Shown here: positions 1-64,000 of the stretch, one piece after another
How positions within the stretch are numbered: position 1 is the stretch's first letter
Layout of the letters: every line of letters starts with the position of its first letter
IMG/VR virus record: IMGVR_UViG_3300025469_000003
Location: 1 to 64,000 of that record
DNA: 64,000 bases
Strand: one strand, 5' to 3'
DNA from: a virus
Translations under genes and position numbers: made by a program
The notes under the pieces: model-generated
Database searches by the model: none
What the model was told of the DNA's origin: nothing
The model's input: the letters and a program-made list of their open reading frames with translations, nothing else

Positions 1-114
1 GCATATTTAACTCCTAGTCAGGGGGGCTACATTATGGATGCATGGGATGCTCATCTTAATGGTGTTACTGTGACCAGCAATGTTTGGGTTTCGTTTCAGA
101 TATTAAGCTCGTAG
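1..114 (+). CDS. C-terminal end of an unidentified, probably structural protein
   Basis: An open frame enters from the left edge and stops at TAG (112-114), giving 37 residues. The sequence is rich in G, T, S, V and aromatic residues, as in a beta-strand domain of a tail or fibre protein, and the genes that follow are virion-like. The start lies outside the window, so no family can be assigned. Confidence 0.6.
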   Translation, partial: AYLTPSQGGYIMDAWDAHLNGVTVTSNVWVSFQILSS

Positions 115-117
115 AAC

Positions 118-146
118 TTGCTTTTAGACTTGACTTGTGCTAAACT
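118..146 (+). promoter_or_regulatory. Possible sigma-70-like promoter
   Basis: TTGCTT at 118-123 and TAAACT at 141-146 are separated by 17 bases, and the -10 fits the TANNCT form seen at other promoters in this window. It sits 36 bases before the start chosen for the next gene. The -35 is poor, so this is tentative. Confidence 0.35.
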
Positions 147-181
147 GTTGGCATGAGTCAAATTCGGTTTTTGGAGAGTGT

Positions 182-2713
182 ATGCGCACGTGGGATTTGT
201 TCGACACGCTCGCAGCGGGCAGGGTAATCGGTCCTCCGGCGGGAGAGCAAGAGCATCATTTCAAGCTAGCAGAGAACGTGGCACGGGTCGAAAAAGGTGA
301 TTTGGTTGTGTCTGACTATTACGATCCGAAGAAGGCCATGGGCGTCTTGAGAAAGGTTTGTGGCCTACAAAACGAGCTTCTCGTGACGGCTAGTGGGAAG
401 CGTATCGGCGCAGTGTGGCATAACTTGCAAGGCCAAGTCGAAGCGCATGTCGGTGACGATGAAATATCCGATGTACAGGTTCCTCGGCAGTTCGACATTC
501 CAGCGGAGCGTACAAATCTAGCCGCTCCTACGGACGTGGAAGGGTTTCTTTTTCGGTCGGGGTTTTCCGGCTTGGCTGCGTGTTGCCGTGAGGCACGCCT
601 GACTTCGTATGACAAAGAGTTTCGTGGGTACGAACTCTTGCAAGCACAGGTCAATTTTCCGTTCCTGTTTCTCTGCGGCATTCTGCTTCATGCGAAATTG
701 GACGGCGTAACGAGCGTTTTGATGTCGAGCCGTGATTGCTGCCTTTGGTTTTCCTTGATGCGAAAGGTGTGTAAGCTGCTTGGAGGCAAATACCACCTTC
801 ATTATTATCTGAGCAGCCGGCTGTCGCGCTTGAAGGCGTCCCCGGAGCATCTAGCCTATACAAATTCTTTGCTTGGAGGACCTCTGCGGCCTTCTCCGGC
901 AGTGGTAGATTTTGTATGGTACGGAGGAACGCTAGCGAAGTTACTCGCTAAGACATCCGCTCCGAACGTGCCGATCTTCGTTTTGGGAAAGTACACTTCG
1001 GCGAATACGCGCTCTGAGGCGCTGTTGCCCGAGACTAGAATGCTGTCGCACATCGAAGGTGCGAATCGGGCGCGTCATGCGATGGTTGCGGACACCGACG
1101 AGAAAGGCCATCCGACATACTACAACCCCTCAGGATTCCAGTGGGAGAAGTCAAAAGAGATTCAGGCCGGGCATGAGACTTTTCGGCTTGCCGAAGAAGC
1201 GATGTCTAATTATGATTTTTCTAAGGACATCGCACAGCCTCTTGAGCATATACGGGCGACGGCTTTTACTTTGGCGGAACGTTTCGAGCAGTTCGGTACT
1301 GAGATTGACTATCTGGACCGGCGCTTGATGAACATCGAAGAGGGGGCTATAAAGGCTGCGGTTAATGCGCTGGACCCGAAGTATTATGACACGCCGTGGT
1401 CTCCCATGTGGGGCGGGTCTGCTCCTGTGCCAGAACCTCCGCCTCTGCATACTTTGCAGGTGAAGGATGGAGTGCGGGTTTCGATTTTCACGCCGACGCA
1501 CAACCCGGTGTGGTTGCGCGAGGCTTACAACTCAATCAAGAACCAGCCGTTTTACGAATGGGTGATCGTGTACAACTCAGGTTCACCCCGGATTGGGTTT
1601 GACAAGGACCCGCGAGTTAAAGAGTTTGATCTTCTGGACAAAGGAAGGGGATTTACAGAGCCGTTCAAGATTGGGTTCCTGAAGAACGATGCGTGCTTAC
1701 GCTGTACTGGCGACGTAATGCTGGAACTGGACCACGACGACATGTTGCTGCCCGGCGCTATCGAGGAAGTCCAGAGAGCCTTCGAGGACGACCCGGCGGT
1801 CGGGTTTGTCTATTCCAACGATGTGCTGTTTACGCCGACCTTTGAGCGCCCGACCCGATTTAATCCTGCGTGTGGATGGCAGTGGCGGGAGTACGATTAC
1901 AACGGCCATTCTTTGGACGAGGTAGTTCAATGGGAACCACATCCGGCTAATGTGGGCCGCATCTGGTTTGCGCCGGATCATCTACGATCATGGCGCAGTG
2001 ATTTGTATAGGTCGATTGGCGGGCATGATAAGAATCGAGGCTGGCTTGACGATTTGGACTTGATGTGCCGACTGTATCCATTAACTACTTTCAAACATAT
2101 CGACAAGCCCCTGTACATGTACCGCATTCATGGCGGGAATACGTGGCTACGGCCTGAGATTAATAAAGCAATTCAGGAAGATGTATGGCCGACGTGGGAT
2201 ATGTATATTCAAGGAATGGCGGAGGTGTGGGCTAAAAGGAAAGGATTAAAGCTGCTAGAACTAGGTGGTAGGATGGCAGCAAAGCTTGGCTATATTACAG
2301 TTGATTTGAAAGATGCAGATGTGATTACAGACCTTAACAAACCATGGCCGTGGGAAGATTCAACGGTTGGTGTAGTAAGAGCTTATGATGTGTTTGAGCA
2401 TCTTACTGATTCATTGCACACTTTCAAAGAATTGTATCGAGTGCTTTCACCGGGAGGTATGGCTTTCATTCAAGTTCCTTCAACAGATGGTAGAGGGGCG
2501 TGGGCCGATCCTACACATAAAACGTTCTACAACGTAAATTCTTTTTATTACTTTATGGATCGTAATTTTGCAAAGTATATTGACACGCCTGTACGATTTT
2601 ACATGCCCCGATTGTTTACGACTACGAAAGATGGGAGCGGGACTTGCTGGGTCAGGGCCGATGCAATTTCTTTGAAAAATGGATTTCGCCCCGGCGGAGA
2701 GATTACAATTTAG
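182..2713 (+). CDS. HAD-like / GT2 glycosyltransferase / methyltransferase fusion protein
   Basis: A protein of 843 aa with three apparent modules. The N-terminus carries WDLFDTL, matching motif I of the HAD-like domains often fused to bacterial glycosyltransferases. Around residues 430-700 is a GT2 fold: FTPTHNP at its start, then LELDHDD, the DxD-type metal/nucleotide-sugar site. The last ~180 residues resemble a class I SAM methyltransferase (LLELGGR, then a YDVFEHL acidic loop and PGG). The start is ATG 182, with GGAG at 173-176; an upstream in-frame start at 137 lacks such a site. It probably modifies a glycan, on the virion or the host envelope. The order of domains is clear; their substrates are not. 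Confidence 0.8.
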   Translation: MRTWDLFDTLAAGRVIGPPAGEQEHHFKLAENVARVEKGDLVVSDYYDPKKAMGVLRKVCGLQNELLVTASGKRIGAVWHNLQGQVEAHVGDDEISDVQVPRQFDIPAERTNLAAPTDVEGFLFRSGFSGLAACCREARLTSYDKEFRGYELLQAQVNFPFLFLCGILLHAKLDGVTSVLMSSRDCCLWFSLMRKVCKLLGGKYHLHYYLSSRLSRLKASPEHLAYTNSLLGGPLRPSPAVVDFVWYGGTLAKLLAKTSAPNVPIFVLGKYTSANTRSEALLPETRMLSHIEGANRARHAMVADTDEKGHPTYYNPSGFQWEKSKEIQAGHETFRLAEEAMSNYDFSKDIAQPLEHIRATAFTLAERFEQFGTEIDYLDRRLMNIEEGAIKAAVNALDPKYYDTPWSPMWGGSAPVPEPPPLHTLQVKDGVRVSIFTPTHNPVWLREAYNSIKNQPFYEWVIVYNSGSPRIGFDKDPRVKEFDLLDKGRGFTEPFKIGFLKNDACLRCTGDVMLELDHDDMLLPGAIEEVQRAFEDDPAVGFVYSNDVLFTPTFERPTRFNPACGWQWREYDYNGHSLDEVVQWEPHPANVGRIWFAPDHLRSWRSDLYRSIGGHDKNRGWLDDLDLMCRLYPLTTFKHIDKPLYMYRIHGGNTWLRPEINKAIQEDVWPTWDMYIQGMAEVWAKRKGLKLLELGGRMAAKLGYITVDLKDADVITDLNKPWPWEDSTVGVVRAYDVFEHLTDSLHTFKELYRVLSPGGMAFIQVPSTDGRGAWADPTHKTFYNVNSFYYFMDRNFAKYIDTPVRFYMPRLFTTTKDGSGTCWVRADAISLKNGFRPGGEITI

Positions 2714-2723
2714 AGGCGTATAA

Positions 2724-3116
2724 ATGGCTTTCAAAAACATCGAAGAAAGACGTGCATATCGTAGAAAGTGGTATAAATTACATCCAGAAAAGTGGAAAAT
2801 TTATTATGAAAATAAGAAGAAAAAGGGCTTGAAAAAACTTAGAAAACAAGAAAGAAACCAATATTTACGGCGTGAATATGGTATAACAACAATTAAGTGG
2901 GGTATGCTTTTTGAAAAACAAGGTAGACGTTGTGCTAATCCGGGATGCCGTGCTAGCATTCCCGGCTATCGTAATTGGCATACCGATCACAAGCCCGGAA
3001 GCAACCCTCCTATTGTACGTGGTATTCTGTGCCACGGTTGTAATACCGCTCTTGGACTGGCCAAAGATAACCCTGTTGTATTACGTGGTCTAGCTGATTA
3101 TTTGGAGACTCATTAG
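2724..3116 (+). CDS. Recombination endonuclease VII-like HNH nuclease
   Basis: A 130-aa basic protein. After a Lys/Arg-rich N-terminus it has CANPGC, then HTDHKPG, then LCHGCN and ALG, the zinc-ribbon plus His-Asp-His layout of the phage T4 endonuclease VII family (His-Me finger nucleases). It lies alone between two glycosyltransferase genes, 10 bases after the first and 1 base before the second, so it may be a homing endonuclease that landed between them, not a resolvase. The fold call is secure; the role is inference. Confidence 0.85.
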   Translation: MAFKNIEERRAYRRKWYKLHPEKWKIYYENKKKKGLKKLRKQERNQYLRREYGITTIKWGMLFEKQGRRCANPGCRASIPGYRNWHTDHKPGSNPPIVRGILCHGCNTALGLAKDNPVVLRGLADYLETH

Positions 3117-3117
3117 A

Positions 3118-4242
3118 ATGCAAAAAGTCTGGCTAAACATGATTGTCAAAGATGGTGCTTCTACGATTAAACGCTGTCTTGATTCTGTAAAGCCGATTCT
3201 TAAGGGCTATGCGATTGTTGACACGGGTTCTACAGACGGAACGCAAGACATTATTCGGATGGAGTTGGCTGATTTACCCGGCAAATTGATTGAGATTCCG
3301 TTCCAAGATTTTTCTCAGGCTCGCAATGAAGCTCTGAAACTAGTTAAGGAATTGTGCGAGAAAAACGATTACATTCTTTTACTCGATGCTGACGAAGAGC
3401 TTTGTTACCATGCAGAGCACAGCATTCCAGACTTGAAGGCTGATTGCTATGACTCGCTTATTCGTCTTCGGAATTTGGAATATTGGCGGATGCTTATCGT
3501 GCGGGCAGGGTTGCCTTGGTGTTGGCGGGGTGCGTGCCATGAGTATTTAGATTGCGCCGGATTATTTCGCAGAGAGAGACTAGATTGCTGGCGTCAAGCT
3601 TACGAGCATCCCGAGAGAAGCGGCAAGGAAGTTTCGCTTGCCCACGCCGCCTTGCTGGAAAAGAGCCTAAAGGAAAACCCCGGAGATTCGCGGTCGGTGT
3701 TCTACTACGCGCAGTGTTTGCGAGACGCGGGCAGCCTCATGCAGGCCGAGGCGCAGTATCAGCGGCGCGTACAGATGGGCGGGTTTCAGGAAGAAGTCTA
3801 CGTCTCGCTGTTGGAGATTGGCCGCATCTGTGAACGCGGTGCCAAACAGCCGGGCGTAGTGATCGACGCTTACCTTCGTGCATACGCATTTCGACCGGGG
3901 CGTGCTGAGGCTTTGGGAAGTCTGTTGCAGTTTCTTCGTAAGCAGCGCCGGTATTACGAAGCGACGATGTTTGCTTCTGAGGCTCTGTCGTTGAGGCTGT
4001 CTCACGATGTTCTCTTCGTCGAAGGGGACTGGTTGAAGTGGAGGTTGTTAGACGAGATCACGTTCTGTGCGTATTGGGCTAACCGGCTTGATCTGGCAAA
4101 GATGTGTTCCGAAAAATTGCTCTTGTGCGATGTTCCGTCTACGGAGAGGACTCGCATTGACTGTAACCATAAAGTGATTTTGGATGCTTCGCTTGGCATT
4201 ACAAATCCTCACGCAAAACAAATCTTCAAAGCATCTGCATAG
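3118..4242 (+). CDS. GT2 glycosyltransferase with TPR-like tail
   Basis: 374 aa. The N-terminal ~100 residues form a family 2 glycosyltransferase core: NMIVKDG, IVDTGSTDGT (nucleotide-sugar binding) and LLLDADEEL (DxD metal site). The C-terminal half is helical and resembles TPR repeats, as in the many bacterial GT2-TPR proteins that act on peptides or surface glycans. It follows the HAD-GT2-methyltransferase gene and the endonuclease and may act in the same pathway. Confidence 0.85.
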   Translation: MQKVWLNMIVKDGASTIKRCLDSVKPILKGYAIVDTGSTDGTQDIIRMELADLPGKLIEIPFQDFSQARNEALKLVKELCEKNDYILLLDADEELCYHAEHSIPDLKADCYDSLIRLRNLEYWRMLIVRAGLPWCWRGACHEYLDCAGLFRRERLDCWRQAYEHPERSGKEVSLAHAALLEKSLKENPGDSRSVFYYAQCLRDAGSLMQAEAQYQRRVQMGGFQEEVYVSLLEIGRICERGAKQPGVVIDAYLRAYAFRPGRAEALGSLLQFLRKQRRYYEATMFASEALSLRLSHDVLFVEGDWLKWRLLDEITFCAYWANRLDLAKMCSEKLLLCDVPSTERTRIDCNHKVILDASLGITNPHAKQIFKASA

Positions 4243-4263
4243 TTTGCGGTAGGAGACAACGGC

Positions 4264-4644
4264 ATGTACCGAAAACTGACGGCAGAGGACTATGCTTTGC
4301 TTAAAGCGGAAATCCTCAAGGACGAAGTGCATAGCAAGGATTCTGCGTTTTCTTTGGATATTTTTACAAATCCTGATACTCGAAGTATTGTATTTGAGGA
4401 TTCCAAAGGTGTGGTGTTTTATGCCAATCTTTGTAAAGAGATGCGTATTACCATTCAATTTTGTAATGGCGTTGAGAAAGAACGCATCCGAAGAATATTT
4501 GAACAGCACATTCCAGAATTTGCGACTGCTTTCAAAAAAGCAGGCTACATAGCATTTGTATATGAAACCAAAAGTAAAGTGCTTTCTTGGTTTCTACGTC
4601 GTTTTGGATTTAGATCAACGGAAATTCAGCGAAAAGAGTTGTAA
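4264..4644 (+). CDS. Hypothetical protein, possibly GNAT-like
   Basis: 126 aa; GGAGACAACGGC precedes ATG 4264. It has alternating strand and helix segments and ends in a basic region. Its place directly before the ejection-protein-like genes recalls T7 gene 13, a small GNAT-like protein beside the internal core genes, but I see no acetyl-CoA motif. Function unknown. Confidence 0.6.
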   Translation: MYRKLTAEDYALLKAEILKDEVHSKDSAFSLDIFTNPDTRSIVFEDSKGVVFYANLCKEMRITIQFCNGVEKERIRRIFEQHIPEFATAFKKAGYIAFVYETKSKVLSWFLRRFGFRSTEIQRKEL

Positions 4645-4671
4645 TAAGTTAGGCTCGTGAGAGGCATAAAA

Positions 4672-5361
4672 ATGAAAATTCACATTAAGACTACATGGGA
4701 CTGGCAAGGCAATGTTCTTGAAGACGTTTGGTATGAATGGAGTGGCCCTGTTGAAAGATGTTGTGGTGCCCCGTCTGGCCAAACTGCACTAGCCTCTGCT
4801 CAATCTAGCTACTATGGTACTTTGACCTCTCAGGCAGAACAAGAGTTTGGACAGGCCAGTGCTCTTGCTGCTGAGTTTAAGAGCGAGTTCGAGCCTATCT
4901 TCGCTGCCGGGCCAAGTCAAAAAGGCTGGTCGCCAGAAGAAGCAACTGCTGTTAATACCAACACTCTTACTACTGAGGGACAAGCCACGGCGAATGCTTT
5001 GCAAGCCTCGAATTTGAAGACTAACGCGCTTGGTGGTGGAAATGAGTATGTACCACAAGGTACGGTAAAAGAATTACAAACCGGAATAAACGTCTCTGGC
5101 GCAGAAGCTACTGCGACTGCACAACAAAATAACTTGATTCAGAATTACGAACAAGGCTTCCAGAACTTCGAGATGGCGGCGCAAGGACTTGAAAGTATTC
5201 CATCGTTGTATTCAGGATCGACTGGCGCAGCAGGCGCAGCAACTCAAAGTGGCGCAGCAGCGGGGCAAACGTACAATGAAATTGCTCAAGAATCATTTGC
5301 GCCATGGGGTGCGGCGCTTGGTGCGGTTAGCTCTGTAGCCGCAGGCTCGAAGTATGTGTAA
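4672..5361 (+). CDS. Probable internal virion (ejection) protein, small
   Basis: 229 aa starting at ATG 4672 (GAGAGG upstream; an upstream in-frame GTG is less good). The protein is rich in Ala, Gln, Gly, Ser and Thr with long helical stretches and an Ala/Gly-rich C-terminal third, the composition of T7 gp14-like ejection proteins. It is followed by two very large virion-like proteins, the order seen in podovirus core gene sets. Assignment rests on composition and order, not on a signature. Confidence 0.55.
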   Translation: MKIHIKTTWDWQGNVLEDVWYEWSGPVERCCGAPSGQTALASAQSSYYGTLTSQAEQEFGQASALAAEFKSEFEPIFAAGPSQKGWSPEEATAVNTNTLTTEGQATANALQASNLKTNALGGGNEYVPQGTVKELQTGINVSGAEATATAQQNNLIQNYEQGFQNFEMAAQGLESIPSLYSGSTGAAGAATQSGAAAGQTYNEIAQESFAPWGAALGAVSSVAAGSKYV

Positions 5362-5387
5362 AATTCTTTGAAGGACGGTAAGAAAGT

Positions 5388-5732
5388 ATGACAGCGCAAA
5401 CGCTAGAGCTAGTGGCCTTGGCCGTGGCCGAAATGAACGGTGCTTTCATTCCAAGGAGTGAGGCATTTTTGTATCGTAATCCGGGGAAGTTGCGCGAGGC
5501 GAATGGAAACCTTCGCATGTTCTCCACATGGGCTGGTGGTTTGAAGAGCCTGATTAGTGATCTCTCGCGTTGGCCTGAGTACACCCCTGTATTGACGGTG
5601 TTCGAGAAATACGGTTGTGACTCCATCGAGAAAGAGTTCGTTGTTCTGGATTATCTTGGCCGGGCGGCTGATCGAGAGTTGAGCCAAGAGTCTACGTTGT
5701 CTGACGTAGAAGCGCCGAAGGAAGGAAACTAA
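5388..5732 (+). CDS. Hypothetical protein in the virion gene run
   Basis: 114 aa, one base before the next gene. The N-terminus reads like the short helical region of a lysozyme-like or baseplate protein (NPGKLR), but catalytic residues are not evident. No family recognised. Confidence 0.6.
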   Translation: MTAQTLELVALAVAEMNGAFIPRSEAFLYRNPGKLREANGNLRMFSTWAGGLKSLISDLSRWPEYTPVLTVFEKYGCDSIEKEFVVLDYLGRAADRELSQESTLSDVEAPKEGN

Positions 5733-5733
5733 A

Positions 5734-8115
5734 ATGTCATTGGAATCAATGCAAGACCCTATCATAAAAACTCCTACGCCGGTTACCACGGCTACGCCGC
5801 CTCCCGCGCCTGCTGAGCCAGCGCCGGGGCAAGGGCAAGACCCTGCGGCTTTGCTTGGAGGAAACACGGCTGGTCCAGTTGTGCCTGCAAATCTGGCTCC
5901 CAAAGCCACGCCGCAACCTTCTTTGGCAAAGCAACAGCAGATAAGGTCTGCGGCTGAGGCTGCGGCTGCTCCAAATGCTCAAACACAGGTGAAAAGTCAC
6001 CTATCAGGAATCTTGCACGCGATTGGTGATGCACTTGGCGGACCTAAGACTGTAGAGACCGGCGGTGTGGCGTTTGACAAACAGGGCAACCCTGTCCCTG
6101 AGACTCGGACTCGTGGTACAGGCGAGCGTGTGATGGGAGTTATCGGGCGTGCTTTGACTGGCGCAGCAGCAGGAGCGGGAGCAGCGCAAGGTCCGGGTGG
6201 ACTAGGAAAAGCTGCGGCGGCTGGCGCTCGTGTTGGAACGGAAATGAACGAGGCTGACCAAAAGCGGCGCATGGCGAATTTTGAAATGTTTCGTACTCAT
6301 GCTGGTATGATCTCCGCATATCGGCATGAAGGAATGGAAGAGACCAGTGCTCTACAGTCAATTGCTGACCATGCGCTTCCTACACGGGATGCCATGTTGA
6401 ACATGGGAACGATTAAGAGTGTCTTTGGTGAAGTTCCTGTAGATAGTGCTACAATGCAGGAAGAGTTGAACAAAGGAATCAAAGCAGGTTATGGAGCAGC
6501 CAAGCAATTTGCTTCACCCGGCCCGCCTATCCCTGACCCAACTCGTCCGGGCAAGATGCAGCAAAGCTGGTTTATTCTGCGAGCAACGTCGCCTGACATG
6601 GATTTGGCTTCGCAAACCGTCACGGTCAATTCGGAAGACTTGCGCCAGCAATTGAGCAAGCAGCTTGGTGTCGAAGTCAAGATGGGAGCCGAAGTCCCTG
6701 CCATCACTTTGTACAACTTGAATGGGCAGGCTCTTAACGCGATCTCTTCAATGGAGACTGCGCAAAAGGAACTTAAAGACGCGGGCATCGAGAACAAGAC
6801 TCCGTTTACGGTCAAGGATTTCTACAACCTAAAAGGCTCCGAATTGTTCGTCGCGCAGCGCGCTTTGAACCAGTGGTCCACGAAGTACAAGGGAAGCACC
6901 GGTGACGTGGTAACCGATCTGCAAAAGATGGATAAGGACAACCCGTGGGGAGCCACGTGGATTGCCAAGAATCTGTACCAAAGCAAGCAAAAAGAGTTGG
7001 CCGATTTCCGCGAAGAAAAGAAAGCAGCAGAGCGTTCCGAATTGGAAGAAAAGCAAAAATTGCAAGTGGGTGCTCTTACTGAAGACGGGGCTAACAACAT
7101 CCTTGCAACGAATGCTGCGGAAATTAAAGCCGGTATAAAAACACACACCTTTACTACTCAGCGTGTGGATGCGGCTGAAGATTTCATCAAAAAGAAACAT
7201 GATCCTTTAGTAAAAATCGAATCAGATGACAATGCGTTTACTGGGGATAAAGCCGCAGGAACTTTGGCGATGTTAGGTGAACTGCGCCAGACTGAGACTG
7301 ACCCCGCTCGCCTTGTTCGTATCAACCACGGCATCGCTGCGGCTAAGGCCGGGCACTCGGCATGGATGAATGACAAGTACACTCAGGCGAAGTTTGAACA
7401 AGACATCAAAGTAGGAGACCCTAAATCAGCGGCAGAATTTCTTGCAAATCGTACTATGACTATTGCGGATTTTAAGAACCGGGGCATGACCACAGACTGG
7501 ATTACTCAAGCATTACATGCTACTCAGCAATATTGCAAAGATCACGGACTTCCTCCGTATGACGCTGTGGCCGAAGACGTGGCAGAGCGTCAGTCGCAAG
7601 GCGTCCAAAACGTTCAATTCTTTACTAATGCTAATTCTCTTGTTAGCGAACATGGAACTTTAGCACAGTTGCGAACGGCATCAGAAGGACTAGCTGGTCA
7701 GACACAACTTCCCATGCTTAATAAGTGGGAAGACATTGTGCAAATGGCAACGGGTGGTGGAGCGCCAGCGAAGGTTGCTGCGTTGGCCATCGGTGCGGCG
7801 GACGATCTTTCACAAGTCATGGGCGGTGGCGGAACGGATACGGCCCGCGCTCAGGTGTTGAAGGTAGTGGACGCAAAGTTGTCGCCGGAGCAACGTAAGC
7901 AAGCCTTTGACGGCATCATCAACATGGTTAATTCAAAACGTGTTGCACGGTTTGGACGCAATATGTATCTGCGTCGGTTATATGGTTTGAATGAACAAGA
8001 AACTGGCGGATTTGGTGAGATGGAAGGACAGCACCCAAGATTTCAACAAGGCGAACAACAAAACATTCTAGACAAAGTAAAACAAGCCGCTCCGGGGCTT
8101 GTAATCAGTCAGTAA
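5734..8115 (+). CDS. Large probable internal virion (ejection) protein
   Basis: 793 aa with GAAGGAAACTAAA before ATG 5734. A Pro/Ala/Gln-rich N-terminus (about residues 1-80) leads into an Ala/Gly-rich hydrophobic stretch (about 125-165) and then a long alpha-helical body with charged coiled-coil segments. This resembles gp15-type ejection proteins of podoviruses, which form a channel through the cell envelope. No enzymatic motif is visible. Neighbours and size support a structural role. Confidence 0.6.
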   Translation: MSLESMQDPIIKTPTPVTTATPPPAPAEPAPGQGQDPAALLGGNTAGPVVPANLAPKATPQPSLAKQQQIRSAAEAAAAPNAQTQVKSHLSGILHAIGDALGGPKTVETGGVAFDKQGNPVPETRTRGTGERVMGVIGRALTGAAAGAGAAQGPGGLGKAAAAGARVGTEMNEADQKRRMANFEMFRTHAGMISAYRHEGMEETSALQSIADHALPTRDAMLNMGTIKSVFGEVPVDSATMQEELNKGIKAGYGAAKQFASPGPPIPDPTRPGKMQQSWFILRATSPDMDLASQTVTVNSEDLRQQLSKQLGVEVKMGAEVPAITLYNLNGQALNAISSMETAQKELKDAGIENKTPFTVKDFYNLKGSELFVAQRALNQWSTKYKGSTGDVVTDLQKMDKDNPWGATWIAKNLYQSKQKELADFREEKKAAERSELEEKQKLQVGALTEDGANNILATNAAEIKAGIKTHTFTTQRVDAAEDFIKKKHDPLVKIESDDNAFTGDKAAGTLAMLGELRQTETDPARLVRINHGIAAAKAGHSAWMNDKYTQAKFEQDIKVGDPKSAAEFLANRTMTIADFKNRGMTTDWITQALHATQQYCKDHGLPPYDAVAEDVAERQSQGVQNVQFFTNANSLVSEHGTLAQLRTASEGLAGQTQLPMLNKWEDIVQMATGGGAPAKVAALAIGAADDLSQVMGGGGTDTARAQVLKVVDAKLSPEQRKQAFDGIINMVNSKRVARFGRNMYLRRLYGLNEQETGGFGEMEGQHPRFQQGEQQNILDKVKQAAPGLVISQ

Positions 8116-8125
8116 GTGAGGGACT

Positions 8126-11100
8126 ATGGCAGATCAAGAGCAAGGCATTCAAACTCCGGCAACACCGAACTTGGAAGAGCCGGTAGCAGTTAATGTGCCG
8201 TCTGAGACCGCTCCTGCGCCTCCGACGCAATCTTTGATTCCAGCGGCCCCGGTGACTATTCCTACCGTTGACGAACTTGCGAAGGCCGGGGAACAGGTGT
8301 CGCATATTCCAGACAACCGTGTTATCCGCCTGAGCACTGGGCACATCGCAGTCGGGAATAGTGAGGACATCGAAAAGGCTCTGAAGGTCGATCCCGGAGC
8401 CACGGAGATTCCTAATGCGCCCGGCTACGTTACTGTCCGGTTGTCCAGTGGACACATCGGAAGAATGCCTAAAGAGCAAGTCATCGACGCAATGAAGGCA
8501 GACCCTAAGATGCGTGTGCTCGCCGGAGACACGAAGGGAATGCTTGACCCGAACGCAAAACAAGATCAGGCGTTGAAGGAACTTGCTAAGCCGCCGGATG
8601 CGCATCAAATGGGCATGGGTCCAGAGGCCGAGTTTGTGACCGGCATGGGAAAAGGTGCGGTCGAGACGCTGCGTGGTTTAAAGGGCGTGATTGCGCATGT
8701 TGTTGGAGAAAAAGTTGCCGACGACTGGACTACAAACAACATGCCGAAGATCATGACTGTGGATACCGAAGGCAAGACGGCGTATGAAAGCGCCGGTAAG
8801 TTTGCCGAAGGTATTGCGGAGTGGATTTCTGGTGACGCAGCATTGAAAGGTTTGAGCGTTGCTGCGAAGCTCGGGCTGGCCGGGAAGATTGCTGACTTGG
8901 CAAAAACAAGTCCATACGCCGCTCGCTTTATCAGTCTTGGTTTGGACGCCGTGCGTGGTGCCACGGTTGGTGGTGCTATCGGCGGAGTCAAGGGCGCTGC
9001 GGGTAGTGAAGGTTTGAAGGGAGCCGCCGAGGGAGCCGTTGGAGGAGCCTTGATGATCGGCACAGCCGGTTTGACGGGCATGGGCCTTGAGGCCGTGGAC
9101 AAAGCTGCGGGAATTTGGCTTGCAAAGTATGCAGCCGCTCCGCCTAAAGAAGGTGCGCCGTCGCTTGGACAACTCGCTGTGAAATACGGGACCCGTGCTA
9201 CGGCAGGGGCTATCCTATGGAAAGTGCGAGACTCCGCGCCTGCGCCAGTGAAGGGTCTCGTGACTATGATGTTGTACGGCCTTGGCTTCGAGTCTATGGG
9301 AGCCTTGGCGAGAGACATTCCTAAAGAGCTTTCAGAAAATCCGACTGTGGTTAGCGGCGCACAAAAGGCCGCGCACAACCTAGCTCCTATCTTCAATCGC
9401 GCCGCTGGGGAGAGGGGTTTTGAAGAGGTTCCGGGAGAAGAGGCTGCTGCGCCGACTGAGAAGGCTGCGCCCGAGGCTACGCCGAAGGCCATGGTTGCGC
9501 CTGCCGCGCCTGCCCCTGCTCCAACTGAAGGAACTGCCTTTAAGACCCCTCCGGTAGGCCAGCCTACGGCGGCAGGAAACGTTGATTTTGGAAAGATTAC
9601 GCCAGAGCCTACCCTGGGCGAGCATCCGGCTACGCCTATTCTGCGGGCAGAGCAAGAAGCGAAGGCGCGTGAGGCCAACGGCCAGCCAGCGCCGGGCACG
9701 CCTGCGAAGGCTACAGGTGAGGAAGTAAAGGCCGTGGAAGAGGCCAAGCCAGCAGAACCAGTCAAAGCACCAGCCAAGCCCGGAACACAGAAACAGACGC
9801 CTCCAAATCACGTTGAGGCCCATGCAAAAGCAGCAGAGGCTACAGCCGTAGACGGTGCAAAGCCCATGGTGTACAACGGGACCGTGGAAGGAACTGCGTA
9901 CTTTACGGACCCCGAACGTGGTAACACAACGTACACGCTTTCTGAGAAGGAAGTCACGCCTGAGAACTTGATGATGCGCCGCGACCTGACTCCTCCGCCA
10001 GAGATCGCTCCGGCGGTAAGAGCATTTCAGGAAGTAGCTGCGCCGTCTCACGCCGAAGGCGAAGTGCCCAAAGTTAAGACTCCTAAAATTGAGGCCCCGC
10101 CGCCTCAAGAATCTAGTACTCGTGTTATAGAAAGTTACTTGAACACCAGAAATAATCAACGTGTTAATGTGATAGAAACTACTGAAGGAAGGCGTTACAT
10201 TGAATATCCAGACAATATATCAGAACTATCGGGAGCAGGAACTGGAATTTACAGCAAAAGTTTCATAGATGACGCTGTGTCAAGAGGCATATTGAAAAAA
10301 ATAACAATAGTTCCACTAGGCTCAGCCGAAGGTGTTGGAGAACCACCTCTTCCTAAGAGCAAGATTACGGCAGGAACACCTGAAGCAGACAATTACATCA
10401 AACAGTTCAAAGAATCTCACCCCGAAGCTGTCGCGCCTAAAGCAAAGGGCGTCGCTCCGATGACAGACGAGGAAATTCTTGCCACACAGCAGGCCAACAA
10501 AGGCACCATGGATTTCCGTGGGAAGTTTGACAGCGAGGCCGAGGCGCAGAAAAAGATCGACACCAGCGGCGAAAAATATAAGGGCTGGAAGCCGTTCCAG
10601 ATCAAGTACGGAAACAGGGCTGGTGAATGGCGTATTGCACGACCGATTATTACTAATGAAAATCTTAATTCATTTGATATTAGTAAAGAGGAAGTAATTT
10701 TCGGCCATGAAGCCGCAGGCCATTGTTTAATGGCAGATATTACTGATACACCCACGAAAGAAGGGATTGAATTTACTCCGACAGGGGCACGCACACGTAT
10801 TGATTTTGATAAAATAGTCCAAGCAGAGGCAGACCATCCTGAAGAAATAAGCAATCTGTTGGCGACGTTTGCGGGAACTCGTGCTATTGAAATTGGGAAA
10901 AATAATCCTATACAAAGCAAACTTCTTACATTTGCAGCCGGGCCTCGTATAGACGAGATCATGGGTTATACTAGTCGTAATGCAGACATGAATGTAATTG
11001 GAAGCGACGGCTACAGATTTAAGAAAGTTTTAGAGGCGTTAGGAATACCGAAAGAACTTCACCAGCAAGCGTGGGACACATATTCACAGCACGCTAAGGA

Positions 11101-11527
11101 ATTGTTGCGTCATTATCCAAACGCCGTCAGTCAGGCTATTAACTTCTTTAGAGACCCTGAGAATGTTGGTCGGAGGAAATTTTCTCAGGAGGAAGTGCAA
11201 AAACTCGTTAATGATATTCGTGGTAAAGAAGCTATTCCTGACAGAGTTAATGATGCTCTTAAAACTACTGACCTCGAAGCTCGGAGACAAAAGTTTTGGG
11301 ACCTAATGAAAGATCAGCCTGTTGAGGACGAGTCAAAGCTCGCTTACCAGAGGAAGTATGGTCCGACCGGCGGAGAAGCGATTTGGCTGGCTAAACAAGC
11401 TATGAAAGGCGCGGACGAGCATGCCGCTGCTCCAATAAAAGGAGCAAGCACGTTCGCCAGCAACACGTCTCAGGCTCAAAGAATGAAGCGCCTTGAGGCC
11501 ATTGGCAAAGCTGGAAGAGGGTATTGA
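8126..11527 (+). CDS. Very large probable internal virion (ejection) protein
   Basis: 1133 aa, the largest in the window. Residues ~60-135 hold two copies of a ~45-residue unit built around VIRLSTGHI and VTVRLSSGHI. Residues ~270-330 are Gly/Ala-rich and hydrophobic, as in membrane-active ejection proteins. The middle is Pro/Ala/Glu-rich and low complexity. Near residue 861 is HEAAGH, close to but not the HExxH zincin motif. Around residues 790-850 AT content rises relative to the GC-rich core, suggesting a domain of different origin. Comparable in place and size to T7 gp16-type proteins; unproven. Confidence 0.6.
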   Translation: MADQEQGIQTPATPNLEEPVAVNVPSETAPAPPTQSLIPAAPVTIPTVDELAKAGEQVSHIPDNRVIRLSTGHIAVGNSEDIEKALKVDPGATEIPNAPGYVTVRLSSGHIGRMPKEQVIDAMKADPKMRVLAGDTKGMLDPNAKQDQALKELAKPPDAHQMGMGPEAEFVTGMGKGAVETLRGLKGVIAHVVGEKVADDWTTNNMPKIMTVDTEGKTAYESAGKFAEGIAEWISGDAALKGLSVAAKLGLAGKIADLAKTSPYAARFISLGLDAVRGATVGGAIGGVKGAAGSEGLKGAAEGAVGGALMIGTAGLTGMGLEAVDKAAGIWLAKYAAAPPKEGAPSLGQLAVKYGTRATAGAILWKVRDSAPAPVKGLVTMMLYGLGFESMGALARDIPKELSENPTVVSGAQKAAHNLAPIFNRAAGERGFEEVPGEEAAAPTEKAAPEATPKAMVAPAAPAPAPTEGTAFKTPPVGQPTAAGNVDFGKITPEPTLGEHPATPILRAEQEAKAREANGQPAPGTPAKATGEEVKAVEEAKPAEPVKAPAKPGTQKQTPPNHVEAHAKAAEATAVDGAKPMVYNGTVEGTAYFTDPERGNTTYTLSEKEVTPENLMMRRDLTPPPEIAPAVRAFQEVAAPSHAEGEVPKVKTPKIEAPPPQESSTRVIESYLNTRNNQRVNVIETTEGRRYIEYPDNISELSGAGTGIYSKSFIDDAVSRGILKKITIVPLGSAEGVGEPPLPKSKITAGTPEADNYIKQFKESHPEAVAPKAKGVAPMTDEEILATQQANKGTMDFRGKFDSEAEAQKKIDTSGEKYKGWKPFQIKYGNRAGEWRIARPIITNENLNSFDISKEEVIFGHEAAGHCLMADITDTPTKEGIEFTPTGARTRIDFDKIVQAEADHPEEISNLLATFAGTRAIEIGKNNPIQSKLLTFAAGPRIDEIMGYTSRNADMNVIGSDGYRFKKVLEALGIPKELHQQAWDTYSQHAKELLRHYPNAVSQAINFFRDPENVGRRKFSQEEVQKLVNDIRGKEAIPDRVNDALKTTDLEARRQKFWDLMKDQPVEDESKLAYQRKYGPTGGEAIWLAKQAMKGADEHAAAPIKGASTFASNTSQAQRMKRLEAIGKAGRGY

Positions 11528-11552
11528 CATCCGCTTTTAGTTTTGCTATACT
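11524..11552 (+). promoter_or_regulatory. Strong sigma-70-type promoter
   Basis: TTGACA at 11524-11529 and TATACT at 11547-11552 with an exact 17-base spacer. It overlaps the stop codon of the preceding large gene and is followed at once by a perfect Shine-Dalgarno (TAAGGAGGTGA, 11554-11564). It separates the virion genes from the small genes and endonuclease that follow. Confidence 0.8.
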
Positions 11553-11567
11553 GTAAGGAGGTGAGTT

Positions 11568-11609
11568 ATGAAGGAAAGAAGAGGTGATATATGCGCCCAG
11601 ATGAGTTAG
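11568..11609 (+). CDS. Possible 13-aa leader peptide
   Basis: ATG 11568 lies 6 bases after the perfect Shine-Dalgarno at 11554-11564 and runs 13 codons to TAG. It overlaps the start of the next gene in another frame, so translation may couple to it. Because the ribosome site is the best in the window yet serves so short a frame, a leader role is plausible but unproven. Confidence 0.35.
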   Translation: MKERRGDICAQMS

Positions 11610-11737
11610 AATTTCAAAAGCTGTTGGGCAGGCTACGGATGTTGCCTGAGTCTGAGAAGGCAAAGATTCGGGAACGCATCTACAAAGACATTCGCATAAA
11701 GCCGAAGACTACAAACTCCCCTAAAGAGAAAAAGTAA
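11591..11737 (+). CDS. Small charged protein
   Basis: 48 aa, ATG 11591 preceded by GAGGTG at 11581. Highly charged, Lys/Arg/Glu-rich, predicted helical with a basic tail. It lies between the promoter at 11524 and the GIY-YIG gene. No family recognised. Confidence 0.6.
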   Translation: MRPDELEFQKLLGRLRMLPESEKAKIRERIYKDIRIKPKTTNSPKEKK

Positions 11738-11742
11738 CCTAT

Positions 11743-12243
11743 ATGGTTATTTATCTAATTCGCAACAAAATCAACGGAAAAGAATACGTCGGACAGACTG
11801 TGCAAAGTTTAGAACGACGTTGGCAAATCCATTTGTGTGGAAAACAACAAGCTATTGATCTGGCTATTAAGAAGTATGGTGCTGAAAATTTTGAATTATC
11901 AACATTAGCATGGCCACGAACTTTAGAAGAAATGAATGTTGGAGAAGAGGCCCATATATTTTCACGCCATACGATAGCTCCGAAGGGATACAACCTACTT
12001 CCCGGAGGCAACAATCATCGCCCTACCTCCGAAACTAGAGCCAAACTTCGAGCATCTCGTGCTGGCCAAATACGCCCTTCTTGTACTGAAGAAACAAAAT
12101 TAAAAATGAGACTAGCACATTTGGGAAAACCCGGAACCATGTTGGGAAAGAAGTTTACACAGGAACACAGAAAAAAATTAAGCATTGCGGCGTTTAAGCG
12201 CGAAGCAGTAAGGAGACAAATTCGTGCCTCTTCCAATATATGA
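11743..12243 (+). CDS. GIY-YIG homing endonuclease with NUMOD3-like repeats
   Basis: 166 aa. The N-terminus has the catalytic pattern VIYLIRN...KEYVGQT (the GIY-YIG elements) with R-W-x-x-H following, as in the I-TevI nuclease family. The C-terminal ~65 residues have repeated S-x-E-x-x-x-K-L and GKP-type segments typical of NUMOD3 DNA-binding modules. It overlaps the next gene by 20 bases. A mobile element of phage genomes; its former insertion target is not obvious here. Confidence 0.9.
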   Translation: MVIYLIRNKINGKEYVGQTVQSLERRWQIHLCGKQQAIDLAIKKYGAENFELSTLAWPRTLEEMNVGEEAHIFSRHTIAPKGYNLLPGGNNHRPTSETRAKLRASRAGQIRPSCTEETKLKMRLAHLGKPGTMLGKKFTQEHRKKLSIAAFKREAVRRQIRASSNI

Positions 12244-12892
12244 AGGAGGGTCTTTAGCTAGAAAGATAGACGCCTACCAGCCCGACATCGAAACGCAGAT
12301 TCGCATCGAGCATGAGATTTTGCAAGCGCAAGAGGCTGCCCCAAGCATTTATTCTAGCCATGTCTCAAAAAGAGCCAAAGATGCTTGGGAAGAAAAATTT
12401 TTTTTGAACTGTGAGCGCCATCGTCATTTCCGGGTTCGAGACCAAGATGAGATTACTTCGGAGCGCCCCGGGCGCCGTCTGCACATTCAGCAGTTCGTAC
12501 AGATGTTGAATACGCTGCCACGCAGACGCTTCATTCTCAATTCTTGGGGAGTGAGGGGCATGAGGGGCCTGAATGCCAGCGTAGGAGGCGGCAAACCGCG
12601 CTATGTACTGGCTCTGGATGACGGTGTGATGCCGGAATGGTCCTACATTACCCTTGACGAGCATGGCCTGCCGAAGAAGCTCGCGGCGCGAGGCTGGCGG
12701 GCGGTGTTGCTCGTCTTGCTCAGGTCCGGCCTGATTACGGAGTCTGAAATGCAAAAGCTGTTCGGCTTCGCCACAGGGACGCCCGGCGCATTGTTTCGGA
12801 AGTATCTTTTTGAGCAGCGCAACCATCGGTTTGCCGATGGAGAGGAGTGGGTCGAACGTGCCCGCATTCGACCGAATGAGAGGTATGAATGA
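12224..12892 (+). CDS. Hypothetical protein
   Basis: 222 aa starting at GTG 12224 behind AAGGAG; it overlaps the endonuclease before it and shares ATGA with the gene after it. The mid region is basic (RPGRRLHIQQF) and the end is helical (LVLLRSGLITESEMQKLFG), reminiscent of a winged-helix. Function unknown. Confidence 0.6.
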   Translation: MPLPIYEGGSLARKIDAYQPDIETQIRIEHEILQAQEAAPSIYSSHVSKRAKDAWEEKFFLNCERHRHFRVRDQDEITSERPGRRLHIQQFVQMLNTLPRRRFILNSWGVRGMRGLNASVGGGKPRYVLALDDGVMPEWSYITLDEHGLPKKLAARGWRAVLLVLLRSGLITESEMQKLFGFATGTPGALFRKYLFEQRNHRFADGEEWVERARIRPNERYE

Positions 12893-13365
12893 CGAAGGAA
12901 AATTTCGAGAAAGCACAATTGTTTATGAAAGTCTGGCAGGAAGCGGGCCATCTTGGTGAGCAGGCAATGATGGCAGTGGCCTTTGCTATTAGAAATAGAC
13001 AAAGGGCTGGGTGGGAAGGCGGGTTCTGGCTGAAGGTGATCGAATATGCTGGCAGACTGCGGTATAACGATGCCCCACTTAATTTGGACTGGCCGGACCT
13101 GAGAGACCCAATTGTGCATCGGGTCTTGGCGAGGATTGACGGCGTATATGATGGGTCTGCGTCCGACAACCTTACGAGCGTCACAGCGCCGATGCCCATC
13201 GAGCGGTATGCTTGGCAGGGCGGAGATTCCGCGCAGGTTCGTACTGGAAAGTATTGGGCGGAACTCTCGGGCATAACAAACAAAGAATTTTTGGAAAGAA
13301 TTGTTCGGGACCCGGCAAGTCACCCCAAGACTTCTACAGTCGGAAGTCTGACGTTCTTTGCATAG
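12889..13365 (+). CDS. Possible SleB-like cell wall hydrolase
   Basis: 158 aa, translationally coupled to the previous gene. GEQAMMAVAFAIRNR followed by GFWLKVI resembles the helical start of SleB-type cell wall hydrolases (Hydrolase_2), and SDNLT...A near the middle fits their conserved Asp-x-x-Thr region. No signal peptide is seen. It is the last plus-strand gene before the convergent junction at 13.37 kb. The similarity is by eye; the usual catalytic Glu is not certain. Confidence 0.5.
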   Translation: MTKENFEKAQLFMKVWQEAGHLGEQAMMAVAFAIRNRQRAGWEGGFWLKVIEYAGRLRYNDAPLNLDWPDLRDPIVHRVLARIDGVYDGSASDNLTSVTAPMPIERYAWQGGDSAQVRTGKYWAELSGITNKEFLERIVRDPASHPKTSTVGSLTFFA

Positions 13366-13387
13366 GAGCGATACGATTGCCGCTGTT

Positions 13388-13564
13388 TTAAGAAGTTTTC
13401 TGGTCTGAGGGAAAATTCTTTTGCCATGCTTCGTTGACTCCAGCCGCCGTTGTAATAGTTTGAATCGCTATACGTCCTACCCATTCTATCAAAGCAGGCA
13501 CAAACCAAGCAACAACCAGAATCAATCCCAAAAATACCCAAATAGCCCCATCTAAGTTGTTCAT
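13388..13564 (-). CDS. Small membrane protein, holin-like in form
   Basis: 58 aa with GGAGG five bases before ATG 13564. Residues ~8-25 form one hydrophobic segment (IWVFLGLILVVAWF), then an amphipathic helix and a polar tail. It lies 23 bases from the convergent plus-strand gene whose product may act on cell walls, so a holin or lysis accessory role is possible but not shown. Confidence 0.65.
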   Translation of the reverse strand: MNNLDGAIWVFLGLILVVAWFVPALIEWVGRIAIQTITTAAGVNEAWQKNFPSDQKTS

Positions 13565-13575
13565 TTTTTCCTCCG

Positions 13576-14307
13576 TTAGCCTTGGTCTATTGTTCTTCCT
13601 TTTGGAAGTACTTTTACTACTTTTCCTGTTTCATCTAGCTCCGTCACATGGCCATCTCGCATTACATATTGGTGGTTAGACGCGATGTTAGGCCGGATAT
13701 TCATTAAGGAAGGCTTAGTCAGCGTCTCTTGCGTGCGGTAGTCGTAATGATACAAAGGAACGTCGATCATAACAAAGGTTTTAATTTTGTTAGAAATTTT
13801 AGCACTCCATGCAGCGTCTTCCCCTTTTTGAACATCTGGAAACTTTTCAGACTTCGCAATGCTCGCCTTTGTCGGGTTCCAGTGAGCTGTTCTCCCACCT
13901 GTAACAGTCTGGTCGGTGTCTTTCACAAACCAAAGCGTCTTGTACTCAGGAGTACGCACTAACAAGCGAGGCTTTTTGTAAATGTCTTCTGTCCAGAAGA
14001 TGGTCATTCCTATTACGTCAACATCTGGATGCGAATGCAAAGTATCTATGATAAGTTCCAAATAGTCTGAGAATACACGGTCATCATCGTCGATATAGCA
14101 GAGGTGGGTTCCGTTTGCCATATCAAGTAATTTATTACGCTTTGCACCTATCGTTATTTCGCCGTTGTCTTCTAGCGTTATGATCTCGACTTCCTCGGGG
14201 TTCGGCAATGCATTCTTTTGTGCATTTAATCCACGCAGTAGCCTATTAAACTTTTCTTTTCGTGAGGGCACCGTAGGAATAAGAATACTTAATAATGGTT
14301 GCTTCAT
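13576..14307 (-). CDS. GT2 glycosyltransferase
   Basis: 243 aa. LSILIPTVPSR opens a GT2 domain; GAKRNKLLDMANGTHLCYIDDDDR supplies the nucleotide-sugar and metal-binding DDD. A C-terminal ~40-residue polar extension follows the catalytic part. Its ATG overlaps the end of the epimerase gene by 4 bases, so the two are co-translated. Part of the minus-strand glycan cassette 13.6-18.7 kb. Confidence 0.85.
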   Translation of the reverse strand: MKQPLLSILIPTVPSRKEKFNRLLRGLNAQKNALPNPEEVEIITLEDNGEITIGAKRNKLLDMANGTHLCYIDDDDRVFSDYLELIIDTLHSHPDVDVIGMTIFWTEDIYKKPRLLVRTPEYKTLWFVKDTDQTVTGGRTAHWNPTKASIAKSEKFPDVQKGEDAAWSAKISNKIKTFVMIDVPLYHYDYRTQETLTKPSLMNIRPNIASNHQYVMRDGHVTELDETGKVVKVLPKGRTIDQG

Positions 14308-15326
14308 GATTGTTTTGCCTCGATATACTCCAAAGCCCTAGCCAGACCTTCTTTAAGCGTGATCTTCGGCTCAAGGCCAAAGTGTTTTTGTTTTGCGGTG
14401 TCTCCAACCCTTGCAAAGACGCCCTCTGGCTGGTGTATATTACCGACCACTTGTGGAACGTATCCGCACAACTTTGCAGCGGTGGAAGTCAGCGTCTTTA
14501 TGCTGGTGGCTATTCCGGTCGAGAGGTTGAGGGTATCTCCCGCGTGCATCACGTCCATGGTTTTGAATATGCCGTCAACACAGTCTTCGATGTGAATGAA
14601 GTCCCGAATCTGATTGCCGGTCCCCCACACCATAATGATCGGGGAGTGCCGGTAGTCCAGCACTCGTTTGCAAATGCTCCGGTAGTCCAGCACTCGTTTG
14701 CAGATGCTAGGGAACGGATAGGTCATATCTTGATCTTCTCCGTACCCGGAGAATGGGCGGTACACCACGGAGTCTAGCCCGTGTTTTTCGTAGGCTAGGT
14801 GGGCCAGAAATTCATGCGTTAGCTTCGCCCATCCGTAGCTCATGTCCGGTATACCAATCTCTTGTGCCTTAAAATCTAACATATTTTCTTTTAATAATAA
14901 TATGCCTCGTATATCCTCGTTTTGCAGACAAACGGGGTATGCGGCGCTGGAACTGAAACACAGCGTCTTGCGTGGCCGAGCCTTGGCTGCCCATTGCCAG
15001 TACGCGGCGTCGATGGCTAGATCCTCTGCTACGGCGAGAGGGCTGTCTTCGATCATAAGCCGACCACCGACAATGGCGGCTAGGTGGACGGCGTAGTCGA
15101 ACTCAGCCTCCATGTTGTGAGCGAAGTATTCCCGGCAATCCATCTTGAAGAAGTAAAAGTTGTTGTAGTCGTAAGGCATGTAAAAGGGCCATTTAACGGG
15201 GTCAATCGCTCCCGTTTTGGGTACGAGCGGGTCCACAACGCATACTTTGTCGCCTCGGTCCAGAAACCGTTTAGTGATGTGGCGTCCGACGAAGCCCGCG
15301 CCTCCGCTAATTAGTACGGTGTTCAT
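14304..15326 (-). CDS. NAD-dependent sugar epimerase/dehydratase
   Basis: 340 aa of the short-chain dehydrogenase type. SGGAGFVGRH is the NAD(P)-binding glycine motif; SSSAAYP and YGWAK give the catalytic Ser and Tyr-x-x-x-Lys; RPFSGYG follows as in GDP-sugar epimerases. It probably makes or interconverts a nucleotide sugar for the neighbouring glycosyltransferases. A 10-residue tandem duplication (ICKRVLDYRS type, see 14649-14708) lies after the substrate loop. GDP-fucose synthase-like or UDP-sugar epimerase are both possible. Confidence 0.85.
   Translation of the reverse strand: MNTVLISGGAGFVGRHITKRFLDRGDKVCVVDPLVPKTGAIDPVKWPFYMPYDYNNFYFFKMDCREYFAHNMEAEFDYAVHLAAIVGGRLMIEDSPLAVAEDLAIDAAYWQWAAKARPRKTLCFSSSAAYPVCLQNEDIRGILLLKENMLDFKAQEIGIPDMSYGWAKLTHEFLAHLAYEKHGLDSVVYRPFSGYGEDQDMTYPFPSICKRVLDYRSICKRVLDYRHSPIIMVWGTGNQIRDFIHIEDCVDGIFKTMDVMHAGDTLNLSTGIATSIKTLTSTAAKLCGYVPQVVGNIHQPEGVFARVGDTAKQKHFGLEPKITLKEGLARALEYIEAKQS
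14649..14708. repeat. 30-bp in-frame tandem duplication inside the epimerase gene
   Basis: Two adjacent 30-bp copies (14649-14678 and 14679-14708) differ at one base. Because 30 is a multiple of 3 the frame is kept and 10 residues are repeated. The near-identity suggests a recent slippage event or an assembly artefact. Confidence 0.9.
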
Positions 15327-15343
15327 TGTGTTTTCTCCTGTGG

Positions 15344-16051
15344 TTAAATCTCTGCTTTGAAAAAGCCGCGAGCACAGTTTGGAATACTAAAATCGGAATG
15401 CATCGGTTCTAAAGAAAGCAAGGTTATATTACTAAATCCTGCAATCTTTAACCAGCTTATCATACAAGGCACGTTCGGTCCTGTCCAACATGAAAAGTCG
15501 GTGTTACATTGGTCAGCGTCATAAAAGGCGCAGGCCGGAGTTTTGACCTCTTGCAAATCAATGTGTCCTTCGATTAAAGCATACTCTTTGCAAATTGCTC
15601 TAACCTTTTCAAAAGCTAAGAGAGGGTGTTTTAGATGGTAATAAACCCCAAACATAAAAACAATGTCGAACATTCCAACATTTTTTGGGTTTATATCATA
15701 TACACTCATTTGCATGGATTCTACTTTTGAATGTAAAGCATCGTGAGCAAAATCAAAAGGCTCTTTTGAAGGTCCGGTTTTTACAAGGCTAGGATCGTAA
15801 AAATATCCTAAGTCTCCTTGTGATGTATCCCATTTATCAAGAGCAACAACTCGTGATGCGCCTCGTTTTTCTGCTAAAAAAGAATTGAAGCCATCCCACG
15901 CCCCAATATCAAGAATGCTTTTTCCAGCAAGGTTTTGAGGAAGGTTAGGATAGTAATAATGTAAATCTTCTACCCTAAACATGCCGGGAGTAGTGATTCC
16001 ATTTCCAAGGTCAATGCAGTGAAACCAATGAAAATCATTTACAGATTTCAC
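15344..16051 (-). CDS. Class I SAM-dependent methyltransferase (CmoB-like)
   Basis: 235 aa. SILDIGAWDGFNSF is the SAM-binding motif I, ALDKWD the acidic loop, and FDIVFMFGVYYHL motif IV/post-I, the pattern of DUF1698/CmoB-like methyltransferases. In a glycan cassette it more likely methylates a sugar than tRNA. It overlaps the upstream methyltransferase gene by 4 bases. Confidence 0.8.
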   Translation of the reverse strand: MKSVNDFHWFHCIDLGNGITTPGMFRVEDLHYYYPNLPQNLAGKSILDIGAWDGFNSFLAEKRGASRVVALDKWDTSQGDLGYFYDPSLVKTGPSKEPFDFAHDALHSKVESMQMSVYDINPKNVGMFDIVFMFGVYYHLKHPLLAFEKVRAICKEYALIEGHIDLQEVKTPACAFYDADQCNTDFSCWTGPNVPCMISWLKIAGFSNITLLSLEPMHSDFSIPNCARGFFKAEI

Positions 16052-16677
16052 AGGGAATCCTCTCTTTCATTGTTAAAAAAATCACAGCCGTGTGAAATGA
16101 CAGCCATGCAGTATAGTTTGTATACGTGGAAGCCTTGCGCCGTAGCATAGTGGATTGTATCTTCGCCTCTGCAAAAGCCTTCGAGGGACGGCATATTCAA
16201 GCCCGGCGTTTCGTAACAATCGTCGATGACTACTAAAGCTGGCTCACGTAAGAGTTTGGAAACGGCTTTGTACTCTTCGAGGTTTATTGCATAGCTCCCG
16301 CCGTCCAAAAAAGCCAAGTCTATCGGGGTAGTCGAAGCAGAGATTGTACTTACTGAGTCCGCACAGATGAGGTTAACAAACGGGTGCAGGCCCTCTTGTA
16401 CAAGGTATGCAGAGCATGTGGCGACAGCGCTGGGGTCGTTGTCAATCGAAGTGAAGGCCCCGCCATGCTCTTTAATCCATTGAGCGATGTAATAGGTACT
16501 GTGGCCGTCTCCGATGCGGAACTCAGTATTGCGTAGACAGCCTGCTTCTACTACGTTCAACGGAATCTGTTTGAGTTTGAGAAGGGCGTTTAGAAATTGT
16601 GCAAGATACCAACCACGTCCTTCGTTTTTCGGCGGTAGAGTAGAAAAGATATTATGCAAAGGGCACCCCTTTGGCAT
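16048..16677 (-). CDS. Methyltransferase-like protein
   Basis: 209 aa. VEAGCLRN and IGDGHSTYYIAQW match a variant SAM-binding motif I, TSIDNDP an acidic motif II, and DLAFLDGGSYAINLEEY and VVIDDCYE the later motifs of the Methyltransf_24 group, common beside glycosyltransferases. It overlaps the genes on both sides (4 and 26 bases), indicating tight coupling. Confidence 0.75.
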   Translation of the reverse strand: MPKGCPLHNIFSTLPPKNEGRGWYLAQFLNALLKLKQIPLNVVEAGCLRNTEFRIGDGHSTYYIAQWIKEHGGAFTSIDNDPSAVATCSAYLVQEGLHPFVNLICADSVSTISASTTPIDLAFLDGGSYAINLEEYKAVSKLLREPALVVIDDCYETPGLNMPSLEGFCRGEDTIHYATAQGFHVYKLYCMAVISHGCDFFNNEREDSL

Positions 16678-18658
16678 TAAGCTGAATTACTTTTCCATCC
16701 CTGAAAACTTTGGGTCCTAGCGTCAGCTTTTCTGTCGGTGTTTTCAAAAGCGCGGCAGTGAGCGTCTTTTCAAGCCGGTCATTTAGACTAGCCCATTTGA
16801 GTGCGCGGGCGTGATTCTCTTCGATCACGGGAAGCATTTTGTGATACGTGTCCGGCGTAATGTCTTCCATCTTCTCCATCAAGTCTTCGTAGTTCGAGAA
16901 ACGGATGATGCCGGATTCGTCAAACCACTGCCCTATATTTGGGCATCCCCAATAGAACGGTACAGTCTTGGCGATGAAGGCGTCGATGATCTTTTCGGAG
17001 AAGTAGTTTTCCTCGAAAGAGTTTTCGACGACGATGCTGTACTCGTAAGAGTACATCATCTTGCGCTTGTCTAGCCATGGCTGTGTTTTGTTCATGACGA
17101 GGCCGGAGGTCTTGACTGATTCGAGCACGAGCTTGCTTGGAAGCGGCGCTTTCACTTTGTCAAAGAGTGCAAGGCGGAAGCGATGGCCCAGCGTCCAATT
17201 CTTGGCGCTGACTTGGAAAGATACGCCGTAATCTCTTTCCGGCAGGTCGGTGTACGTTAGGTTGAAAGGCTTCGCCATGTTTTCGTACCACGAATTTTCG
17301 TCGCCGGGGCCTGCGCCTTGGCCGTTCCAACTGCAACACGCTGGCCCATTGAAGTAGACCGCGTTCGGGCACTTGGAAAGGATTTGTGGGTTCCAACCCA
17401 AGACCACGTTGTAGTTATTGCAGTCCTTAATAATATGAAGCAGGTTTACTCTGTTCGGGCCTTCAAGCGTGAACACGCACTGCGGCTCGTATTGAAGAAA
17501 GACTTTGAAGGCAGCCGGGTCCTCGATGGTCTTGACGGCGTAGTCAACGTTGATGACTACTTTTCGATCTCGCGGAACAAGCGCGGGCTTCCAAGGAAAC
17601 CGAGCATGGAAGATCGGCGTGAATTGTACAGACTTGAATACGCGGTAGCGCATGGTAGACGAAGTCTCTCGCCCGTACTGTGGAGGCTCGATTTTTATCC
17701 ACGGCAGGTTAAACACCTTTGGATACGGCAGACTATTGCCTTGCTCAATAACAGTCTTAAATCGTTGTTGTGCGGCGGCGCGTTCTCGAAGAAACTTCTC
17801 TCTGGCATCAGCAGAGATTTTGGAAACCTCTTCCGACTTCAGCTGCATAGTTTGCAATACAGCTTCATAAACAGCCTCGGCTGTAATAAGTCCTACAACT
17901 GCCCGCCCCATTCTGCGGTAGGTCGCTGGTTTCACTTGTGGAACACGAGGGTCGGCGGCTTCATTCATCGGCGGCATCGCTGTCGTAACCAGCACAGCAC
18001 CGACACTCAGGCCCTCCCACAGCGCATGGCCGTAGCCCTCGTAAGCGGAAGGCATGATGTGGTACTGGCAGGCGTTCATGAGGTTCTTGAGCGCGGGAAA
18101 GGCTATGCTTCCAGTGAAGAAAACGTTCTTAAGCGTTTCGTCTTTGTAATCGTTCCCGCGAGCGCCGACTACGTACAAGCGCGGAGGTTTGTCAAACATC
18201 TTCCACGTAGCTAACGTCGCTTCGGTGTTCTTCTGTCCGGCTCCGCCGACTAGGTGCATCCAGATTGGCTCCCGTTTGATGGAGGGATCGTACAGGTACC
18301 GTGTCCAATATCCGGTGTAGACGGCCTTCTCCGTGACGGCGCTTATGATGCGGTGTGAGTCGTGTGTCTTGCACAGGACCCGCGTGAGTCCGGCGAACTC
18401 TCGATCACACGTGGACCATTCCGGGTTGATGATTAGGTAGTTGTCACAGGCCATCCCAAAGAGATTGGCATCGCAGATTTCGTTGAAGAGATTGATGTCC
18501 GCTGGATGGACACTCTGAAACGCTTTGGGATTTTTCGGATGTAGGTTGACCGCGTTGAGTTTCGCGTCAGGGAACTCTTTGGTGAAAAATTCTCGAAGCA
18601 ACTCATACTCCATCTCTAGTCCACAGCCGTTGTACCACGAAATTAGATTGACGAGCAT
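16652..18658 (-). CDS. GT4-like / GT10 fucosyltransferase-like fusion
   Basis: 668 aa with two glycosyltransferase halves. Residues ~1-320 have a GT-B fold with HIMPSAYEGYGHALWEGLS, the acceptor/donor site of GT4 enzymes. Residues ~340-640 end with YEYSIVVENSFEENYFSEK and TVPFYWGCPNI, the conserved donor motif of GT10 alpha-1,3-fucosyltransferases. With the GDP-sugar-type epimerase nearby, transfer of fucose or a related deoxysugar is a fair inference. Such a GT4-GT10 fusion is unusual. Confidence 0.85.
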   Translation of the reverse strand: MLVNLISWYNGCGLEMEYELLREFFTKEFPDAKLNAVNLHPKNPKAFQSVHPADINLFNEICDANLFGMACDNYLIINPEWSTCDREFAGLTRVLCKTHDSHRIISAVTEKAVYTGYWTRYLYDPSIKREPIWMHLVGGAGQKNTEATLATWKMFDKPPRLYVVGARGNDYKDETLKNVFFTGSIAFPALKNLMNACQYHIMPSAYEGYGHALWEGLSVGAVLVTTAMPPMNEAADPRVPQVKPATYRRMGRAVVGLITAEAVYEAVLQTMQLKSEEVSKISADAREKFLRERAAAQQRFKTVIEQGNSLPYPKVFNLPWIKIEPPQYGRETSSTMRYRVFKSVQFTPIFHARFPWKPALVPRDRKVVINVDYAVKTIEDPAAFKVFLQYEPQCVFTLEGPNRVNLLHIIKDCNNYNVVLGWNPQILSKCPNAVYFNGPACCSWNGQGAGPGDENSWYENMAKPFNLTYTDLPERDYGVSFQVSAKNWTLGHRFRLALFDKVKAPLPSKLVLESVKTSGLVMNKTQPWLDKRKMMYSYEYSIVVENSFEENYFSEKIIDAFIAKTVPFYWGCPNIGQWFDESGIIRFSNYEDLMEKMEDITPDTYHKMLPVIEENHARALKWASLNDRLEKTLTAALLKTPTEKLTLGPKVFRDGKVIQLNAKGVPFA

Positions 18659-18683
18659 TAAGCACCCTCGGCTGCATATTTTT

Positions 18684-19067
18684 TCATTTGGCCTCTCCCA
18701 TGGTGGTGAGCGTCACATGGGCACGCTCTTCACTGGTAGGGCAACGGAGCAAGTTGAGCATGTCCTTGACCAGAATGCCGTAGGCTACGTATTTCTTAAC
18801 CGGCAAGAATAGAGGAATGGCTGGCCGTGTTGCCTTGCCATTACGCATTGGTTTGCGATGACTTGGCACCAGTTTGCCCTGCATGTAGCGCAGAAAAATA
18901 TCGTCTGCCAAGTCCATGTGAGTCTGGCCTTTGAGGGCCAGCCGCGTAGTATAGCGCGGGGTCCTGAATTTCTGTGCGACCACGCAAAGAAGAAGATACA
19001 CGTCCTCATGCGTTCTGAGGATCGTAGGTACGTCTTTGTAGCTTGGGGTTTTGTTTGTCGGTCTCAT
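18684..19067 (-). CDS. Hypothetical basic protein
   Basis: 127 aa from ATG 19067, preceded by AAAGG; a longer frame to 19094 would start inside the promoter. Basic, largely helical. It is the first gene behind the promoter at 19085-19113 and just ahead of the glycan cassette. No family recognised. Confidence 0.6.
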   Translation of the reverse strand: MRPTNKTPSYKDVPTILRTHEDVYLLLCVVAQKFRTPRYTTRLALKGQTHMDLADDIFLRYMQGKLVPSHRKPMRNGKATRPAIPLFLPVKKYVAYGILVKDMLNLLRCPTSEERAHVTLTTMGEAK

Positions 19068-19084
19068 ATTTACCTTTCCCTTCC

Positions 19085-19113
19085 AGTGTAACACAACCTT
19101 GCCCGGAAGTCAA
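19085..19113 (-). promoter_or_regulatory. Sigma-70-type promoter
   Basis: On the minus strand TTGACT and TACACT are 17 bases apart, followed by CTGGAAGG, a start-region sequence shared with several promoters in this window (23.5, 37.3, 43.1 and 57.3 kb). It would drive the 127-aa gene and the glycan cassette. Confidence 0.75.
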
Positions 19114-19177
19114 CCCCGTAGATGTCTGGGCAAGAACCCGGCGTAGGTTCGGACGTATTGAGGAAGGTAAGCGTCTC

Positions 19178-21421
19178 TCATTCCTTGCTCCAATGATCGT
19201 CGATGTGCGCGTCTGACTTCATGATGACGCTCTTGTAAATCTCTGCTCCGGCCCGCGTGATGCAGTCTTGAATCAGTTCGCTGATGGCTTCTGCGTTTTG
19301 TTCCGGGCTTTCTGTGACCAATTCGTCGTGGACGAGGTTTTCCAGCTTGCCTTCGTATTTAGGCTCAAGCGTGTGCCATAGGAAGGGTTTGCCATTACTG
19401 TCAAATCCACAACCAATCGCTAATTTAATAAGGTCCCCGTTCCCGCCCTGTACCGGCGCATTACGTGCCTCACGCCCGATGCTTGCCCACATGCCTGCCA
19501 TCTCACGGCGAACCTCAGCGTCAATTGGATCACGTCCATATTTTTTTCTATATTTCTGTATCCAGTGCTTCCTTGCCCGGTCGAAGGTTGGGCGTTTGAA
19601 TAGACGGCGGCGTCCTAGCGTAGTCCTGCTTTCCAGATTCATCGTGGCGTAGGTGCTCAAACCTTCTAGGAACTTCCACAAGGTGGGTACCCACTTTTGG
19701 AAACGAACCAAGTCTTTATGTGCTTCTGGCCGGGTCTTGCCGGTGTTGTTGGCGTAGCCTACCTCGCCCAAGCCGTAAATTACACCGAAGTTTCTGGACT
19801 TGATCGGAGTACGGACTTCGTTATGCGCCTTGCATTTGCACTTGTGCTTGTTTCTGTAGTATGCGCAGTCCGGCTCCGCTTTTTGCTTCCAGATTTCAGG
19901 ATAGGCATCCTCAGCGCCCATTGCGTGAACGTCCCAATCTTTCTCGAAGGCTTCGAGCCAGACACGTTCATTCGACATGTCCGCAGCGATGCGAAGTTCG
20001 CACCCTGAAATATCAACGGTGATGATCTTGTAACCTTCCCGTGCTTTGAAGCAAGCGCGGTAGGCTTCGTCACTTGGGATGTTTTGGATGTTCGGGTTGT
20101 CGGAAGAAGTTCGTCCGGTGCCTGCACCTATTTGGTTAATACTGGAATGGATGCGACCCGAGATTGTTGATATGTACTTTTTTATGAACTCTTCGCCATA
20201 CGTGCCAACCGCTTTGCTCAGTCCACGCAGTTGACGAACCAGTTTAACCGCCGGATGCTTTTGCAATTTCTCAAGCGTCTTATCGTTTGTGTCCGGCAAG
20301 GACCGCGCTTTGATGCCCATCTTCAACAGAGCGGCGCGTAGCTGCTGATTGGAATCGTAATTGATAGCAGCCTCGCCTTGGTATTCTTCTTGGACCTTCT
20401 TAGCTTCGCTGATCTCTCCACGGGCTACAAGGTATGCCCGGCGGTATTTGGCGCGGAGTTCTTTGTCCGTCTCTAGCCGCCAGCGCGTCTCCATCGAATT
20501 TAGATCGTAGGTGGGCATGACGAAGCGGCCTACGACCGGGATGAACAGTTCGTCGAGTTGCTTGATTACACTGGTTAGCTCTTTCAGCTTGTCTCGGAAC
20601 ACGTCCATCCATGATTCTTTATGGCAGAAGAAACCGTGGACCCGCATGTCGCCGAAGGCGGGAATGGCGTCGAACTCGACTTGTGCTGTTGGAGTCAAGC
20701 CATCCAGTTCCAGCAGGCGCATCTGCTTATCTCGGATGCTGAATACTAGGCGAACGTCGAGGGCGGCGTAAATGATTTGCTCCGGCGTGAGTGGCTTGCC
20801 AAGATCGTCAAAAGACGTTTGCAGGCTTTTGTCGATGTTGACCTTGCCGTACTTCCGCATCAAATCGTCTAATGCAAAGTAGCCTACCGTCTTGGCGGCT
20901 ACGAGACCGCAGAGCAGAACTTGCTCCGCAATCATCGTGTCCCAAAAATGCCAAGGACGCAGACCGAATCCCATGCGCGAGTTTTCATATTCAAACTGTA
21001 GGAAGTGGCCTAGCTTGAGCCAGTCCCGGCTTTCCAGCGCCGGGCGAAGTGCGGCGATGATGGGTCCAAAAACATCTTCGCGCAGCTTAGACTCTCGCTG
21101 TGCGTGCTTGAGCACCCACATTGCGGCCTCGGGGGAAGAGTTGCCGGTCATTTCTGCGTAGGCTTGTGCGAAAGCTAGAAGGTTGATTACGTATTGCTCT
21201 TCCCGGTCGCCGACCTGAATGGTACGGACGTAGCGGTCGTTGATGTCCTTGACAACGTTTGTCTCCACGTCAAAGCCAAACGTTTTCTTGCGAGAGAAGA
21301 AGTCAGTAATCAGGCTCAGCTTTTCGTTTGTGTCCACCAAGGTAACGTTCATTGGTGGATTGAGGGCAGAAATATCCAACGATTTGTAGAACTCTGAAGG
21401 CTGAGGAGTAGTATTAGTCAT
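19178..21421 (-). CDS. Family A DNA polymerase with 3'-5' exonuclease domain
   Basis: 747 aa. N-terminal exonuclease: FGFDVETN (Exo I), FLQFEYE (Exo II, Glu where Asp is usual) and YAALD (Exo III). Polymerase: TVDISGCELRIAA (motif A), RTPIKSRNFGVIYGLG (motif B) and VHDEL (motif C), so catalytic Asp residues are kept. Between motifs A and B is a Cys-rich insertion (CAYYRNKHKCKCKAHNE) that could bind zinc, not usual in PolA enzymes. No 5'-3' exonuclease. This is the likely replicative polymerase; nucleotide-pool genes lie directly upstream. Confidence 0.93.
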   Translation of the reverse strand: MTNTTPQPSEFYKSLDISALNPPMNVTLVDTNEKLSLITDFFSRKKTFGFDVETNVVKDINDRYVRTIQVGDREEQYVINLLAFAQAYAEMTGNSSPEAAMWVLKHAQRESKLREDVFGPIIAALRPALESRDWLKLGHFLQFEYENSRMGFGLRPWHFWDTMIAEQVLLCGLVAAKTVGYFALDDLMRKYGKVNIDKSLQTSFDDLGKPLTPEQIIYAALDVRLVFSIRDKQMRLLELDGLTPTAQVEFDAIPAFGDMRVHGFFCHKESWMDVFRDKLKELTSVIKQLDELFIPVVGRFVMPTYDLNSMETRWRLETDKELRAKYRRAYLVARGEISEAKKVQEEYQGEAAINYDSNQQLRAALLKMGIKARSLPDTNDKTLEKLQKHPAVKLVRQLRGLSKAVGTYGEEFIKKYISTISGRIHSSINQIGAGTGRTSSDNPNIQNIPSDEAYRACFKAREGYKIITVDISGCELRIAADMSNERVWLEAFEKDWDVHAMGAEDAYPEIWKQKAEPDCAYYRNKHKCKCKAHNEVRTPIKSRNFGVIYGLGEVGYANNTGKTRPEAHKDLVRFQKWVPTLWKFLEGLSTYATMNLESRTTLGRRRLFKRPTFDRARKHWIQKYRKKYGRDPIDAEVRREMAGMWASIGREARNAPVQGGNGDLIKLAIGCGFDSNGKPFLWHTLEPKYEGKLENLVHDELVTESPEQNAEAISELIQDCITRAGAEIYKSVIMKSDAHIDDHWSKE

Positions 21422-21842
21422 GGATTTTGACAGCCTCGTTTATCATTTGATGTTTTTTTATACGTGAATTCAGTCTAGACAAAACTTTAGTGCAAGTGCC
21501 TTTTATAGGACGATCATCTTCTAGATTTTTTCCTTCTTGTGCGTCCAATAAAATTGCACAACAAGCCATGACATGGCCTAGATGATGCACTTTGCTATCG
21601 GAGGCTACTTCTTCTCCATCTAGCCACGCTAATAAATGGCGCATCGCTGCTGCTACATAGATTCTTGCCTTCACATTATTTTTTCGCCAATTGTAAGGAT
21701 CGTATTTACGTGCTCCGTCCATCATGCCTGTAGCACAATGAACTATAGCTATAGGAGGCACAAGTGATAAATCTACTTTCAAAACTCCTAGCCTGTCTTT
21801 CGGGTTTTCCCCCTTTTTACAATGCTTGTTTTTGTTAGCCAT
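21414..21842 (-). CDS. dATP/dGTP diphosphohydrolase-like protein
   Basis: 142 aa from ATG 21842 (AAGG seven bases upstream; a longer frame to 21965 reads into the previous gene). NPKDRLG, LVPPIAIVHCATGMMDGA, KYDPYNWR and AAMRHLLAWLDGEE plus HHLGHVMACCAILLDA match the phage/bacterial domain annotated as dATP/dGTP diphosphohydrolase N-terminal (related to MazZ-type enzymes). It would hydrolyse purine dNTPs to monophosphates. It overlaps polA by 8 bases and the next gene by 55. Confidence 0.75.
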   Translation of the reverse strand: MANKNKHCKKGENPKDRLGVLKVDLSLVPPIAIVHCATGMMDGARKYDPYNWRKNNVKARIYVAAAMRHLLAWLDGEEVASDSKVHHLGHVMACCAILLDAQEGKNLEDDRPIKGTCTKVLSRLNSRIKKHQMINEAVKIHD

Positions 21843-22219
21843 TGAAAAGCCTTCTTCCATGTCATAAAATGTTTTTTTCCACGAAGATAGTGAAATATGT
21901 GCTGTCGTGGTCCTACAATCACTGTTTTCTTTTTTAGAGCATCCGCAAAACCATTTTCCCAACAATGGCCTCCACGGGTGAAAAGAGTGTCCGGACTAAC
22001 TGTAAACAAAACAAAATGTGTTGCTTTGTATAGTTCCTTTTTATCTCGTATAGCTGCTTTTCTTAAAAAAGATTCTGAAAGATTTGAAATACTAACTTTC
22101 GAAATTATGTGTTCATTTAACCACGTTGAAACAACTTTAATACCTACTGATTTCAAATCGTTAGCTGCTTTAGAAATTTCTTTTTTTCGAGAATAATGAC
22201 CGGCGAGATATACCTTCAT
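21788..22219 (-). CDS. Nucleoside 2-deoxyribosyltransferase-like protein
   Basis: 143 aa; ATG 22219 overlaps the phosphoesterase stop as ATGA. MKVYLAGHYSRK opens the fold, and GGHCWENGFADAL carries the Glu expected as nucleophile of nucleoside deoxyribosyltransferases. The enzyme family exchanges bases between deoxynucleosides. Next to a purine dNTP hydrolase and a DNA polymerase it suggests reworking of the nucleotide pool. The C-terminal tail reads over the next gene's start. Confidence 0.7.
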   Translation of the reverse strand: MKVYLAGHYSRKKEISKAANDLKSVGIKVVSTWLNEHIISKVSISNLSESFLRKAAIRDKKELYKATHFVLFTVSPDTLFTRGGHCWENGFADALKKKTVIVGPRQHIFHYLRGKKHFMTWKKAFQWLTKTSIVKRGKTRKTG

Positions 22220-22821
22220 ACTTTTTTCCATGAAAAGATGTATCGGATAGCCTGCATCGCCGCACTGTGAACGACGAATGGCTTTTCTCGATTGATACTA
22301 CTTACGAAACTGCTGATGATGCGAGGTTCATATCTTTCGTACTCAAGCGCAAACAGACGGCAGTGCGGATACACACGTAGTCCACGAGGCCAGCGGTTGT
22401 GGCAGTGGCCGTGAATGTTGAGAGTCGCCCCGGCAGGAAGATGCTTGGACGGACGATGAGAAAAGTAAATTCCGCTCATGACGAGGCCGTCGCAAGCGTA
22501 GGCAAACCCGCTGTGCTTCATCCACCAGCTTATAGACTTACTATCGTGGTTGCCTCGTATTAGAATCTTCATGCCCGGCAAGGTCTGTATCCAGCCTTGC
22601 TTGACGGCGAAGAGCCAAGCTACATCGCCTAGATGAATGATGATGTCTTGTGGAGCTACCAGCCTGCGCCAGTTCCGGCAGATGCGGGCATCCACGTCCT
22701 CCGGTCGGCGAGTGTGTTTCTTGATTTCGCTATGGCCGAAGTGCGTGTCTCCGATTACCCAATAGCGCACTTTCTCCGGTTGCACGTTGTGCAGTTCACT
22801 GAGCGGTAGCAGGGCTGACAC
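22216..22821 (-). CDS. Calcineurin-like metallophosphoesterase
   Basis: 201 aa, GTG start behind GGAGGCTGCCA. GDTHFGH, HLGDVAW, RGNHDS and HGHCHNRWP supply the metal ligands in order (Asp, His, Asp, Asn-His, His, His). About the usual length for phage members of this superfamily. Substrate cannot be told from sequence. Confidence 0.88.
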   Translation of the reverse strand: MSALLPLSELHNVQPEKVRYWVIGDTHFGHSEIKKHTRRPEDVDARICRNWRRLVAPQDIIIHLGDVAWLFAVKQGWIQTLPGMKILIRGNHDSKSISWWMKHSGFAYACDGLVMSGIYFSHRPSKHLPAGATLNIHGHCHNRWPRGLRVYPHCRLFALEYERYEPRIISSFVSSINREKPFVVHSAAMQAIRYIFSWKKV

Positions 22822-23227
22822 TGGCAGCCTCCTGAGTGAAGGGTTTGGTTACCACTGGCACCGCATGGAGCCGCGCCAGCGCAGTTCTGGCGTTGTACAG
22901 CTTGCGGGCTAGGCGCACGGCTTTACGCGCAAGAGACCTCTGCATGTGCCGGTTGGAGAGACCGACTACGCGAGGCGGGCACTTGACTAGCTCGCCGTCC
23001 GGCCCTTTGATCGTATCAGCGGCCTTGCAGCTACACAAGGCGTCGCCCTTGTAGAAGATGCGCCCGCACATGGGGCATTCACACTCGATGGCTCGGATAG
23101 GAGCCAAAGGCGGAGTCTTGAGGCGGGTTTCGATTTCAATTTGCTCCGCCGTGGTGTCAACGTCTGGATTCTCCACTAGCGTTGTCAGGCGGTCAATCAG
23201 AATCATACGGTCAAAAGCGCGGCTCAT
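22796..23227 (-). CDS. Zinc-binding hypothetical protein
   Basis: 143 aa from ATG 23227 (GAGGTGGCTGCA upstream). CPMCG and CSCK form a likely zinc knuckle in the middle; the second half is basic and helical (SLARKAVRLARKLY). Overlaps the previous gene's end and the next gene's start. No family recognised. Confidence 0.6.
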   Translation of the reverse strand: MSRAFDRMILIDRLTTLVENPDVDTTAEQIEIETRLKTPPLAPIRAIECECPMCGRIFYKGDALCSCKAADTIKGPDGELVKCPPRVVGLSNRHMQRSLARKAVRLARKLYNARTALARLHAVPVVTKPFTQEAASVSPATAQ

Positions 23228-23460
23228 TGCAGCCACCTCGGAAAGATGAGATTGTACCACGGAAGCCGCTCACGGCGTTCCACAGCAAGGATGTCTTGCA
23301 CGAGGGAACTGATTGCCTCCGCCGTTATCTTTTCCCACTCGAATGTGGGAATGGGCGTGCCGGACCACGCAAGACGTAGAGCACTCTGTTCGAGTTGCTC
23401 GACTATCTCACCGGCTACATCTATAATCAGCCTCTCGTAGTTCTTCCCGTTTGCGTTCAT
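23224..23460 (-). CDS. Hypothetical protein
   Basis: 78 aa, AGGAGAATGAC before ATG 23460. Helical, acidic N-terminal part. First gene behind the promoter at 23479-23508. Function unknown. Confidence 0.6.
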   Translation of the reverse strand: MNANGKNYERLIIDVAGEIVEQLEQSALRLAWSGTPIPTFEWEKITAEAISSLVQDILAVERRERLPWYNLIFPRWLQ

Positions 23461-23478
23461 GTCATTCTCCTACATTCC

Positions 23479-23508
23479 AGACTACAATAAAATGGCTTGT
23501 GTTGTCAA
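23479..23508 (-). promoter_or_regulatory. Sigma-70-type promoter
   Basis: Minus-strand TTGACA and TAGTCT, spacer 18, followed by CTGGAA as in the other promoters of this set. It lies between tRNA-His and the 78-aa gene and would drive the genes from 23.46 kb towards polA. Confidence 0.75.
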
Positions 23509-23516
23509 GCGAAAAG

Positions 23517-23590
23517 TGGGTTGCCGGACGGGAATCGAACCCGCGTAGCAAGAGCCACGGTCCTGCGCTCTACCACTGAGCTACCGGCAA
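23517..23590 (-). tRNA. tRNA-His (GUG)
   Basis: Full cloverleaf: acceptor TTGCCGG/CCGGCAA, D arm GCTCAGTGGTAGAGC, anticodon stem CAGGA/TCTTG with loop CCGTGGC (GTG), T arm with TTCGATT, discriminator C73 and encoded CCA. C73 is the histidine identity base. Position 33 is C in place of the usual T. Confidence 0.88.
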
Positions 23591-23595
23591 ACTCG

Positions 23596-23895
23596 TTAAG
23601 GCATAAATAGCTTGCCTCGTGGATTCTGCGGAGGGGGAAAGCCGTACCCGCCTTGAAACATTCCGGGAGGGAAGTTTCCTGATGAGGCGATTTCCGGCAT
23701 CTTTATCCCGGCCATTGCAATGTTGAATACCGCGCCGCACTTCGCACAGTAGATGACTTGCAAGATGGGGATAGGTTGGCCCGCCGGTATGTCAGGGACT
23801 TCCTTTGTGGCCGCGTTCAATTGCAGCGGTTCGTTGTGACAGTACTGGCATTTGGGTAAGACTTTTGGCGGCTGTTTGGCTGCATCTTCGCTCAT
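23596..23895 (-). CDS. Zinc-ribbon protein with Gly/Pro-rich tail
   Basis: 99 aa. CQYCHNEPL and YCAKCGA form a two-knuckle zinc ribbon; the C-terminal 35 residues are rich in Pro, Gly and Phe. The start overlaps the lysozyme stop by 4 bases. Function unknown. Confidence 0.65.
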   Translation of the reverse strand: MSEDAAKQPPKVLPKCQYCHNEPLQLNAATKEVPDIPAGQPIPILQVIYCAKCGAVFNIAMAGIKMPEIASSGNFPPGMFQGGYGFPPPQNPRGKLFMP

Positions 23896-24332
23896 GTGTT
23901 GTCTCCTGATTCAAATAAGGCTTCCTCTGCCTTGCGCCTTTTGAGTAGGCCAGCCAAGTGCTGTCCGCCTGCCATGTCCCACATCTCTAGCACCTTGGCT
24001 GCGCCGTGATAGTCTTTGTTGTTGAGCAGCCGGAGTGTTGTTGACTTCTCGAAATTTCCGCTTCCAGCATTGAACACGAAGTCCACAAGGCCATCGAACT
24101 CCGGCTGCGTTAGTGGAACATGCACGACGCGGTTGACTTCGGATTCAGCCCATGCCACGTCTGAGAGTAGCCAAGCATCGGCTTGTTCCTGCGTGCAGGT
24201 CATGCCCTCGACCACTTTATAGGTATGCCCCCAACCAATGGTATAGACCTTTCCGTTGGCGTCCCAATAGGCTACAAGCCTGCATTGCTCGAAGTTTTCA
24301 GTTAACTTCATTCCGTCTTTGGAATATCGCAT
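23892..24332 (-). CDS. GH24 phage lysozyme (endolysin)
   Basis: 146 aa, the usual length of T4-type lysozymes. LTENFEQCRLVAYWDANGK then YTIGWGHT holds the Glu, the acidic/polar second residue and Thr of the GH24 catalytic set. The C-terminal NNKDYHGAAKVLEMW and GLLKRRKAEEALF are typical. It cleaves peptidoglycan for lysis. No signal peptide, so a holin would be needed. Confidence 0.92.
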   Translation of the reverse strand: MRYSKDGMKLTENFEQCRLVAYWDANGKVYTIGWGHTYKVVEGMTCTQEQADAWLLSDVAWAESEVNRVVHVPLTQPEFDGLVDFVFNAGSGNFEKSTTLRLLNNKDYHGAAKVLEMWDMAGGQHLAGLLKRRKAEEALFESGDNT

Positions 24333-25459
24333 ACTGCTTTTTCCTTCCCATCGTCTTCCTCGATCACTTGGCAGGCGGCTGGTACGATTTCGTCTGTGTT
24401 CTGTTCTTTGAATATGGCTGTAATGGCTTTGTCTTGTATGTCAAGAACGACCATGCCCGGCTTGCGTAGTTGGCCTGTGCCGATGATCGTTGCCAAAGGA
24501 CTGACGATGTGTTCCTCGATCATGCGCTTGATGTTGCGAGCGCCGTGTTTCGGGTCAGACCCCTTGCTCAGAAACTCATTCAATTTCGTAGTCACGCCAA
24601 GTGTGAACACGAGTTGTTGTGGGGTGGGACTGCGTTCGTTTGCAGCCATCACGACACTCAACCCGCGATTCCATACTTTCCAAACTTCGATGTTAATGAT
24701 TCGGTTAATGGCCTCGGCGGTGAGAGGCTTGTATACCAGAATCTTGTTGATACGCCCCATGAACTCAGGGTCGAACTTTCGTTTCGCGGCGGAGGTAGCC
24801 TGCTTTGAAATGTCCCTGAAAGCCTCGACGTAATCCCTAGCCTCGGCGAAGCCAATGGACTCTTGGTTGATGACCCGGCTACCTACGTTGCTGGTGAGAA
24901 AGATGAGCGCCCGCGTCAAGTCGATGCGCATATTGCGGCCATCGTACATCTCACCTTTGTCCAGAATGCCCAACAGAAGCTCCCACAGGCGTGGGCTGGC
25001 CTTCTCAATTTCATCGAAGAGTATTACGCTCACCTTCGGGCCTTCTTGCGTCCAGCCACGTTGTAGGTTCTCGGGACATAGAAGTGGGCGTGTACCCTTG
25101 TTTCCGGCCTCGGCGGGGTTGTAGTGCCCAGCATAGCCCGGTGGAGACCCTATAATGCGAGCTACTTGGTGATCTTCGGTATATTCTGCGCAGTTGATCT
25201 TTATCATGCAATCCGGGTCTCCGTGGATTGCTTCGGCGATTGACTCTACGGTCAACGTCTTGCCAACCCCAGTCGGTCCCAAAAGTAAAGAATTAAACAT
25301 TGGTTTAGACGGGTCTGACAGGCCAACCCACGCAACCTCGAATGACCTGCTAAGATCATTTAAGGCGTCGTCCTGACCCACTATGCGCTTGAAGAGCAAG
25401 TCTTCAAACTTTTGCCGCGCTTTGGTTTTAAGTGTCAGGTCCAGCGGAATGTTAGCCAT
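24308..25459 (-). CDS. Clp-family AAA+ unfoldase, single D2-like module
   Basis: 383 aa. GPTGVGKT (Walker A), VILFDEIEKA (Walker B), GSPPGYAGH (aromatic pore loop), LTSNVGS (sensor 1) and GARNIKRMIEE (sensor 2) match the second ATPase ring of ClpA/ClpB; the N domain and first ring are absent. After sensor 1 it reads ESIGF, at the position of the IGL/IGF loop by which ClpA and ClpX dock on ClpP. So it could feed substrates to the host ClpP. It overlaps the lysozyme gene by 25 bases. Confidence 0.88.
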   Translation of the reverse strand: MANIPLDLTLKTKARQKFEDLLFKRIVGQDDALNDLSRSFEVAWVGLSDPSKPMFNSLLLGPTGVGKTLTVESIAEAIHGDPDCMIKINCAEYTEDHQVARIIGSPPGYAGHYNPAEAGNKGTRPLLCPENLQRGWTQEGPKVSVILFDEIEKASPRLWELLLGILDKGEMYDGRNMRIDLTRALIFLTSNVGSRVINQESIGFAEARDYVEAFRDISKQATSAAKRKFDPEFMGRINKILVYKPLTAEAINRIINIEVWKVWNRGLSVVMAANERSPTPQQLVFTLGVTTKLNEFLSKGSDPKHGARNIKRMIEEHIVSPLATIIGTGQLRKPGMVVLDIQDKAITAIFKEQNTDEIVPAACQVIEEDDGKEKAVCDIPKTE

Positions 25460-25495
25460 TTTTATCCTGTAAATAATGAATAGTAGCTTTAAGAA

Positions 25496-26167
25496 TTAAA
25501 ATACTATCCTTAAAACCGGATTATGAATTTTATAGACATAGCAATGTTTCCCCGGCAATTCAATCGAAATCAATTCTCCTTGGTCATACTTTGCTCGAAG
25601 TTTTTTCACGAACGGTTTGTAATCCCCATTGTATTTCGTCCTAAGTGCGCGGGAATGATAAGTCCGTCCGGTTTCGGGGTCTGTGAATCCTCTGTCCTTT
25701 CCGCTGAGACCTATATATTCAAAATTGGATGCTTTGTAGATTACACCGCTATGTCCGTGCATCGGGTCAGCATAACTAACAACAATTTTGATTTCAGGCG
25801 CATTCTTTTTAATCCAACGCAAGGTATAGCCGATCATGCGGCTTTCAGCGTTTTTCCCCACCGAATCAAGGAAAACTAATCGCCGTAATTCCAGTACCTC
25901 TTTTTCGGATTCTCCAAATCTTTTCCAAGCCGTAGTTGAAAATTGACCGTAAACAACCGCACCGACCAACGCGCCTTTATACGTGGCCGAAAAGCAGAAA
26001 GAAATTTTCACCCCATTCAAATTATGTGAGTAATGATGCTGTTCTACAAACATCCGAATATCCGAAAGTTTGCATTGCGCAATTACAAAATCTGTCGCTG
26101 AAATTTGGAGCGAAGGAGTCGGAATCGAACCGCTACCTGACTGCTGGTTGACAGTCTGTCCTACCAT
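25496..26167 (-). CDS. Mom-like DNA adenine modification protein
   Basis: About 223 aa if started at ATG 26167; the conserved part begins near VIAQCKLSDIRMFVEQHHYS. LVGAVVYGQ, LELRRLVFLD, SRMIGYTLRW, VVSYADPMHGH and GVIYKASNFEYIG match the phage Mu Mom family, GNAT-fold enzymes that turn adenine into an acetamido/carbamoylmethyl derivative and so block restriction. Oddly, the only good start and its GGAGGT site fall inside a tRNA-like sequence (26106-26181). An ATT or downstream start is the alternative. Confidence 0.85.
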   Translation of the reverse strand: MVGQTVNQQSGSGSIPTPSLQISATDFVIAQCKLSDIRMFVEQHHYSHNLNGVKISFCFSATYKGALVGAVVYGQFSTTAWKRFGESEKEVLELRRLVFLDSVGKNAESRMIGYTLRWIKKNAPEIKIVVSYADPMHGHSGVIYKASNFEYIGLSGKDRGFTDPETGRTYHSRALRTKYNGDYKPFVKKLRAKYDQGELISIELPGKHCYVYKIHNPVLRIVF

Positions 26168-26181
26168 TAAACGACCTCCGC
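26106..26181 (-). tRNA. Degenerate tRNA-like sequence overlapping the mom start
   Basis: Acceptor GCGGAGG/CCTTCGC, a D arm and an encoded CCA (TCCA) are clear. The anticodon stem GACTG/CAGTC closes an 8-base loop instead of 7 and the T stem needs a bulged A, so the identity cannot be read. It may be a decaying tRNA gene whose 5' acceptor (GGAGGTC) now serves as a ribosome site for mom. Confidence 0.55.
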
Positions 26182-26195
26182 ACTTCTGCAAATTT

Positions 26196-26378
26196 TCATA
26201 TTTTACCTTCGCACCAACAAGGCATCCATATTAGCCCGTAGTGGGGGCACTTAAAGTCTTCGTGCTCCCACCACTGACCGCAATTAGGACAACGGTGTGG
26301 GTGAAGGGCCGTTCGTTCTTTCTTTACCGGCCCTTCTTTTGCGTCATTTGCTAGCTTCGCTCGTTTTACTGACGCCAT
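26196..26378 (-). CDS. Small zinc-ribbon protein
   Basis: 60 aa; a basic N-terminus followed by CPNCGQW and CPHYG and a final CWC. The start overlaps the end of recA by 35 bases. Likely metal binding; function unknown. Confidence 0.55.
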   Translation of the reverse strand: MASVKRAKLANDAKEGPVKKERTALHPHRCPNCGQWWEHEDFKCPHYGLIWMPCWCEGKI

Positions 26379-27426
26379 CTTTGGCCTCCGTTTGTTTCAG
26401 GCGCTCTGTCATGGCTGTGAGAACTTTTTGGTACGTCTCAGTCACAGCCGGGGTATTCAAGGTGTCAATGGCGTTGCGCCGTCCTTGACCGAGGCGTTCG
26501 TTGTTAAAAGCGTACCATGCGCCCGATTTTTCTACTATACCATACTCCACGGCATTGTCAAGCAAATTCCCGGTCACGTCCAAACCCCGGTCAAACAGCA
26601 GGTCTATTTCAACTTCGCGGAACGGCGTCCCTACTTTGTTCTTTACGGCTTTGATGCGAGTCCTGTTTCCAATTATTGGAGCATCTTCGCCAGACCCTTC
26701 TTTGATTGCGCCGATGCGCCGCATGTCCAGCCGGACAGAGGCATAGAACTTCAAAGCACGTCCGCCGGTGGTGGTCTCCGGCGAGCCGAACATAACACCA
26801 ATCTTTTCGCGGATTTGGTTGATAAATATCACGACCGTCTTGCTCTTGTTGATCTTGCTCCGCAGCATCCGCATAGCCTGTGACATGAGCCTAGCCTGTA
26901 AGCCTACGTTGGCATCGCCGATCTCGCCGTCAAGCTCGGCTTGGGGCACCAGTGCGGCAACGGAGTCTACAACGATCACTCCGAAGGCGGCGGATTCGAC
27001 AAGCATGTCCAAAATTCCAAGAGCTTCTTCTCCGCTGTCCGGCTGGCTAATCATGAGAGCTTTAACATTGACTCCGTTTGTCGATGCCCACTTCGGGTCT
27101 ACGGAGTTTTCTGCGTCGATGTACGCGGCTAGCTCGCCCACAGCTTGTGCAGCGCCGACAATGTGCAGCGCGAGGGTGGTCTTGCCGCTGGCTTCTGGTC
27201 CGAAGATTTCGATGATGCGTCCTCGGGGTACTCCGCCTATACCGAGAAGATCGTGATCGACGCTCCAAATGCCGGTAGGTATATGCGGCATCGGTATGCC
27301 TAGTTGTCTGGCCATAGAGAAGATCGCTCCCTTGCCGTACTTCTCTTCAACTTTCCCAAAAACTTGACTGGCTGCTTTCAGCTTGTCCTGTTTGGTTTGC
27401 GGTGTTTCGACAGGTACGTCGCTCAT
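26344..27426 (-). CDS. recA: RecA recombinase
   Basis: 360 aa, full bacterial length. FGPEASGKTT (Walker A), AAYIDAEN, VIVVDSVAALVP (Walker B), then QARLMSQAMR and IFINQIREKIG with the L1/L2 DNA-binding loops around GSPETTTGGRALKFY. It forms filaments on ssDNA for strand exchange. The usual AEHALD is AENSVD here. The start region overlaps the 3' end of the upstream gene by 80 bases. Confidence 0.95.
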   Translation of the reverse strand: MSDVPVETPQTKQDKLKAASQVFGKVEEKYGKGAIFSMARQLGIPMPHIPTGIWSVDHDLLGIGGVPRGRIIEIFGPEASGKTTLALHIVGAAQAVGELAAYIDAENSVDPKWASTNGVNVKALMISQPDSGEEALGILDMLVESAAFGVIVVDSVAALVPQAELDGEIGDANVGLQARLMSQAMRMLRSKINKSKTVVIFINQIREKIGVMFGSPETTTGGRALKFYASVRLDMRRIGAIKEGSGEDAPIIGNRTRIKAVKNKVGTPFREVEIDLLFDRGLDVTGNLLDNAVEYGIVEKSGAWYAFNNERLGQGRRNAIDTLNTPAVTETYQKVLTAMTERLKQTEAKDGVSKTSEASK

Positions 27427-27694
27427 GTTTCTTTTTCTCCGGTTTCAAAAGGTCTTTAACGAGAGATGTTACAAAATCTCGTATTGCTTCTTCACGAACG
27501 TTCTGCGCTCGCATGATCTTGACTTCGTAGGCGTAGTATTCGCAGGCTGTTTGGAAAAGCAGTTTTGCTAATTCTTGTGTTTTTTTAAAAGAAAAGATTT
27601 CTTCAGACAAATCCCCATATTGTGCATGGTCAGGTCCGGGGGTGATGATGTGAAGCTGGCCGTGCTTGTCAACACGAAACTCAGGAAGAGCCAT
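27347..27694 (-). CDS. Hypothetical protein
   Basis: 115 aa. A beta-like N-terminus (FRVDKHGQLHIITPG) then a long helix and a basic tail that reads over the recA start. Lies in the recA operon with overlaps at both ends. No family recognised. Confidence 0.55.
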   Translation of the reverse strand: MALPEFRVDKHGQLHIITPGPDHAQYGDLSEEIFSFKKTQELAKLLFQTACEYYAYEVKIMRAQNVREEAIRDFVTSLVKDLLKPEKKKHERRTCRNTANQTGQAESSQSSFWES

Positions 27695-28127
27695 TGCGGG
27701 TCGTCCTTTCCGGCCTGTTGTAGGTCTCGCTAAAGTAGTCCTTGATTGGGTAGATGCCCCGGCGCTTGAAGGCTTCTCCTAGCCGGTCAATCAGAAAGAC
27801 GTACTTCTGCGTTTCTGGAATGGAAACGCGCACGGTATCTACTAGGTGATAAAATAACCGGCGGTGGTGCGGAGGCAACGTGTGTTTTACGGTGAGGTCA
27901 ACGTCCGTGATGAAATCACTTTGCGTTGGTTTGATTCTTCCCTCAGCGCGGGTAGCTGGCGACTCTCCCGGATTGCGACCGGGGTTGATCGACGGCACGC
28001 ATCCTGATATACGCAAGGATTCCTGATAAGGAAAGAATACACCTTCAAACACGCTTTGCCAGTACGAACGCACTGGCGTCGGCTTTTTTGGCTTAGGCTT
28101 GTCTTTGTGTTTACGCAGACGCTTCAT
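27681..28127 (-). CDS. Hypothetical basic protein
   Basis: 148 aa behind CAGGAGACCCCA. Starts with a Lys/Pro/Arg-rich tract; the rest is mixed. Overlaps its neighbours by 14 and 17 bases. Function unknown. Confidence 0.55.
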   Translation of the reverse strand: MKRLRKHKDKPKPKKPTPVRSYWQSVFEGVFFPYQESLRISGCVPSINPGRNPGESPATRAEGRIKPTQSDFITDVDLTVKHTLPPHHRRLFYHLVDTVRVSIPETQKYVFLIDRLGEAFKRRGIYPIKDYFSETYNRPERTTRNGSS

Positions 28128-28554
28128 TGGGGTCTCCTGTCTGAATGACTACGCCAGTCGCTCCGTTTGGACTCGACGGTGAGGTTGGAAAGATCACGCA
28201 TTGTAGCAGCCTCAGAAAGTCTATCCAGTTCATCGTGACCATCGGCTCCGTCTTATTGCGAGAGTGAATGAGAAGGAGCATGAAAGCACTGTTTTGGTAG
28301 ACCTCTTTATAATCCTGAAACGTCTTGGCGACGTTTAGATGCTCGACGTTTTTGCATTCTATATTGAATGGCAATATCTTACGAGCCGCCGGGCTGAGCA
28401 TGATGTCGGAAAAGCCTTCTCCGCCTTGCGTAGCCATTGGCCGTGATACGATGTCATCAGCCACTAGGCCAAGATTCTTCACAAGCTGTAAAAGATCGAA
28501 GGCTACTCGTTTCTGTAGCCTACGGCCTTTTGCTTTGCAACTTGATGTTTTCAT
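28111..28554 (-). CDS. PD-(D/E)XK-like nuclease
   Basis: 147 aa from ATG 28554, GGAGGGTTGTTC upstream. GFSDIMLSP followed by FNIECKN gives the Asp...Glu-x-Lys core, and the basic start (KAKGRRLQKRVAFDLL) fits phage Holliday-junction-type or VRR-type nucleases. It lies among recA and the primase-helicase, suggesting a role in recombination or repair. Confidence 0.7.
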   Translation of the reverse strand: MKTSSCKAKGRRLQKRVAFDLLQLVKNLGLVADDIVSRPMATQGGEGFSDIMLSPAARKILPFNIECKNVEHLNVAKTFQDYKEVYQNSAFMLLLIHSRNKTEPMVTMNWIDFLRLLQCVIFPTSPSSPNGATGVVIQTGDPNEASA

Positions 28555-29120
28555 GAACAACCCTCCGTCCAATTCATGCAAACGTAACACGCTCCGTTGC
28601 GAACGGTGATGGCCCCGCAATCTTTGCAGGCTGGCGCGTCTGTAGTTTGTGTAGAAATGGTGACGCCTTCAGGGTGCTCAGCGGAGATAAGCATGGCTCC
28701 GGCAGATTCGTTTGACGACGGGGGCACAGCCTTTTTATTTTCTTGTTGTTGTGATGGGGGCTTAAGGAATTTAGAAATAAGCCATCGCCCAACATAGTCC
28801 ATGGGACTTTTAGCAAATTTTATATCTTGATTTTTCGTCCATCCGCTAGGCTCGAACCGTGTGTGAGCGAGCTTGCTGCACAAGTCTTCCAGCGGCACAC
28901 CGTATTGCAGCGCAAGAGAAGCAACAATGGCAAAACAGTCCATCACGCCTGAGATTGTTGAACCTTCTTTGGACATGTTAATGAAAAGTTCACCGGGAGT
29001 TCCGTCTTCGTATAGACCTACAGTGATGTAGCCTTCGTGACCGGCAATGTCCATCTTGTGAGTGATGGCTTGACGCTCATTGGGCAGCCTACGGCGTTCT
29101 GGCATTGGTTGAGTCCTCAT
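28551..29120 (-). CDS. Isolated C-terminal (TSCPD) domain of class II ribonucleotide reductase
   Basis: 189 aa. ITHKMDIAGHEGYITVGLYE, GELFINMSKEGSTISG and LAHTRFEPSG are the conserved blocks of the region after the catalytic barrel of NrdJ (B12-dependent reductase). The tail has CKDCGA and CYVC like the redox cysteines at the NrdJ end. The ~700-residue catalytic part is absent from the window. It may be half of a split enzyme or an independent regulator. Confidence 0.85.
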   Translation of the reverse strand: MRTQPMPERRRLPNERQAITHKMDIAGHEGYITVGLYEDGTPGELFINMSKEGSTISGVMDCFAIVASLALQYGVPLEDLCSKLAHTRFEPSGWTKNQDIKFAKSPMDYVGRWLISKFLKPPSQQQENKKAVPPSSNESAGAMLISAEHPEGVTISTQTTDAPACKDCGAITVRNGACYVCMNWTEGCS

Positions 29121-31078
29121 ATAGATTTGTCCTGTACTTGCGGCTCGACCGGGACGGCGGAGCCAATCGAAGGAACGCTATCACGTTGACGCATTTCCTC
29201 CGGCTTCACTTCACGGACTGTGGACGTACCCCCTTCCATGAATAGTGTCGTAGCTCCTCCCGGAGAGTACCGGCTCAAGTCTACGCGGGCTAGCATGTAT
29301 GGCCCAAAGTTCTGTTCCTCCTCGACAAATCCTTCAAACTCATTTGCCTTAATAACGCCGACGCGGTTGCGATGCAGGCAGATCATAGCATCAACGTTCT
29401 TTTCGATTGCGGCGGAGCCAGAGGCGTGTCGGCTAGCGACGATCTCATTGGCCTCGGGTCGGCGTGGTTGAATGACTAGAACGATGAACAGCCCAAGTTC
29501 CATGGCAGTAGCCTTGATGCGGGCACTGAGGTTGGAGATTTCTTGGGCTTGATGTTGGATGCTTTTGCACATCAACTGAAGGTTGTCCAGCACCATGAAC
29601 TTGATTCCGTATCGGCGGACGGCTTGCCGGATTAGGTCAAAAACTTTTTCGGTGTCCTGCGGGTTAGTCTTTCCAAGCAGCAGGTCTGCCGTTCTTTGGC
29701 GCAAGACTTCTCTAGCCTTTTCGGTTGTCTCTTTCGTGTACTGGCTTCGCCCCGGTGTGTCATCGGTCTGTGTTACGTGGCAAACCCATTTACGAGCGAT
29801 GCGACGCGGCGGCATCTCGAAGCACAAGAATAATCCCGGCTGATTTAGCTTCACTGTGAGGTAGTCGAACCAGTTCATGCAGAACGTAGTCTTACCGACC
29901 TTGCCCTCCGCAATGACTCCGCATACGTCGCCGTACTCATTTCCCCCGAGCACGATGTCCAGCGATTTCCACGGCGTATCAATCGGCGCATCACTGGTCC
30001 CACGCTTGTCAATCTCGGCGTCGATCTCGTCCAGCGCCGTGAACATATCAGAGACGCCCGGCACTTCCAGCGGCTTTGCTTCGCTCTTCAACTGTGCGAA
30101 GTCTTCGGCGGTATGCCCGGCCTGAATCCATTCGCCAAGGTCCTTGCCGTCCTGCCCATCTTTGCGTTTGAAGGCGGGTAGTTTAATCAGCAGGCATTTC
30201 TCGATTCCGATGCGCTTGATGATTTCTGCGGCGGCGTCCTGCCCGGCCTTGTCAGAGTCGTACAAGATGTAGATTTGACGATGTGGGTCCGGCGCTAATG
30301 CCCGCTGGTCCCACCATACGTCTAGCCGGTCAATCCACGTAGCTTTCTTCATGTTCGCGCCGGGCACACCAAGTACATTGTCGTAGCCAAGGCTCATGAG
30401 TGAAATGCAATCGGCCTCTCCCTCGACGAGGATTAGCTCCGTGGTGTCGGAGTGAATTACATCGGCGTGGTAGATCGGATTTTCGCGGCCTTTGGAGCCA
30501 AGGAATCGTGGTTCCTTGCTACCGTCCGGGCGTGTTTCGAGCCTATGCAAGGCACGCATCTTGGCGTACTGGTAGTTTCCGGCATTGATGTACGGATAGA
30601 CTAGCCAGCGCCGGGCTTCATTGTTTACGCCTAGCAGAAGGCCGAGCTTCATACGCTTGATAACGTCCAATGAGAAGCCGCGCTCCGTGACGTAGCGGAA
30701 TGCCTCGGCGTCATTCAGCAGGCGTTGATGACACTCTTCCAGCGGAGGCAGAGGCAGCGTTTCTCTTGGAACGGCGTCAAGCATGGAGCGAATTTCTACG
30801 CCGGGGATAGTCGCATCGCCTAGCTCTTTCTTGAGGCTTTTTAGCGTTCCTGACCGTCCGCATACTTTGCAGTCGAAAAGATAGTCCGGCTGGTTTTCCG
30901 GGTGGTTGGCGTTGACCTTCGGGTCCGTGCTGACGTAGAAGTGCTGCTCTTTCCCGCACAGCGGGCAATCAGTTAGAATCTGTGAGTCATTCGAGCACAG
31001 CTTGTGAGGCCAGCCCTTCGACTTCACGTAGACTAGCGCCTGAGATTCTTCGACCGGCATTGGTTCTTCGTAAGGCAT
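29117..31078 (-). CDS. Bifunctional primase-helicase
   Basis: 653 aa, similar in layout to T7 gp4. An N-terminal zinc ribbon (CPLCGK...CKVCGRSG), a TOPRIM primase core (ILVEGEADCISLMSLG, then YILYDSDKAGQDA), and a DnaB-like helicase (GVIAEGKVGKTTFCMNW as Walker A region, FMVLDNLQLM as Walker B, LVIQPRRP). It primes and unwinds at the replication fork for the family A polymerase. ATG overlaps the stop of a possible small frame upstream. Confidence 0.93.
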   Translation of the reverse strand: MPYEEPMPVEESQALVYVKSKGWPHKLCSNDSQILTDCPLCGKEQHFYVSTDPKVNANHPENQPDYLFDCKVCGRSGTLKSLKKELGDATIPGVEIRSMLDAVPRETLPLPPLEECHQRLLNDAEAFRYVTERGFSLDVIKRMKLGLLLGVNNEARRWLVYPYINAGNYQYAKMRALHRLETRPDGSKEPRFLGSKGRENPIYHADVIHSDTTELILVEGEADCISLMSLGYDNVLGVPGANMKKATWIDRLDVWWDQRALAPDPHRQIYILYDSDKAGQDAAAEIIKRIGIEKCLLIKLPAFKRKDGQDGKDLGEWIQAGHTAEDFAQLKSEAKPLEVPGVSDMFTALDEIDAEIDKRGTSDAPIDTPWKSLDIVLGGNEYGDVCGVIAEGKVGKTTFCMNWFDYLTVKLNQPGLFLCFEMPPRRIARKWVCHVTQTDDTPGRSQYTKETTEKAREVLRQRTADLLLGKTNPQDTEKVFDLIRQAVRRYGIKFMVLDNLQLMCKSIQHQAQEISNLSARIKATAMELGLFIVLVIQPRRPEANEIVASRHASGSAAIEKNVDAMICLHRNRVGVIKANEFEGFVEEEQNFGPYMLARVDLSRYSPGGATTLFMEGGTSTVREVKPEEMRQRDSVPSIGSAVPVEPQVQDKSI

Positions 31079-31188
31079 TACGCTCCTTGGTTTTCAAAGT
31101 GTTCATCGCAAAGATGAATGGTTTCGTTTCCAGACTGTACTGTATGGTTCCCGTCTTTGTCGCATTGTTCGTACTGTGCTCCATTCAA
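31078..31188 (-). CDS. Possible small His/Cys protein (weak)
   Basis: A frame from TTG 31188 to TAA 31078 gives 36 aa with CDKDG and HLCDEHF, a zinc-like pattern, and its stop overlaps the primase ATG. It lies within the 3' part of the next frame (31103-31276), so only one of the two may be real, or a frameshift may join them. Confidence 0.3.
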   Translation of the reverse strand: MNGAQYEQCDKDGNHTVQSGNETIHLCDEHFENQGA

Positions 31189-31276
31189 AATGTTGGCCCG
31201 GCGCTCCGATGGTAGCGATTGTTGCGAGAAAAAGGTATAGGCTTCCGACCGTAAATACGTTCAACCAGTGGCTCAT
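31103..31276 (-). CDS. Small membrane protein
   Basis: 57 aa from ATG 31276 with GAGG upstream. Residues ~8-24 form one membrane segment (TVGSLYLFLATIATIG), the rest is basic. The start overlaps the previous gene's stop. Function unknown. Confidence 0.5.
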   Translation of the reverse strand: MSHWLNVFTVGSLYLFLATIATIGAPGQHFEWSTVRTMRQRREPYSTVWKRNHSSLR

Positions 31277-31635
31277 TTGTTTATCCTCAGCCCGAGTTTG
31301 CGCCGGAGCTTCCGGCACATGATCTCGAATTTTTCCCTAAGCTCATCGGTCTCGTTGGCGTAGATCGTGTGCGAGCCGATGCGGATAGCGTAGTGTGGGC
31401 CTTTCGGCGGAGCATCCTCAAGACGCGAGGCATACGAAGTAAAGTAGTTCCAGCGTTCCAAGCTGTTCATTACCGCCACTTGCTTTGCATCAAGACCTAG
31501 CAGCGCCATTGGACCCCCTTCTTTACCAGTAGAGGCCGGTGTTACCCGGCCCCACCCGGCTCCGCGTCGGCGTGACGAAGCATACACCCCAATCTTGCCC
31601 GTCGAAACCGTAACAGGCCCACAATAATCAGCCAT
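31273..31635 (-). CDS. Hypothetical protein
   Basis: 120 aa from ATG 31635 (AGGGAAATT upstream); an internal ATG 31509 behind AAGGGGG is an alternative that would give a 78-aa product. The C-terminus is basic and helical (REKFEIMCRKLRRKLG). Its start codon lies in one arm of the inverted repeat 31616-31740. Confidence 0.55.
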   Translation of the reverse strand: MADYCGPVTVSTGKIGVYASSRRRGAGWGRVTPASTGKEGGPMALLGLDAKQVAVMNSLERWNYFTSYASRLEDAPPKGPHYAIRIGSHTIYANETDELREKFEIMCRKLRRKLGLRINK

Positions 31636-31740
31636 AATTTCCCTACGGTCATGGCACGATGTTGTCTGTATACGCCTTGCTTTGCAACACACGTCTAAGA
31701 ACTTGCCTAACAACTAGGGTATGGCTGATTATGGTGGACC
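31616..31740. repeat. Inverted repeat, ~26-bp arms
   Basis: Arms 31616-31646 and 31715-31740 are complementary over GG[CT]CCAC[AC]ATAATCAGCCATA, then a 4-base gap and CCCTA. They flank ~70 bases with no gene and sit between the tmRNA coding piece and the 120-aa gene. The left arm includes that gene's ATG. It may be a terminator, a processing site or the relic of an inverted duplication. Confidence 0.8.
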
Positions 31741-31776
31741 TGCGGAGGCGGTGAACGCCGTCCATTAAACTCGGTA

Positions 31777-31939
31777 GGGGAGTCCTTCGACTCCCCATCC
31801 TTGTATGCAAACTACGCATTTGCGTAAAGCACCTTCGTGTTTTTCGCAGTTAGTTTTGAGAGTTGATTTCGGAAGTCTCCCACTCCCGGCTCAAATAAGC
31901 GCCGTTTCCTCTTACCCCGGTCGATGCCATTATACCCCC
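31777..31939 (-). ncRNA. ssrA: tmRNA coding piece of a circularly permuted ssrA gene
   Basis: Reading the minus strand from 31939: GGGGGTA (acceptor 5' strand), then TAATGGCATCGACCGGGG, like the tmRNA D-region. P2 strands ACGGC (31905-31901) and TGAGC (31893-31889) match the acceptor piece. An H-type pseudoknot PK1 follows: GGGAGT (31887-31882) with ACTTCC (31876-31871), and loop GGGAG (31881-31877) with CTCTC (31862-31858). Ten bases on is the resume codon GCG (31847), tag AKNTKVLYANA, stop TAG 31814-31812 inside a hairpin GCAAA/TTTGC (P5). A GC-rich hairpin at 31796-31777 may mark the 3' end. Confidence 0.88.
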
Positions 31940-31942
31940 GTA

Positions 31943-32088
31943 TGGTGGAGGTAGAGAGAATCGAACTCTCGTGTCGTTGTATAGTCATACGGCCTGTTTA
32001 TGAGCGTACTTTATAATAGCTCTCGGCGGACCAGAACGCCGGGCTACTGCCAGTACCAAGGGGCCTCACGGCCTCCACCATCTGATCT
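31943..32088 (-). ncRNA. ssrA: tmRNA acceptor piece of a circularly permuted ssrA gene
   Basis: Transcribed before the coding piece. It ends with T arm GAGAG-TTCGATT-CTCTC (31970-31954), TACCTCC (31953-31947), A73 and CCA (31945-31943). TACCTCC pairs with GGGGGTA of the coding piece over 7 bp, with G3-U70, the alanine identity pair. P2 strands GCTCA (32005-32001) and GCCGT (31993-31989) match the coding piece. The upstream part (32080-32010) folds into GC-rich hairpins consistent with tmRNA pseudoknots. Only 3 bases separate CCA from the coding piece. The 5' end is set by the promoter, about 32088. Confidence 0.88.
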
Positions 32089-32094
32089 ACCTAC

Positions 32095-32123
32095 AGGATA
32101 ACACAACCCCTTGCTCAAGTCAA
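32095..32123 (-). promoter_or_regulatory. Promoter of the tmRNA gene
   Basis: Minus-strand TTGACT (32123-32118) and TATCCT (32100-32095), spacer 17. The -35 overlaps the stop codon of the helicase gene and the predicted start (~32088) is right at the acceptor piece, so the RNA has its own transcription signal. Confidence 0.8.
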
Positions 32124-33793
32124 GACTTTCTTAAAACTTTTGAAAGAGCAATTTGAGCCATTCCTTTAGTTATCCCTTGTGGAATAGGTATTCTAAATCT
32201 CCGTAAAAGTCTAAGTTGTGCAAGCGTAGCTTCATCTTTATGCCAACGCGCCTCTCGTCTCACCAGTGTCATTTCTTCGGGGCAAAGCAATCTTACAAAT
32301 TCTTCAGCGATTCGGAGAGCTTCTGGCAAATCATTGATGTTATGTTCGTCAACATGATTTATTTTTTCGCCCAATTGCCCACTTACATGCCATTTCTGTA
32401 CAAGGTCTTCATACACATCTAGCCTACCGCTTTTCAAATATAGCATGTAATGGCCGTCTGTAGACTTATGCCACTGTAACTTTGATGCTCCAAGAATTTC
32501 TTCTGCCCATTTGAAAGAAAACAAATCGACGCTTACCGCGTAGCTTCTGAGCTTCAACAGGTCTTGTGCGTCTTTCAGGTTGGCGTTCGGATGCTCTTCT
32601 TGAACCTTGTTGAAATAGTCCAGCGCCGCTGTTACTGTCCGCCCTTGCATGTCCATGCGTTCCGACATACCGAAGAGTTTGGGGACTGTGATGAGCGAGT
32701 GCTTCGTAGTGGCGTCCACAACGTCCAGTAAGATGCAGTCTTCCTTTTTAATAGGCGTATTGTCGGCTCTGGCTTCAAGCAGATTATTGAGACCGTCCGG
32801 GATGCGCGTGCCCCGGCCTGTGCATTGGACGTAGAGGAGTTGGGACTTGGTTGGCCGGGCCATGACGATGCAGCCGATGTGCCAATCGTCGTATCCTTCG
32901 GTGAGGACGGCGCAGTTGCATAGAACTTTAATGGTTCCATTTCGCAGCGCCATAAGTTTAAAGGCCCGGTTGACATCCTCTCCCCATACGGCAGCCGCCG
33001 CGATTCCATGGGCTTGGAAAACAGCCGCCATTTGTTGAGAATGGCTAATTCCGACGCAGAAAACCAAGGTAGGTCGTCCTTGCGCTTTTTCGAGCCAGTG
33101 CTTGACGACAAGCTCATTCCGCTGAGAGTTGTTAACAGCATTTTCCAATTCATCTGTAGCAAAGTCGCCAGCGCGGGTATGTACTCCATCCAGCGATTGA
33201 TCTGTTGTAATCTTGTAGCCTCGGAGGTTGACGAGCCACCCTTGTTTGATGGCATCGAGAATGCCCATCTGGTAAGTGACCTCTGAAAACACTTCGGCAA
33301 GGCCCTTTCCATCCGCACGATTAGGCGTAGCGGTAACTCCAACATGTAGGATGTGGCTCGTGTCGGCCAGCACTCCGAAGTACTGGTAAATGGTTTGGTA
33401 ACTGTCTGCGATTGCATGATGAGCCTCGTCTGTGACTATGATTCCAAAGTCTTCCGGCCTCAGTGCTTGCAAGCGGTTTGAATTCGCCCGGCTGAGTGTG
33501 GGCACGCTACCGACTACAATCTGCGAATTGTTGTCGTCGCGCAGATAACCCATCTCAATTGCCACTGACAATTCAGGATTCCATTTCTTGATCTTGTCTG
33601 CGGCCTGCTGCGCAAGCTCCTCCCTATGCACTAGAACTAACATACGCTTATTTGGTATCAGTCGGGGAAGATTCGCAAAAACTACAGTCTTACCGACGCC
33701 GGTAGGCATGGTAACCAATTGACGCTTCACGCCTAAATACCATTTGTTAGTGATCGCTTGGAGGGCATCGACTTGGTACGGACGCAGTTTCAT
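32120..33793 (-). CDS. SF2 DEAD/DEAH-type helicase
   Basis: 558 aa from ATG 33793, which overlaps the previous stop as ATGA. MKLRPYQVDAL (Q-like), MPTGVGKT (motif I), VTDEAHH (motif II, DEAH), GVTATPNRADG (motif III region), LVFCVGISH (motif IV) and QCTGRGTRIPDG (motif VI). It resembles the phage/bacterial RecQ-RadD-type and UvsW-like helicases used in recombination and origin processing. The C-terminal ~200 residues are helical without a known domain. Confidence 0.9.
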   Translation of the reverse strand: MKLRPYQVDALQAITNKWYLGVKRQLVTMPTGVGKTVVFANLPRLIPNKRMLVLVHREELAQQAADKIKKWNPELSVAIEMGYLRDDNNSQIVVGSVPTLSRANSNRLQALRPEDFGIIVTDEAHHAIADSYQTIYQYFGVLADTSHILHVGVTATPNRADGKGLAEVFSEVTYQMGILDAIKQGWLVNLRGYKITTDQSLDGVHTRAGDFATDELENAVNNSQRNELVVKHWLEKAQGRPTLVFCVGISHSQQMAAVFQAHGIAAAAVWGEDVNRAFKLMALRNGTIKVLCNCAVLTEGYDDWHIGCIVMARPTKSQLLYVQCTGRGTRIPDGLNNLLEARADNTPIKKEDCILLDVVDATTKHSLITVPKLFGMSERMDMQGRTVTAALDYFNKVQEEHPNANLKDAQDLLKLRSYAVSVDLFSFKWAEEILGASKLQWHKSTDGHYMLYLKSGRLDVYEDLVQKWHVSGQLGEKINHVDEHNINDLPEALRIAEEFVRLLCPEEMTLVRREARWHKDEATLAQLRLLRRFRIPIPQGITKGMAQIALSKVLRKS

Positions 33794-34194
33794 CAATGTC
33801 TCTTGTAAGGTTTGGGATAGCTGAGGATTTCTACTCTGACCCATGCGAGGCCAGCGTCTACAAAGTCTAGCTTCTTTGCTGCGGCCTGAGAAATGTCGAG
33901 CATCCTTCGGGCTACGTAAGGACCACGATCATTGATGCGCAGGTTAACGCTTTTGCCATTTCCAAGATTCGTAACACGAATTATAGTACCGAATGGCAGT
34001 GTCAGATTCGCGGCAGTCGTCACGTTACGGTTGAAGTGTTCCCCGTTCGCAGTTTCGTTGCCTTGAAATTCTTGCCCGTACCAACTTGCTCGGCTAACAG
34101 TGTAAGGCGGCGGAGGAAAGTATTCCTTCGTATCAGACTTGGAGGGCGCACCAAGTAAGATGATGAAGGCAATGATTGTGAGCCTCAGCTTCAT
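33793..34194 (-). CDS. RlpA-like double-psi beta-barrel protein, exported
   Basis: 133 aa from ATG 34194. MKLRLTIIAFIILLGAPSKS looks like a signal peptide. ASWYGQEFQGNETANGEHFN, LPFGTIIRVTNL and VNLRINDRGPY are the RlpA/3D-domain core; in RlpA this domain cleaves or binds glycan strands in peptidoglycan. A phage copy may help lysis or envelope remodelling. Overlaps the neighbours at both ends. Confidence 0.88.
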   Translation of the reverse strand: MKLRLTIIAFIILLGAPSKSDTKEYFPPPPYTVSRASWYGQEFQGNETANGEHFNRNVTTAANLTLPFGTIIRVTNLGNGKSVNLRINDRGPYVARRMLDISQAAAKKLDFVDAGLAWVRVEILSYPKPYKRH

Positions 34195-34481
34195 ATATGG
34201 ACCGAGTGTACCACAACTCCGTCCTTTATCCAAGAAAAAATTACAATCCCATTTGCGTTGCCCACGATCATGCGTTTGTGAGAATGAACTAATTCGTGAT
34301 CTCGTAGACAAAGAGTAATGAGGTTGCTGGCATCGTCGGTGCTGCCTTTACGGGAGCGAAAAACGATGTGGTGAACATGCAGTGTGTTCCTTCGACCACA
34401 GAGCCTACAGCGCCAGCCGTCGCGTTGCAGCACTTCTTTGCATCGGGTTTTGTATTCATCCGGTGGAAGGCGATTTTCCAT
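34191..34481 (-). CDS. HNH endonuclease
   Basis: 96 aa from ATG 34481 with AGGGGAGC directly upstream. CKEVLQRDGWRCRLCG, LHVHHIVFRSRKG and LITLC give the zinc cysteines and the HNH core (His-His...Asn). Probably a small free-standing homing nuclease, embedded by overlaps between the zincin and RlpA-like genes. Confidence 0.85.
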   Translation of the reverse strand: MENRLPPDEYKTRCKEVLQRDGWRCRLCGRRNTLHVHHIVFRSRKGSTDDASNLITLCLRDHELVHSHKRMIVGNANGIVIFSWIKDGVVVHSVHI

Positions 34482-34902
34482 GCTCCCCTTTGATGAGATA
34501 CTGATAGAGAAAGTTTTCAAGAGTCACGACCAGACCTTCCTCTATCTTAGAAACGAACACATCTTCAAGTTCCTTGGGGTCGGTCTTCATCTTGTAGGCA
34601 TAGTGTGCTAGCCCTTGGTAGCCTTCACATAACTCAGCAAGCAAGACGTGTAAGACTTCGTGAGCGGCGGCGCTTTCAATTTCTGCGAGGATCGGTTTGC
34701 GAACCCATTTCTTGCTGATAGAAAAGTGCGCCGTGCGCGTCGTTGTGTTGACGTAGACATGGGCAGAGGCTTTTCCAAGCGCCTTGGACCCACAGCCAAC
34801 GATGTAATTCTTGATGCCGAACCGGGCGAGCCATTTGCTTACGTACTTTTCAAACTGCTTTACCTCGCGCTCTCCGATTCGGTACTCTTTCTCCGCAGCC
34901 AT
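34456..34902 (-). CDS. Putative SprT-like zinc metallopeptidase
   Basis: 148 aa. AAAHEVLHVLL contains HExxH in a helix after a beta-rich region (AHFSISKKW), like SprT/WLM-type zincins. The third ligand is not certain. Phage members may process DNA-protein crosslinks or virion proteins. No signal peptide. Confidence 0.65.
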   Translation of the reverse strand: MAAEKEYRIGEREVKQFEKYVSKWLARFGIKNYIVGCGSKALGKASAHVYVNTTTRTAHFSISKKWVRKPILAEIESAAAHEVLHVLLAELCEGYQGLAHYAYKMKTDPKELEDVFVSKIEEGLVVTLENFLYQYLIKGEHGKSPSTG

Positions 34903-34906
34903 TGGG

Positions 34907-36256
34907 TCACCCTATGATGATCTTAGCTAGCCTCTGCCAGTCCTCTTCGGTTGCGCCGAAGCCCCGGATGGCTAGGTTGGTGCGGGCAGCAGGTTGGAGC
35001 AAGATATTTCCGATGTTTGTGTTTGCAGCCGCACTCATGATCTTGTTGGCGCGTTGCTCGTCGTGATTGCAGAAGTGGTTGTAGATTTCCTCCACGGTAT
35101 CGCCCTTGCCTTTGGTGATGACTTCTACATTACCAACGAAAGGTTCTGGCTCCGGCTCTTCTTCAACCGGCGCTGGCTCCGGCGGACCGGGAGCAATCAC
35201 TTCTACTTCCAGCGCGAGGGGAGGCTGTACACCGACAATCTCGGCCTCCATTACGTCGCCAGACGGAGTAGACGTTATCAGTTCCTCGGCCACTTCAACG
35301 TCCGACTTTGGAACGATCTCAGCGTCGATTGGCTCCGTGGGCGGCAGCACGACTGGTTTAGGCGCAGGCTCCGGCTTGTCACTCAACTCTTCCTTGAGAG
35401 CTTCCAGCTTCTCTTGGAAAGTGCCCCACTTGATGTCGGCGGTAGGTTCCTTGGCGCTGTCTGCATATTGCGGAGGAGCTTCGTTGGACACTGGCGCAGG
35501 GGTGGCTTCGAGCGACTGCACACTTTGCGCTAACGTAGCTTCGATCTCAGCCACGTTGACTTCGATAGGTGCGGCAGGCAGAGCTTTTTGCTCCGGCTCG
35601 ACCGGGACGCCTTGCTCCGGCTCGTGGTTCCCGGCTAGGTAGTCGGCGCAGATTAGCTCGATGGCTTTGCCGATAGAGATTTCAATCGGGTTTCCCTCGG
35701 AGTCAACTGTGTCGCCGTGCTCAGCCCGGCATAGCTCGATAGCCTCTTCGATGCTTTCCTTGCATGACGAGGTAACTTTGATCGTCATGTAGACGAAAGT
35801 GTCGATCTTCTCATTCCCGGCCTTGAGCTTCTGGACATTGATGCGAACGTCTTCCAGCGACATCTCTTCGCCGTTCTTGTCCGGGATGCACGCTTTCACC
35901 AGTTCCTTGATCTGAGCCTTGTGTTTCTTCGGATCTAAGCTCACGATTTCACGGAGCTTGCTCAGCTTGCATTGCTCCAACTTCTCACGGGGGATGTTCA
36001 ACTTCTTCCCGGTCTCGACGATCTTGATAAGGTAATACGCGGCCCGTTCGCTCATGTCAAGGCCGGACTGGTCAATCCACTCGCCGAAGTTCTTGAAGCC
36101 CCAATTCAGATGGTAGCCTCCGTCTCTGATCTCGGCGAGCAATTCTCCCAAATCAAAAAACCGACCTGTGATGTTCTTGCGAATCTCTTCGATCTTTTGG
36201 CGCACAGTTTCAATGTGCTTGGGAGTTGCTTTCACGATCTTCGTTTCTTCTGCCAT
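34907..36256 (-). CDS. Hypothetical protein with long acidic Pro/Glu linker
   Basis: 449 aa. Residues 1-130 are helical (FFDLGELLAEIRDGGYHLNW region) and resemble the N-terminal part of DUF3102-like DNA-related proteins. Residues ~230-400 are Pro/Glu/Val-rich and low complexity. The last ~45 residues are helical again. Its length and tail suggest a scaffold or DNA-associated role; unproven. The leader (36257-36352) contains GCCGGGTG...CGCCCGGC, a possible hairpin. Confidence 0.55.
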   Translation of the reverse strand: MAEETKIVKATPKHIETVRQKIEEIRKNITGRFFDLGELLAEIRDGGYHLNWGFKNFGEWIDQSGLDMSERAAYYLIKIVETGKKLNIPREKLEQCKLSKLREIVSLDPKKHKAQIKELVKACIPDKNGEEMSLEDVRINVQKLKAGNEKIDTFVYMTIKVTSSCKESIEEAIELCRAEHGDTVDSEGNPIEISIGKAIELICADYLAGNHEPEQGVPVEPEQKALPAAPIEVNVAEIEATLAQSVQSLEATPAPVSNEAPPQYADSAKEPTADIKWGTFQEKLEALKEELSDKPEPAPKPVVLPPTEPIDAEIVPKSDVEVAEELITSTPSGDVMEAEIVGVQPPLALEVEVIAPGPPEPAPVEEEPEPEPFVGNVEVITKGKGDTVEEIYNHFCNHDEQRANKIMSAAANTNIGNILLQPAARTNLAIRGFGATEEDWQRLAKIIIG

Positions 36257-36352
36257 GTGATTTCCCTCTTTTGTTGGGATGCCGGGCGCATGAATGCCTC
36301 ATGAGCTACCGATTAACACCCGGCTCCGAAAGCTACGCCACGGATTGGCGCG

Positions 36353-37234
36353 TCAGAATGGTACGTCTTCGTCAACGATCTCGGATTGCGCCGTTGGCAC
36401 GGCAGGCTGAGACCCTTCGGTCACAGGTTGCGCGTCGATCACGGTGTCTTCCTCAGCGCCAACTTCAGGCGCATTAGCCAGAGCGTCGCGTGACTTGACT
36501 AGCTCTTGGTACAGTGGCCCAAACTCGCCAATGTTGCGGACCCGCATCGGGTTCTTAAACAGAACCACGTAGTAGGTTCCTTTGGCGTCGGTGATCTTCT
36601 TGAGGGTCATCTCAGTGGTGAAGTCGTAGATGCCAGTCTTGATGCCGTCTGACAGCGACTTCTGCGCGAGGCGCATGATCGCTTTCAGCAAGGTCTTGAC
36701 CGGCGTAACGCTTCGCCCGCCGAAGGTGATGATAAAGGGCAGCCCGGTGGTGCGCTCCACAAATAGGACACGTGCTTTTTCTTTGCACTCCGGCGGCTTG
36801 CGTGTCTTGGCGAATACCTTCCACATCAAGTCACCGTACTTGCAATTCTTGCACAGTTCGCTTTGCGGTTGCGCAGCATTGACCGCTGGACGGTAGCCGT
36901 CATTGGACCGACAGATAGGGTCCGCTCCGAATATCGGCTTGCCAGTGTCAGGGTCGTTGGGGAACAGCACGCGGGGTCCGGGTGAGGTTTGAATGCGCAG
37001 AGGAACAATCTGCAAGGTGGTATACTCCTGCCCTGTGATTGTGTCCTTGAACGTACCGGGGTGGGCCTCTTCGTCTCGCGTAGTGGCCTGCACCATGACC
37101 ATCGTGGCCGGTGTCACTACGGCGTCCTCGAAGCCTTCCAAGTCGCTCACTTGGGTTGTAGGATCGAACGTGGCCAAGCCAGTTGGCGCATCGCTTGGGG
37201 GTTTTTCTTGATACTTTTGAAGTTCTTCATTCAT
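36353..37234 (-). CDS. Probable ssDNA-binding protein with SSB-like C-tail
   Basis: 293 aa from ATG 37234 (GAGGAC upstream). It ends DEDVPF, nearly the DDDIPF tip by which bacterial SSB recruits repair and replication proteins. The centre has CRSNDG, CKNCKYGDLMW and PPECKEK, a possible zinc site as in T4 gp32-like proteins. The last ~50 residues before the tip are a flexible acidic linker. Sits behind its own promoter among replication genes. The fold itself is not recognised. Confidence 0.65.
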   Translation of the reverse strand: MNEELQKYQEKPPSDAPTGLATFDPTTQVSDLEGFEDAVVTPATMVMVQATTRDEEAHPGTFKDTITGQEYTTLQIVPLRIQTSPGPRVLFPNDPDTGKPIFGADPICRSNDGYRPAVNAAQPQSELCKNCKYGDLMWKVFAKTRKPPECKEKARVLFVERTTGLPFIITFGGRSVTPVKTLLKAIMRLAQKSLSDGIKTGIYDFTTEMTLKKITDAKGTYYVVLFKNPMRVRNIGEFGPLYQELVKSRDALANAPEVGAEEDTVIDAQPVTEGSQPAVPTAQSEIVDEDVPF

Positions 37235-37278
37235 AGGTTTTGTCCTCGTTTGTTGTGGCAAAGTTGCCATTCCCTTCC

Positions 37279-37307
37279 AGTATGACACAGGCTACCGGGA
37301 AAGTCAA
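37279..37307 (-). promoter_or_regulatory. Sigma-70-type promoter
   Basis: Minus-strand TTGACT and CATACT, spacer 17, then CTGGAAGGG as at 19.1 kb. Drives the SSB-like gene and those after it. Confidence 0.75.
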
Positions 37308-37310
37308 GTA

Positions 37311-37526
37311 CTAAATTTGAAGCAAAGAATAGGCGGCTTGATACGCAACCCAGCCTTTCACGGTGACCTCGTATTGATTAAGGGGTCCGCCATTGTATGA
37401 TTCCTTTGGGCGCAAGAAGCCAGCGTTAATCATCTTTCGTACAATCACTTTCTCCCCGGCCTCATTGAATCCGTAGCTTGGCTGGTGACGCAGGCAAAGA
37501 ACAACAGCACGTTCTTCTGGTTTCAT
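37311..37526 (-). CDS. Small hypothetical protein, winged-helix-like
   Basis: 71 aa from ATG 37526 behind AGGAGGACCT. KVIVRKMINAGFLRP and YEVTVKGWVAYQA resemble the recognition helix and wing of a small DNA-binding protein. Weak. Confidence 0.6.
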   Translation of the reverse strand: MKPEERAVVLCLRHQPSYGFNEAGEKVIVRKMINAGFLRPKESYNGGPLNQYEVTVKGWVAYQAAYSLLQI

Positions 37527-37534
37527 AGGTCCTC

Positions 37535-37690
37535 CTATAAAGTGACAACGATGGTTAGGCCCACTGCAAGGAGCCAGTACAGGCCGTGCTTCCAATCCCC
37601 GCCGATGAAGTAGCGTACCTAGGCCATGATAGATAACACGGCCAAGGTGACCAGGAATAATCGCGGAGAGACGTGGTTAATAATTTTCAT
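37535..37690 (-). pseudogene. Small two-segment membrane protein interrupted by an amber codon
   Basis: From ATG 37690 (GAGG upstream) the frame reads 23 codons with a membrane segment (LFLVTLAVLSIMA), meets TAG at 37621-37619, then continues in the same frame for 27 codons with YFIGGDWKHGLYWLL and a second membrane segment, ending at TAG 37537-37535. Both halves look like one protein. No amber suppressor tRNA is seen in the window, and other genes use TAG as a true stop, so this is broken or read through at low level. Confidence 0.55.
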
Positions 37691-37886
37691 CCATCCTCTT
37701 CAGCTTAGCTTGCAGTTTTTCTACACGATGTTCGATACGAGAAACCCATACAGTACCAGAACGTTTCCATCCATGTGTCTCCCAAAAACAGGCCTCGTGT
37801 AGCCTAGCTTTCAGGCGCTCACGCCTGACGTAGTTTTTGATGATGGCCAACAGCGCATTCTGCGTTAGGGGTTTAGACTTCGTCAT
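37677..37886 (-). CDS. Small basic helical protein
   Basis: 69 aa from ATG 37886 with GGAGGAGTCCA upstream. Lys/Arg-rich, predicted coiled coil at the end. Overlaps both neighbours. Function unknown. Confidence 0.55.
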   Translation of the reverse strand: MTKSKPLTQNALLAIIKNYVRRERLKARLHEACFWETHGWKRSGTVWVSRIEHRVEKLQAKLKRMDENY

Positions 37887-39105
37887 TGGACTCCTCCGCG
37901 TGATAGGTGCCCTGTGAGAAGAATTCTGCCCGCGCCGGACGCAGTATCTTCCAAATAACTTTGGCGTAGTCCTTTCCATCGTACATCAAAAACAGTACAG
38001 GCGCTAGGAATATCATTTCGGGGCCTTCCGCCGGATGCTGCATCAACACCTGCTGTTTGAAAAACTCGGCCACGGCCTTGCGATTCCAATCTCCCCGGCT
38101 TCCGGCGATGCGAGCTAGCGCGATGCTCTCCTGCTCGATGTACTTGAACATCAGCGTGTAATATGCAATCTTGCCGGTCAGCCATTCGGTGAACTCAGGC
38201 GGAGTGAACGGAGTCAACGAGGCAACATCAATAGTCTTGCCTTGGCTCAGCGTCTCCCACACATCACGGTTCGTCATCCCAAACATCGCCCGGTGACTCA
38301 GCTTGTAGTTCTCGAACTTGATTTTGACGCGCAGAGGAGCCTTGTGAGGAATCGCCAGCGACCAGTTCAAAGGTTCCGACTCCTTCAATCGGATGTAGCC
38401 TCCGTGCGAAAGGAATTTAGCTACGTATCCTTCGCGGTTTTTGTCGTTCTCTTCCGCACACTGTGCAACAGTCTTGGTAAACAGGGGCACGAGTTCCAGA
38501 CCGAAGTATCGTCCGTTGTCGAACGCCATTTCTTCGTAGGCCAACTCTTCGCCGGTCTCTTTGTAAATCACTGCGAAGAGCACCAGAGACTCGCGTTTGC
38601 CGTAGTCTACTACGATCTGGTTGCCCGGCATGATGATCTCCACCAGCAACGTTTGATGGCGCGGCATCTGGAAGCAGGGCAGAGCTTGCAGGAAGGCAGT
38701 AGCCCACTTCGCTTGCTCGCTGTCGAAGGACCCGCGAGTCGCCACTTCCGGCGGATTGTCCTTGTACTGGAAAATGACGCCCATGCTTCCGTCCATCTTC
38801 TCGGTGATCTCGATCTTGTTCTTGAGAGGATTCAACGGAAGGTTGTCCAGCATCGTCTCCGGGTAGCGCGTGTCATTGATGTTGAAGAAAGCTTCCATTG
38901 GCCGGGCCACGATCTCCCCGGTCTCCCGGTCCACGATCAGACCACGGCAGCGGCGGAGCGTAACATCGTCATGCGTCTTCGTCATCGCTTCGCTCGTATA
39001 GTTGTATATGTCTAAAGGCCATTTGGGATGAGGGCGTTTAGAAACAAGCCCGTTAGAAACTCCTCCTTCTAGCTCATTTGCATCGACATATTGATTAAGT
39101 AGCAT
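37873..39105 (-). CDS. RNA ligase (Rnl1-like nucleotidyltransferase)
   Basis: 410 aa from ATG 39105, GGAGGTTAC directly upstream; the longer frame to 39261 reads over the HNH gene. Near residue 100 EKMDGSMG is the K-x-D-G adenylation motif; RCRGLIVD before it, LLVEIIMPGN and REGYVAKF after it fit motifs III-IV, and LRVKIKFENY motif V. T4 Rnl1-type enzymes reseal tRNAs cut by host defences. The phage carries many tRNAs, which fits. Confidence 0.85.
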   Translation of the reverse strand: MLLNQYVDANELEGGVSNGLVSKRPHPKWPLDIYNYTSEAMTKTHDDVTLRRCRGLIVDRETGEIVARPMEAFFNINDTRYPETMLDNLPLNPLKNKIEITEKMDGSMGVIFQYKDNPPEVATRGSFDSEQAKWATAFLQALPCFQMPRHQTLLVEIIMPGNQIVVDYGKRESLVLFAVIYKETGEELAYEEMAFDNGRYFGLELVPLFTKTVAQCAEENDKNREGYVAKFLSHGGYIRLKESEPLNWSLAIPHKAPLRVKIKFENYKLSHRAMFGMTNRDVWETLSQGKTIDVASLTPFTPPEFTEWLTGKIAYYTLMFKYIEQESIALARIAGSRGDWNRKAVAEFFKQQVLMQHPAEGPEMIFLAPVLFLMYDGKDYAKVIWKILRPARAEFFSQGTYHAEESNDEV

Positions 39106-39490
39106 GTAACCTCCGAAGATGCAATGCACGTTTCTTCCATTGATGATTCCAACATAGAGTTTGAAGCCCTTTTTGACGCTCTCTATGGAAGAGCCAAGAA
39201 TACAACTTCGAGCCATGCATTTGGCCTTTGCGTCGTTGGTATGCGCCATCGTTGTTGACATGATCTAATGTCAACATATCTAAATCGATTTGGCTACATC
39301 CACGCCAACAACATTTTGCTTCTCCGTCCTTTCCGTAACGAGCTAGAACAATGTTCTTTGTTTGTCGCTGGTGTCTGAAGTTTATTCGGCAGCGAGAGGC
39401 TTTTCCTTTAGATGTTCGGAGATATTTTTTCTGTGCGGCTTTTCCTTTAATGCCACCATTGTATTTTCTAACTGTTTCTTTTCTGTTCAT
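39095..39490 (-). CDS. HNH homing endonuclease (family with LTLDHxNNDGA)
   Basis: 131 aa. KCCWRGC, DMLTLDHVNNDGA and LQTLCWNHQWKK give zinc cysteines and the catalytic His-Asn-His. Close relative of the genes at 41467 and 60054: the three share the same motif order. Lys/Arg-rich N-terminus for DNA binding. It overlaps the RNA ligase start by 11 bases. Confidence 0.88.
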   Translation of the reverse strand: MNRKETVRKYNGGIKGKAAQKKYLRTSKGKASRCRINFRHQRQTKNIVLARYGKDGEAKCCWRGCSQIDLDMLTLDHVNNDGAYQRRKGQMHGSKLYSWLFHRERQKGLQTLCWNHQWKKRALHLRRLHAT

Positions 39491-39553
39491 TGTTATACAT
39501 TCTCCGATTTTAGTCCTTACCTTTGAAGGCGTGATTGGAATTTCTAAAGAGTC

Positions 39554-39799
39554 TTACCCCTCCCAACCAAGTTCCCGCGCTTTCTGAATAGCATTCCCGT
39601 AGCCGTAGTTGGCTAGAAAAGTCAGCTTGTGCTTTGCCAAAAACTGAATGGCGCTGGCAAACAGGCAAAGGTCGTCAACAGTAAAAGCGTAAAGCTTCGA
39701 GAAGTCGCCGGACGGAGAAGAGACTTCGTAGCTCCACAGGCTGTCTACGCCTTGCCGGGCAGACTTCGTGATTGCAATTTGTTGCAAGTTACCATTCAT
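39554..39799 (-). CDS. Hypothetical protein
   Basis: 81 aa from ATG 39799 (GGAGAG upstream). Mixed strand and helix; no motif. Overlaps the end of the next gene by 4 bases. Confidence 0.55.
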   Translation of the reverse strand: MNGNLQQIAITKSARQGVDSLWSYEVSSPSGDFSKLYAFTVDDLCLFASAIQFLAKHKLTFLANYGYGNAIQKARELGWEG

Positions 39800-39999
39800 G
39801 ATCGTACTCTCCGACAGGATAGACTTTGACTCCCTCGGCTCGCCAGACCCGTCCAGTTCCACTCTTTGATGACGGAGTAAGTCAGGTTTTTGAGAGTGAG
39901 AGGGAACCTCAGCTTCCCGAAAGTGGGCGAGGTCTTTTCCATGTCTCGCTCATAGAGGGTTTCGATTTTGTGGTACTCAGTCTTGTTTGCGTTGAACAT
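39796..39999 (-). CDS. Truncated RNA-ligase-like N-terminus, possibly frameshifted
   Basis: 67 aa from ATG 39999 (GGAG upstream). EYHKIETLYERDMEK resembles the first ~20 residues of Rnl2-type RNA ligases, but no catalytic lysine follows. In the +1 frame after IKEW one reads VWRAEGVKVYPVGEYDHEW to a stop, which looks like a natural protein end. So a frameshift or a deletion fusion is likely. Confidence 0.45.
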   Translation of the reverse strand: MFNANKTEYHKIETLYERDMEKTSPTFGKLRFPLTLKNLTYSVIKEWNWTGLASRGSQSLSCRRVRS

Positions 40000-40123
40000 C
40001 TTTGGCTCCGTTGATAAATTTACGATAACCTTTGTGGGTAATGCAAATGCAAAGAACTATGTACGCCAACCCAAAGACAAGTACAGCGTACATAAGTCGT
40101 GGGTGAAGTGTAAGCCAATTCAT
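39977..40123 (-). CDS. Small membrane protein
   Basis: 48 aa from ATG 40123, sharing ATGA with the upstream gene's stop. One membrane segment (MYAVLVFGLAYIVLCICI) then a basic tail. Function unknown. Confidence 0.6.
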   Translation of the reverse strand: MNWLTLHPRLMYAVLVFGLAYIVLCICITHKGYRKFINGAKDVQRKQD

Positions 40124-40293
40124 TTCTTTTTAGCTCCGGCAAGACTGGCCTCTCGGCTCTTCTTCAATTCCTCCGCCAGCGCCGGGCAAGTGGCGGCGTG
40201 ATTCTGCTTTTCAAGGGCATACTTCTTCCGCGTCAAATCTCCACGATGGAGATTGAAGTTGCCGCAAGAGCATCGGTATCCGTACTTGGCCAT
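40120..40293 (-). CDS. Small zinc-binding protein
   Basis: 57 aa from ATG 40293 (GGAGAC upstream). CSCGNF and HAATCPAL suggest one zinc site; the tail is Lys/Ala-rich. Translationally coupled to the next gene. Confidence 0.6.
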   Translation of the reverse strand: MAKYGYRCSCGNFNLHRGDLTRKKYALEKQNHAATCPALAEELKKSREASLAGAKKK

Positions 40294-40298
40294 TCTAG

Positions 40299-41486
40299 TT
40301 AGTCTCCTTCGATTGGAATTTCGTCTTTCTCCGTTTCGACCTTGGCGCGTTCTTCGCCGCGCTGTGCGCAGATGACATCACAAAACTTCTTTACCGGGCA
40401 GTACGTGTCACATTTCCAAAGCTGCATTTCTACTGAGGGCAGCGGTGGTACTTCTCCGTGATCGAATGCCCGGAAGAGGATCGTCGCTTTATCGACCACG
40501 AATTTGTAAACTTCGTCCAAGTCCAACAGCCTAACATCAGGCACAGCGTATGTCAAGCGATATTTTGTTTTGTGGGAAAGCTGGTAATCGTTAGGGTCGT
40601 TGCTTCCCCGGCGCTTCCCGCGCTTGACCACGACATCATCGCGTTCATTGAGCACTTCGCGGCTTACTTCGCTGCTGTACGTCTTTGGCTCGGAGGCTAG
40701 CCACGGCGTTTGTTCAACCATGGTTGCTCCAGTTCCTATGATTTGCATCATAGAAAGATAATATGCTTTGATTCTTTTGACTTGGAAAGGTACGTAAGTA
40801 TCTCGCTGGCCCACAGGCCAACCGCGCTCTGCCAGCAGCCGGTAAATGTTGAACTGTATTTCATGCTCTGGCTTCACCCCGTACTTGCCGATGTACGGCA
40901 GGCCCTTATCCGCCATCGTTTTGTAGTCGATGATCTCTTGTGCCGCCCGGCGGATAACGTCTAGGGTCCCATGAATCCAGCGTTCTTTTCCGTCGATCAC
41001 CCCGAGAGACATTTCATATTCGACTTCTGATTCCCAATCAGGAACGTGGTATTGCTCAGGAAGCAGGTTCGCCAATTGCAGCAAATTGGCCTCCGCTTCC
41101 AGCCATAGGCGCATCACCTTGGGGTTAATCATTTCGGCCTTAGTGAGGCGCAGCAAGTACCTGCCCATGTCATCCACTAGCCCACGGAAGTCCGGGTTTT
41201 CAAGGATGGTATGCAAGAGCGTCCCACGGATGCTGTACCACGATGTAGGCGGCTCCTGATACCAGTTCTCAGTTCTTTCCAGATACAACTCGCGTAGACA
41301 GCCAAGAAGTGATGTGACGCTAATATAATCGCCTACGTGTTTTTCTGTCCACGCCTTGTTTGCGATGTGGACTAGAACACTGGCCGGGACGCATTGGCGT
41401 TCCGCTCCGCATTCACGCAAACAAAATTGACTTTCAAATGTGTGGTACTCTTCTCGTGAGGGGCACTTATTCCCGAGCTTTGGCAC
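40299..41486 (-). CDS. PD-(D/E)XK nuclease of the Cas4/AddB type
   Basis: 395 aa from GTG 41486 behind AGGAGAAAAC; the frame extends to 41555 but that part overlaps an HNH gene. HGTLDVI and EIIDYKTM form the Asp...Asp-x-Lys nuclease core. CDTYCPVKKFCDVIC near the end, with Cys residues near the start (FCLREC), could hold an iron-sulfur cluster as in Cas4 and AddB. There is no CRISPR array here, so a recombination or DNA-end processing role is likelier. Confidence 0.8.
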   Translation of the reverse strand: MPKLGNKCPSREEYHTFESQFCLRECGAERQCVPASVLVHIANKAWTEKHVGDYISVTSLLGCLRELYLERTENWYQEPPTSWYSIRGTLLHTILENPDFRGLVDDMGRYLLRLTKAEMINPKVMRLWLEAEANLLQLANLLPEQYHVPDWESEVEYEMSLGVIDGKERWIHGTLDVIRRAAQEIIDYKTMADKGLPYIGKYGVKPEHEIQFNIYRLLAERGWPVGQRDTYVPFQVKRIKAYYLSMMQIIGTGATMVEQTPWLASEPKTYSSEVSREVLNERDDVVVKRGKRRGSNDPNDYQLSHKTKYRLTYAVPDVRLLDLDEVYKFVVDKATILFRAFDHGEVPPLPSVEMQLWKCDTYCPVKKFCDVICAQRGEERAKVETEKDEIPIEGD

Positions 41487-41841
41487 GTTGTTTTCTCCTG
41501 CATTCCTTAATTCTTTTCTTCCATTGATGATTCCAGCACAGGGTTTGAAACCCATTAGGAAAGTTATGGGATTTTATCCATTTGTAAAGATGATATTTTA
41601 CAAATTTTCTATGCTTAGCACCATCATTATTGATATGGTCAAGAGTAAGCATGTCTAAATCTATTACGTTACACTTTGGCCAACAGCATTTAGATTGCTT
41701 ATTTTTGCCATAAAAAGTCAAAACGATTTTTTTTATTTTTTGTTGATAAAGGCACTCTCTAAGTTGGCGTGTTCTTTTGCCTTTTTCGGATTGGTCATAG
41801 CGTTTTTTAGACGCTATTCGTGCAGCCGTTCCCCACGGCAT
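41467..41841 (-). CDS. HNH homing endonuclease (LTLDHxNNDGA family)
   Basis: 124 aa from ATG 41841 with GAGGAGATTACCC. KCCWPKC, DMLTLDHINNDGA and FQTLCWNHQWKKR match the 39095 gene almost exactly, so the two are recent relatives. AT-richer than its neighbours, a sign of independent mobility. Confidence 0.88.
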   Translation of the reverse strand: MPWGTAARIASKKRYDQSEKGKRTRQLRECLYQQKIKKIVLTFYGKNKQSKCCWPKCNVIDLDMLTLDHINNDGAKHRKFVKYHLYKWIKSHNFPNGFQTLCWNHQWKKRIKECRRKQRAKARE

Positions 41842-42220
41842 GGGTAATCTCCTCGTCTTCCGCAAACTCTGAGTCAGCCGGGTTGCCCGTAGAGACAAAA
41901 CAGGCTCTATTTTCAAACGATGAATACAGCGCGTGACTGTGGGGGATAGATTGCCCATCCCACGACGCAGATGAAGTAAAGGCCGAACCCTTCGCCAATC
42001 TATGAATGGCTCTTTCAAAATAGATGTTGTGAACGAAGTAGGTTTCCACGCAAACCAAGTTTTCTGGCTTGCCTGTATGGTCGTCTAGGCGCTTGATTTT
42101 TGCTACGTCATTCTTCGTCGCGCACTCTATGCAGAGTGTAGCGCCCGGCAACGCTCTGAGCCGTGCGGATGAAATGTGATTCCCGCAAGGACACAGAGGA
42201 ATCATAAGATCATAATCCAT
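41807..42220 (-). CDS. DksA/TraR-like zinc finger protein
   Basis: 137 aa from ATG 42220 (AAAGGAAC upstream). LCPCGNHISSARLRALPGA and LCIECA form the C4 zinc finger with the RL-A-P spacing of DksA/TraR proteins, which bind RNA polymerase. The coiled coil of DksA is absent, and the C-terminal ~90 residues are unlike the family. Only the finger is recognised. Confidence 0.65.
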   Translation of the reverse strand: MDYDLMIPLCPCGNHISSARLRALPGATLCIECATKNDVAKIKRLDDHTGKPENLVCVETYFVHNIYFERAIHRLAKGSAFTSSASWDGQSIPHSHALYSSFENRACFVSTGNPADSEFAEDEEITHAVGNGCTNSV

Positions 42221-42509
42221 TAGTGTTCCTTTCCGCCGTACCAGCCGGTACGTGCATTTGAATCCACGAGGGCGTCGCTTCCCAAGCAATCGCTGTGCGC
42301 CCGTTCTTTGTCTTGCGAGTGAGTGAGGAGTTTCGGACCTCGCCCTTTGCGCGTAGCTCAGCCCGGCGGGTCCGCAAGCTCGAAGGTGTGATGTGATCTT
42401 TCGTCCAGAGTTGCCAGCGTGTTAGCAACTCGTCGTCGGTTAGAGGACCGAAGGTTTTCAAGATTTGAAGGATGCGTGCTTGAACTGGCGTTAGATTTCC
42501 CTTACCCAT
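42210..42509 (-). CDS. Winged-helix DNA-binding protein
   Basis: 99 aa from ATG 42509 behind GGAGGCTAC. PVQARILQILKTFGPLTDDEL and SSLRTRRAELRAKGEV fit a winged-helix domain of the type found in small phage regulators. Overlaps the next gene by 11 bases. Confidence 0.65.
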   Translation of the reverse strand: MGKGNLTPVQARILQILKTFGPLTDDELLTRWQLWTKDHITPSSLRTRRAELRAKGEVRNSSLTRKTKNGRTAIAWEATPSWIQMHVPAGTAERNTNGL

Positions 42510-42551
42510 GTAGCCTCCAATAAAGTAATCAGGGAAGGTCGGCAAGACACA

Positions 42552-42625
42552 AGCTGCTCGGCAGGGATCGAACCTCCGAGTTCGGCCCTGTGGACCGGAA
42601 CTCTACCGCTGAGTTACGTGTGGCA
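42552..42625 (-). tRNA. Degenerate tRNA-like sequence
   Basis: The D arm (TAACTCAGCGGTAGAGT) and T loop (GGTTCGATCC) are typical, but the anticodon stem has a mismatch or bulge and the two acceptor strands do not pair. No CCA is encoded. Probably a tRNA pseudogene or a recombined one; amino acid not assignable. Confidence 0.4.
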
Positions 42626-42696
42626 TGGCCGCTGGCTTGCCTTGTACTTCGGCGAAACCAGAATCCAAGGCAGTTATGCCTTGCCGACCTTCCCCG

Positions 42697-43047
42697 TTAC
42701 CGTCTCAAAGACTGCGGAGGGCCTATCGGGCCTCCGACCAAATCGAAAAAAGCGGCCAACAGCGAAGGTGCTCCGAACAGGTCAACCAAGACCTTGATTG
42801 TGCCAATGTGTTTGCACACTTTGCGCTGAGGCCATTCCCGGAAATGGAAGTCCGGGCAAGAGCACAGATATTCGTTGTTGTCGGTGCCGTAGGTGAAAGG
42901 CAGAGTCAGACGTGTGGTGACCACGTATTCCTTCTCGGGGTCCGATTGCGAAGTCACGTAGAAAATCTGTGAATACCGCACGGGACCCAGCTTCTTTGTG
43001 GTTCTGACTTCCATGCCGTTGAGTGAAAGAACTTTTGTTTTGTCCAT
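42697..43047 (-). CDS. SWIM zinc-finger protein
   Basis: 116 aa from ATG 43047 (AAGGAC upstream). YLCSCPDFHFR followed by KVCKHIG is the CxCx(n)CxH SWIM motif, a DNA or protein binding finger found with helicases and recombinases. First gene behind the promoter at 43085-43113. A second SWIM gene is at 46697. Confidence 0.8.
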   Translation of the reverse strand: MDKTKVLSLNGMEVRTTKKLGPVRYSQIFYVTSQSDPEKEYVVTTRLTLPFTYGTDNNEYLCSCPDFHFREWPQRKVCKHIGTIKVLVDLFGAPSLLAAFFDLVGGPIGPPQSLRR

Positions 43048-43084
43048 GTCGTTGTCCTTTTTCGTTAAATCATTTCCAGCTTCC

Positions 43085-43113
43085 AGACTAACATAATTCA
43101 GGCCAACTGTCAA
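43085..43113 (-). promoter_or_regulatory. Sigma-70-type promoter
   Basis: Minus-strand TTGACA and TAGTCT, spacer 17, then CTGGAAG. Drives the SWIM gene and the operon after it. Confidence 0.78.
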
Positions 43114-43122
43114 GCGAAAAGT

Positions 43123-43434
43123 TTAGGCGGGCCTTTTGAGCAAGTAACCCAGTGCTCGGGTTAATTCTGGCGAAGTCCTAGCCTTACGACGCTGGCTTTT
43201 TTGAATTTGTTGAGTGAGGAATTGAAGAGGCCGGTCGTAGAATTTCGCCGGTACAGACTCAGGCAATTTGGAATGCAGAACTGCGTCAGTCCACGAGAGG
43301 TATAACGGAGTCCTGCTTCCCTTTGCAGCAAACGAAAGACCGTCAGCCGTAAGTGTGACAATGATCGGTCCTTCAAGAATGCGCAAAGAGATTTCACGTC
43401 GAAGTTTCTTTTCTCCGTTCAACTTCGCTGGCAT
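43123..43434 (-). CDS. Hypothetical basic protein
   Basis: 103 aa. Beta-rich N-terminal half (IIVTLTADGLSFAAKG), basic helical tail. The last gene before the tRNA cluster in this direction. No family. Confidence 0.55.
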   Translation of the reverse strand: MPAKLNGEKKLRREISLRILEGPIIVTLTADGLSFAAKGSRTPLYLSWTDAVLHSKLPESVPAKFYDRPLQFLTQQIQKSQRRKARTSPELTRALGYLLKRPA

Positions 43435-43595
43435 TGTTCATCTCCTCGAATTTAATTTCAAAAGACGCATGACGTTGTAGGCGTCCTCCACGCCTCGTTA
43501 TCCTTCGCTGGCAGGCACTTCTTCCTTACTACTCTGCTGAGCATTGATGTGATCTCCCTCAGTCGGTCCAACGACTCCGGCCATGCGTCTTGTCT

Positions 43596-43669
43596 TGGTT
43601 TCCGGGGCTGGACTCGAACCAACGTTCTCAGGTTCAAAGCCTGATGTCCTACCATTGGACGACCCGGAA
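43596..43669 (-). tRNA. tRNA-Gln (UUG)
   Basis: Acceptor TTCCGGG/CCCGGAA, anticodon stem TCAGG/CCTGA with loop CTTTGAA (TTG), T loop TTCGAGT, A73 and encoded CCA. All stems pair. Confidence 0.93.
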
Positions 43670-43674
43670 AAAAT

Positions 43675-43761
43675 TGGTGGGGTGTAGTGGAGTCGAACCA
43701 CCTGCCCACAAGTGAGCACGGGTTTACAGCCCGCCCTAGTCGCCAGTGCCAGTCACACCCC
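43675..43761 (-). tRNA. tRNA-Tyr (GUA)
   Basis: Acceptor GGGGTGT/ACACCCC, anticodon stem GCGGG/CCCGT with loop CTGTAAA (GTA), a long variable arm as expected of bacterial tRNA-Tyr, A73 and encoded CCA. Five bases from tRNA-Gln. Confidence 0.93.
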
Positions 43762-43775
43762 GAAAAAGAAAGTGC

Positions 43776-44079
43776 TGAGGGTAGATGGAGTCGAACCACC
43801 ACAGAGGCTAGGCGCTGTACACACGGAGCTAGCCTCCATCCGCTTTTATTGCTACTGGATTTCACAAGGTTCCTGCCTCGCCTCAGCGCATAACTGGCGG
43901 CTTCGAGGAATGGGATTCGAGACCCACTATACGAAACAATTACCGGGCTTAATCCGGCACGTAACCGCATACCGAACGCAACTGCGTTGTGCCTATCCAC
44001 AAGGCGCTCCAAGGATTTGAGGTCTTACGTCTATCAGTAGCCTATTTAGCGTTGCATCTGCCGATTCTGCCATACCCCC
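43776..44079 (-). ncRNA. Structured RNA with tRNA-Leu-like ends and a ~230-base insert
   Basis: The 5' end (GGGGGTATGGCAGAATCGG) and the 3' end (GGTTCGACTCC, then TACCCTC) pair as an acceptor stem and carry Leu-type D and T arms, but the anticodon region is replaced by ~230 bases. Inside are hairpins AACGCA/TGCGTT, GCCGG/CCGGT with a TTAA loop, GTGGG/CCCAT with a T-loop-like TCGAA, and AGGCTAG/CTAGCCT. Blocks GACGTAAGACC and GGCAGGAAC...GTGAAATCC recur in the RNA at 44404. I do not see group I intron core motifs. Confidence 0.5.
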
Positions 44080-44090
44080 GAAAAGGTTTT

Positions 44091-44218
44091 GGGGAAAGAT
44101 GAGTGGTGAGGATTTCGCTTTCGGTTTCGTCCCGGCCTATCCTCTAGGGCTAGGGCGAAGCTGCGCCGTTGATTCGAGCCTAAGCGATGTCTTGCCCGTA
44201 CGGGCCTCACCTTCCCCC
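44091..44218 (-). ncRNA. Small structured RNA related to its neighbours
   Basis: The ends are complementary (GGGGGAAGGTGAGG against CCTCACC...TTTCCCC). It contains GGCTCGAATC, T-loop-like, and near the 3' end GAAACC...GCGAAATCC, resembling the 3' blocks of the RNAs at 43776 and 44404. Lies between the Leu-like RNA and tRNA-Leu(CAA). Identity unknown. Confidence 0.45.
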
Positions 44219-44223
44219 AAACT

Positions 44224-44308
44224 TGGTGGCGATAGAGGGAGTCGAACCCACACGGTTTTACCCACTGGTTTTTGAAACCAGCGCGTCTGCCAGTTCCACC
44301 ATATCGCC
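44224..44308 (-). tRNA. tRNA-Leu (CAA)
   Basis: Acceptor GGCGATA/TATCGCC, anticodon stem CTGGT/ACCAG with loop TTCAAAA (CAA), long variable arm, A73 and encoded CCA. Confidence 0.93.
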
Positions 44309-44317
44309 TGAAAGATT

Positions 44318-44400
44318 TGGTACGGGGAGAGGGCATCGAACCCCCATGGTTGCCCACTGGTTTCTAAGACCAGCGCGTCTGCCAATTCCGCCATCCCCGC
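44318..44400 (-). tRNA. tRNA-Leu (UAG)
   Basis: Acceptor GCGGGGA/TCCCCGT (one G-U pair), anticodon stem CTGGT/ACCAG with loop CTTAGAA (TAG), long variable arm, A73 and encoded CCA. The 27-43 arm equals that of tRNA-Leu(CAA), so the two may be duplicates. Confidence 0.93.
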
Positions 44401-44403
44401 ACA

Positions 44404-44658
44404 CGAGAACATTCGGCAGAGTATCGTTACTCTTTTCTCGCAGTTCCTACCGGATTTGAAAAAAGAGAGTATGGATTTCACTTTGTTCCTGCCTACGCCT
44501 AGCCCGCATGGGGTTCGGACCCATGTTCCTGCGGTATATTCTGCCCGCAGTGTGCTTCCTGCATCGCCGGTTTGCCCCGGCTAGCCTATGTCTACACTAG
44601 CGGTAAGGTTTCGGTCTTACGTCTCTCACACTTTTTGATACTCTGCCGAATGCTCTCG
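44404..44658 (-). ncRNA. Structured RNA closed by a 22-bp terminal helix
   Basis: Arms 44404-44425 and 44637-44658 are complementary with one mismatch. Inside, on the minus strand, are hairpins GTAAG/CTTAC, GCCGG/CCGGC, CTGCGG/CCGCAG and CATGGG/CCCATG (loop TCCGAAC, T-loop-like), the last three within a helix CTAGCC/GGCTAG. GCAGGAA occurs three times. Blocks GACGTAAGACC and GGCAGGAAC...GTGAAATCC are shared with 43776-44079. No open frame. Not a family I recognise. Confidence 0.55.
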
Positions 44659-44737
44659 TTCTGTGGCAGCCAGGCGGCCGCCTGAGAGGCAAGCTCAAAA
44701 CAGAGCTGACGGAAGCTCTCGATAGTAAGCCAATTGA

Positions 44738-44944
44738 TCATTGACCAGAAAGCTTGCGTATGGTCTCGCCGTAGTCCCTGACGGCACGGCTGACTGCCTC
44801 TGCGACAACTGGATTCCGACGCTCTGGAATGCCCGGGATGGTCAGGGTGGCGATTATTGGATCTGCGTAGAATTGATACTTCAAGGCCACCTCACCGCCC
44901 ACAGTGATTTCGAATCGCTCAATCTTTCTTATTCTTATTTCCAT
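44738..44944 (-). CDS. Small hypothetical protein
   Basis: 68 aa from ATG 44944 behind AAGGAGAGGGCG. Beta strands then a helix; no motif. Last protein gene before the structured RNA and tRNA-Leu genes. Confidence 0.6.
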   Translation of the reverse strand: MEIRIRKIERFEITVGGEVALKYQFYADPIIATLTIPGIPERRNPVVAEAVSRAVRDYGETIRKLSGQ

Positions 44945-44972
44945 CGCCCTCTCCTTCGTTGGCTTGGTTATC

Positions 44973-45089
44973 CTACTCCTCCAGCAACTCGGAAATCCTC
45001 TTTCTCTCAATCCACTTAAACCCAGCATAGCTCGTCACTAAAGCGATGTCCACGTCTCCGCCCGCGGTTTTTGAAGTTGCGACGATCAT
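44973..45089 (-). CDS. Small hypothetical protein
   Basis: 38 aa from ATG 45089 to TAG, starting within a few bases of the predicted transcription start of the promoter at 45098, so the message may be nearly leaderless. Ends with an acidic helix. Unknown. Confidence 0.45.
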   Translation of the reverse strand: MIVATSKTAGGDVDIALVTSYAGFKWIERKRISELLEE

Positions 45090-45097
45090 AACTTCCC

Positions 45098-45126
45098 ATG
45101 TTACCATACCTCCAATCCCTTGTCAA
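45098..45126 (-). promoter_or_regulatory. Sigma-70-type promoter
   Basis: Minus-strand TTGACA and TAACAT, spacer 17. Placed to transcribe the two small genes and then the RNA/tRNA cluster down to 43.6 kb. Confidence 0.65.
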
Positions 45127-45257
45127 CTGGTTTTTTTTGGGCGGTCGGAGTCGGATACTCCGAAACAGCAGCCTCGCATCGGCCAACGCTTTACGTGGCC
45201 TTCGCCTGCAAGTCCATCGCATCTGCTGTCAGCTTGCAGCCTCCGCCCAAATCTATT

Positions 45258-45332
45258 TGGTGCGCCCGGATGGATTTGAACCACCGGCTTCCTGCTTGTA
45301 GGGCAGGCACTCTTCCGCTGAGTTACGAGCGC
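45258..45332 (-). tRNA. tRNA-Val (UAC)
   Basis: Acceptor GCGCTCG/CGGGCGC, anticodon stem CCTGC/GCAGG, loop CCTACAA (TAC, with C at position 33), T loop TTCAAAT, A73, encoded CCA. Confidence 0.9.
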
Positions 45333-45333
45333 A

Positions 45334-45428
45334 TGGCGGAAGGTGCTGGATTTGAACCAGCGGGTCCCTTTGAGGGGGACCAACGGTTTAGCAAACCGCC
45401 GCATTCGACCATCTCTGCCAACCTTCCG
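45334..45428 (-). tRNA. tRNA-Ser (GCU)
   Basis: Acceptor GGAAGGT/ACCTTCC, anticodon loop TTGCTAA (GCT), large variable arm (TGGTCCCC...GGGACC), G73, encoded CCA. One base from tRNA-Val. Confidence 0.92.
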
Positions 45429-45434
45429 TAAACC

Positions 45435-45505
45435 GCGCAGTGCGGGAGTCGAACCCGCCAGTAACGGCTTTGCAGGCCGTTGCCTAGCCGATTGGCTTCC
45501 TGCGC
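45435..45505 (-). tRNA. tRNA-Cys (GCA)
   Basis: Acceptor GCGCAGG/ACTGCGC (last pair mismatched), anticodon stem ACGGC/GCCGT with loop CTGCAAA (GCA), T loop TTCGACT. No CCA is encoded, unlike most tRNAs here. It overlaps the 3' end of the DNA ligase gene. Confidence 0.85.
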
Positions 45506-46545
45506 GTAGTGAACGCCACATTTCGTTTCGGACGCTCGGGAGCGTGAGCCAAATTTTCAAGCGGCACTCGCTCGATAGGAATGTTCTGAATAGCCGGACC
45601 GGGCACGTTCAAACGTCCGGTAGGGCTAGGAGCGTCCATGTCCAACTTGCTACGCCAGCCAAGGAAGATTGCATGACGTGGTTTAACCTTGGCACCATGT
45701 GGAAAGTGTTTGTACTTCATGATGCGACCGTTGTAGGCCAGTGGGTTCGCTTGCAGTTCTTTCCACATCTTGCGTCGCTGGCGCATCGTGAATCCGACGC
45801 CGACCTCGAACTCGACTTTGCTCTTGCAATCACGTACTAGAAACCGGCCAAGCAAAGGCAGAGGCACCTTACCAGCTTTGGACAGGGACCTCTTCGTATG
45901 GCCGAGGGCGTTCTTGAACGCAGCATTGGCGTTGTGATAGAGGGGTAGAAAATCATAGACCTCGGCGTCTGCGTCAACAAACCTCTTCACCTTTAGCAGC
46001 CAGCCTTCCCGCTCTGTTGACCGGCCATGCTTGTACGGACCTTGCGGGTCCCGGACCATCACGCCCTCGCCGCCATGGGCTAGAACGTCTTTCTCGAAGG
46101 CCCGCAACTCAGCCACACAGAATACGAGGGTCTGGCGGACAGCTTTAACACTGAAAGACAACGGACCCATAGCAGTAACAGCATAGCAATAATCTTCGTA
46201 CCGTTGCTCGAAAGGCTTGTCCTCTACCTTGTCGAATACGTAAAAGTCAACGTCTGCGCCACGGGAATCATGTTCACTCATGACGATGGAAAGCGTGAGG
46301 CAGTAGCAATCCTTTGCATTCGGGTCGCCGTAAATAAGCTCTCCGTCCAGACCCGGCTCTGCCCTGCGAAGTTTTTCCTGCACAAATTCGTTCGGAATCA
46401 GATTCATACTGCGACTCATAACAACCGAGGCAGTATTATCTTCCTTGTGAATAAACGCACGAATCCCGTCCAGCTTCACAGAGGCATAGACCGGGTAGCG
46501 TAACTTTTTCACATTGCTTGTCTGTGTTGCCAACATCACCTGCAT
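45484..46545 (-). CDS. ATP-dependent DNA ligase
   Basis: 353 aa; GGGAGGAAGT precedes ATG 46545. VYASVKLDGIRA is motif I (adenylated Lys), LDGELIYG motif III, DFYVFD motif IIIa, GGEGVMVRDP motif IV and GWLLKVKRF motif V, followed by an OB-fold-like region. It seals nicks during replication. The last codons lie within tRNA-Cys. Confidence 0.92.
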   Translation of the reverse strand: MQVMLATQTSNVKKLRYPVYASVKLDGIRAFIHKEDNTASVVMSRSMNLIPNEFVQEKLRRAEPGLDGELIYGDPNAKDCYCLTLSIVMSEHDSRGADVDFYVFDKVEDKPFEQRYEDYCYAVTAMGPLSFSVKAVRQTLVFCVAELRAFEKDVLAHGGEGVMVRDPQGPYKHGRSTEREGWLLKVKRFVDADAEVYDFLPLYHNANAAFKNALGHTKRSLSKAGKVPLPLLGRFLVRDCKSKVEFEVGVGFTMRQRRKMWKELQANPLAYNGRIMKYKHFPHGAKVKPRHAIFLGWRSKLDMDAPSPTGRLNVPGPAIQNIPIERVPLENLAHAPERPKRNVAFTTRRKPIG

Positions 46546-46554
46546 ACTTCCTCC

Positions 46555-46710
46555 CTATGCGGTCCGGCGGCCGTCACGAAGCCAGAAGGTGCGCCGGGCA
46601 ATCTGTTTTTGCACTTCCGGGTCATTCTCTTTTAGGATGACTTGCAGCAGCTTTTCCGCAAACTCATCCTCTACAACTTTCACTGCGCGAACCCATTCAG
46701 TCAGCAGCAT
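46555..46710 (-). CDS. Small hypothetical protein
   Basis: 51 aa from ATG 46710, GAGAGGAGCGGTT upstream; overlaps the end of the SWIM gene by 14 bases. Helical with an acidic middle and Arg-rich end. Unknown. Confidence 0.6.
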   Translation of the reverse strand: MLLTEWVRAVKVVEDEFAEKLLQVILKENDPEVQKQIARRTFWLRDGRRTA

Positions 46711-47443
46711 AACCGCTCCTCTCTTTCGCGTGCGTCATATGGTAGCCATGGCAAAGGTTGCAGGGATACACTCGGAAAATGATGCCGTGTTCCTTTCCTT
46801 GGCGCTCAGCGGCGCTCTCTGCTTCGTGGCGCGTCGAATACCGCATCTTACTTCGGCATGACTTCCACTGCAAATAGGCGCGTGATTTCATCCCTCTCCA
46901 ACATTCGGGAAGAGTGATGGTCAACTTTCGACCCCGGCGCACATAAGCGCGTTTTTGAATGGCGTCCAGAGTCGCCCGCTCCAAATGGCCGTTCCATTGT
47001 TCCAGACCTTCCTTGCACATTTCCACGATTTCCCGGACCTCATCCTCGAGCGGCGCATCCTTGGAAGTGATGCCGAGGGCGTAAACGGCGTAGCCGAGGG
47101 CTTCGCCGCGTGATGCACACTTGGGCTGTGATTCTTTCCCGTACTGAATCAGAGTTTCGAGGGCGCAACGGGCCACGTCACGCGGATTGTAGGCCGGCCC
47201 TTTCCCATCGACCGCCGCGGGCAGCAATTCCCATTCTCTGCGGTAGTTCATGACCGCATCAATATGTTTGCAGGCCATTCCCAAACCTTGCAGCCGGGCG
47301 ACCCAATGCGGGCAAGAGCAATGCCAGTTTCCTTGCCTGTCCATAGCCACGATGTAAGGCGGAAGGTCGGTGTTTCGGAAACTGTCAACCGAGTACCGCT
47401 CCATCCAACCCAATCGAATGCTCGAATTTAATTTTCTAATCAT
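46697..47443 (-). CDS. SWIM zinc-finger protein with C-terminal zinc site
   Basis: 248 aa. HCSCPHWVARLQ...MACKHID is a SWIM finger at residues ~40-65. The C-terminal ~60 residues, RSKMRYSTRHEAESAAERQG then CNLCHGYHMT, form a second zinc-binding unit common in small phage and plasmid proteins. First gene behind the promoter at 47484. Confidence 0.75.
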   Translation of the reverse strand: MIRKLNSSIRLGWMERYSVDSFRNTDLPPYIVAMDRQGNWHCSCPHWVARLQGLGMACKHIDAVMNYRREWELLPAAVDGKGPAYNPRDVARCALETLIQYGKESQPKCASRGEALGYAVYALGITSKDAPLEDEVREIVEMCKEGLEQWNGHLERATLDAIQKRAYVRRGRKLTITLPECWRGMKSRAYLQWKSCRSKMRYSTRHEAESAAERQGKEHGIIFRVYPCNLCHGYHMTHAKERSGYAAD

Positions 47444-47483
47444 GGTGGTAGGGCCTCCCAGCCCTAGACTTTTTCATTCTAAT

Positions 47484-47512
47484 AGAATAGCGCAAACGCA
47501 TACGCTTGTCAA
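47484..47512 (-). promoter_or_regulatory. Sigma-70-type promoter
   Basis: Minus-strand TTGACA and TATTCT, spacer 17. Drives the SWIM gene, the 51-aa gene and DNA ligase. Confidence 0.78.
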
Positions 47513-47548
47513 ACAGAATTTCACTCTGCATGTAACAGACCTCGACGG

Positions 47549-47833
47549 ATGGCCAAGTGGTCAAGGTCTGTAGCCCACATAGTGAAGCCTGCCATGGTTT
47601 TTCAAGAGCCACAACTTTCTCCCGTACCGGATACGCGCTTTCAGTGCCGTCCCGGGCCTTTACCAAAAGTAGGCTACGGAATTGACCGAATAGATTCCGC
47701 CAAAGGTTATACATTTGGCAACATCCGACCTTGTTGTAAAGTTTGTAACTTCGCAAAAAACAACCTTTCAGAAAATGCTTTTCAAGATTGGATTGTCAGA
47801 GTTTACAAACATTGGGCTTCCGTTCCTCGTTAA
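47549..47833 (+). pseudogene. C-terminal remnant of an HNH endonuclease
   Basis: A plus-strand frame inside a minus-strand region. Residues ~40-94 (GYGIDRIDSAKGYTFGNIRP, then CCKVCNFAKNN) match the HNH protein at 63454 (GYGLDRINS...CCAKCNTAKND), but the first zinc knuckle and DNA-binding part are missing. Upstream (47530-47600) is a sequence with tRNA-Ser/Leu-like D and T arms. It looks like a truncated homing gene fused to tRNA-derived sequence. Confidence 0.6.
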
Positions 47834-48109
47834 TTAACTGCTAGTCCGCTCCGTTTTCACCAACAGCTTATAAGCGAACCAAAGCGGCTCTTGCGCTGCC
47901 AAAGTTTCCGCAACAGTTCGTGTATGAAGTATGATGCACTCAGCATTCAAATGGCCAAGGGCATTGAGAACGATGTTCTTCCCGCCTCTGGAAAGTAGAT
48001 TGACCCATTCTTCCTTTTCTTTTTGATCTTCAAGAAAAGGGTTACGTGCCCATTCTTCAAATTGCTCAATTTCCTTTTTGAGCCTATCAAACTTCGATTC
48101 AATACTCAT
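47834..48109 (-). CDS. Hypothetical coiled-coil protein
   Basis: 91 aa. Residues 1-35 form a charged coiled coil (KFDRLKKEIEQFEEW). Its ATG is one base from the stop of the 24-aa gene. Unknown. Confidence 0.6.
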   Translation of the reverse strand: MSIESKFDRLKKEIEQFEEWARNPFLEDQKEKEEWVNLLSRGGKNIVLNALGHLNAECIILHTRTVAETLAAQEPLWFAYKLLVKTERTSS

Positions 48110-48110
48110 T

Positions 48111-48185
48111 TCATCCTCTTTTTCTGCGCAGTTCTAAGTAAATCAGGAACAATAATGCAATGACGGCGCAAAGTAGATTTTCCAT
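48111..48185 (-). CDS. Very small membrane peptide
   Basis: 24 aa: MENLLCAVIALLFLIYLELR followed by a basic end. Good ribosome site (GGGAGAAAACG). A single membrane helix; could be a toxin-like or regulatory peptide. Confidence 0.55.
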   Translation of the reverse strand: MENLLCAVIALLFLIYLELRRKRG

Positions 48186-48195
48186 CGTTTTCTCC

Positions 48196-48258
48196 CTTCG
48201 CAGAACACTCGACTGTGCCGAATGCTCTGCGAAGCCGGGGGAGTTAAGTTGTCCCCCG
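48196..48258 (-). promoter_or_regulatory. Two hairpins in the leader of the small membrane gene
   Basis: CTTCGCAGA (48234-48226) pairs with TCTGCGAAG (48204-48196), 9 bp, just before the ribosome site; TCGGGGGA/TCCCCCGG forms a second stem. The core GAGCATTCGGCA is shared with the end of the RNA at 44404. The rest of 48259-48398 is AT-rich without a gene. Confidence 0.55.
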
Positions 48259-48398
48259 ACTTCCTATTAAAATGTGAAAGAGAAAAAAGGTTAATTTTAA
48301 TTCTTCATGGGCGCACCCCTTTCTTTTTTCTGTTAAAATTGTGTCTCAATTGGAGTAAAGTTTGTTAGCCGGGTGGAATCACCCCCTTTCTAGTTTGG

Positions 48399-48902
48399 TT
48401 ACTCGTTCAACATGCAATCATGCAAATCGTAGTAATGCTCTTCAGCGCGAGCCATCACACGTTCTGCGCACGGATTGCAGTATGCGTCATCTTCCGACGT
48501 GTTGAAATCCTCGTACCACAGGCCGTCATAGAAATAACCAGCCACGATGCGGGTGTAGCAGTGCTGGCAGATGCGAGGCTCCTGAATCAGGATGCTGCAA
48601 TAATCGCAATAGTCGCCGTTGTTCTGGCAGGTGCATCCATTCGGAAACATCTCGGCGGCCATGCTGGAGTTGTCCCACAGGGCCATTTCATCGCTGCCAC
48701 AGTACGGGCAAACGAAGTACCACGCATCATCAAAGTCCTGAGTCTCAACGACGCCATGCAGCAACACATGCTTGGCATCGCGGTAAAAGAAAACGGTGTT
48801 GCACACTTTGCAGCGTGCGCTGCATTTGCACTCATTGTGATCGTGCAGGCCATGCTTGCAATTGCATTCAAGTTTACAAGGAACTGCATATAAATTTCTC
48901 AT
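48399..48902 (-). CDS. Cys-rich multi-zinc-finger protein
   Basis: 167 aa with 18 or so Cys residues. CKCSARCKVCN, FVCPYCGSDE, CTCQNNGDYCDYCS, RICQHCYTR and YCNPCAERV form several zinc ribbons. Acidic overall. Function unknown; may bind nucleic acid or protein. Confidence 0.7.
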   Translation of the reverse strand: MRNLYAVPCKLECNCKHGLHDHNECKCSARCKVCNTVFFYRDAKHVLLHGVVETQDFDDAWYFVCPYCGSDEMALWDNSSMAAEMFPNGCTCQNNGDYCDYCSILIQEPRICQHCYTRIVAGYFYDGLWYEDFNTSEDDAYCNPCAERVMARAEEHYYDLHDCMLNE

Positions 48903-49120
48903 TAAGCTCTCCCGGCGCTAGCCGCCAATTGTTTGAATTGAAACGCACGTCCCTCTTGAACAGTGCGGGGCATATAGAATGCCTTGTTTTTCTGCGCTAT
49001 TTCGTAGGAAGGAAACAACACCGTTCGATCTTGACCGGCTGGAATCCTTTCAACGAAAGGCTCCACATCGCTCAAGCTCACGTTCCGAAAATCCTTTGCA
49101 GTCAGATTAGGTTTCAACAT
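48902..49120 (-). CDS. Hypothetical protein behind leader element A
   Basis: 72 aa; GAGGAGGCATC before the start. The gene's stop overlaps the next ATG. The 5' leader is the repeat element 49137-49218. No family. Confidence 0.6.
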   Translation of the reverse strand: MLKPNLTAKDFRNVSLSDVEPFVERIPAGQDRTVLFPSYEIAQKNKAFYMPRTVQEGRAFQFKQLAASAGRA

Positions 49121-49136
49121 GATGCCTCCTCGCGGG

Positions 49137-49218
49137 ACCGGGCTTACAACCGGCCTGCCGCATTACAACACTCATAGACTAGGACACGCTAGCCGGTGTA
49201 TGAATGCTGTGTTCTGCG
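49137..49218 (-). promoter_or_regulatory. Leader RNA element A
   Basis: Minus-strand order: CGCA(GA), variable hairpin (AACAC...GTGTT with inner CACCGGCTAGCGTG), TAATGCGG closing CGCA/TGCG, then GGCAGGCCGGTTGTAAGCCCGG hairpin region split here as CCGG/CCGG with loop TTGTAAGC. Directly upstream of the ribosome site of the 72-aa gene. Confidence 0.75.
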
Positions 49219-49452
49219 TTACTTGCGAGGTTTTAAAAAGACGATGTACAATTCATAGAATGATAAACCTACAACTAATACTGTTAGCCATCCTTGAACT
49301 GTAATACAGTCATTAAAAAAATCATTGGTTGTAAACAAATGATGATGATAGCGCCACAACCATGTTTGTACCCAGTCTAAGAATGTTATGATTGTATTCT
49401 CGATTGGGAAAGTCTCGTGAAGCCAGTCCAAAAAGTTTATGATATAATTCAT
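49219..49452 (-). CDS. Membrane protein behind leader element B
   Basis: 77 aa, rich in Trp, Phe and His. The C-terminal ~30 residues form a membrane segment (GWLTVLVVGLSFYELYIVFL); an amphipathic aromatic N-terminus precedes it. GAGAGGG upstream. Unknown. Confidence 0.65.
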   Translation of the reverse strand: MNYIINFLDWLHETFPIENTIITFLDWVQTWLWRYHHHLFTTNDFFNDCITVQGWLTVLVVGLSFYELYIVFLKPRK

Positions 49453-49474
49453 TGTACCCTCTCATGAAGAGCGT

Positions 49475-49534
49475 GGCCGGGCTTACAACCGGCCTGCCGC
49501 ATTAAACCCGCACAGTATGCGGGTTCCGTCTGCG
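49475..49534 (-). promoter_or_regulatory. Leader RNA element B
   Basis: Same layout as A with a short variable hairpin (AACCCGCA/TGCGGGTT). The constant second hairpin GGCCGG/CCGGCC has loop TTGTAAGC. Fills the gap between the gene at 49535 and the 77-aa gene. Confidence 0.78.
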
Positions 49535-50167
49535 TTAATGGATATAATATGATACATTCTTAACTGTGTTTGACCAGCAAGCACGGCATGTATCACAACG
49601 TCCACCTTGATTGGGAGCCGGACATGCAAAGCCGATAGGAGCGGAATAACGCTGTACAGTAGAGGTTGTTAATTGAGTAAGGCCCTTTGGCTTGCAACCA
49701 TGATCTATGATATAAGCTGACAACCGGATTGTCAGGTTAGTAGGGATTGTTCCACCCTCAGCAAGAAATTTTCTCACTACATTAAACTCCTTGGTGGGCA
49801 TCCAATGCTGGCACCAAGGGGTTGCATTAACAAGAGAAATTATCTGCCGTAGATGTGCTACGCTCTGAAGATCGCCTGCATCATGCCATCTAAAGTACGA
49901 CTTGCCTTTTAACATTGTAACCATAGCCTCTTGCCATTGTGGATGCTGAAGTGCTTTCAATTTGAAAGCACGAAAAGGATCAACATTTTTTGCAAAAGCT
50001 TTTGCATAGCCCTTCCTTGCATAGCAATGAGCGCAAGGCGAGTTAGGATTACTGCGGAGAGTTTTTCCCACATGGCAGGAATCACAGGGCAGTGTGTATG
50101 ACCCGCACGGCAACTTATTGTTAACGTAAATCTTTCCTACAATCTTTTCAGCTTGTTTCTTAGTCAT
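49535..50167 (-). CDS. Gene product 88-like phage protein
   Basis: 210 aa; AGGAGGAAC before ATG 50167. SYTLPCDSCHVGKTLR, CAHCYARKG, YFRWHDAGDLQS and PWCQHWMPTKEF are the hallmarks of the phage GP88 family (resembling radical-SAM-type cysteine proteins). CRACW near the end. Biochemical role in the family is not established. Confidence 0.8.
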   Translation of the reverse strand: MTKKQAEKIVGKIYVNNKLPCGSYTLPCDSCHVGKTLRSNPNSPCAHCYARKGYAKAFAKNVDPFRAFKLKALQHPQWQEAMVTMLKGKSYFRWHDAGDLQSVAHLRQIISLVNATPWCQHWMPTKEFNVVRKFLAEGGTIPTNLTIRLSAYIIDHGCKPKGLTQLTTSTVQRYSAPIGFACPAPNQGGRCDTCRACWSNTVKNVSYYIH

Positions 50168-50179
50168 GTTCCTCCTAAT

Positions 50180-50261
50180 TGCCGGGCTTACAACCGGCCT
50201 GCCGCATTACAACACTCATAGACTAGGACACGCTAGCCAGTGTATAGATACTGTGTTCTGC
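50180..50261 (-). promoter_or_regulatory. Leader RNA element C
   Basis: Nearly identical to element A, including the long hairpin with CTAGCGTGTCCTAGTC. Loop of the second hairpin TTGTAAGC. Directly upstream of the ribosome site of the GP88-like gene. Confidence 0.78.
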
Positions 50262-50266
50262 GAATG

Positions 50267-50587
50267 CTAATCCCACCAAAGACGAAGTTTTCCACCAATT
50301 ATGTTGTATTCATCTTCCCCAAGCTCGTGTTCTTCAATAGAGTTTGGTTCGACATAAACACACACACTGTATTCGCGGGCAAGCAAAACGTCGCCTTTGA
50401 TGCGTCCTAACAAGTCCGCTGTAAAGTTGTTATAGCCATCCGGGACAGCCTTTGCCATGATCTTAACTGCCACGTCGGACGGCACACTTTGAAATGCACG
50501 AAAATGAAGATTACGTGTTTCTTCAGTATATGCAGCAATTACTTCATCTGCCACAGTTTTGTACTTATTTGGTATCCTTGTAACCAT
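50267..50587 (-). CDS. Hypothetical protein behind leader element D
   Basis: 106 aa; GGAGGTGATAC before ATG 50587. Helical N-terminal half, acidic C-terminus. No family. Confidence 0.6.
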   Translation of the reverse strand: MVTRIPNKYKTVADEVIAAYTEETRNLHFRAFQSVPSDVAVKIMAKAVPDGYNNFTADLLGRIKGDVLLAREYSVCVYVEPNSIEEHELGEDEYNIIGGKLRLWWD

Positions 50588-50603
50588 GTATCACCTCCGC
50601 GTA

Positions 50604-50689
50604 GCCGGGCTTGTAACCGGCTTGCCGCATTATCGCACCCGCCATGAATTATACGCCTAGTAGTAGAGGCTAAGGTGCGTCACTCTGCG
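50604..50689 (-). promoter_or_regulatory. Leader RNA element D
   Basis: Same constant parts; variable hairpin CGCACC...GGTGCG region, second hairpin GCCGG/CCGGC with loop TTACAAGC. Confidence 0.75.
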
Positions 50690-50700
50690 AACTCTATGAC

Positions 50701-50826
50701 TTACTTAGTATATTTCTTCCCTGTCTCTGCAAATATTTCGCCTCTCAGGGTTGCTTCATCGAAACGTGGATACTGGCAGGGAAATGCTTTCGTTCTCCAT
50801 GTATCCTTTGTTGTATCTGTTTTCAT
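50701..50826 (-). CDS. Small hypothetical protein behind leader element E
   Basis: 41 aa from ATG 50826, GGGTG upstream. Polar, Lys/Thr-rich. Unknown. Confidence 0.5.
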   Translation of the reverse strand: MKTDTTKDTWRTKAFPCQYPRFDEATLRGEIFAETGKKYTK

Positions 50827-50845
50827 AAATCACCCTATGATACGT

Positions 50846-50927
50846 GGCCGGGCTTGTCACCGGCCTGCCGCATTAAGGCGGGGCATACCGCAACATCTTG
50901 TATGCCGGACTCCGCCTTGACTCTGCG
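50846..50927 (-). promoter_or_regulatory. Leader RNA element E
   Basis: Same layout; variable hairpin AAGGCGG...CCGCCTT with inner GGCATAC/GTATGCC, second hairpin GGCCGG/CCGGCC with loop TGACAAGC. The ~70 bases up to 50998 hold no convincing gene, only a short frame ending ...FGPDGTLLEIRK. Confidence 0.75.
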
Positions 50928-50998
50928 CTATTTCCGAATCTCCAACAGCGTGCCATCGGGTCCAAATCGACCGCGATACAATCGTGGCCGGGCATAGG

Positions 50999-51322
50999 CT
51001 ACCTCACTTTCACCACGATGCCGTTCTTCAATTCGGCCTGCGCATACCACGTATGCGCCGCAGGAGGATACGTTCCGCTATACGTTGGTGGTTGCGGCCG
51101 GGCTGCCCAATAGTGTGGACCTTCCAAGCAAGTCGTGCCTTCAGTTGGTTCGTTGCCACCAAATGGTCCGGGCTGATAGATGCGCACAGGACGCGCCAGT
51201 GCAGCTTCGGGGCCAACAGTAAGAGCAAACACCGGATCGGCGATTGCTTTCAAATGATCGTTCCAGTTTTTCACGGCTTCCTTGAGTTGCTTTTTCGTTT
51301 TGAAATTGATTGTAGTATACAC
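50999..51322 (-). CDS. Hypothetical protein behind leader element F
   Basis: 107 aa from GTG 51322 behind GAGGTGGCCC; the frame reaches 51373 but that part is inside the leader element. Helical N-terminus, Pro-rich and aromatic C-terminal half. Unknown. Confidence 0.55.
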   Translation of the reverse strand: MYTTINFKTKKQLKEAVKNWNDHLKAIADPVFALTVGPEAALARPVRIYQPGPFGGNEPTEGTTCLEGPHYWAARPQPPTYSGTYPPAAHTWYAQAELKNGIVVKVR

Positions 51323-51346
51323 GGGCCACCTCAGCGGTTTTAAATT

Positions 51347-51405
51347 GCCGGGCTTCGGACCGGCTAGCCGCATTAGACCCGCACAGTATGCGGGTGCCGT
51401 CTGCG
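51347..51405 (-). promoter_or_regulatory. Leader RNA element F
   Basis: Same layout; short variable hairpin ACCCGCA/TGCGGGT as in B, second hairpin GCCGG/CCGGC with loop TCCGAAGC. Confidence 0.75.
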
Positions 51406-51435
51406 ATGTTCAAAGGCGCGATTGGAATTTCTAAG

Positions 51436-51630
51436 CTAATTATTGGTTCGAATTGCGCTCAATGTTCGCGTGATCTCACGCGCCTGTACGTTTTCCAACA
51501 ACTTAACGGAAGCACTGACTATTCCAATCTCGCGCATGGTATTTTTTGCGCTAAATTTACTGCGCAGCATCATGTTAAGTCGTTGAATTTGCATCTTTTC
51601 TTCTGGACTAAGAACTGGTTTGTTTTTCAT
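51436..51630 (-). CDS. Small helical protein
   Basis: 64 aa from ATG 51630 (CGGAGAC upstream). Helical, charged. First gene of the minus-strand run; just upstream lies the hairpin 51735-51805. Unknown. Confidence 0.55.
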   Translation of the reverse strand: MKNKPVLSPEEKMQIQRLNMMLRSKFSAKNTMREIGIVSASVKLLENVQAREITRTLSAIRTNN

Positions 51631-51734
51631 AAAGTCTCCGTTACTTCTTAGCGTTTCGCACGCCATGAATTGCAGCCGCCCGCCGTTGCAATTGTACCGG
51701 CTACTAAAGCAGAGATAATCACACCGTCATGTAA

Positions 51735-51805
51735 GTCGCTCGCAGCATTGGAGTTATGTGGTCATCGTCCCACCCGGACTGACTAGCTCCAATGCTCTGA
51801 GCGAC
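51735..51805 (-). other. Long hairpin, 19-bp stem
   Basis: 51735-51753 (GTCGCTCGCAGCATTGGAG) pairs with 51787-51805 with two mismatches around a ~33-base loop that contains CTAGTCAG. It lies upstream of the first minus-strand gene and may be a leader structure or part of a larger RNA. Confidence 0.6.
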
Positions 51806-52640
51806 CGACATTGGAAATATCGGCCACCCAAACTCTTTTATGCACGCATCTAAGGTGTTTTTCCTTAGCGGTAACTCAGGATGGCCTGTAGCGTTCCTTC
51901 CTCGTTTGTTCCCTTCCACTCTTGCCTACTCTATTCGGTTGTCTCTCCGAAATACACTCAGCAAGTCGTGGGGTTCAGTCTAACCAACGGAAGATTGCAC
52001 CATCATGGTATTTGTTTTTCCGAGTTCTTTGGGTTCTCACTCCCGTCTTTCTCTTTCAATTGCCTGTGAGTTTTTCTTTCTGGCCTTGGTTGCTCGCCCT
52101 ATCTCAGTTCAGGTATCACGGGGGTCGCTGCTTTCTCGTATTTCGTTCCTTAGCTAGCTTCCGCTCCCCGTTTTTCTTTGAAGGGCTTCTTCCTCCGCTT
52201 TCTTCCGCTGGCTTTCTCAAACACCCTTTACTACTGCATTCCGCCTGCCAATGTGTGCAATTATATGGGCAAGTCGTTGATATAGAAAGAAATATATTGT
52301 TTGCCGGTCGGCCAGCAGGAACGTAATCACATAAGGCCCCGGCCTGTGTGTGGGTTTCCCCTCACTGGAATGTTACCGTTCGGGTATATTTGTCCATATA
52401 TTTGCATGGCGAGCCGGGAATGTTCCCGCTCGGGAGCCGGGGATTGTCAATGTAGGCCAGACGCTTTCTGTTACTGCCCTACTTAGTCTAGCCTCTCGGC
52501 TGTTTAAATTCAATAGGTTATCCTGTGGAAATGGGAGGCTAGGACAGCCTCTAATAGTGACCTTTTGTTTCCAATGCTATTTATTGAGTTAGGTATAATA
52601 ACTATATTTGCTTTGTTTTGTTTAAGATAAAAAATAGTGC
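51806..52640 (-). other. Gene-poor divergent region, possible large noncoding RNA
   Basis: No convincing protein gene over ~800 bases. On the minus strand 52270-51900 is purine-rich with many GAAA/AAAAA runs between GC-rich segments, as in large structured RNAs. 52320-52480 contains short GC-rich repeats (CGGGAATGTTCCCG is a perfect 14-base palindrome). It separates minus-strand genes from plus-strand ones and could hold promoters or an origin. Confidence 0.35.
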
Positions 52641-52669
52641 TTGACATTGGATTAAATCTGATGTAAACT
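52641..52669 (+). promoter_or_regulatory. Sigma-70-type promoter
   Basis: TTGACA and TAAACT, spacer 17. First strong plus-strand promoter after the divergent region. The leader to the next gene (53014) is ~340 bases, without a clear frame but with repeated TGACT/ATGACTGAG motifs. Confidence 0.75.
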
Positions 52670-53013
52670 AGCCTTTACGACGCCAAACGTAATGACCAAA
52701 GAGTATTACTAAGTCTTTGACTGTAACTCATAGTAATGACTGAGTTTAGCAACGAATTAACTCTGTCTTGCTACGTAAGTGACTGTGCCTGCTAGGTTTA
52801 ACTATGTCAGACAGCATCATGCGTCGTTTTATACACTTACCACTATCCTATACTGATACGGTACAGGATACGAGCAGGATCTGGCTGAGTTCGGCGCTTG
52901 ACCTGCCTATGCAATTGCAAACTCAGTCAACTCCGGCATTCCTGCGCCGGCCGGAACTAAGGGACCGAAAGACTTCTAACTTTGGCAGTCGGATTGCAGG
53001 TTAGTATGGTACT

Positions 53014-53334
53014 ATGATGAAAAAGATGAAAAACACACAGATCGAATATAAAGAAACAGTTCAAAGAATCAAACAAGCGGGCCTTTACCATTTTCGGCCC
53101 CTTGCACCCCGGGAATTAGGCTCTCTAGAGTATATAGACCTACGAAACGACCCGCAATCCGTGAAGGTAGGCGACCGTGTTTATTGCACTGTCTCTGCTT
53201 GCTATGGATGGTCTACGGTTGTAGAAGTCAAGGGCCACGGTAATGGGCTGCGCGTCAAGACGGACTCTTTTAGAGGTTGGGGCTACGGGCACAACTTCAC
53301 CCGTAAGCCCCCAGAGTATATGACTAAGGGCTAA
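53014..53334 (+). CDS. Hypothetical protein
   Basis: 106 aa. N-terminal half helical and basic, C-terminal half beta-rich (VGDRVYCTVSACYGWSTVVEV), like a small SH3/KOW-type barrel. Weak promoter-like TTGGCA-17-TATGGT just before. Unknown. Confidence 0.55.
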   Translation: MMKKMKNTQIEYKETVQRIKQAGLYHFRPLAPRELGSLEYIDLRNDPQSVKVGDRVYCTVSACYGWSTVVEVKGHGNGLRVKTDSFRGWGYGHNFTRKPPEYMTKG

Positions 53335-53501
53335 CAAAGGTCCGCCGCGCGCTGGGGTTTAGCTATCCCGAAAGTGGCACGTTTTGATTCTAACTAGGGG
53401 GTGGGGCCTTCACCATTTTCGGCCCCTTGCCTGAGTAAGGGTGAAACCACCCAGTGTGGTCTTCTGCACAGTGTGAGGAATCGCTCACCTGAAGGAGTAT
53501 A
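53335..53501. other. Intergenic region with a direct repeat
   Basis: ACCATTTTCGGCCCCTTGC occurs inside the previous gene (about 53088) and again at about 53412. A hairpin GGGTG/CACCC follows near 53440. No gene seen. Confidence 0.4.
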
Positions 53502-53789
53502 ATGTCTAATAAACTAGTCAGTCTAAAGGAGATATTGTCCAGTCCGGCCTTGCGTCGCAAGATTATGATGCGGGCTATGCGTCGCGAGATTATGGTGCGG
53601 GCTATTGTTGCGACACAGGCTAGGGAGGGCATTGTAACTACGTTGGCTCAGGCTGAGGCAGCTTACGATAAAGTTCAATTACAATTGACTGCAAAGCCTT
53701 TCGACACACCGGCCTGTGAAGGCGACGGCTTTACCGAGAGACAAGCCACCATTACCTCCGAGGCAGCCAATGAGAAGCCAAGTATATAG
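53502..53789 (+). CDS. Hypothetical helical protein
   Basis: 95 aa, GAAGGAGTATA before ATG 53502. Residues 14-45 have a repeated RRKIMMRAMRREIMVRA pattern, an amphipathic Arg/Met helix. Unknown. Confidence 0.6.
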   Translation: MSNKLVSLKEILSSPALRRKIMMRAMRREIMVRAIVATQAREGIVTTLAQAEAAYDKVQLQLTAKPFDTPACEGDGFTERQATITSEAANEKPSI

Positions 53790-53886
53790 TTTTGCTGGAG
53801 TTATCTGGCTCACGCTGCTGTCTAAATGGGAAGCCATGTTGTTTTTGGCTATCCTACATCGTCTGGCGACGCACAACGCACGCTAG
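53770..53886 (+). CDS. Possible small membrane protein
   Basis: 38 aa from ATG 53770, overlapping the previous gene. Two short hydrophobic stretches (FAGVIWLTLL, MLFLAIL). Ribosome site weak. Could be chance. Confidence 0.35.
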   Translation: MRSQVYSFAGVIWLTLLSKWEAMLFLAILHRLATHNAR

Positions 53887-54650
53887 GCCCCTCCACGCCT
53901 CACGGCGACCCCTTCTAATCGCTTTCCCCGCCAGTTTGCACAATGAGCAGCCGCCCCGGAAAAGCCGTAGTCTTCCAGTGAGAGACAGAGCCGGGGAGCG
54001 GAGTCATGCGTCGATTGCTCCGGCCATTCTACGCAAGCTAGCCAGCCTTTACAACGTCATGCGGCGTCAGGCGTAGCTATAGCGCCAGTATCATACATAA
54101 ACCACGTCAGAACAACGTAATGCGTCGTATGGCGTCGTCGCCGGGCGTGCTTGACATTATTTGTCATAGTCATACTTCCTAGCCTAACGCCAGACGTAGC
54201 AGGGCTACATCGCTCCATTCAGCAGCGTAATTACATCATTTTACAGCGTTTACAACGTCTGGCGTCAGCGATGCACGCATCGCCGTCGTCGAACGGCGTC
54301 ATGCGTCGTATGTCGTCGTCCGGCGACGTGGCCATCGCTTAGCCTACACACGCTCTATGTCTACGCTCACCGGCGGCGCAAGGCAACGCATGACGTTGTA
54401 AGTACCTCGTAATGCGTCGTTTACGCTGGCTAGACACTTTGTGTCACTGGCAACGTATGGCGTCGGGGCGGGCCCTACTTTGTGACACTTTGGGGCACCA
54501 CCGGCGGGGATTCCTACCCCTATGACATTTTTGGTCAGTGCCGCCCGGCGGACTGCCATACTCATACTACGCAAGACGTAGCAAAAACGTTGTCCAACAT
54601 GGGTCCCATCCATAGCAAAAATTACATCATGATATTCCCTAACGCAAAAT
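53887..54650. repeat. Region of degenerate CGTCGT/ACGTC repeats, no gene
   Basis: ATGCGTCG occurs at about 54006, 54119, 54300 and 54411, mixed with GGCGTC, AACGTC and ACGTTGT units in both directions (54050-54780); one copy lies earlier at about 52820 and another at about 43470 (reverse). The frames here are short or of odd composition. It may be an origin, a recombination site or a structured RNA. Confidence 0.5.
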
Positions 54651-54669
54651 CCCCCGACTGAGGGGGTTA
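54648..54669. terminator. Hairpin, possible terminator
   Basis: AAATCCCCCGACTGAGGGGGTTAT: a CCCCC/GGGGG stem flanked by A on one side and T on the other. No long T-run, so termination is uncertain. The region 54670-55090 has no convincing gene. Confidence 0.4.
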
Positions 54670-55096
54670 TGTCGAACGCTGTATACTTCGCCTGCGGAGC
54701 CAAGAACTGCACACTAAACCTGAGAGGTTTATCGAGCAGGAACACTTTAGGGGCCCCTTTCCCGGCGATCCCTGCCACGCAGAGCGACGCCGGACGTTGC
54801 AGCCTACGTCCATGGGTCCCATGCGCAGAAAAAACGAAGTACGGCGCTGTCCTAACGCCGGATGACTGCTTTGTCAACCTTAGACGGGGAGATTGTCAAC
54901 TTATAGCTGATATAACAGACAGCCGTAGGAAATTGCACGAAATGACTGTTATGATGGGCATTCCTTCTCACTGGTAGGGGGGTTCCTTCTCCGGGGAGCC
55001 GAAGGGTGGGAGAATCTGCTTATTGTGTGCGGGTATAACAAACAGACCCGGCGCGGGCGCTTGTTTCAGCTTTTCAGCGTTTGGTGAAATTAAGTA

Positions 55097-55125
55097 TTGA
55101 CTCTTTTTCCGTTGTATGATAAGCT
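55097..55125 (+). promoter_or_regulatory. Sigma-70-type promoter
   Basis: TTGACT and TAAGCT, spacer 17, followed by a leader (55126-55170) that can fold as GGGAGTATATAA against TTATATAC...ACTCCC. Confidence 0.6.
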
Positions 55126-55142
55126 GGGGGAGTATATAAAAT

Positions 55143-55165
55143 TGGGACTTATATACATGACTCCC
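55143..55165. repeat. Left arm of a 23-bp perfect inverted repeat
   Basis: The exact reverse complement lies at 56249-56271. The two arms bracket the zinc-ribbon, Lys-rich and PAPS-reductase-like genes. The arm also pairs locally with 55127-55138. Confidence 0.85.
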
Positions 55166-55221
55166 TCACGTTGAAAACAAAGGAAATTTGGCAAGCGAAT
55201 CACCTACAAGGAGTTGACCGC

Positions 55222-55389
55222 ATGAACAAAAAATCTCAGGACTCAATATTTCATATCTCCTGCCCCCATTGTGGCGAAGCGTTATTGGCTCACTGCGATG
55301 GCTCCGAACTTGTTCTTGAAGTTCGCTATGAAGTTGAACGTCCCACGTCGGCCAAAGCCAATAAGCCGAAGAAAGCGACAAAGGGTTAA
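55222..55389 (+). CDS. Small zinc-ribbon protein
   Basis: 55 aa from ATG 55222 behind CAAGGAGTTGACC. HISCPHCGEAL plus a later Cys/His; Lys-rich tail. Unknown. Confidence 0.6.
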   Translation: MNKKSQDSIFHISCPHCGEALLAHCDGSELVLEVRYEVERPTSAKANKPKKATKG

Positions 55390-55392
55390 GCG

Positions 55393-55515
55393 ATGAAAAA
55401 AGTTCCGCCTGTGTTGGACCGTATAACAGACGTTGTTCTAGCCTATCATCCGAAGCGAAAGGCAAAAACGAACAATCCGAAAAAGAGGAAAAATGCGACA
55501 CGTCGTAGCTCTTAG
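55393..55515 (+). CDS. Small Lys/Arg-rich protein
   Basis: 40 aa from ATG 55393, overlapping the next gene's start by 23 bases. Very basic second half (KRKAKTNNPKKRKNATRR), suggesting nucleic-acid binding. Confidence 0.5.
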   Translation: MKKVPPVLDRITDVVLAYHPKRKAKTNNPKKRKNATRRSS

Positions 55516-56209
55516 TGGAGGGAAGGACAGCACAGCAATGGCCCTGCTTTTGGCCGAAGTTGAGCCGAGAGATTACACATACGTCTGCACTCCTACAGGC
55601 AACGAGCCTCCTGAAATGTTTGAGCACTGGCTTAACCTTGGTCGCATCCTCGGAAAGCCGCTCCTTCCCATAATTGGGGGAACGCTTGTTGGACTCATTG
55701 AAAAACAGATGGCTCTCCCGAACTGGTGGCAAAGGTGGTGTACTCGACTTCTCAAGATCGAACCTTACGCAGCTTGGCTCTCCAAACAAGGCGAATGTAC
55801 ATCTTACGTCGGGATTCGCGCCGACGAGCCTGACAGGGAAGGCGGGGATTACCTTGACATTCCTGGCGTGATTATGGACTTCCCTTTGAAGCGTTTGGGT
55901 TGTGGATTGAGGGAAGTCTTGGCTATCAATCAACGCCACGGAGTGACTATCCCCAAGAGAACGGATTGCGACCTCTGCTTCTTCCAAAGGCTTATCGAGT
56001 GGTGGGAATTTTGGAAGCGCAATCCGCTTGGATGGGCTGAAGGTGAGCGGCTCGAAAAGCTCACTGGTCACAGCTTCCGCTCGCCAGGAAGAGATACCTG
56101 GCCCGCTTCTGTGGAGGGACTGAGGCTGAGATTTGAGGCAGGCGACATTCCAAAGGACACAAGGCGCGACCCGCTCAATGAAATGAAGTGTCGCGTGTGT
56201 CGGTTGTAA
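55493..56209 (+). CDS. PAPS-reductase / adenine nucleotide alpha-hydrolase family protein
   Basis: 238 aa. MRHVVALSGGKDSTAMALLL is the SGGKDS PP-loop; YVCTPTGNEPPE, YVGIRADEPDR and CDLCFFQ follow as in phage PAPS-reductase-like proteins. CRVC ends the protein. Members activate a substrate with ATP for sulfur or amide chemistry; here sulfur metabolism, tRNA or DNA modification cannot be told apart. The cassette is bracketed by inverted repeats. Confidence 0.85.
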   Translation: MRHVVALSGGKDSTAMALLLAEVEPRDYTYVCTPTGNEPPEMFEHWLNLGRILGKPLLPIIGGTLVGLIEKQMALPNWWQRWCTRLLKIEPYAAWLSKQGECTSYVGIRADEPDREGGDYLDIPGVIMDFPLKRLGCGLREVLAINQRHGVTIPKRTDCDLCFFQRLIEWWEFWKRNPLGWAEGERLEKLTGHSFRSPGRDTWPASVEGLRLRFEAGDIPKDTRRDPLNEMKCRVCRL

Positions 56210-56248
56210 AGCGAGCAAATCGGCCTTATGGATGCTAGTCTCAAGCAC

Positions 56249-56271
56249 GGGAGTCATGTATATAAGTCCCA
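56249..56271. repeat. Right arm of a 23-bp perfect inverted repeat
   Basis: Complement of 55143-55165. It lies 20 bases before the SD of the secreted-protein operon and includes ATGTATATA, also found in the promoter at 57293. Confidence 0.85.
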
Positions 56272-56291
56272 TAAAATTCAAGGAGGCTGAA

Positions 56292-56669
56292 ATGAAGAAG
56301 ATTTTCAGATCACTTTTGTTGGGGGCTTTGTTGGCGTTCGAGACTACCGCCGTCATCATCGCCGCCGGGGGATACACCGCCACCAAGCAATTTACGCTGA
56401 CCGTCGTGGCTCCGCTGGTTATTTCCAATGTTTCACCGTTGCCTGAGGCTGTAGCGGCTCAAACCTACTCCGTAACCTTCACTGCCAGCGGAGGGATTCC
56501 GCCTTACGTCTGGTCCGTTACTACCGGCTCTACACTGCCTGCTGGATTAACTCTTACTTCGGGCGGAGTTCTGAGTGGGATGCCGACTACTGCCGGGACC
56601 TATACGTTCTCAATTACTGTCACAGACGGCTCCAATCAGAAAGCACAGTTTAAAATCGTAGGCCAGTGA
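56292..56669 (+). CDS. Exported protein with putative Ig (He_PIG-like) domain
   Basis: 125 aa from ATG 56292 behind AAGGAGGCTGAA. N-terminal signal peptide (KKIFRSLLLGALLAFETTAV). The mature part has GGIPPYVWSV, LPAGLTLTSGG and GTYTFSITVTDG, the sequence of He_PIG Ig-like repeats. First of three coupled secreted beta-sandwich proteins. Confidence 0.78.
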   Translation: MKKIFRSLLLGALLAFETTAVIIAAGGYTATKQFTLTVVAPLVISNVSPLPEAVAAQTYSVTFTASGGIPPYVWSVTTGSTLPAGLTLTSGGVLSGMPTTAGTYTFSITVTDGSNQKAQFKIVGQ

Positions 56670-56950
56670 TGAGATTATTTACAATAATCTTGTTGGCGTC
56701 GGTTTTGTTAATAGAGACATTAGGTGGGTCCGCAAAGATTCTGCCTAGTGTCTCTATCACTACTTCATCGCTGCCTGTCGCTGTAGAAAGCAAACCTTAT
56801 AGATTTCAGTTAACTGCGACTGGCTGCCGTGGGCCGTGTGTGTGGAGAATCTCTGGACTGCCAAATGGACTTGTTGCAAGCTACTCGGGACTTATTCAAG
56901 GCACTCCAATAGTCTCAGGCAAATTCGTTGTAACGGTGTCAGTACGATGA
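56669..56950 (+). CDS. Exported protein with truncated Ig-like domain
   Basis: 93 aa; ATG 56669 overlaps the previous stop. Signal peptide (LFTIILLASVLLIETLGG), then a shortened He_PIG-like repeat (LPVAVESKPYRFQL, WRISGLPNGL, SGLIQGTPIVSG). Two Cys may form a disulfide. Confidence 0.7.
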   Translation: MRLFTIILLASVLLIETLGGSAKILPSVSITTSSLPVAVESKPYRFQLTATGCRGPCVWRISGLPNGLVASYSGLIQGTPIVSGKFVVTVSVR

Positions 56951-57276
56951 AAAAGATACTCCTGCTTTTTTTACTGCTGTGCTTTCGGCCGTCTGTGGCT
57001 GCAACAACAACGGCGTCTTTTCAGCTAGTCGTTGTGCACAATGTGCAGTTGTCATGGACTCAGAGCAACAGCCCCAATCTCATAGGTTACAATGTCTATC
57101 GTGGTTTACAATCAGGAAAAGAAACCCTCTACTATAAGATAGGCGTCGGAGCAGGCTGGACGGATACGTATGTAGACAGCTACACAACGTACTTCTATTA
57201 TCTTACCGCAGTTGATTCTTCCTCCCAAGAAAGCGTACCCTCCAATGAAACCTCTGCGACCGTGCCCGGACCTTAA
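56947..57276 (+). CDS. Exported protein with fibronectin type III domain
   Basis: 109 aa; ATG overlaps the previous stop. Signal peptide (KKILLLFLLLCFRPSVA), then an FN3 fold: VQLSWTQSNSPNLIGYNVYR, YYKIG, YFYYLTAVDSSSQESVPS. These three may decorate the cell surface or act in superinfection exclusion; inference only. Confidence 0.78.
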   Translation: MKKILLLFLLLCFRPSVAATTTASFQLVVVHNVQLSWTQSNSPNLIGYNVYRGLQSGKETLYYKIGVGAGWTDTYVDSYTTYFYYLTAVDSSSQESVPSNETSATVPGP

Positions 57277-57292
57277 CCAGTGAAGATTCTTC

Positions 57293-57321
57293 TTGACACG
57301 CGGGGATGTATATAGTACACT
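57293..57321 (+). promoter_or_regulatory. Sigma-70-type promoter
   Basis: TTGACA and TACACT, spacer 17, then CTGGAAGG. The next ATG is only 8 bases past the -10, so the message may be leaderless. The spacer holds ATGTATATA, as in the 23-bp repeat arms. Confidence 0.78.
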
Positions 57322-57328
57322 GGAAGGT

Positions 57329-57544
57329 ATGAATAGGGATGCGGCTAACACGCAAGCTGCTCAAGCCAAAAAAGCAAAGGCTACAGGTAAGACCGTCCTA
57401 ACGATGAGGGAAAGGAATGCCCGTGAAGTAGACCGTTGGCCGCAATGGATGAAGGGCGGAGAAGGACGCAGCCCGGTTTCCAGTGATGTTCTTCCCGACC
57501 CTCCGCCGGAGGAGTTCGATTCCCCGTTGCAAGGGGCATTATGA
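57329..57544 (+). CDS. Small polar protein
   Basis: 71 aa from ATG 57329. Ala/Lys/Gln-rich helix then a Pro/Glu tail. Unknown. Confidence 0.55.
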   Translation: MNRDAANTQAAQAKKAKATGKTVLTMRERNAREVDRWPQWMKGGEGRSPVSSDVLPDPPPEEFDSPLQGAL

Positions 57545-57642
57545 ATTTCTCTTTTTGTGAGACCATAACCGCCGTAGCCCTCGGGCACTGGCATATCCGC
57601 ATCCTGACCGCTGGGTGTTGTAGCTTGCAAAGTATGCAGTGA
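57541..57642 (+). CDS. Possible small protein
   Basis: 33 aa from ATG 57541, coupled by ATGA to the previous gene. Mildly hydrophobic, Cys-containing. Could be chance; the remaining bases to 57672 hold the ribosome site AAGGAGATCACA of the next gene. Confidence 0.35.
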   Translation: MNFSFCETITAVALGHWHIRILTAGCCSLQSMQ

Positions 57643-57672
57643 GGAATATCTAAAACTTCAAAGGAGATCACA

Positions 57673-58515
57673 ATGAACATCAATCTAAACGAGAATTTGA
57701 ACGAGACGATCCGCCGGGGAAACCCTGCGGACTTCCGGGTCAGTCTAAGGGCGATTGCTTATCAGGGCGACACCTTGGGGTGGTGCGGAATACCGGACCG
57801 TTACGCCGTGGTGCGCAACGACAATGACATGGCCCTTTCAATCGTCTCCGACCGTTATACCGTGGTCGAGCATCAAGACATCTTGGACGCAGTGCAATCG
57901 GCCATCTTCAATCTCGGCATGAATCGCGTGCCTTCCGGCGTCTTTGTGGACAGAGGCGGAGCGCGGATGCGGGCCTTGTACAAGTTTCCCTATTTGTCGC
58001 GGGTCATCTGCCGGGCGCAGTCTGACGCCATCTGCCCCTGCATCAAGATCGAGAACACCTATGACGGGTCCTCGCGGGTGAGTGTACATATTGGTGCATT
58101 CCGCTTCGTTTGCACGAATCTGGCTGTAGGCGGAGGCGGAGTGTTCGCTGGCGGATTCATGTCGATTCACGTTGGCAAGATCGACGTGAAGGAAGTCGGC
58201 CAGCAGTTGCAGAATTACCTGAGCGGGTTTGAACAGATCGTCGAGACTTACCGGCGCTGGTTCAATCAATCCTTGCTTTTTTGGGATGATCTGGCGGGCT
58301 GCGATACACTGAGCCTCTCTCTTGACGCTGTACCGAAGAAACACAAAGAGGCTATCATCAAGCGCGTGCCGACGAAGGCCACGGTCTATGACGCATTCAA
58401 CGCCGCCACGGACTACGCCACGCACCAATGCCGGACTGCCCGCGTAGCCTTCGAGCTTCTCAGCCGCATCAATAGCGGATTCCAAAAGACGTTTCCGGAG
58501 GCATCAAGGTTATAA
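57673..58515 (+). CDS. DUF932 family protein
   Basis: 280 aa, AAGGAGATCACA upstream. SDRYTVVEHQDILDAV, FPYLSRVICR, IKIENTYDGSSRVSV and FVCTNLAVGGG match DUF932 (YfjQ-like) proteins common on phages and plasmids. The function of the family is not established. Confidence 0.8.
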   Translation: MNINLNENLNETIRRGNPADFRVSLRAIAYQGDTLGWCGIPDRYAVVRNDNDMALSIVSDRYTVVEHQDILDAVQSAIFNLGMNRVPSGVFVDRGGARMRALYKFPYLSRVICRAQSDAICPCIKIENTYDGSSRVSVHIGAFRFVCTNLAVGGGGVFAGGFMSIHVGKIDVKEVGQQLQNYLSGFEQIVETYRRWFNQSLLFWDDLAGCDTLSLSLDAVPKKHKEAIIKRVPTKATVYDAFNAATDYATHQCRTARVAFELLSRINSGFQKTFPEASRL

Positions 58516-58516
58516 A

Positions 58517-58643
58517 TTGCCGGTTAGTTTGCCGGTTATTTGACCGCTTGTTTGTCAGACCTATCCATGTGTAACAGATAGGCTTAGTCGAAATGTTCCC
58601 GTGAAAATGTCCGGTTAAATGACCACTTGGTTTGCAGGTGAAT
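58517..58643. repeat. Short direct repeats CCGGTTA-TGACC
   Basis: GCCGGTTAGTTT, GCCGGTTATTTGACC and TCCGGTTAAATGACC follow each other within 100 bases, iteron-like. No gene here. They precede a tRNA gene on the other strand. Confidence 0.5.
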
Positions 58644-58714
58644 TGGAGCGTGTGGCGGGACTCGAACCCGGCCTCTTCAGTTTGGAAGACTGAGGCACAA
58701 CCTCTATACCACGC
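58644..58714 (-). tRNA. tRNA-Gly (UCC)
   Basis: Anticodon stem TCAGT/ACTGA with loop CTTCCAA (TCC), T loop TTCGAGT, T73 and encoded CCA. The inner two acceptor pairs are mismatched, so the gene may be partly degenerate. Confidence 0.82.
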
Positions 58715-58718
58715 CCAC

Positions 58719-58841
58719 TTACTTGTGGAGTTGCCAGCGAAGATACTTCAACTTGAGCATGACGAGGATCACACGCAAGTCGGTGAAGTCGATGCACACT
58801 TTTAGCCAGATCAAGCGGAGATAAAGACGAATACTTTCCAT
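58719..58841 (-). CDS. Small amphipathic/membrane peptide
   Basis: 40 aa from ATG 58841 (AGGTGACTG upstream). Leu/Ile/Val-rich with regularly placed Arg and Lys (IRLYLRLIWLKVCI). Four bases from tRNA-Gly. Unknown. Confidence 0.5.
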   Translation of the reverse strand: MESIRLYLRLIWLKVCIDFTDLRVILVMLKLKYLRWQLHK

Positions 58842-58896
58842 CAGTCACCTAGTCTTCCGGCGTCATCGTGATCGTTGCAACAAGTTATGGTCGGCT

Positions 58897-59046
58897 TCAG
58901 CGGCAAGGGCTGGCCTGTGCTGCCGGACGCTCGCGGTCGGGGCATACTATGGTGAGGAAACGTTCGAGGTTTTCAAAGCGTTCTCTGAGAGCTTCGAGAA
59001 CCTGTGTCTGCTCTTTCGTTACTTCCGTGAATCCGAAATCTGACAT
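58897..59046 (-). CDS. Small hypothetical protein
   Basis: 49 aa from ATG 59046 behind GGAGGATCGT. Charged helix (EQTQVLEALRERFENLERFL) with a Cys/Pro tail. Lies between tRNA-Pro and tRNA-Gly. Confidence 0.55.
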   Translation of the reverse strand: MSDFGFTEVTKEQTQVLEALRERFENLERFLTIVCPDRERPAAQASPCR

Positions 59047-59062
59047 ACGATCCTCCGAAAAT

Positions 59063-59137
59063 TGGTCAGGGCTGAGGGAGTCGAACCCCCGACCTCGTGG
59101 TCCCAAGCCACGCGCCATACCGCTTGGCTAAGCCCTG
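59063..59137 (-). tRNA. tRNA-Pro (UGG)
   Basis: Acceptor CAGGGCT/AGCCCTG, anticodon stem CGTGG/CCACG with loop CTTGGGA (TGG), T loop TTCGACT, A73, encoded CCA. Confidence 0.93.
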
Positions 59138-59140
59138 TTA

Positions 59141-59239
59141 TTATACTGGATGAGAGCGCATCCTAAAGTACACAATTCCTACGACTGCACATGCACAGAA
59201 GAATGCTCCCAAACTTGCTCCTGCTAAAGCAATTACCAC
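59141..59239 (-). CDS. Very small membrane peptide
   Basis: 32 aa from GTG 59239, AGGAGAACCC upstream. One membrane helix (GASLGAFFCACAVVGIVYF) and a basic end. Confidence 0.5.
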   Translation of the reverse strand: MVIALAGASLGAFFCACAVVGIVYFRMRSHPV

Positions 59240-59366
59240 GGGTTCTCCTATCGCAGTAGTCTATCTAACTCTGCCAAGGTCAGCTTTTCAAGCGGCGACC
59301 CGGCGACCCGGCGCTGAGGTCAAGCCCGCGTCTGTCGGCCTCCCGCCTCTCTTTCCATCAACCTAC

Positions 59367-59395
59367 AGATTACCATACCCTTCGGCGTATGTCAA
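59367..59395 (-). promoter_or_regulatory. Sigma-70-type promoter
   Basis: Minus-strand TTGACA and TAATCT, spacer 17. Would transcribe the small membrane peptide, tRNA-Pro, the two small genes and tRNA-Gly. Confidence 0.75.
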
Positions 59396-59469
59396 GCCTT
59401 TTCTGTGGTGTGACTGCAAGCCTTTTGTGCTGTGCGGATGCAAGTCTTTCCTGTTCATTTTTCTCGGAT

Positions 59470-59530
59470 GTTCACACATAATGAACGTTCATGGGTGCGT
59501 GAACGCCGGACGATGCATGAACACGCAAGA
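59470..59530. promoter_or_regulatory. Operator-like dyads (TGAACGTTCA)
   Basis: TGAACGTTCA is a perfect 10-base palindrome; GTTCAC, GTGAAC and ATGAAC half-sites flank it within 50 bases. Looks like a cluster of repressor sites between two minus-strand promoters. No regulator gene is recognised nearby. Confidence 0.5.
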
Positions 59531-59660
59531 GCTTTGCAAGTCAGGTTTTGACGAAGTTAGCGTTGTCTGGCTTCGTAAGACTAAGTAAAGACAGTATGTT
59601 AGCTACCTACTGACTCATATATTACCTAGTCTGGTATTTCGCTTTGCGTCGTTAAAGGCC

Positions 59661-59689
59661 AGTTTACTCCTTTTTTAGCCCGTTGTCAA
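59661..59689 (-). promoter_or_regulatory. Sigma-70-type promoter without an evident gene
   Basis: Minus-strand TTGACA and TAAACT, spacer 17. Downstream (59650-59400) has no open frame with a ribosome site, so it may make a short RNA. 59690-59900 also holds no gene. Confidence 0.65.
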
Positions 59690-59910
59690 GCAAAAAGTGA
59701 AGGTGTGCCAAAGAAAAACTATATTTGCTTTAGATTCATGGGTATGCCCGGAAAACAGTAGGATAGGAACCCCGATTTATGGAATAATACATAGAGAGAA
59801 GAAACGAAAGTGGTTGTACACAAGGGAAGCAAGAGAATCAGGGAAACCAAGGTAATCAATTTCAGTTGCAGTTGAACGATCCCCAGCCTACTGTGCCGGG
59901 ATGAGCAAGG

Positions 59911-59950
59911 GAGCCGCAGGCAGTGATGCTTTGCGGCTCTTTCGGTTTTT
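59911..59950 (+). terminator. Rho-independent terminator
   Basis: GAGCCGCA (59911) pairs with TGCGGCTC, loop ~12 bases, followed by TTTCGGTTTTT. It directly precedes tRNA-Ala. Confidence 0.75.
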
Positions 59951-59953
59951 CAT

Positions 59954-60029
59954 GGGCTTGTAGCTTAATCGGGAGAGCACCTGCCTTGCACGCAGGGGGT
60001 TGCAGGTTCGATGCCTGTCGGGTCCACCA
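59954..60029 (+). tRNA. tRNA-Ala (UGC)
   Basis: Acceptor GGGCTTG/CGGGTCC with G3-U70, anticodon stem CCTGC/GCAGG with loop CTTGCAC (TGC), T loop TTCGATG, A73, encoded CCA. The only plus-strand tRNA seen. Confidence 0.93.
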
Positions 60030-60053
60030 ATCTTGAGTAAAGGTGCGTATGCT

Positions 60054-60386
60054 TTGACACACGAGCAAAATGTACGGTATCAAGAAAAAGCGCGATACGC
60101 GGCTTTGTCTCACTACGGTCCAAACGGTGTAGCTAAATGTTCTTGGCCGGGATGTGAAATTTGTGATACCGATATGCTTGTAGTGGGCCATGGGAACGGT
60201 CAAGGAAAAGCAGACAGATTAAAACGTACTGGTCATTCTTTAGGTTGGAGACTGTGTGTGGCTTTACGAAGGGAAGGATACCCTTCTGGCTATCATACGA
60301 TATGTGAAAATCACAACAGAAAAGAAGAGCGTGAAAGACTTAGAAAGTTTTGGATTGAAAAAAATTCAACTGCACAGTGTGCGTAG
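60054..60386 (+). CDS. HNH endonuclease, divergent
   Basis: 110 aa from TTG 60054 (AAAGGTG upstream). KCSWPGC, DMLVVGHGNGQGKADR and HTICENHNRKEE align with the genes at 39095 and 41467, but the Asp before the catalytic His is Gly, so activity is doubtful. Lies 24 bases after tRNA-Ala. Confidence 0.78.
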   Translation: MTHEQNVRYQEKARYAALSHYGPNGVAKCSWPGCEICDTDMLVVGHGNGQGKADRLKRTGHSLGWRLCVALRREGYPSGYHTICENHNRKEERERLRKFWIEKNSTAQCA

Positions 60387-60394
60387 GAGAAGTC

Positions 60395-61093
60395 GTGGGA
60401 AGTTCATTTTGGAAGAAGGTCGATGAAATTCTCCTAGCTGTTGTGCTGTTAGTCGCCTGTGTCGTCGGCGTCAAGCTGTACTTCGTTCTGGACAACACCG
60501 ATAAAGCAGTGTCACACCTTGACACAGTTGTTTCACAAGTTAGTACTACGGTCGCCGGTATTGCTAAAATCGAAGACACGGCGGCTGAGAGTCAGCGTCA
60601 CATGCAAGCACAGACGCTTGAGGCTCTGAAGAATGCGAAGGAAACTCTTCACGGCCTGAATAAGACTGTGGCTACCCTCAACACGGATGTCATTCCGAGC
60701 CTGAATGCTAAGGCCGGGAAGGTCCTCGACACTAGCAATCAATTGCTAGCCGACACGAACAAGAACCTAGCGAAGTTGACGGACACAACTGCGAAGTCAC
60801 TGGAAGAAACACAGACTCTCGTAGAGGCTACAACGAAGAGCGTTAAGACGGCCAATGATCTTTTGGGCGATCCTGTAATGATTGGGAACCTACGGCAGGC
60901 GTCGGTAGACTTGAAAACTTCGATGACGCATTTGCCTCCGATCATGTCCGATTTGGAAGCAGAACAGCACGATGTGCGCGGGTATGTTCATCATCTGACC
61001 CGCCCAGCATCGTCAGCGATGGTTGCCATCAACTTCACACTGAAACAGGTTGAGACAATCGGTGGTGCGGCACTTGGGGTATTATCGAAATGA
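60395..61093 (+). CDS. Membrane-anchored coiled-coil protein
   Basis: 232 aa from GTG 60395 behind AGGAGAAGTC. One N-terminal membrane helix (ILLAVVLLVACVVGVKLYFV), then ~170 residues of heptad-like helix rich in Thr, Leu, Asn and Lys. Form resembles DUF948-type or MCP-like phage membrane proteins. Overlaps the next gene. Confidence 0.7.
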   Translation: MGSSFWKKVDEILLAVVLLVACVVGVKLYFVLDNTDKAVSHLDTVVSQVSTTVAGIAKIEDTAAESQRHMQAQTLEALKNAKETLHGLNKTVATLNTDVIPSLNAKAGKVLDTSNQLLADTNKNLAKLTDTTAKSLEETQTLVEATTKSVKTANDLLGDPVMIGNLRQASVDLKTSMTHLPPIMSDLEAEQHDVRGYVHHLTRPASSAMVAINFTLKQVETIGGAALGVLSK

Positions 61094-61338
61094 CGCCGCT
61101 TGAGTTTTTGCACAGCAAATGGTCCGACTTGATTATGTTGTTCATCCTCTTGATTGGGATAGCCATTTGCGTGTTTAACCCCGTCAACAAGGACATCGGA
61201 CGGGATTTGTACACCGCAGGCATGTTGGGCTTCGGTGGAGGCCGGGTCATCCATCACTATACGAACGGTAATGGAAATGGCAACGGCAACGGGAACGGCA
61301 CAGTGAGTTCTGAAGAGAATCCAAAAAAGGAGCAGTAA
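61090..61338 (+). CDS. Small membrane protein with Asn-Gly repeat
   Basis: 82 aa. A membrane helix (LIMLFILLIGIAICVF) and a Gly-rich segment, then (NG)6 and an acidic/Lys tail. The repeat is encoded by AAYGGN units and may vary in length. Shares ATGA with the previous gene. Confidence 0.7.
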   Translation: MTPLEFLHSKWSDLIMLFILLIGIAICVFNPVNKDIGRDLYTAGMLGFGGGRVIHHYTNGNGNGNGNGNGTVSSEENPKKEQ

Positions 61339-61342
61339 AACA

Positions 61343-61771
61343 ATGGGTATCCTGAGTTCAGCGAAGTCGGTGTTCGAGAAAGTCGGAGCCGAAATTGAGA
61401 AGTTGTTTGGAGGGTCAGCGTCGGTCGAGCAGAAGGTGCAAGCCACCATTACTTTCGTGGCCCCTCTGGTCAATACGGTTGTGGTTTTGGCGGACCCAGC
61501 GATTGCGCCCACGGTCGCAAAGGTCATCTCCACGGTACAGGCGGACCTTGCGTTGGTGTCAACGGTTGTGCAGGGAGCGACTCCTGCGCCCGGCAGTTCT
61601 GCGGCTACCACAGCAACGACTGCTTTGAACAGCGTCAAGACGAACCTGTCTGAGTTGCTGACTGACTCCGGCGTGAAGAACTCTGCCAACTTCAGCAAGA
61701 TCAGCGCGGCGGTCAATCTCATCATTGCCGAAGTTGAGGCAGTGTTGAGCGGCCTATCGGCGAAGAAGTAA
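61343..61771 (+). CDS. Hypothetical Ala/Val/Thr-rich protein
   Basis: 142 aa. Amphipathic helices with Ala, Val, Ser and Thr; no motif. Third of a trio of envelope-type genes upstream of groEL. Confidence 0.6.
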   Translation: MGILSSAKSVFEKVGAEIEKLFGGSASVEQKVQATITFVAPLVNTVVVLADPAIAPTVAKVISTVQADLALVSTVVQGATPAPGSSAATTATTALNSVKTNLSELLTDSGVKNSANFSKISAAVNLIIAEVEAVLSGLSAKK

Positions 61772-61853
61772 GATCGCCTGTTAACCAGTTACCAAACGGT
61801 GAGCCTCTCTCAGATGGGCAGAGGCTCCCCAACTTTCCTTGGAGTGTGCGTTC

Positions 61854-63461
61854 GTGGCGAAGGAATTGACGTTTGGAAAAGATGCACGTAATAGGATGCT
61901 CATTGGCATCAATGCAGTAGCTAGGCTAGTCTCGGCTACTATTGGTCCTAAAGGTAGATGCATTGTAGTTGAGCGGGTTGTGACTAATCCTGCTACGAAA
62001 GAAGTTGTAAAGCTGTCACCAGTGACTACAAAAGATGGGGTGTCTGTTGCGAGAGCCATTTCACTTCCAAATGCTACAGAAAATTTAGGCTGTGATCTTA
62101 TTCGAGAAGCAGCCCTTCGTACAGTGCAAGAGGCGGGTGATGGCACCACTGCCAGCGTCATACTTTCTCAGGCAATTATTTCTGAGGGGATGAAGGCGCT
62201 GGAAAAAGGAGCCAGTCCGGTTTTCCTACGGTCAGGGATTGACAAGGCTACTGCGAAGATAGTTCAACAACTCGCGCAGATGTCAACGCGCTATGACGGC
62301 ATGGGTCTGGATGTAGCCCGCATCGCGGCGAATGGCGATGAAGAAGTTGCTAAGATTGTAACTGAAGCCTTACAAATGGCTGGTAAGAACGGCATCGTTA
62401 GCGTCGATAGTTCGCGCACAGACAAGACGCACATCGAGTTTTCTGCCGGGATGAGATTTGATTCCGGGTTTCGGCATCCTGATTTCATTACGGATTTTTC
62501 ACGAAATGAGTGCGTTCTTGAAAATCCGTTTATACTCTTGCACGAGCGCCGCATTCAGAGCATTGGAAAGATAGAGCCTTTGCTCGCCGCAGTAGCTCAG
62601 GCAGGCCGTTCGATCCTCATTCTATCAGAGGAATTTGAATTGCCGGTAATGGCGCTGTTATTACAGAATCGCGCTGTGCTGCGCTCGTGCGTCGTAACAG
62701 CACCTTGGTATGGTGAGCGCCGGAGAGATTTTCTTTCTGACTTAGCAGCCTTTACAGGTGGCATTAGTATTGTAGAAGAACTTGGTCTTGATCTGTCTAA
62801 ATGCGACTTGAGTGTCCTTGGACAGGCCGAGCGCGTCGTGGTGACGCGAACTAATACCACGATCATCAAGGGTAAGAGCAAGGGCAATGAGTTGGCGCAG
62901 CGAATCGAATCGCTTTCCAGCGCCATTGCTTCGACGGAGAATCCTTACGACAAGGAAATTCTGGCTGAGAGGTTAGCGAAGTTGGATGGAGGTGTGGCCG
63001 TTATTAAAATAGGCGCTCCAACGGAATCTGAGGCTAAGGAAAAAAGAGATAGAACGGAAGACGCCGTGTTGAGTGTGAAATGTGCTCAGGAAGACGGCAC
63101 AGTTCCGGGAGGAGGAATTGCTCTTTTACGTTGTCAAGAGAGTGTAAATTTCTCGGGTGAAAAACTACACAATGAAGAGCTTGTTGGAATAGGCATTGTT
63201 TTTCATGCTCTTGAGGCTCCATTAAAGCAGATTTTGGAAAACGGCGGTTACAATGTCAAGGATACGATGAAGTGCCTTAAAGGGCGGGCAGATTCAATTG
63301 GCTTTGATGCTTTGTCTGGCGAAGTTGTTGACATGCGGGACAAAGGCATAATGGATGCTTCAAAGGTTGTCAAACAAGCACTTATCAATGCAGCTAGCCT
63401 TGCTGGCACATTTTTGACTGTGGCAGGAAGCATCGTTAATTTGGAGGCAAAGGGTGCGTAA
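61854..63461 (+). CDS. groEL: GroEL-like chaperonin
   Basis: 535 aa from GTG 61854. VAKELTFGKDARNRML, SATIGPKGR, TTKDGVSVA, EAGDGTTASVIL (with the ATPase Asp), DFITD...; RIESLSSAI, RLAKLDGGVAVI, RTEDAVLSV (second catalytic Asp) and DGTVPGGGIALL are the classic GroEL blocks. The Gly-Gly-Met tail is absent. Well diverged from bacterial GroEL, as in other phage chaperonins. It would fold virion or replication proteins with the GroES-like partner downstream. Confidence 0.95.
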   Translation: MAKELTFGKDARNRMLIGINAVARLVSATIGPKGRCIVVERVVTNPATKEVVKLSPVTTKDGVSVARAISLPNATENLGCDLIREAALRTVQEAGDGTTASVILSQAIISEGMKALEKGASPVFLRSGIDKATAKIVQQLAQMSTRYDGMGLDVARIAANGDEEVAKIVTEALQMAGKNGIVSVDSSRTDKTHIEFSAGMRFDSGFRHPDFITDFSRNECVLENPFILLHERRIQSIGKIEPLLAAVAQAGRSILILSEEFELPVMALLLQNRAVLRSCVVTAPWYGERRRDFLSDLAAFTGGISIVEELGLDLSKCDLSVLGQAERVVVTRTNTTIIKGKSKGNELAQRIESLSSAIASTENPYDKEILAERLAKLDGGVAVIKIGAPTESEAKEKRDRTEDAVLSVKCAQEDGTVPGGGIALLRCQESVNFSGEKLHNEELVGIGIVFHALEAPLKQILENGGYNVKDTMKCLKGRADSIGFDALSGEVVDMRDKGIMDASKVVKQALINAASLAGTFLTVAGSIVNLEAKGA

Positions 63462-63849
63462 AATTAACGATGGATTAACTTCTGGTCAAAGATGGCGTAA
63501 AAAATATCCAGAACGCTATCGTGAGTCGGCTAGATTAACAAATCGAAAACGTTGTAGAACAACTTATGGCCGTTATCAAACGCTGAAAGGCAGCGCTAAG
63601 CGTAATAACCTTGTTCTTACAATTGTTTACTAAGAATATATTATATTAGTTAATCAACCGTGTTATTATTGTGGAGGACAGCTTCCTGAGACGGGGTATG
63701 GTCTTGATCGTATCAATTCTGATATTGGTTATGTGCAGGGCAACCTTCGTCCTTGCTGTGCAAAATGTAACACCGCAAAAAATGACATGACGGAGACAGA
63801 GTTTAGAGAATGGTCTCTTCGATTGTTTAATCATTGGAGTAGCAAATGA
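63454..63849 (+). pseudogene. HNH endonuclease gene broken by an in-frame TAA, between groEL and groES
   Basis: From GTG 63454 (GGAGGCAAAGG upstream) the frame runs 59 codons to TAA 63631-63633, then continues in frame to TGA 63849. The first part is Lys/Arg-rich; the second has CYYCGGQLPETGYGLDRINS and CCAKCNTAKND, a complete HNH module related to that at 47549. It overlaps groEL by 8 bases and groES by 4. Confidence 0.75.
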
Positions 63850-64000
63850 GGGTTGGGCGTGATAAAGTTCTAGTTGTTAGGGAAGCACCTTCTTCAAAGA
63901 CAAAATCAGGACTTTTCGATGTCCCGGACGCCGCACGGGAAAAACCAGATTTTGGAGAAGTAATTGCAGTTGGTGTGGATGTTTCTGACTGGGCTATTGG
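63846..64000 (+). CDS. groES: GroES-like co-chaperonin (partial)
   Basis: 51 codons to the window edge. VGRDKVLVVREAPSS, TKSGLFDVPDAAREKPDFGEVIAVG match the Cpn10 start and mobile loop (KTKSGLF...PD). The ATG overlaps the broken HNH stop as ATGA. The order groEL-groES is the reverse of the bacterial operon. Confidence 0.88.
   Translation, partial: MRVGRDKVLVVREAPSSKTKSGLFDVPDAAREKPDFGEVIAVGVDVSDWAI

Follow-up and report, generated by a model that had tools for sequence, protein, structure and literature searches.

A single-ring Clp unfoldase of phages and Terriglobia with a conserved, putative ClpP-docking loop

Does a phage gene for a short Clp-like ATPase encode a working unfoldase and, if so, whose peptidase does it serve? 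The question is raised by a gene in a 64,000-nucleotide stretch of viral DNA (positions 1 to 64,000 of the 91.9-kb IMG/VR record IMGVR_UViG_3300025469_000003; hereafter the window). A sequence-only reading had proposed that this phage protein could dock on the ClpP of the host, and that its presence alongside a tmRNA suggests control of protein turnover. The open reading frame starts with ATG and is closely flanked: a gene for a Mom-like DNA modification protein (25496-26191, minus strand) lies directly upstream, and the start of a T4-type lysozyme gene (23892-24332; Pfam) overlaps the end of the Clp gene. The features of the locus are collected in the table.

Features of the Clp gene and of the tmRNA, in window coordinates (residue numbers of the Clp protein in brackets)
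Feature	Position	Strand	Basis
Single-ring (D2-only) Clp/Hsp100 AAA+ unfoldase, 383 aa	24308..25459	-	ORF, Pfam, NCBIfam, alignment, AF2
Walker A GPTGVGKT (61-68)	25256..25279	-	alignment
Aromatic pore loop GYAG (108-111)	25127..25138	-	alignment
Walker B ILFDE (146-150)	25010..25024	-	alignment
Sensor 1 TSN (189-191)	24887..24895	-	alignment; N in 78/78 homologues
ESIGF, putative ClpP-docking loop (200-204)	24848..24862	-	aligned with ClpA KSIGL; family conservation; AF2 loop
PEFMGR, arginine finger (231-236)	24752..24769	-	alignment
Sensor 2 GAR (306-308)	24536..24544	-	alignment
Permuted (two-piece) tmRNA	31812..32005	-	Rfam RF04321, 64.8 bits; acceptor stem
tmRNA tag frame, AKNTKVLYANA*	31812..31847	-	reading of sequence

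The window also holds other genes. Eleven tRNA genes are found within 19178-60029, as are genes for RecA, DNA polymerase A, RNA ligase and DNA ligase. A 189-aa protein (28551-29120, minus strand) matches B12-dependent ribonucleotide reductase over the C-terminal part of the reductase only (TSCPD domain), and a 540-aa phage homologue of GroEL is encoded at 61839-63461 on the plus strand (NCBIfam TIGR02348, 515.8 bits). Five Twister-P5 ribozymes (RF02684, 38.5-55.2 bits) are packed into 2.3 kb of this one phage (49138-51405, minus strand); a literature search on Twister ribozymes returned nothing on phages.

The protein is one D2-type AAA+ ring with an aromatic pore loop, just as the sequence-only reading had it. 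Pfam assigns AAA_2 (PF07724, 4.5e-31) followed by ClpB_D2-small (PF10431), there is a single Walker A motif, and Walker A and B, sensor 1, the arginine finger, sensor 2 and the GYAG pore loop with its Tyr109 are all intact. All of these ATPase motifs, and with them the aromatic pore loop, are kept throughout the single-ring family described below. In alignment, the N terminus corresponds to the D1-D2 linker of ClpA, so that the N-domain and the D1 ring are both missing, as is any known adaptor. In the window protein, extra residues follow the pore loop; most relatives lack this insertion.

None of the established Clp identities suits this protein. ClpA and ClpC are defined by two AAA+ rings, a Clp_N domain and a score above the equivalog cutoff; here there is one ring, and the TIGR02639 score is 171 bits against a cutoff of 993. 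The ClpX profile gives 26 bits against a cutoff of 359, and the ClpX zinc finger has no Pfam match. It is ClpB profiles that give the D2 domain its highest score (TIGR03346, 208 bits), and by domain profiles it is nearer to the D2 of ClpB and ClpC than to that of ClpA. A ClpB disaggregase, however, has two rings with a middle domain and no ClpP loop, and this chain of 383 residues has one ring and a loop that is nonetheless of the ClpA/ClpC kind. Assignment to a defence system was also rejected, the PADLOC matches being to generic AAA+ proteins at no more than about 80 bits.

ClpA docks in the clefts of ClpP through its IGL loops (PMC7707817), and the proposal that ESIGF occupies the place of the ClpA SIGL held up: its five residues share their alignment columns exactly with E. 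coli ClpA KSIGL, and it also aligns with the ClpC loop. Across 78 single-ring homologues the docking glycine is invariant (78/78), the next residue is Phe in 74, Tyr in three and Leu in one, and the residue before it is hydrophobic in 77 and Pro in one. Entropy in these rows is 0 bits at the glycine and 0.33 bits at the residue after it, against about 3.2 bits on either flank. In ClpB, by contrast, the site is a gap in the E. coli protein and in three of four others, and the fourth has no motif there. Because the glycine is invariant and Phe or Tyr follows it in 77 of 78 homologues while the flanks vary freely, and because ClpB lacks the motif, the predicted docking is very probably functional.

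A structure model places the loop where a docking loop should be. The AF2 model of the window protein, built with 27 family members as input, has a pLDDT of 86.3 and a pTM of 0.84. Its sole internal segment with pLDDT below 50 is residues 201-206, which hold IGF and lie between helices 194-199 and 207-228; low confidence here would fit a mobile docking loop. IGF thus falls in a predicted loop at the ClpA docking position and not elsewhere, and both sequence and modelled position put a hydrophobic-Gly-Phe/Leu/Tyr loop at the ClpP face. Among the top Foldseek matches are ClpC from ClpC-ClpP assemblies (9a66, 9rai, 9gi1) and ClpB NBD2. The conservation of this loop argues strongly, though indirectly, for a protein that works together with ClpP.

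Which ClpP would that be? A phage ClpP elsewhere in the genome was one candidate, and a search of the whole 91.9-kb record found neither ClpP (PF00574) nor SmpB. Since its own record holds no ClpP, the partner of the window Clp is most likely that of the host, although the record may not be the whole genome and a ClpP may be encoded in a part that it lacks. Two phages of the family do encode a full-length ClpP, at 274.7 bits (G017) and 255.1 bits (G027), and in G017 some 3.5 kb separate this gene from the Clp gene, which has the same orientation. Weak PF00574 matches in G003, G011, G047 and G052 may be to prohead-type proteases and were left out of account. Family-wide conservation of the loop, its modelled position and a record without ClpP together give good support to the predicted docking on host ClpP.

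The window protein belongs to a larger family. Single-ring homologues are many in IMG/VR, and the best genome matches to the window Clp lie on chromosomes of Acidobacteriota (BLAST identity 37-43%). In the acidobacterial class Terriglobia, 70 of 101 genomes encode a single-ring Clp, with one to four copies each (E up to 1e-90). At three Acidobacteriota loci the neighbours of the Clp gene are ordinary bacterial genes, and the loop reads GF in 33 of 34 Terriglobia members and GL in the other. These Terriglobia genes (L151-L155 and L538-L567 among them) often occur in two or more copies and have no specific NCBIfam match. In a quick maximum-likelihood tree, a branch with SH-aLRT 96 divides the 78 single-ring rows, the window protein among them, from the D2 domains of two-ring proteins. 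The Terriglobia proteins are nested among the viral ones; the window Clp is a long branch (1.16 changes per column) near the base. A second, separate viral group of single-ring Clp proteins (L303, L305-L307) has a longer N-terminal region and shares the loop. Many records labelled as phage from Listeria, Staphylococcus and faecal samples also matched Clp; they look bacterial and were left out of the phage evidence. From these sequence comparisons, we conclude that this is a real family-wide variant, a predicted single-ring ClpP-type unfoldase of phages and Terriglobia, to which the literature and libraries searched apparently give no family name.

We propose, with a probability of about 0.68, that the gene product is an active single-ring Clp unfoldase which, during infection, docks on host ClpP and feeds it selected proteins. 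The predicted unfoldase would assemble as a hexamer, its IGF loops would dock into the hydrophobic clefts of host ClpP, and the chosen proteins would be threaded in and degraded. The host peptidase would thereby be fitted with a ClpX-like or ClpA-like subunit of the phage's own. More speculatively, the proteins fed in might include those tagged by the tmRNA of the phage itself.

Could the protein act away from ClpP? It might be a remodelling chaperone, engaged in disaggregation or in remodelling virions or replisomes, with the loop an inherited remnant. Its best profile score is indeed to ClpB, the GroEL homologue in the window makes chaperone needs plausible, and a review has suggested that jumbo-phage ClpA and ClpX could act as translocases or in virion assembly (PMC7824862). 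A remnant loop would drift, yet this one keeps its glycine and its aromatic residue amid variable flanks, and true ClpB proteins have no docking motif; we therefore consider a ClpP-independent chaperone unlikely. Retention of a docking loop by a short protein without a substrate-binding N-domain would also suit a decoy that occupies host ClpP, displaces host ClpX or ClpA and so shields phage proteins. A plug has no need of the ATPase motifs and pore loop that are kept family-wide, and the same kind of gene sits in the chromosomes of most Terriglobia genomes (70/101), which makes a decoy highly improbable. An active, ClpP-docking unfoldase is thus the reading we prefer.

The tmRNA of the window is real, and it proved to be of the permuted, two-piece form. 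It scores above the RF04321 gathering score of 47, has a resume codon and a short tag, and its acceptor stem (GGGGGUA/UACCUCC, judged by eye) has the G3-U70 pair of alanine. ARAGORN, run on the window, did not detect it. It lies on the strand of the Clp gene, 6.4 kb upstream; in a group of other records (L105, L107, L271, L290) the distance is about 600 bp.

Permuted tmRNA is enriched in phages with single-ring Clp. RF04321 exceeds its cutoff in 27 of 69 viral records with a single-ring Clp, that is 9 of a set of 22 in which two records (G000 and G001) are the same phage and 18 of a set of 47 that includes four of the L303-L307 group. Only one of 37 records with a two-ring Clp has it (Fisher p 1.7e-5 against single-ring), as do 0 of 16 random viral contigs of at least 33 kb; as background, 53 two-piece tmRNA structures are reported from 18,146 phage genomes (PMC9004378). 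Some single-ring Clp clades have no tmRNA, and the tmRNA state needs at least eight changes on the Clp tree. A permuted tmRNA does not in itself imply a single-ring Clp, for none of 14 such phages drawn by sequence has one. The link is correlational, owed in part to inheritance within phage lineages, and runs in one direction only; shared ancestry, environment and fragmentary records are its confounders.

The tags of these phages are unusual. We read 24 distinct tags from single-ring-Clp phages (that of L322 uncertain at its start), including AKNTKVLYANA in the window, ATAPKALAMAAAA and AETKPLAMAAAAGR. They end in AAA (8), AGR (7), AGA (2), AHA (2), and AGC, AGV, CGR, ANA and MAA (one each). 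The AAAGR ending is common to divergent phages (L319, L329, L332, L333, L335, L336, L341). Controls were permuted-tmRNA viral contigs drawn by T-arm patterns, some of which were checked for single-ring Clp; their 45 distinct tags end in LAA (33), MAA (6), IAA (3), ANA (2) and AAA (1). The canonical [LIM]AA ending is thus found in 1 of 24 tags against 42 of 45 controls (p 4.9e-14, kinship ignored). A second control, drawn with a T-arm taken from the single-ring-Clp phages themselves, still gave almost only [LIM]AA tags. Mimicry of a Terriglobia host by the tmRNA is unsupported: two Terriglobia tags (ANTQLAYAA and ANQNLAYAA) come from tmRNAs of standard form, and these hosts are presumed ones.

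In the ssrA tag, ClpX recognises the carboxylate together with the final residues (PMC7652416), so AGR or ANA endings may be poor ClpX signals; AAA endings may still be read. The tmRNA enrichment and the odd tags suggest, without proving, a phage tag-plus-unfoldase pathway, and a role in tag-directed turnover is plausible. In its full form, that of trans-translation disposal run by the phage, a non-canonical tag (AMxAAA, AAAGR or, here, LYANA) would be read poorly by host ClpX and well by the phage unfoldase, which would deliver the tagged protein to host ClpP under phage control. This stronger version is possible but doubtful. We give about an even chance to association and odd tags reflecting shared ancestry or shared hosts with no tie to Clp; this concerns the tmRNA link alone and is compatible with the other explanations. 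Most records of about 85-110 kb have the tmRNA upstream of Clp on the same strand, suggesting a common genome architecture; moreover, the two-ring and random controls may stem from other environments, and the sequence-drawn permuted-tmRNA phages score 0/14. Against shared ancestry or hosts as the whole answer stand the repeated changes of tmRNA state on the Clp tree, readable Terriglobia tags that end in YAA, unlike those of the phages, and the second control with its nearly uniform [LIM]AA tags. The sequence-only reading is supported in part: across the family the tmRNA link is stronger than a single sequence could show, and control of protein turnover is inferred.

The predicted protein would be a minimal single-ring ClpP-dependent motor, common to phages and a major class of soil bacteria. 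Phage tmRNA tag and phage unfoldase may also form a testable pairing. If the pairing is true, phages would decide which proteins, failed ones or those of the host, are destroyed, tags and unfoldases would become orthogonal degradation parts, and it would help to explain why phages carry tmRNA at all.

How does this protein compare with known systems? With ClpA and ClpC it shares the D2 motifs, the aromatic pore loop and, after sensor 1 and before the next long helix, a docking loop; over 338 columns it is 28% identical to E. coli ClpA. It differs in having neither N-domain nor D1 ring and in falling in a separate clade (SH-aLRT 96). ClpX is likewise a single ring whose IGF loop docks on ClpP; the zinc-binding N-domain of ClpX is missing here and the profile match is weak. 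The ClpA-like proteins of jumbo phages (PHROG 4871; RaK2, Munch, Phosso, Atu_ph07) are also phage-encoded, and their D2 half matches (2.1e-69), but the examples examined have two rings (738-778 aa), and some have lost the docking motif (IGV in RaK2, MNM in Munch). Two-piece tmRNA is known in phages (Melnitz, pelagimyophages; PMC9004378), and the single-ring-Clp phages stand apart from other permuted-tmRNA viral contigs in how rarely their tags end in [LIM]AA (1/24 versus 42/45). The chromosomal single-ring Clp proteins of Terriglobia have the same clade, length and loop; their genes are cellular, and the tmRNA, where a clear one is found, is of standard form.
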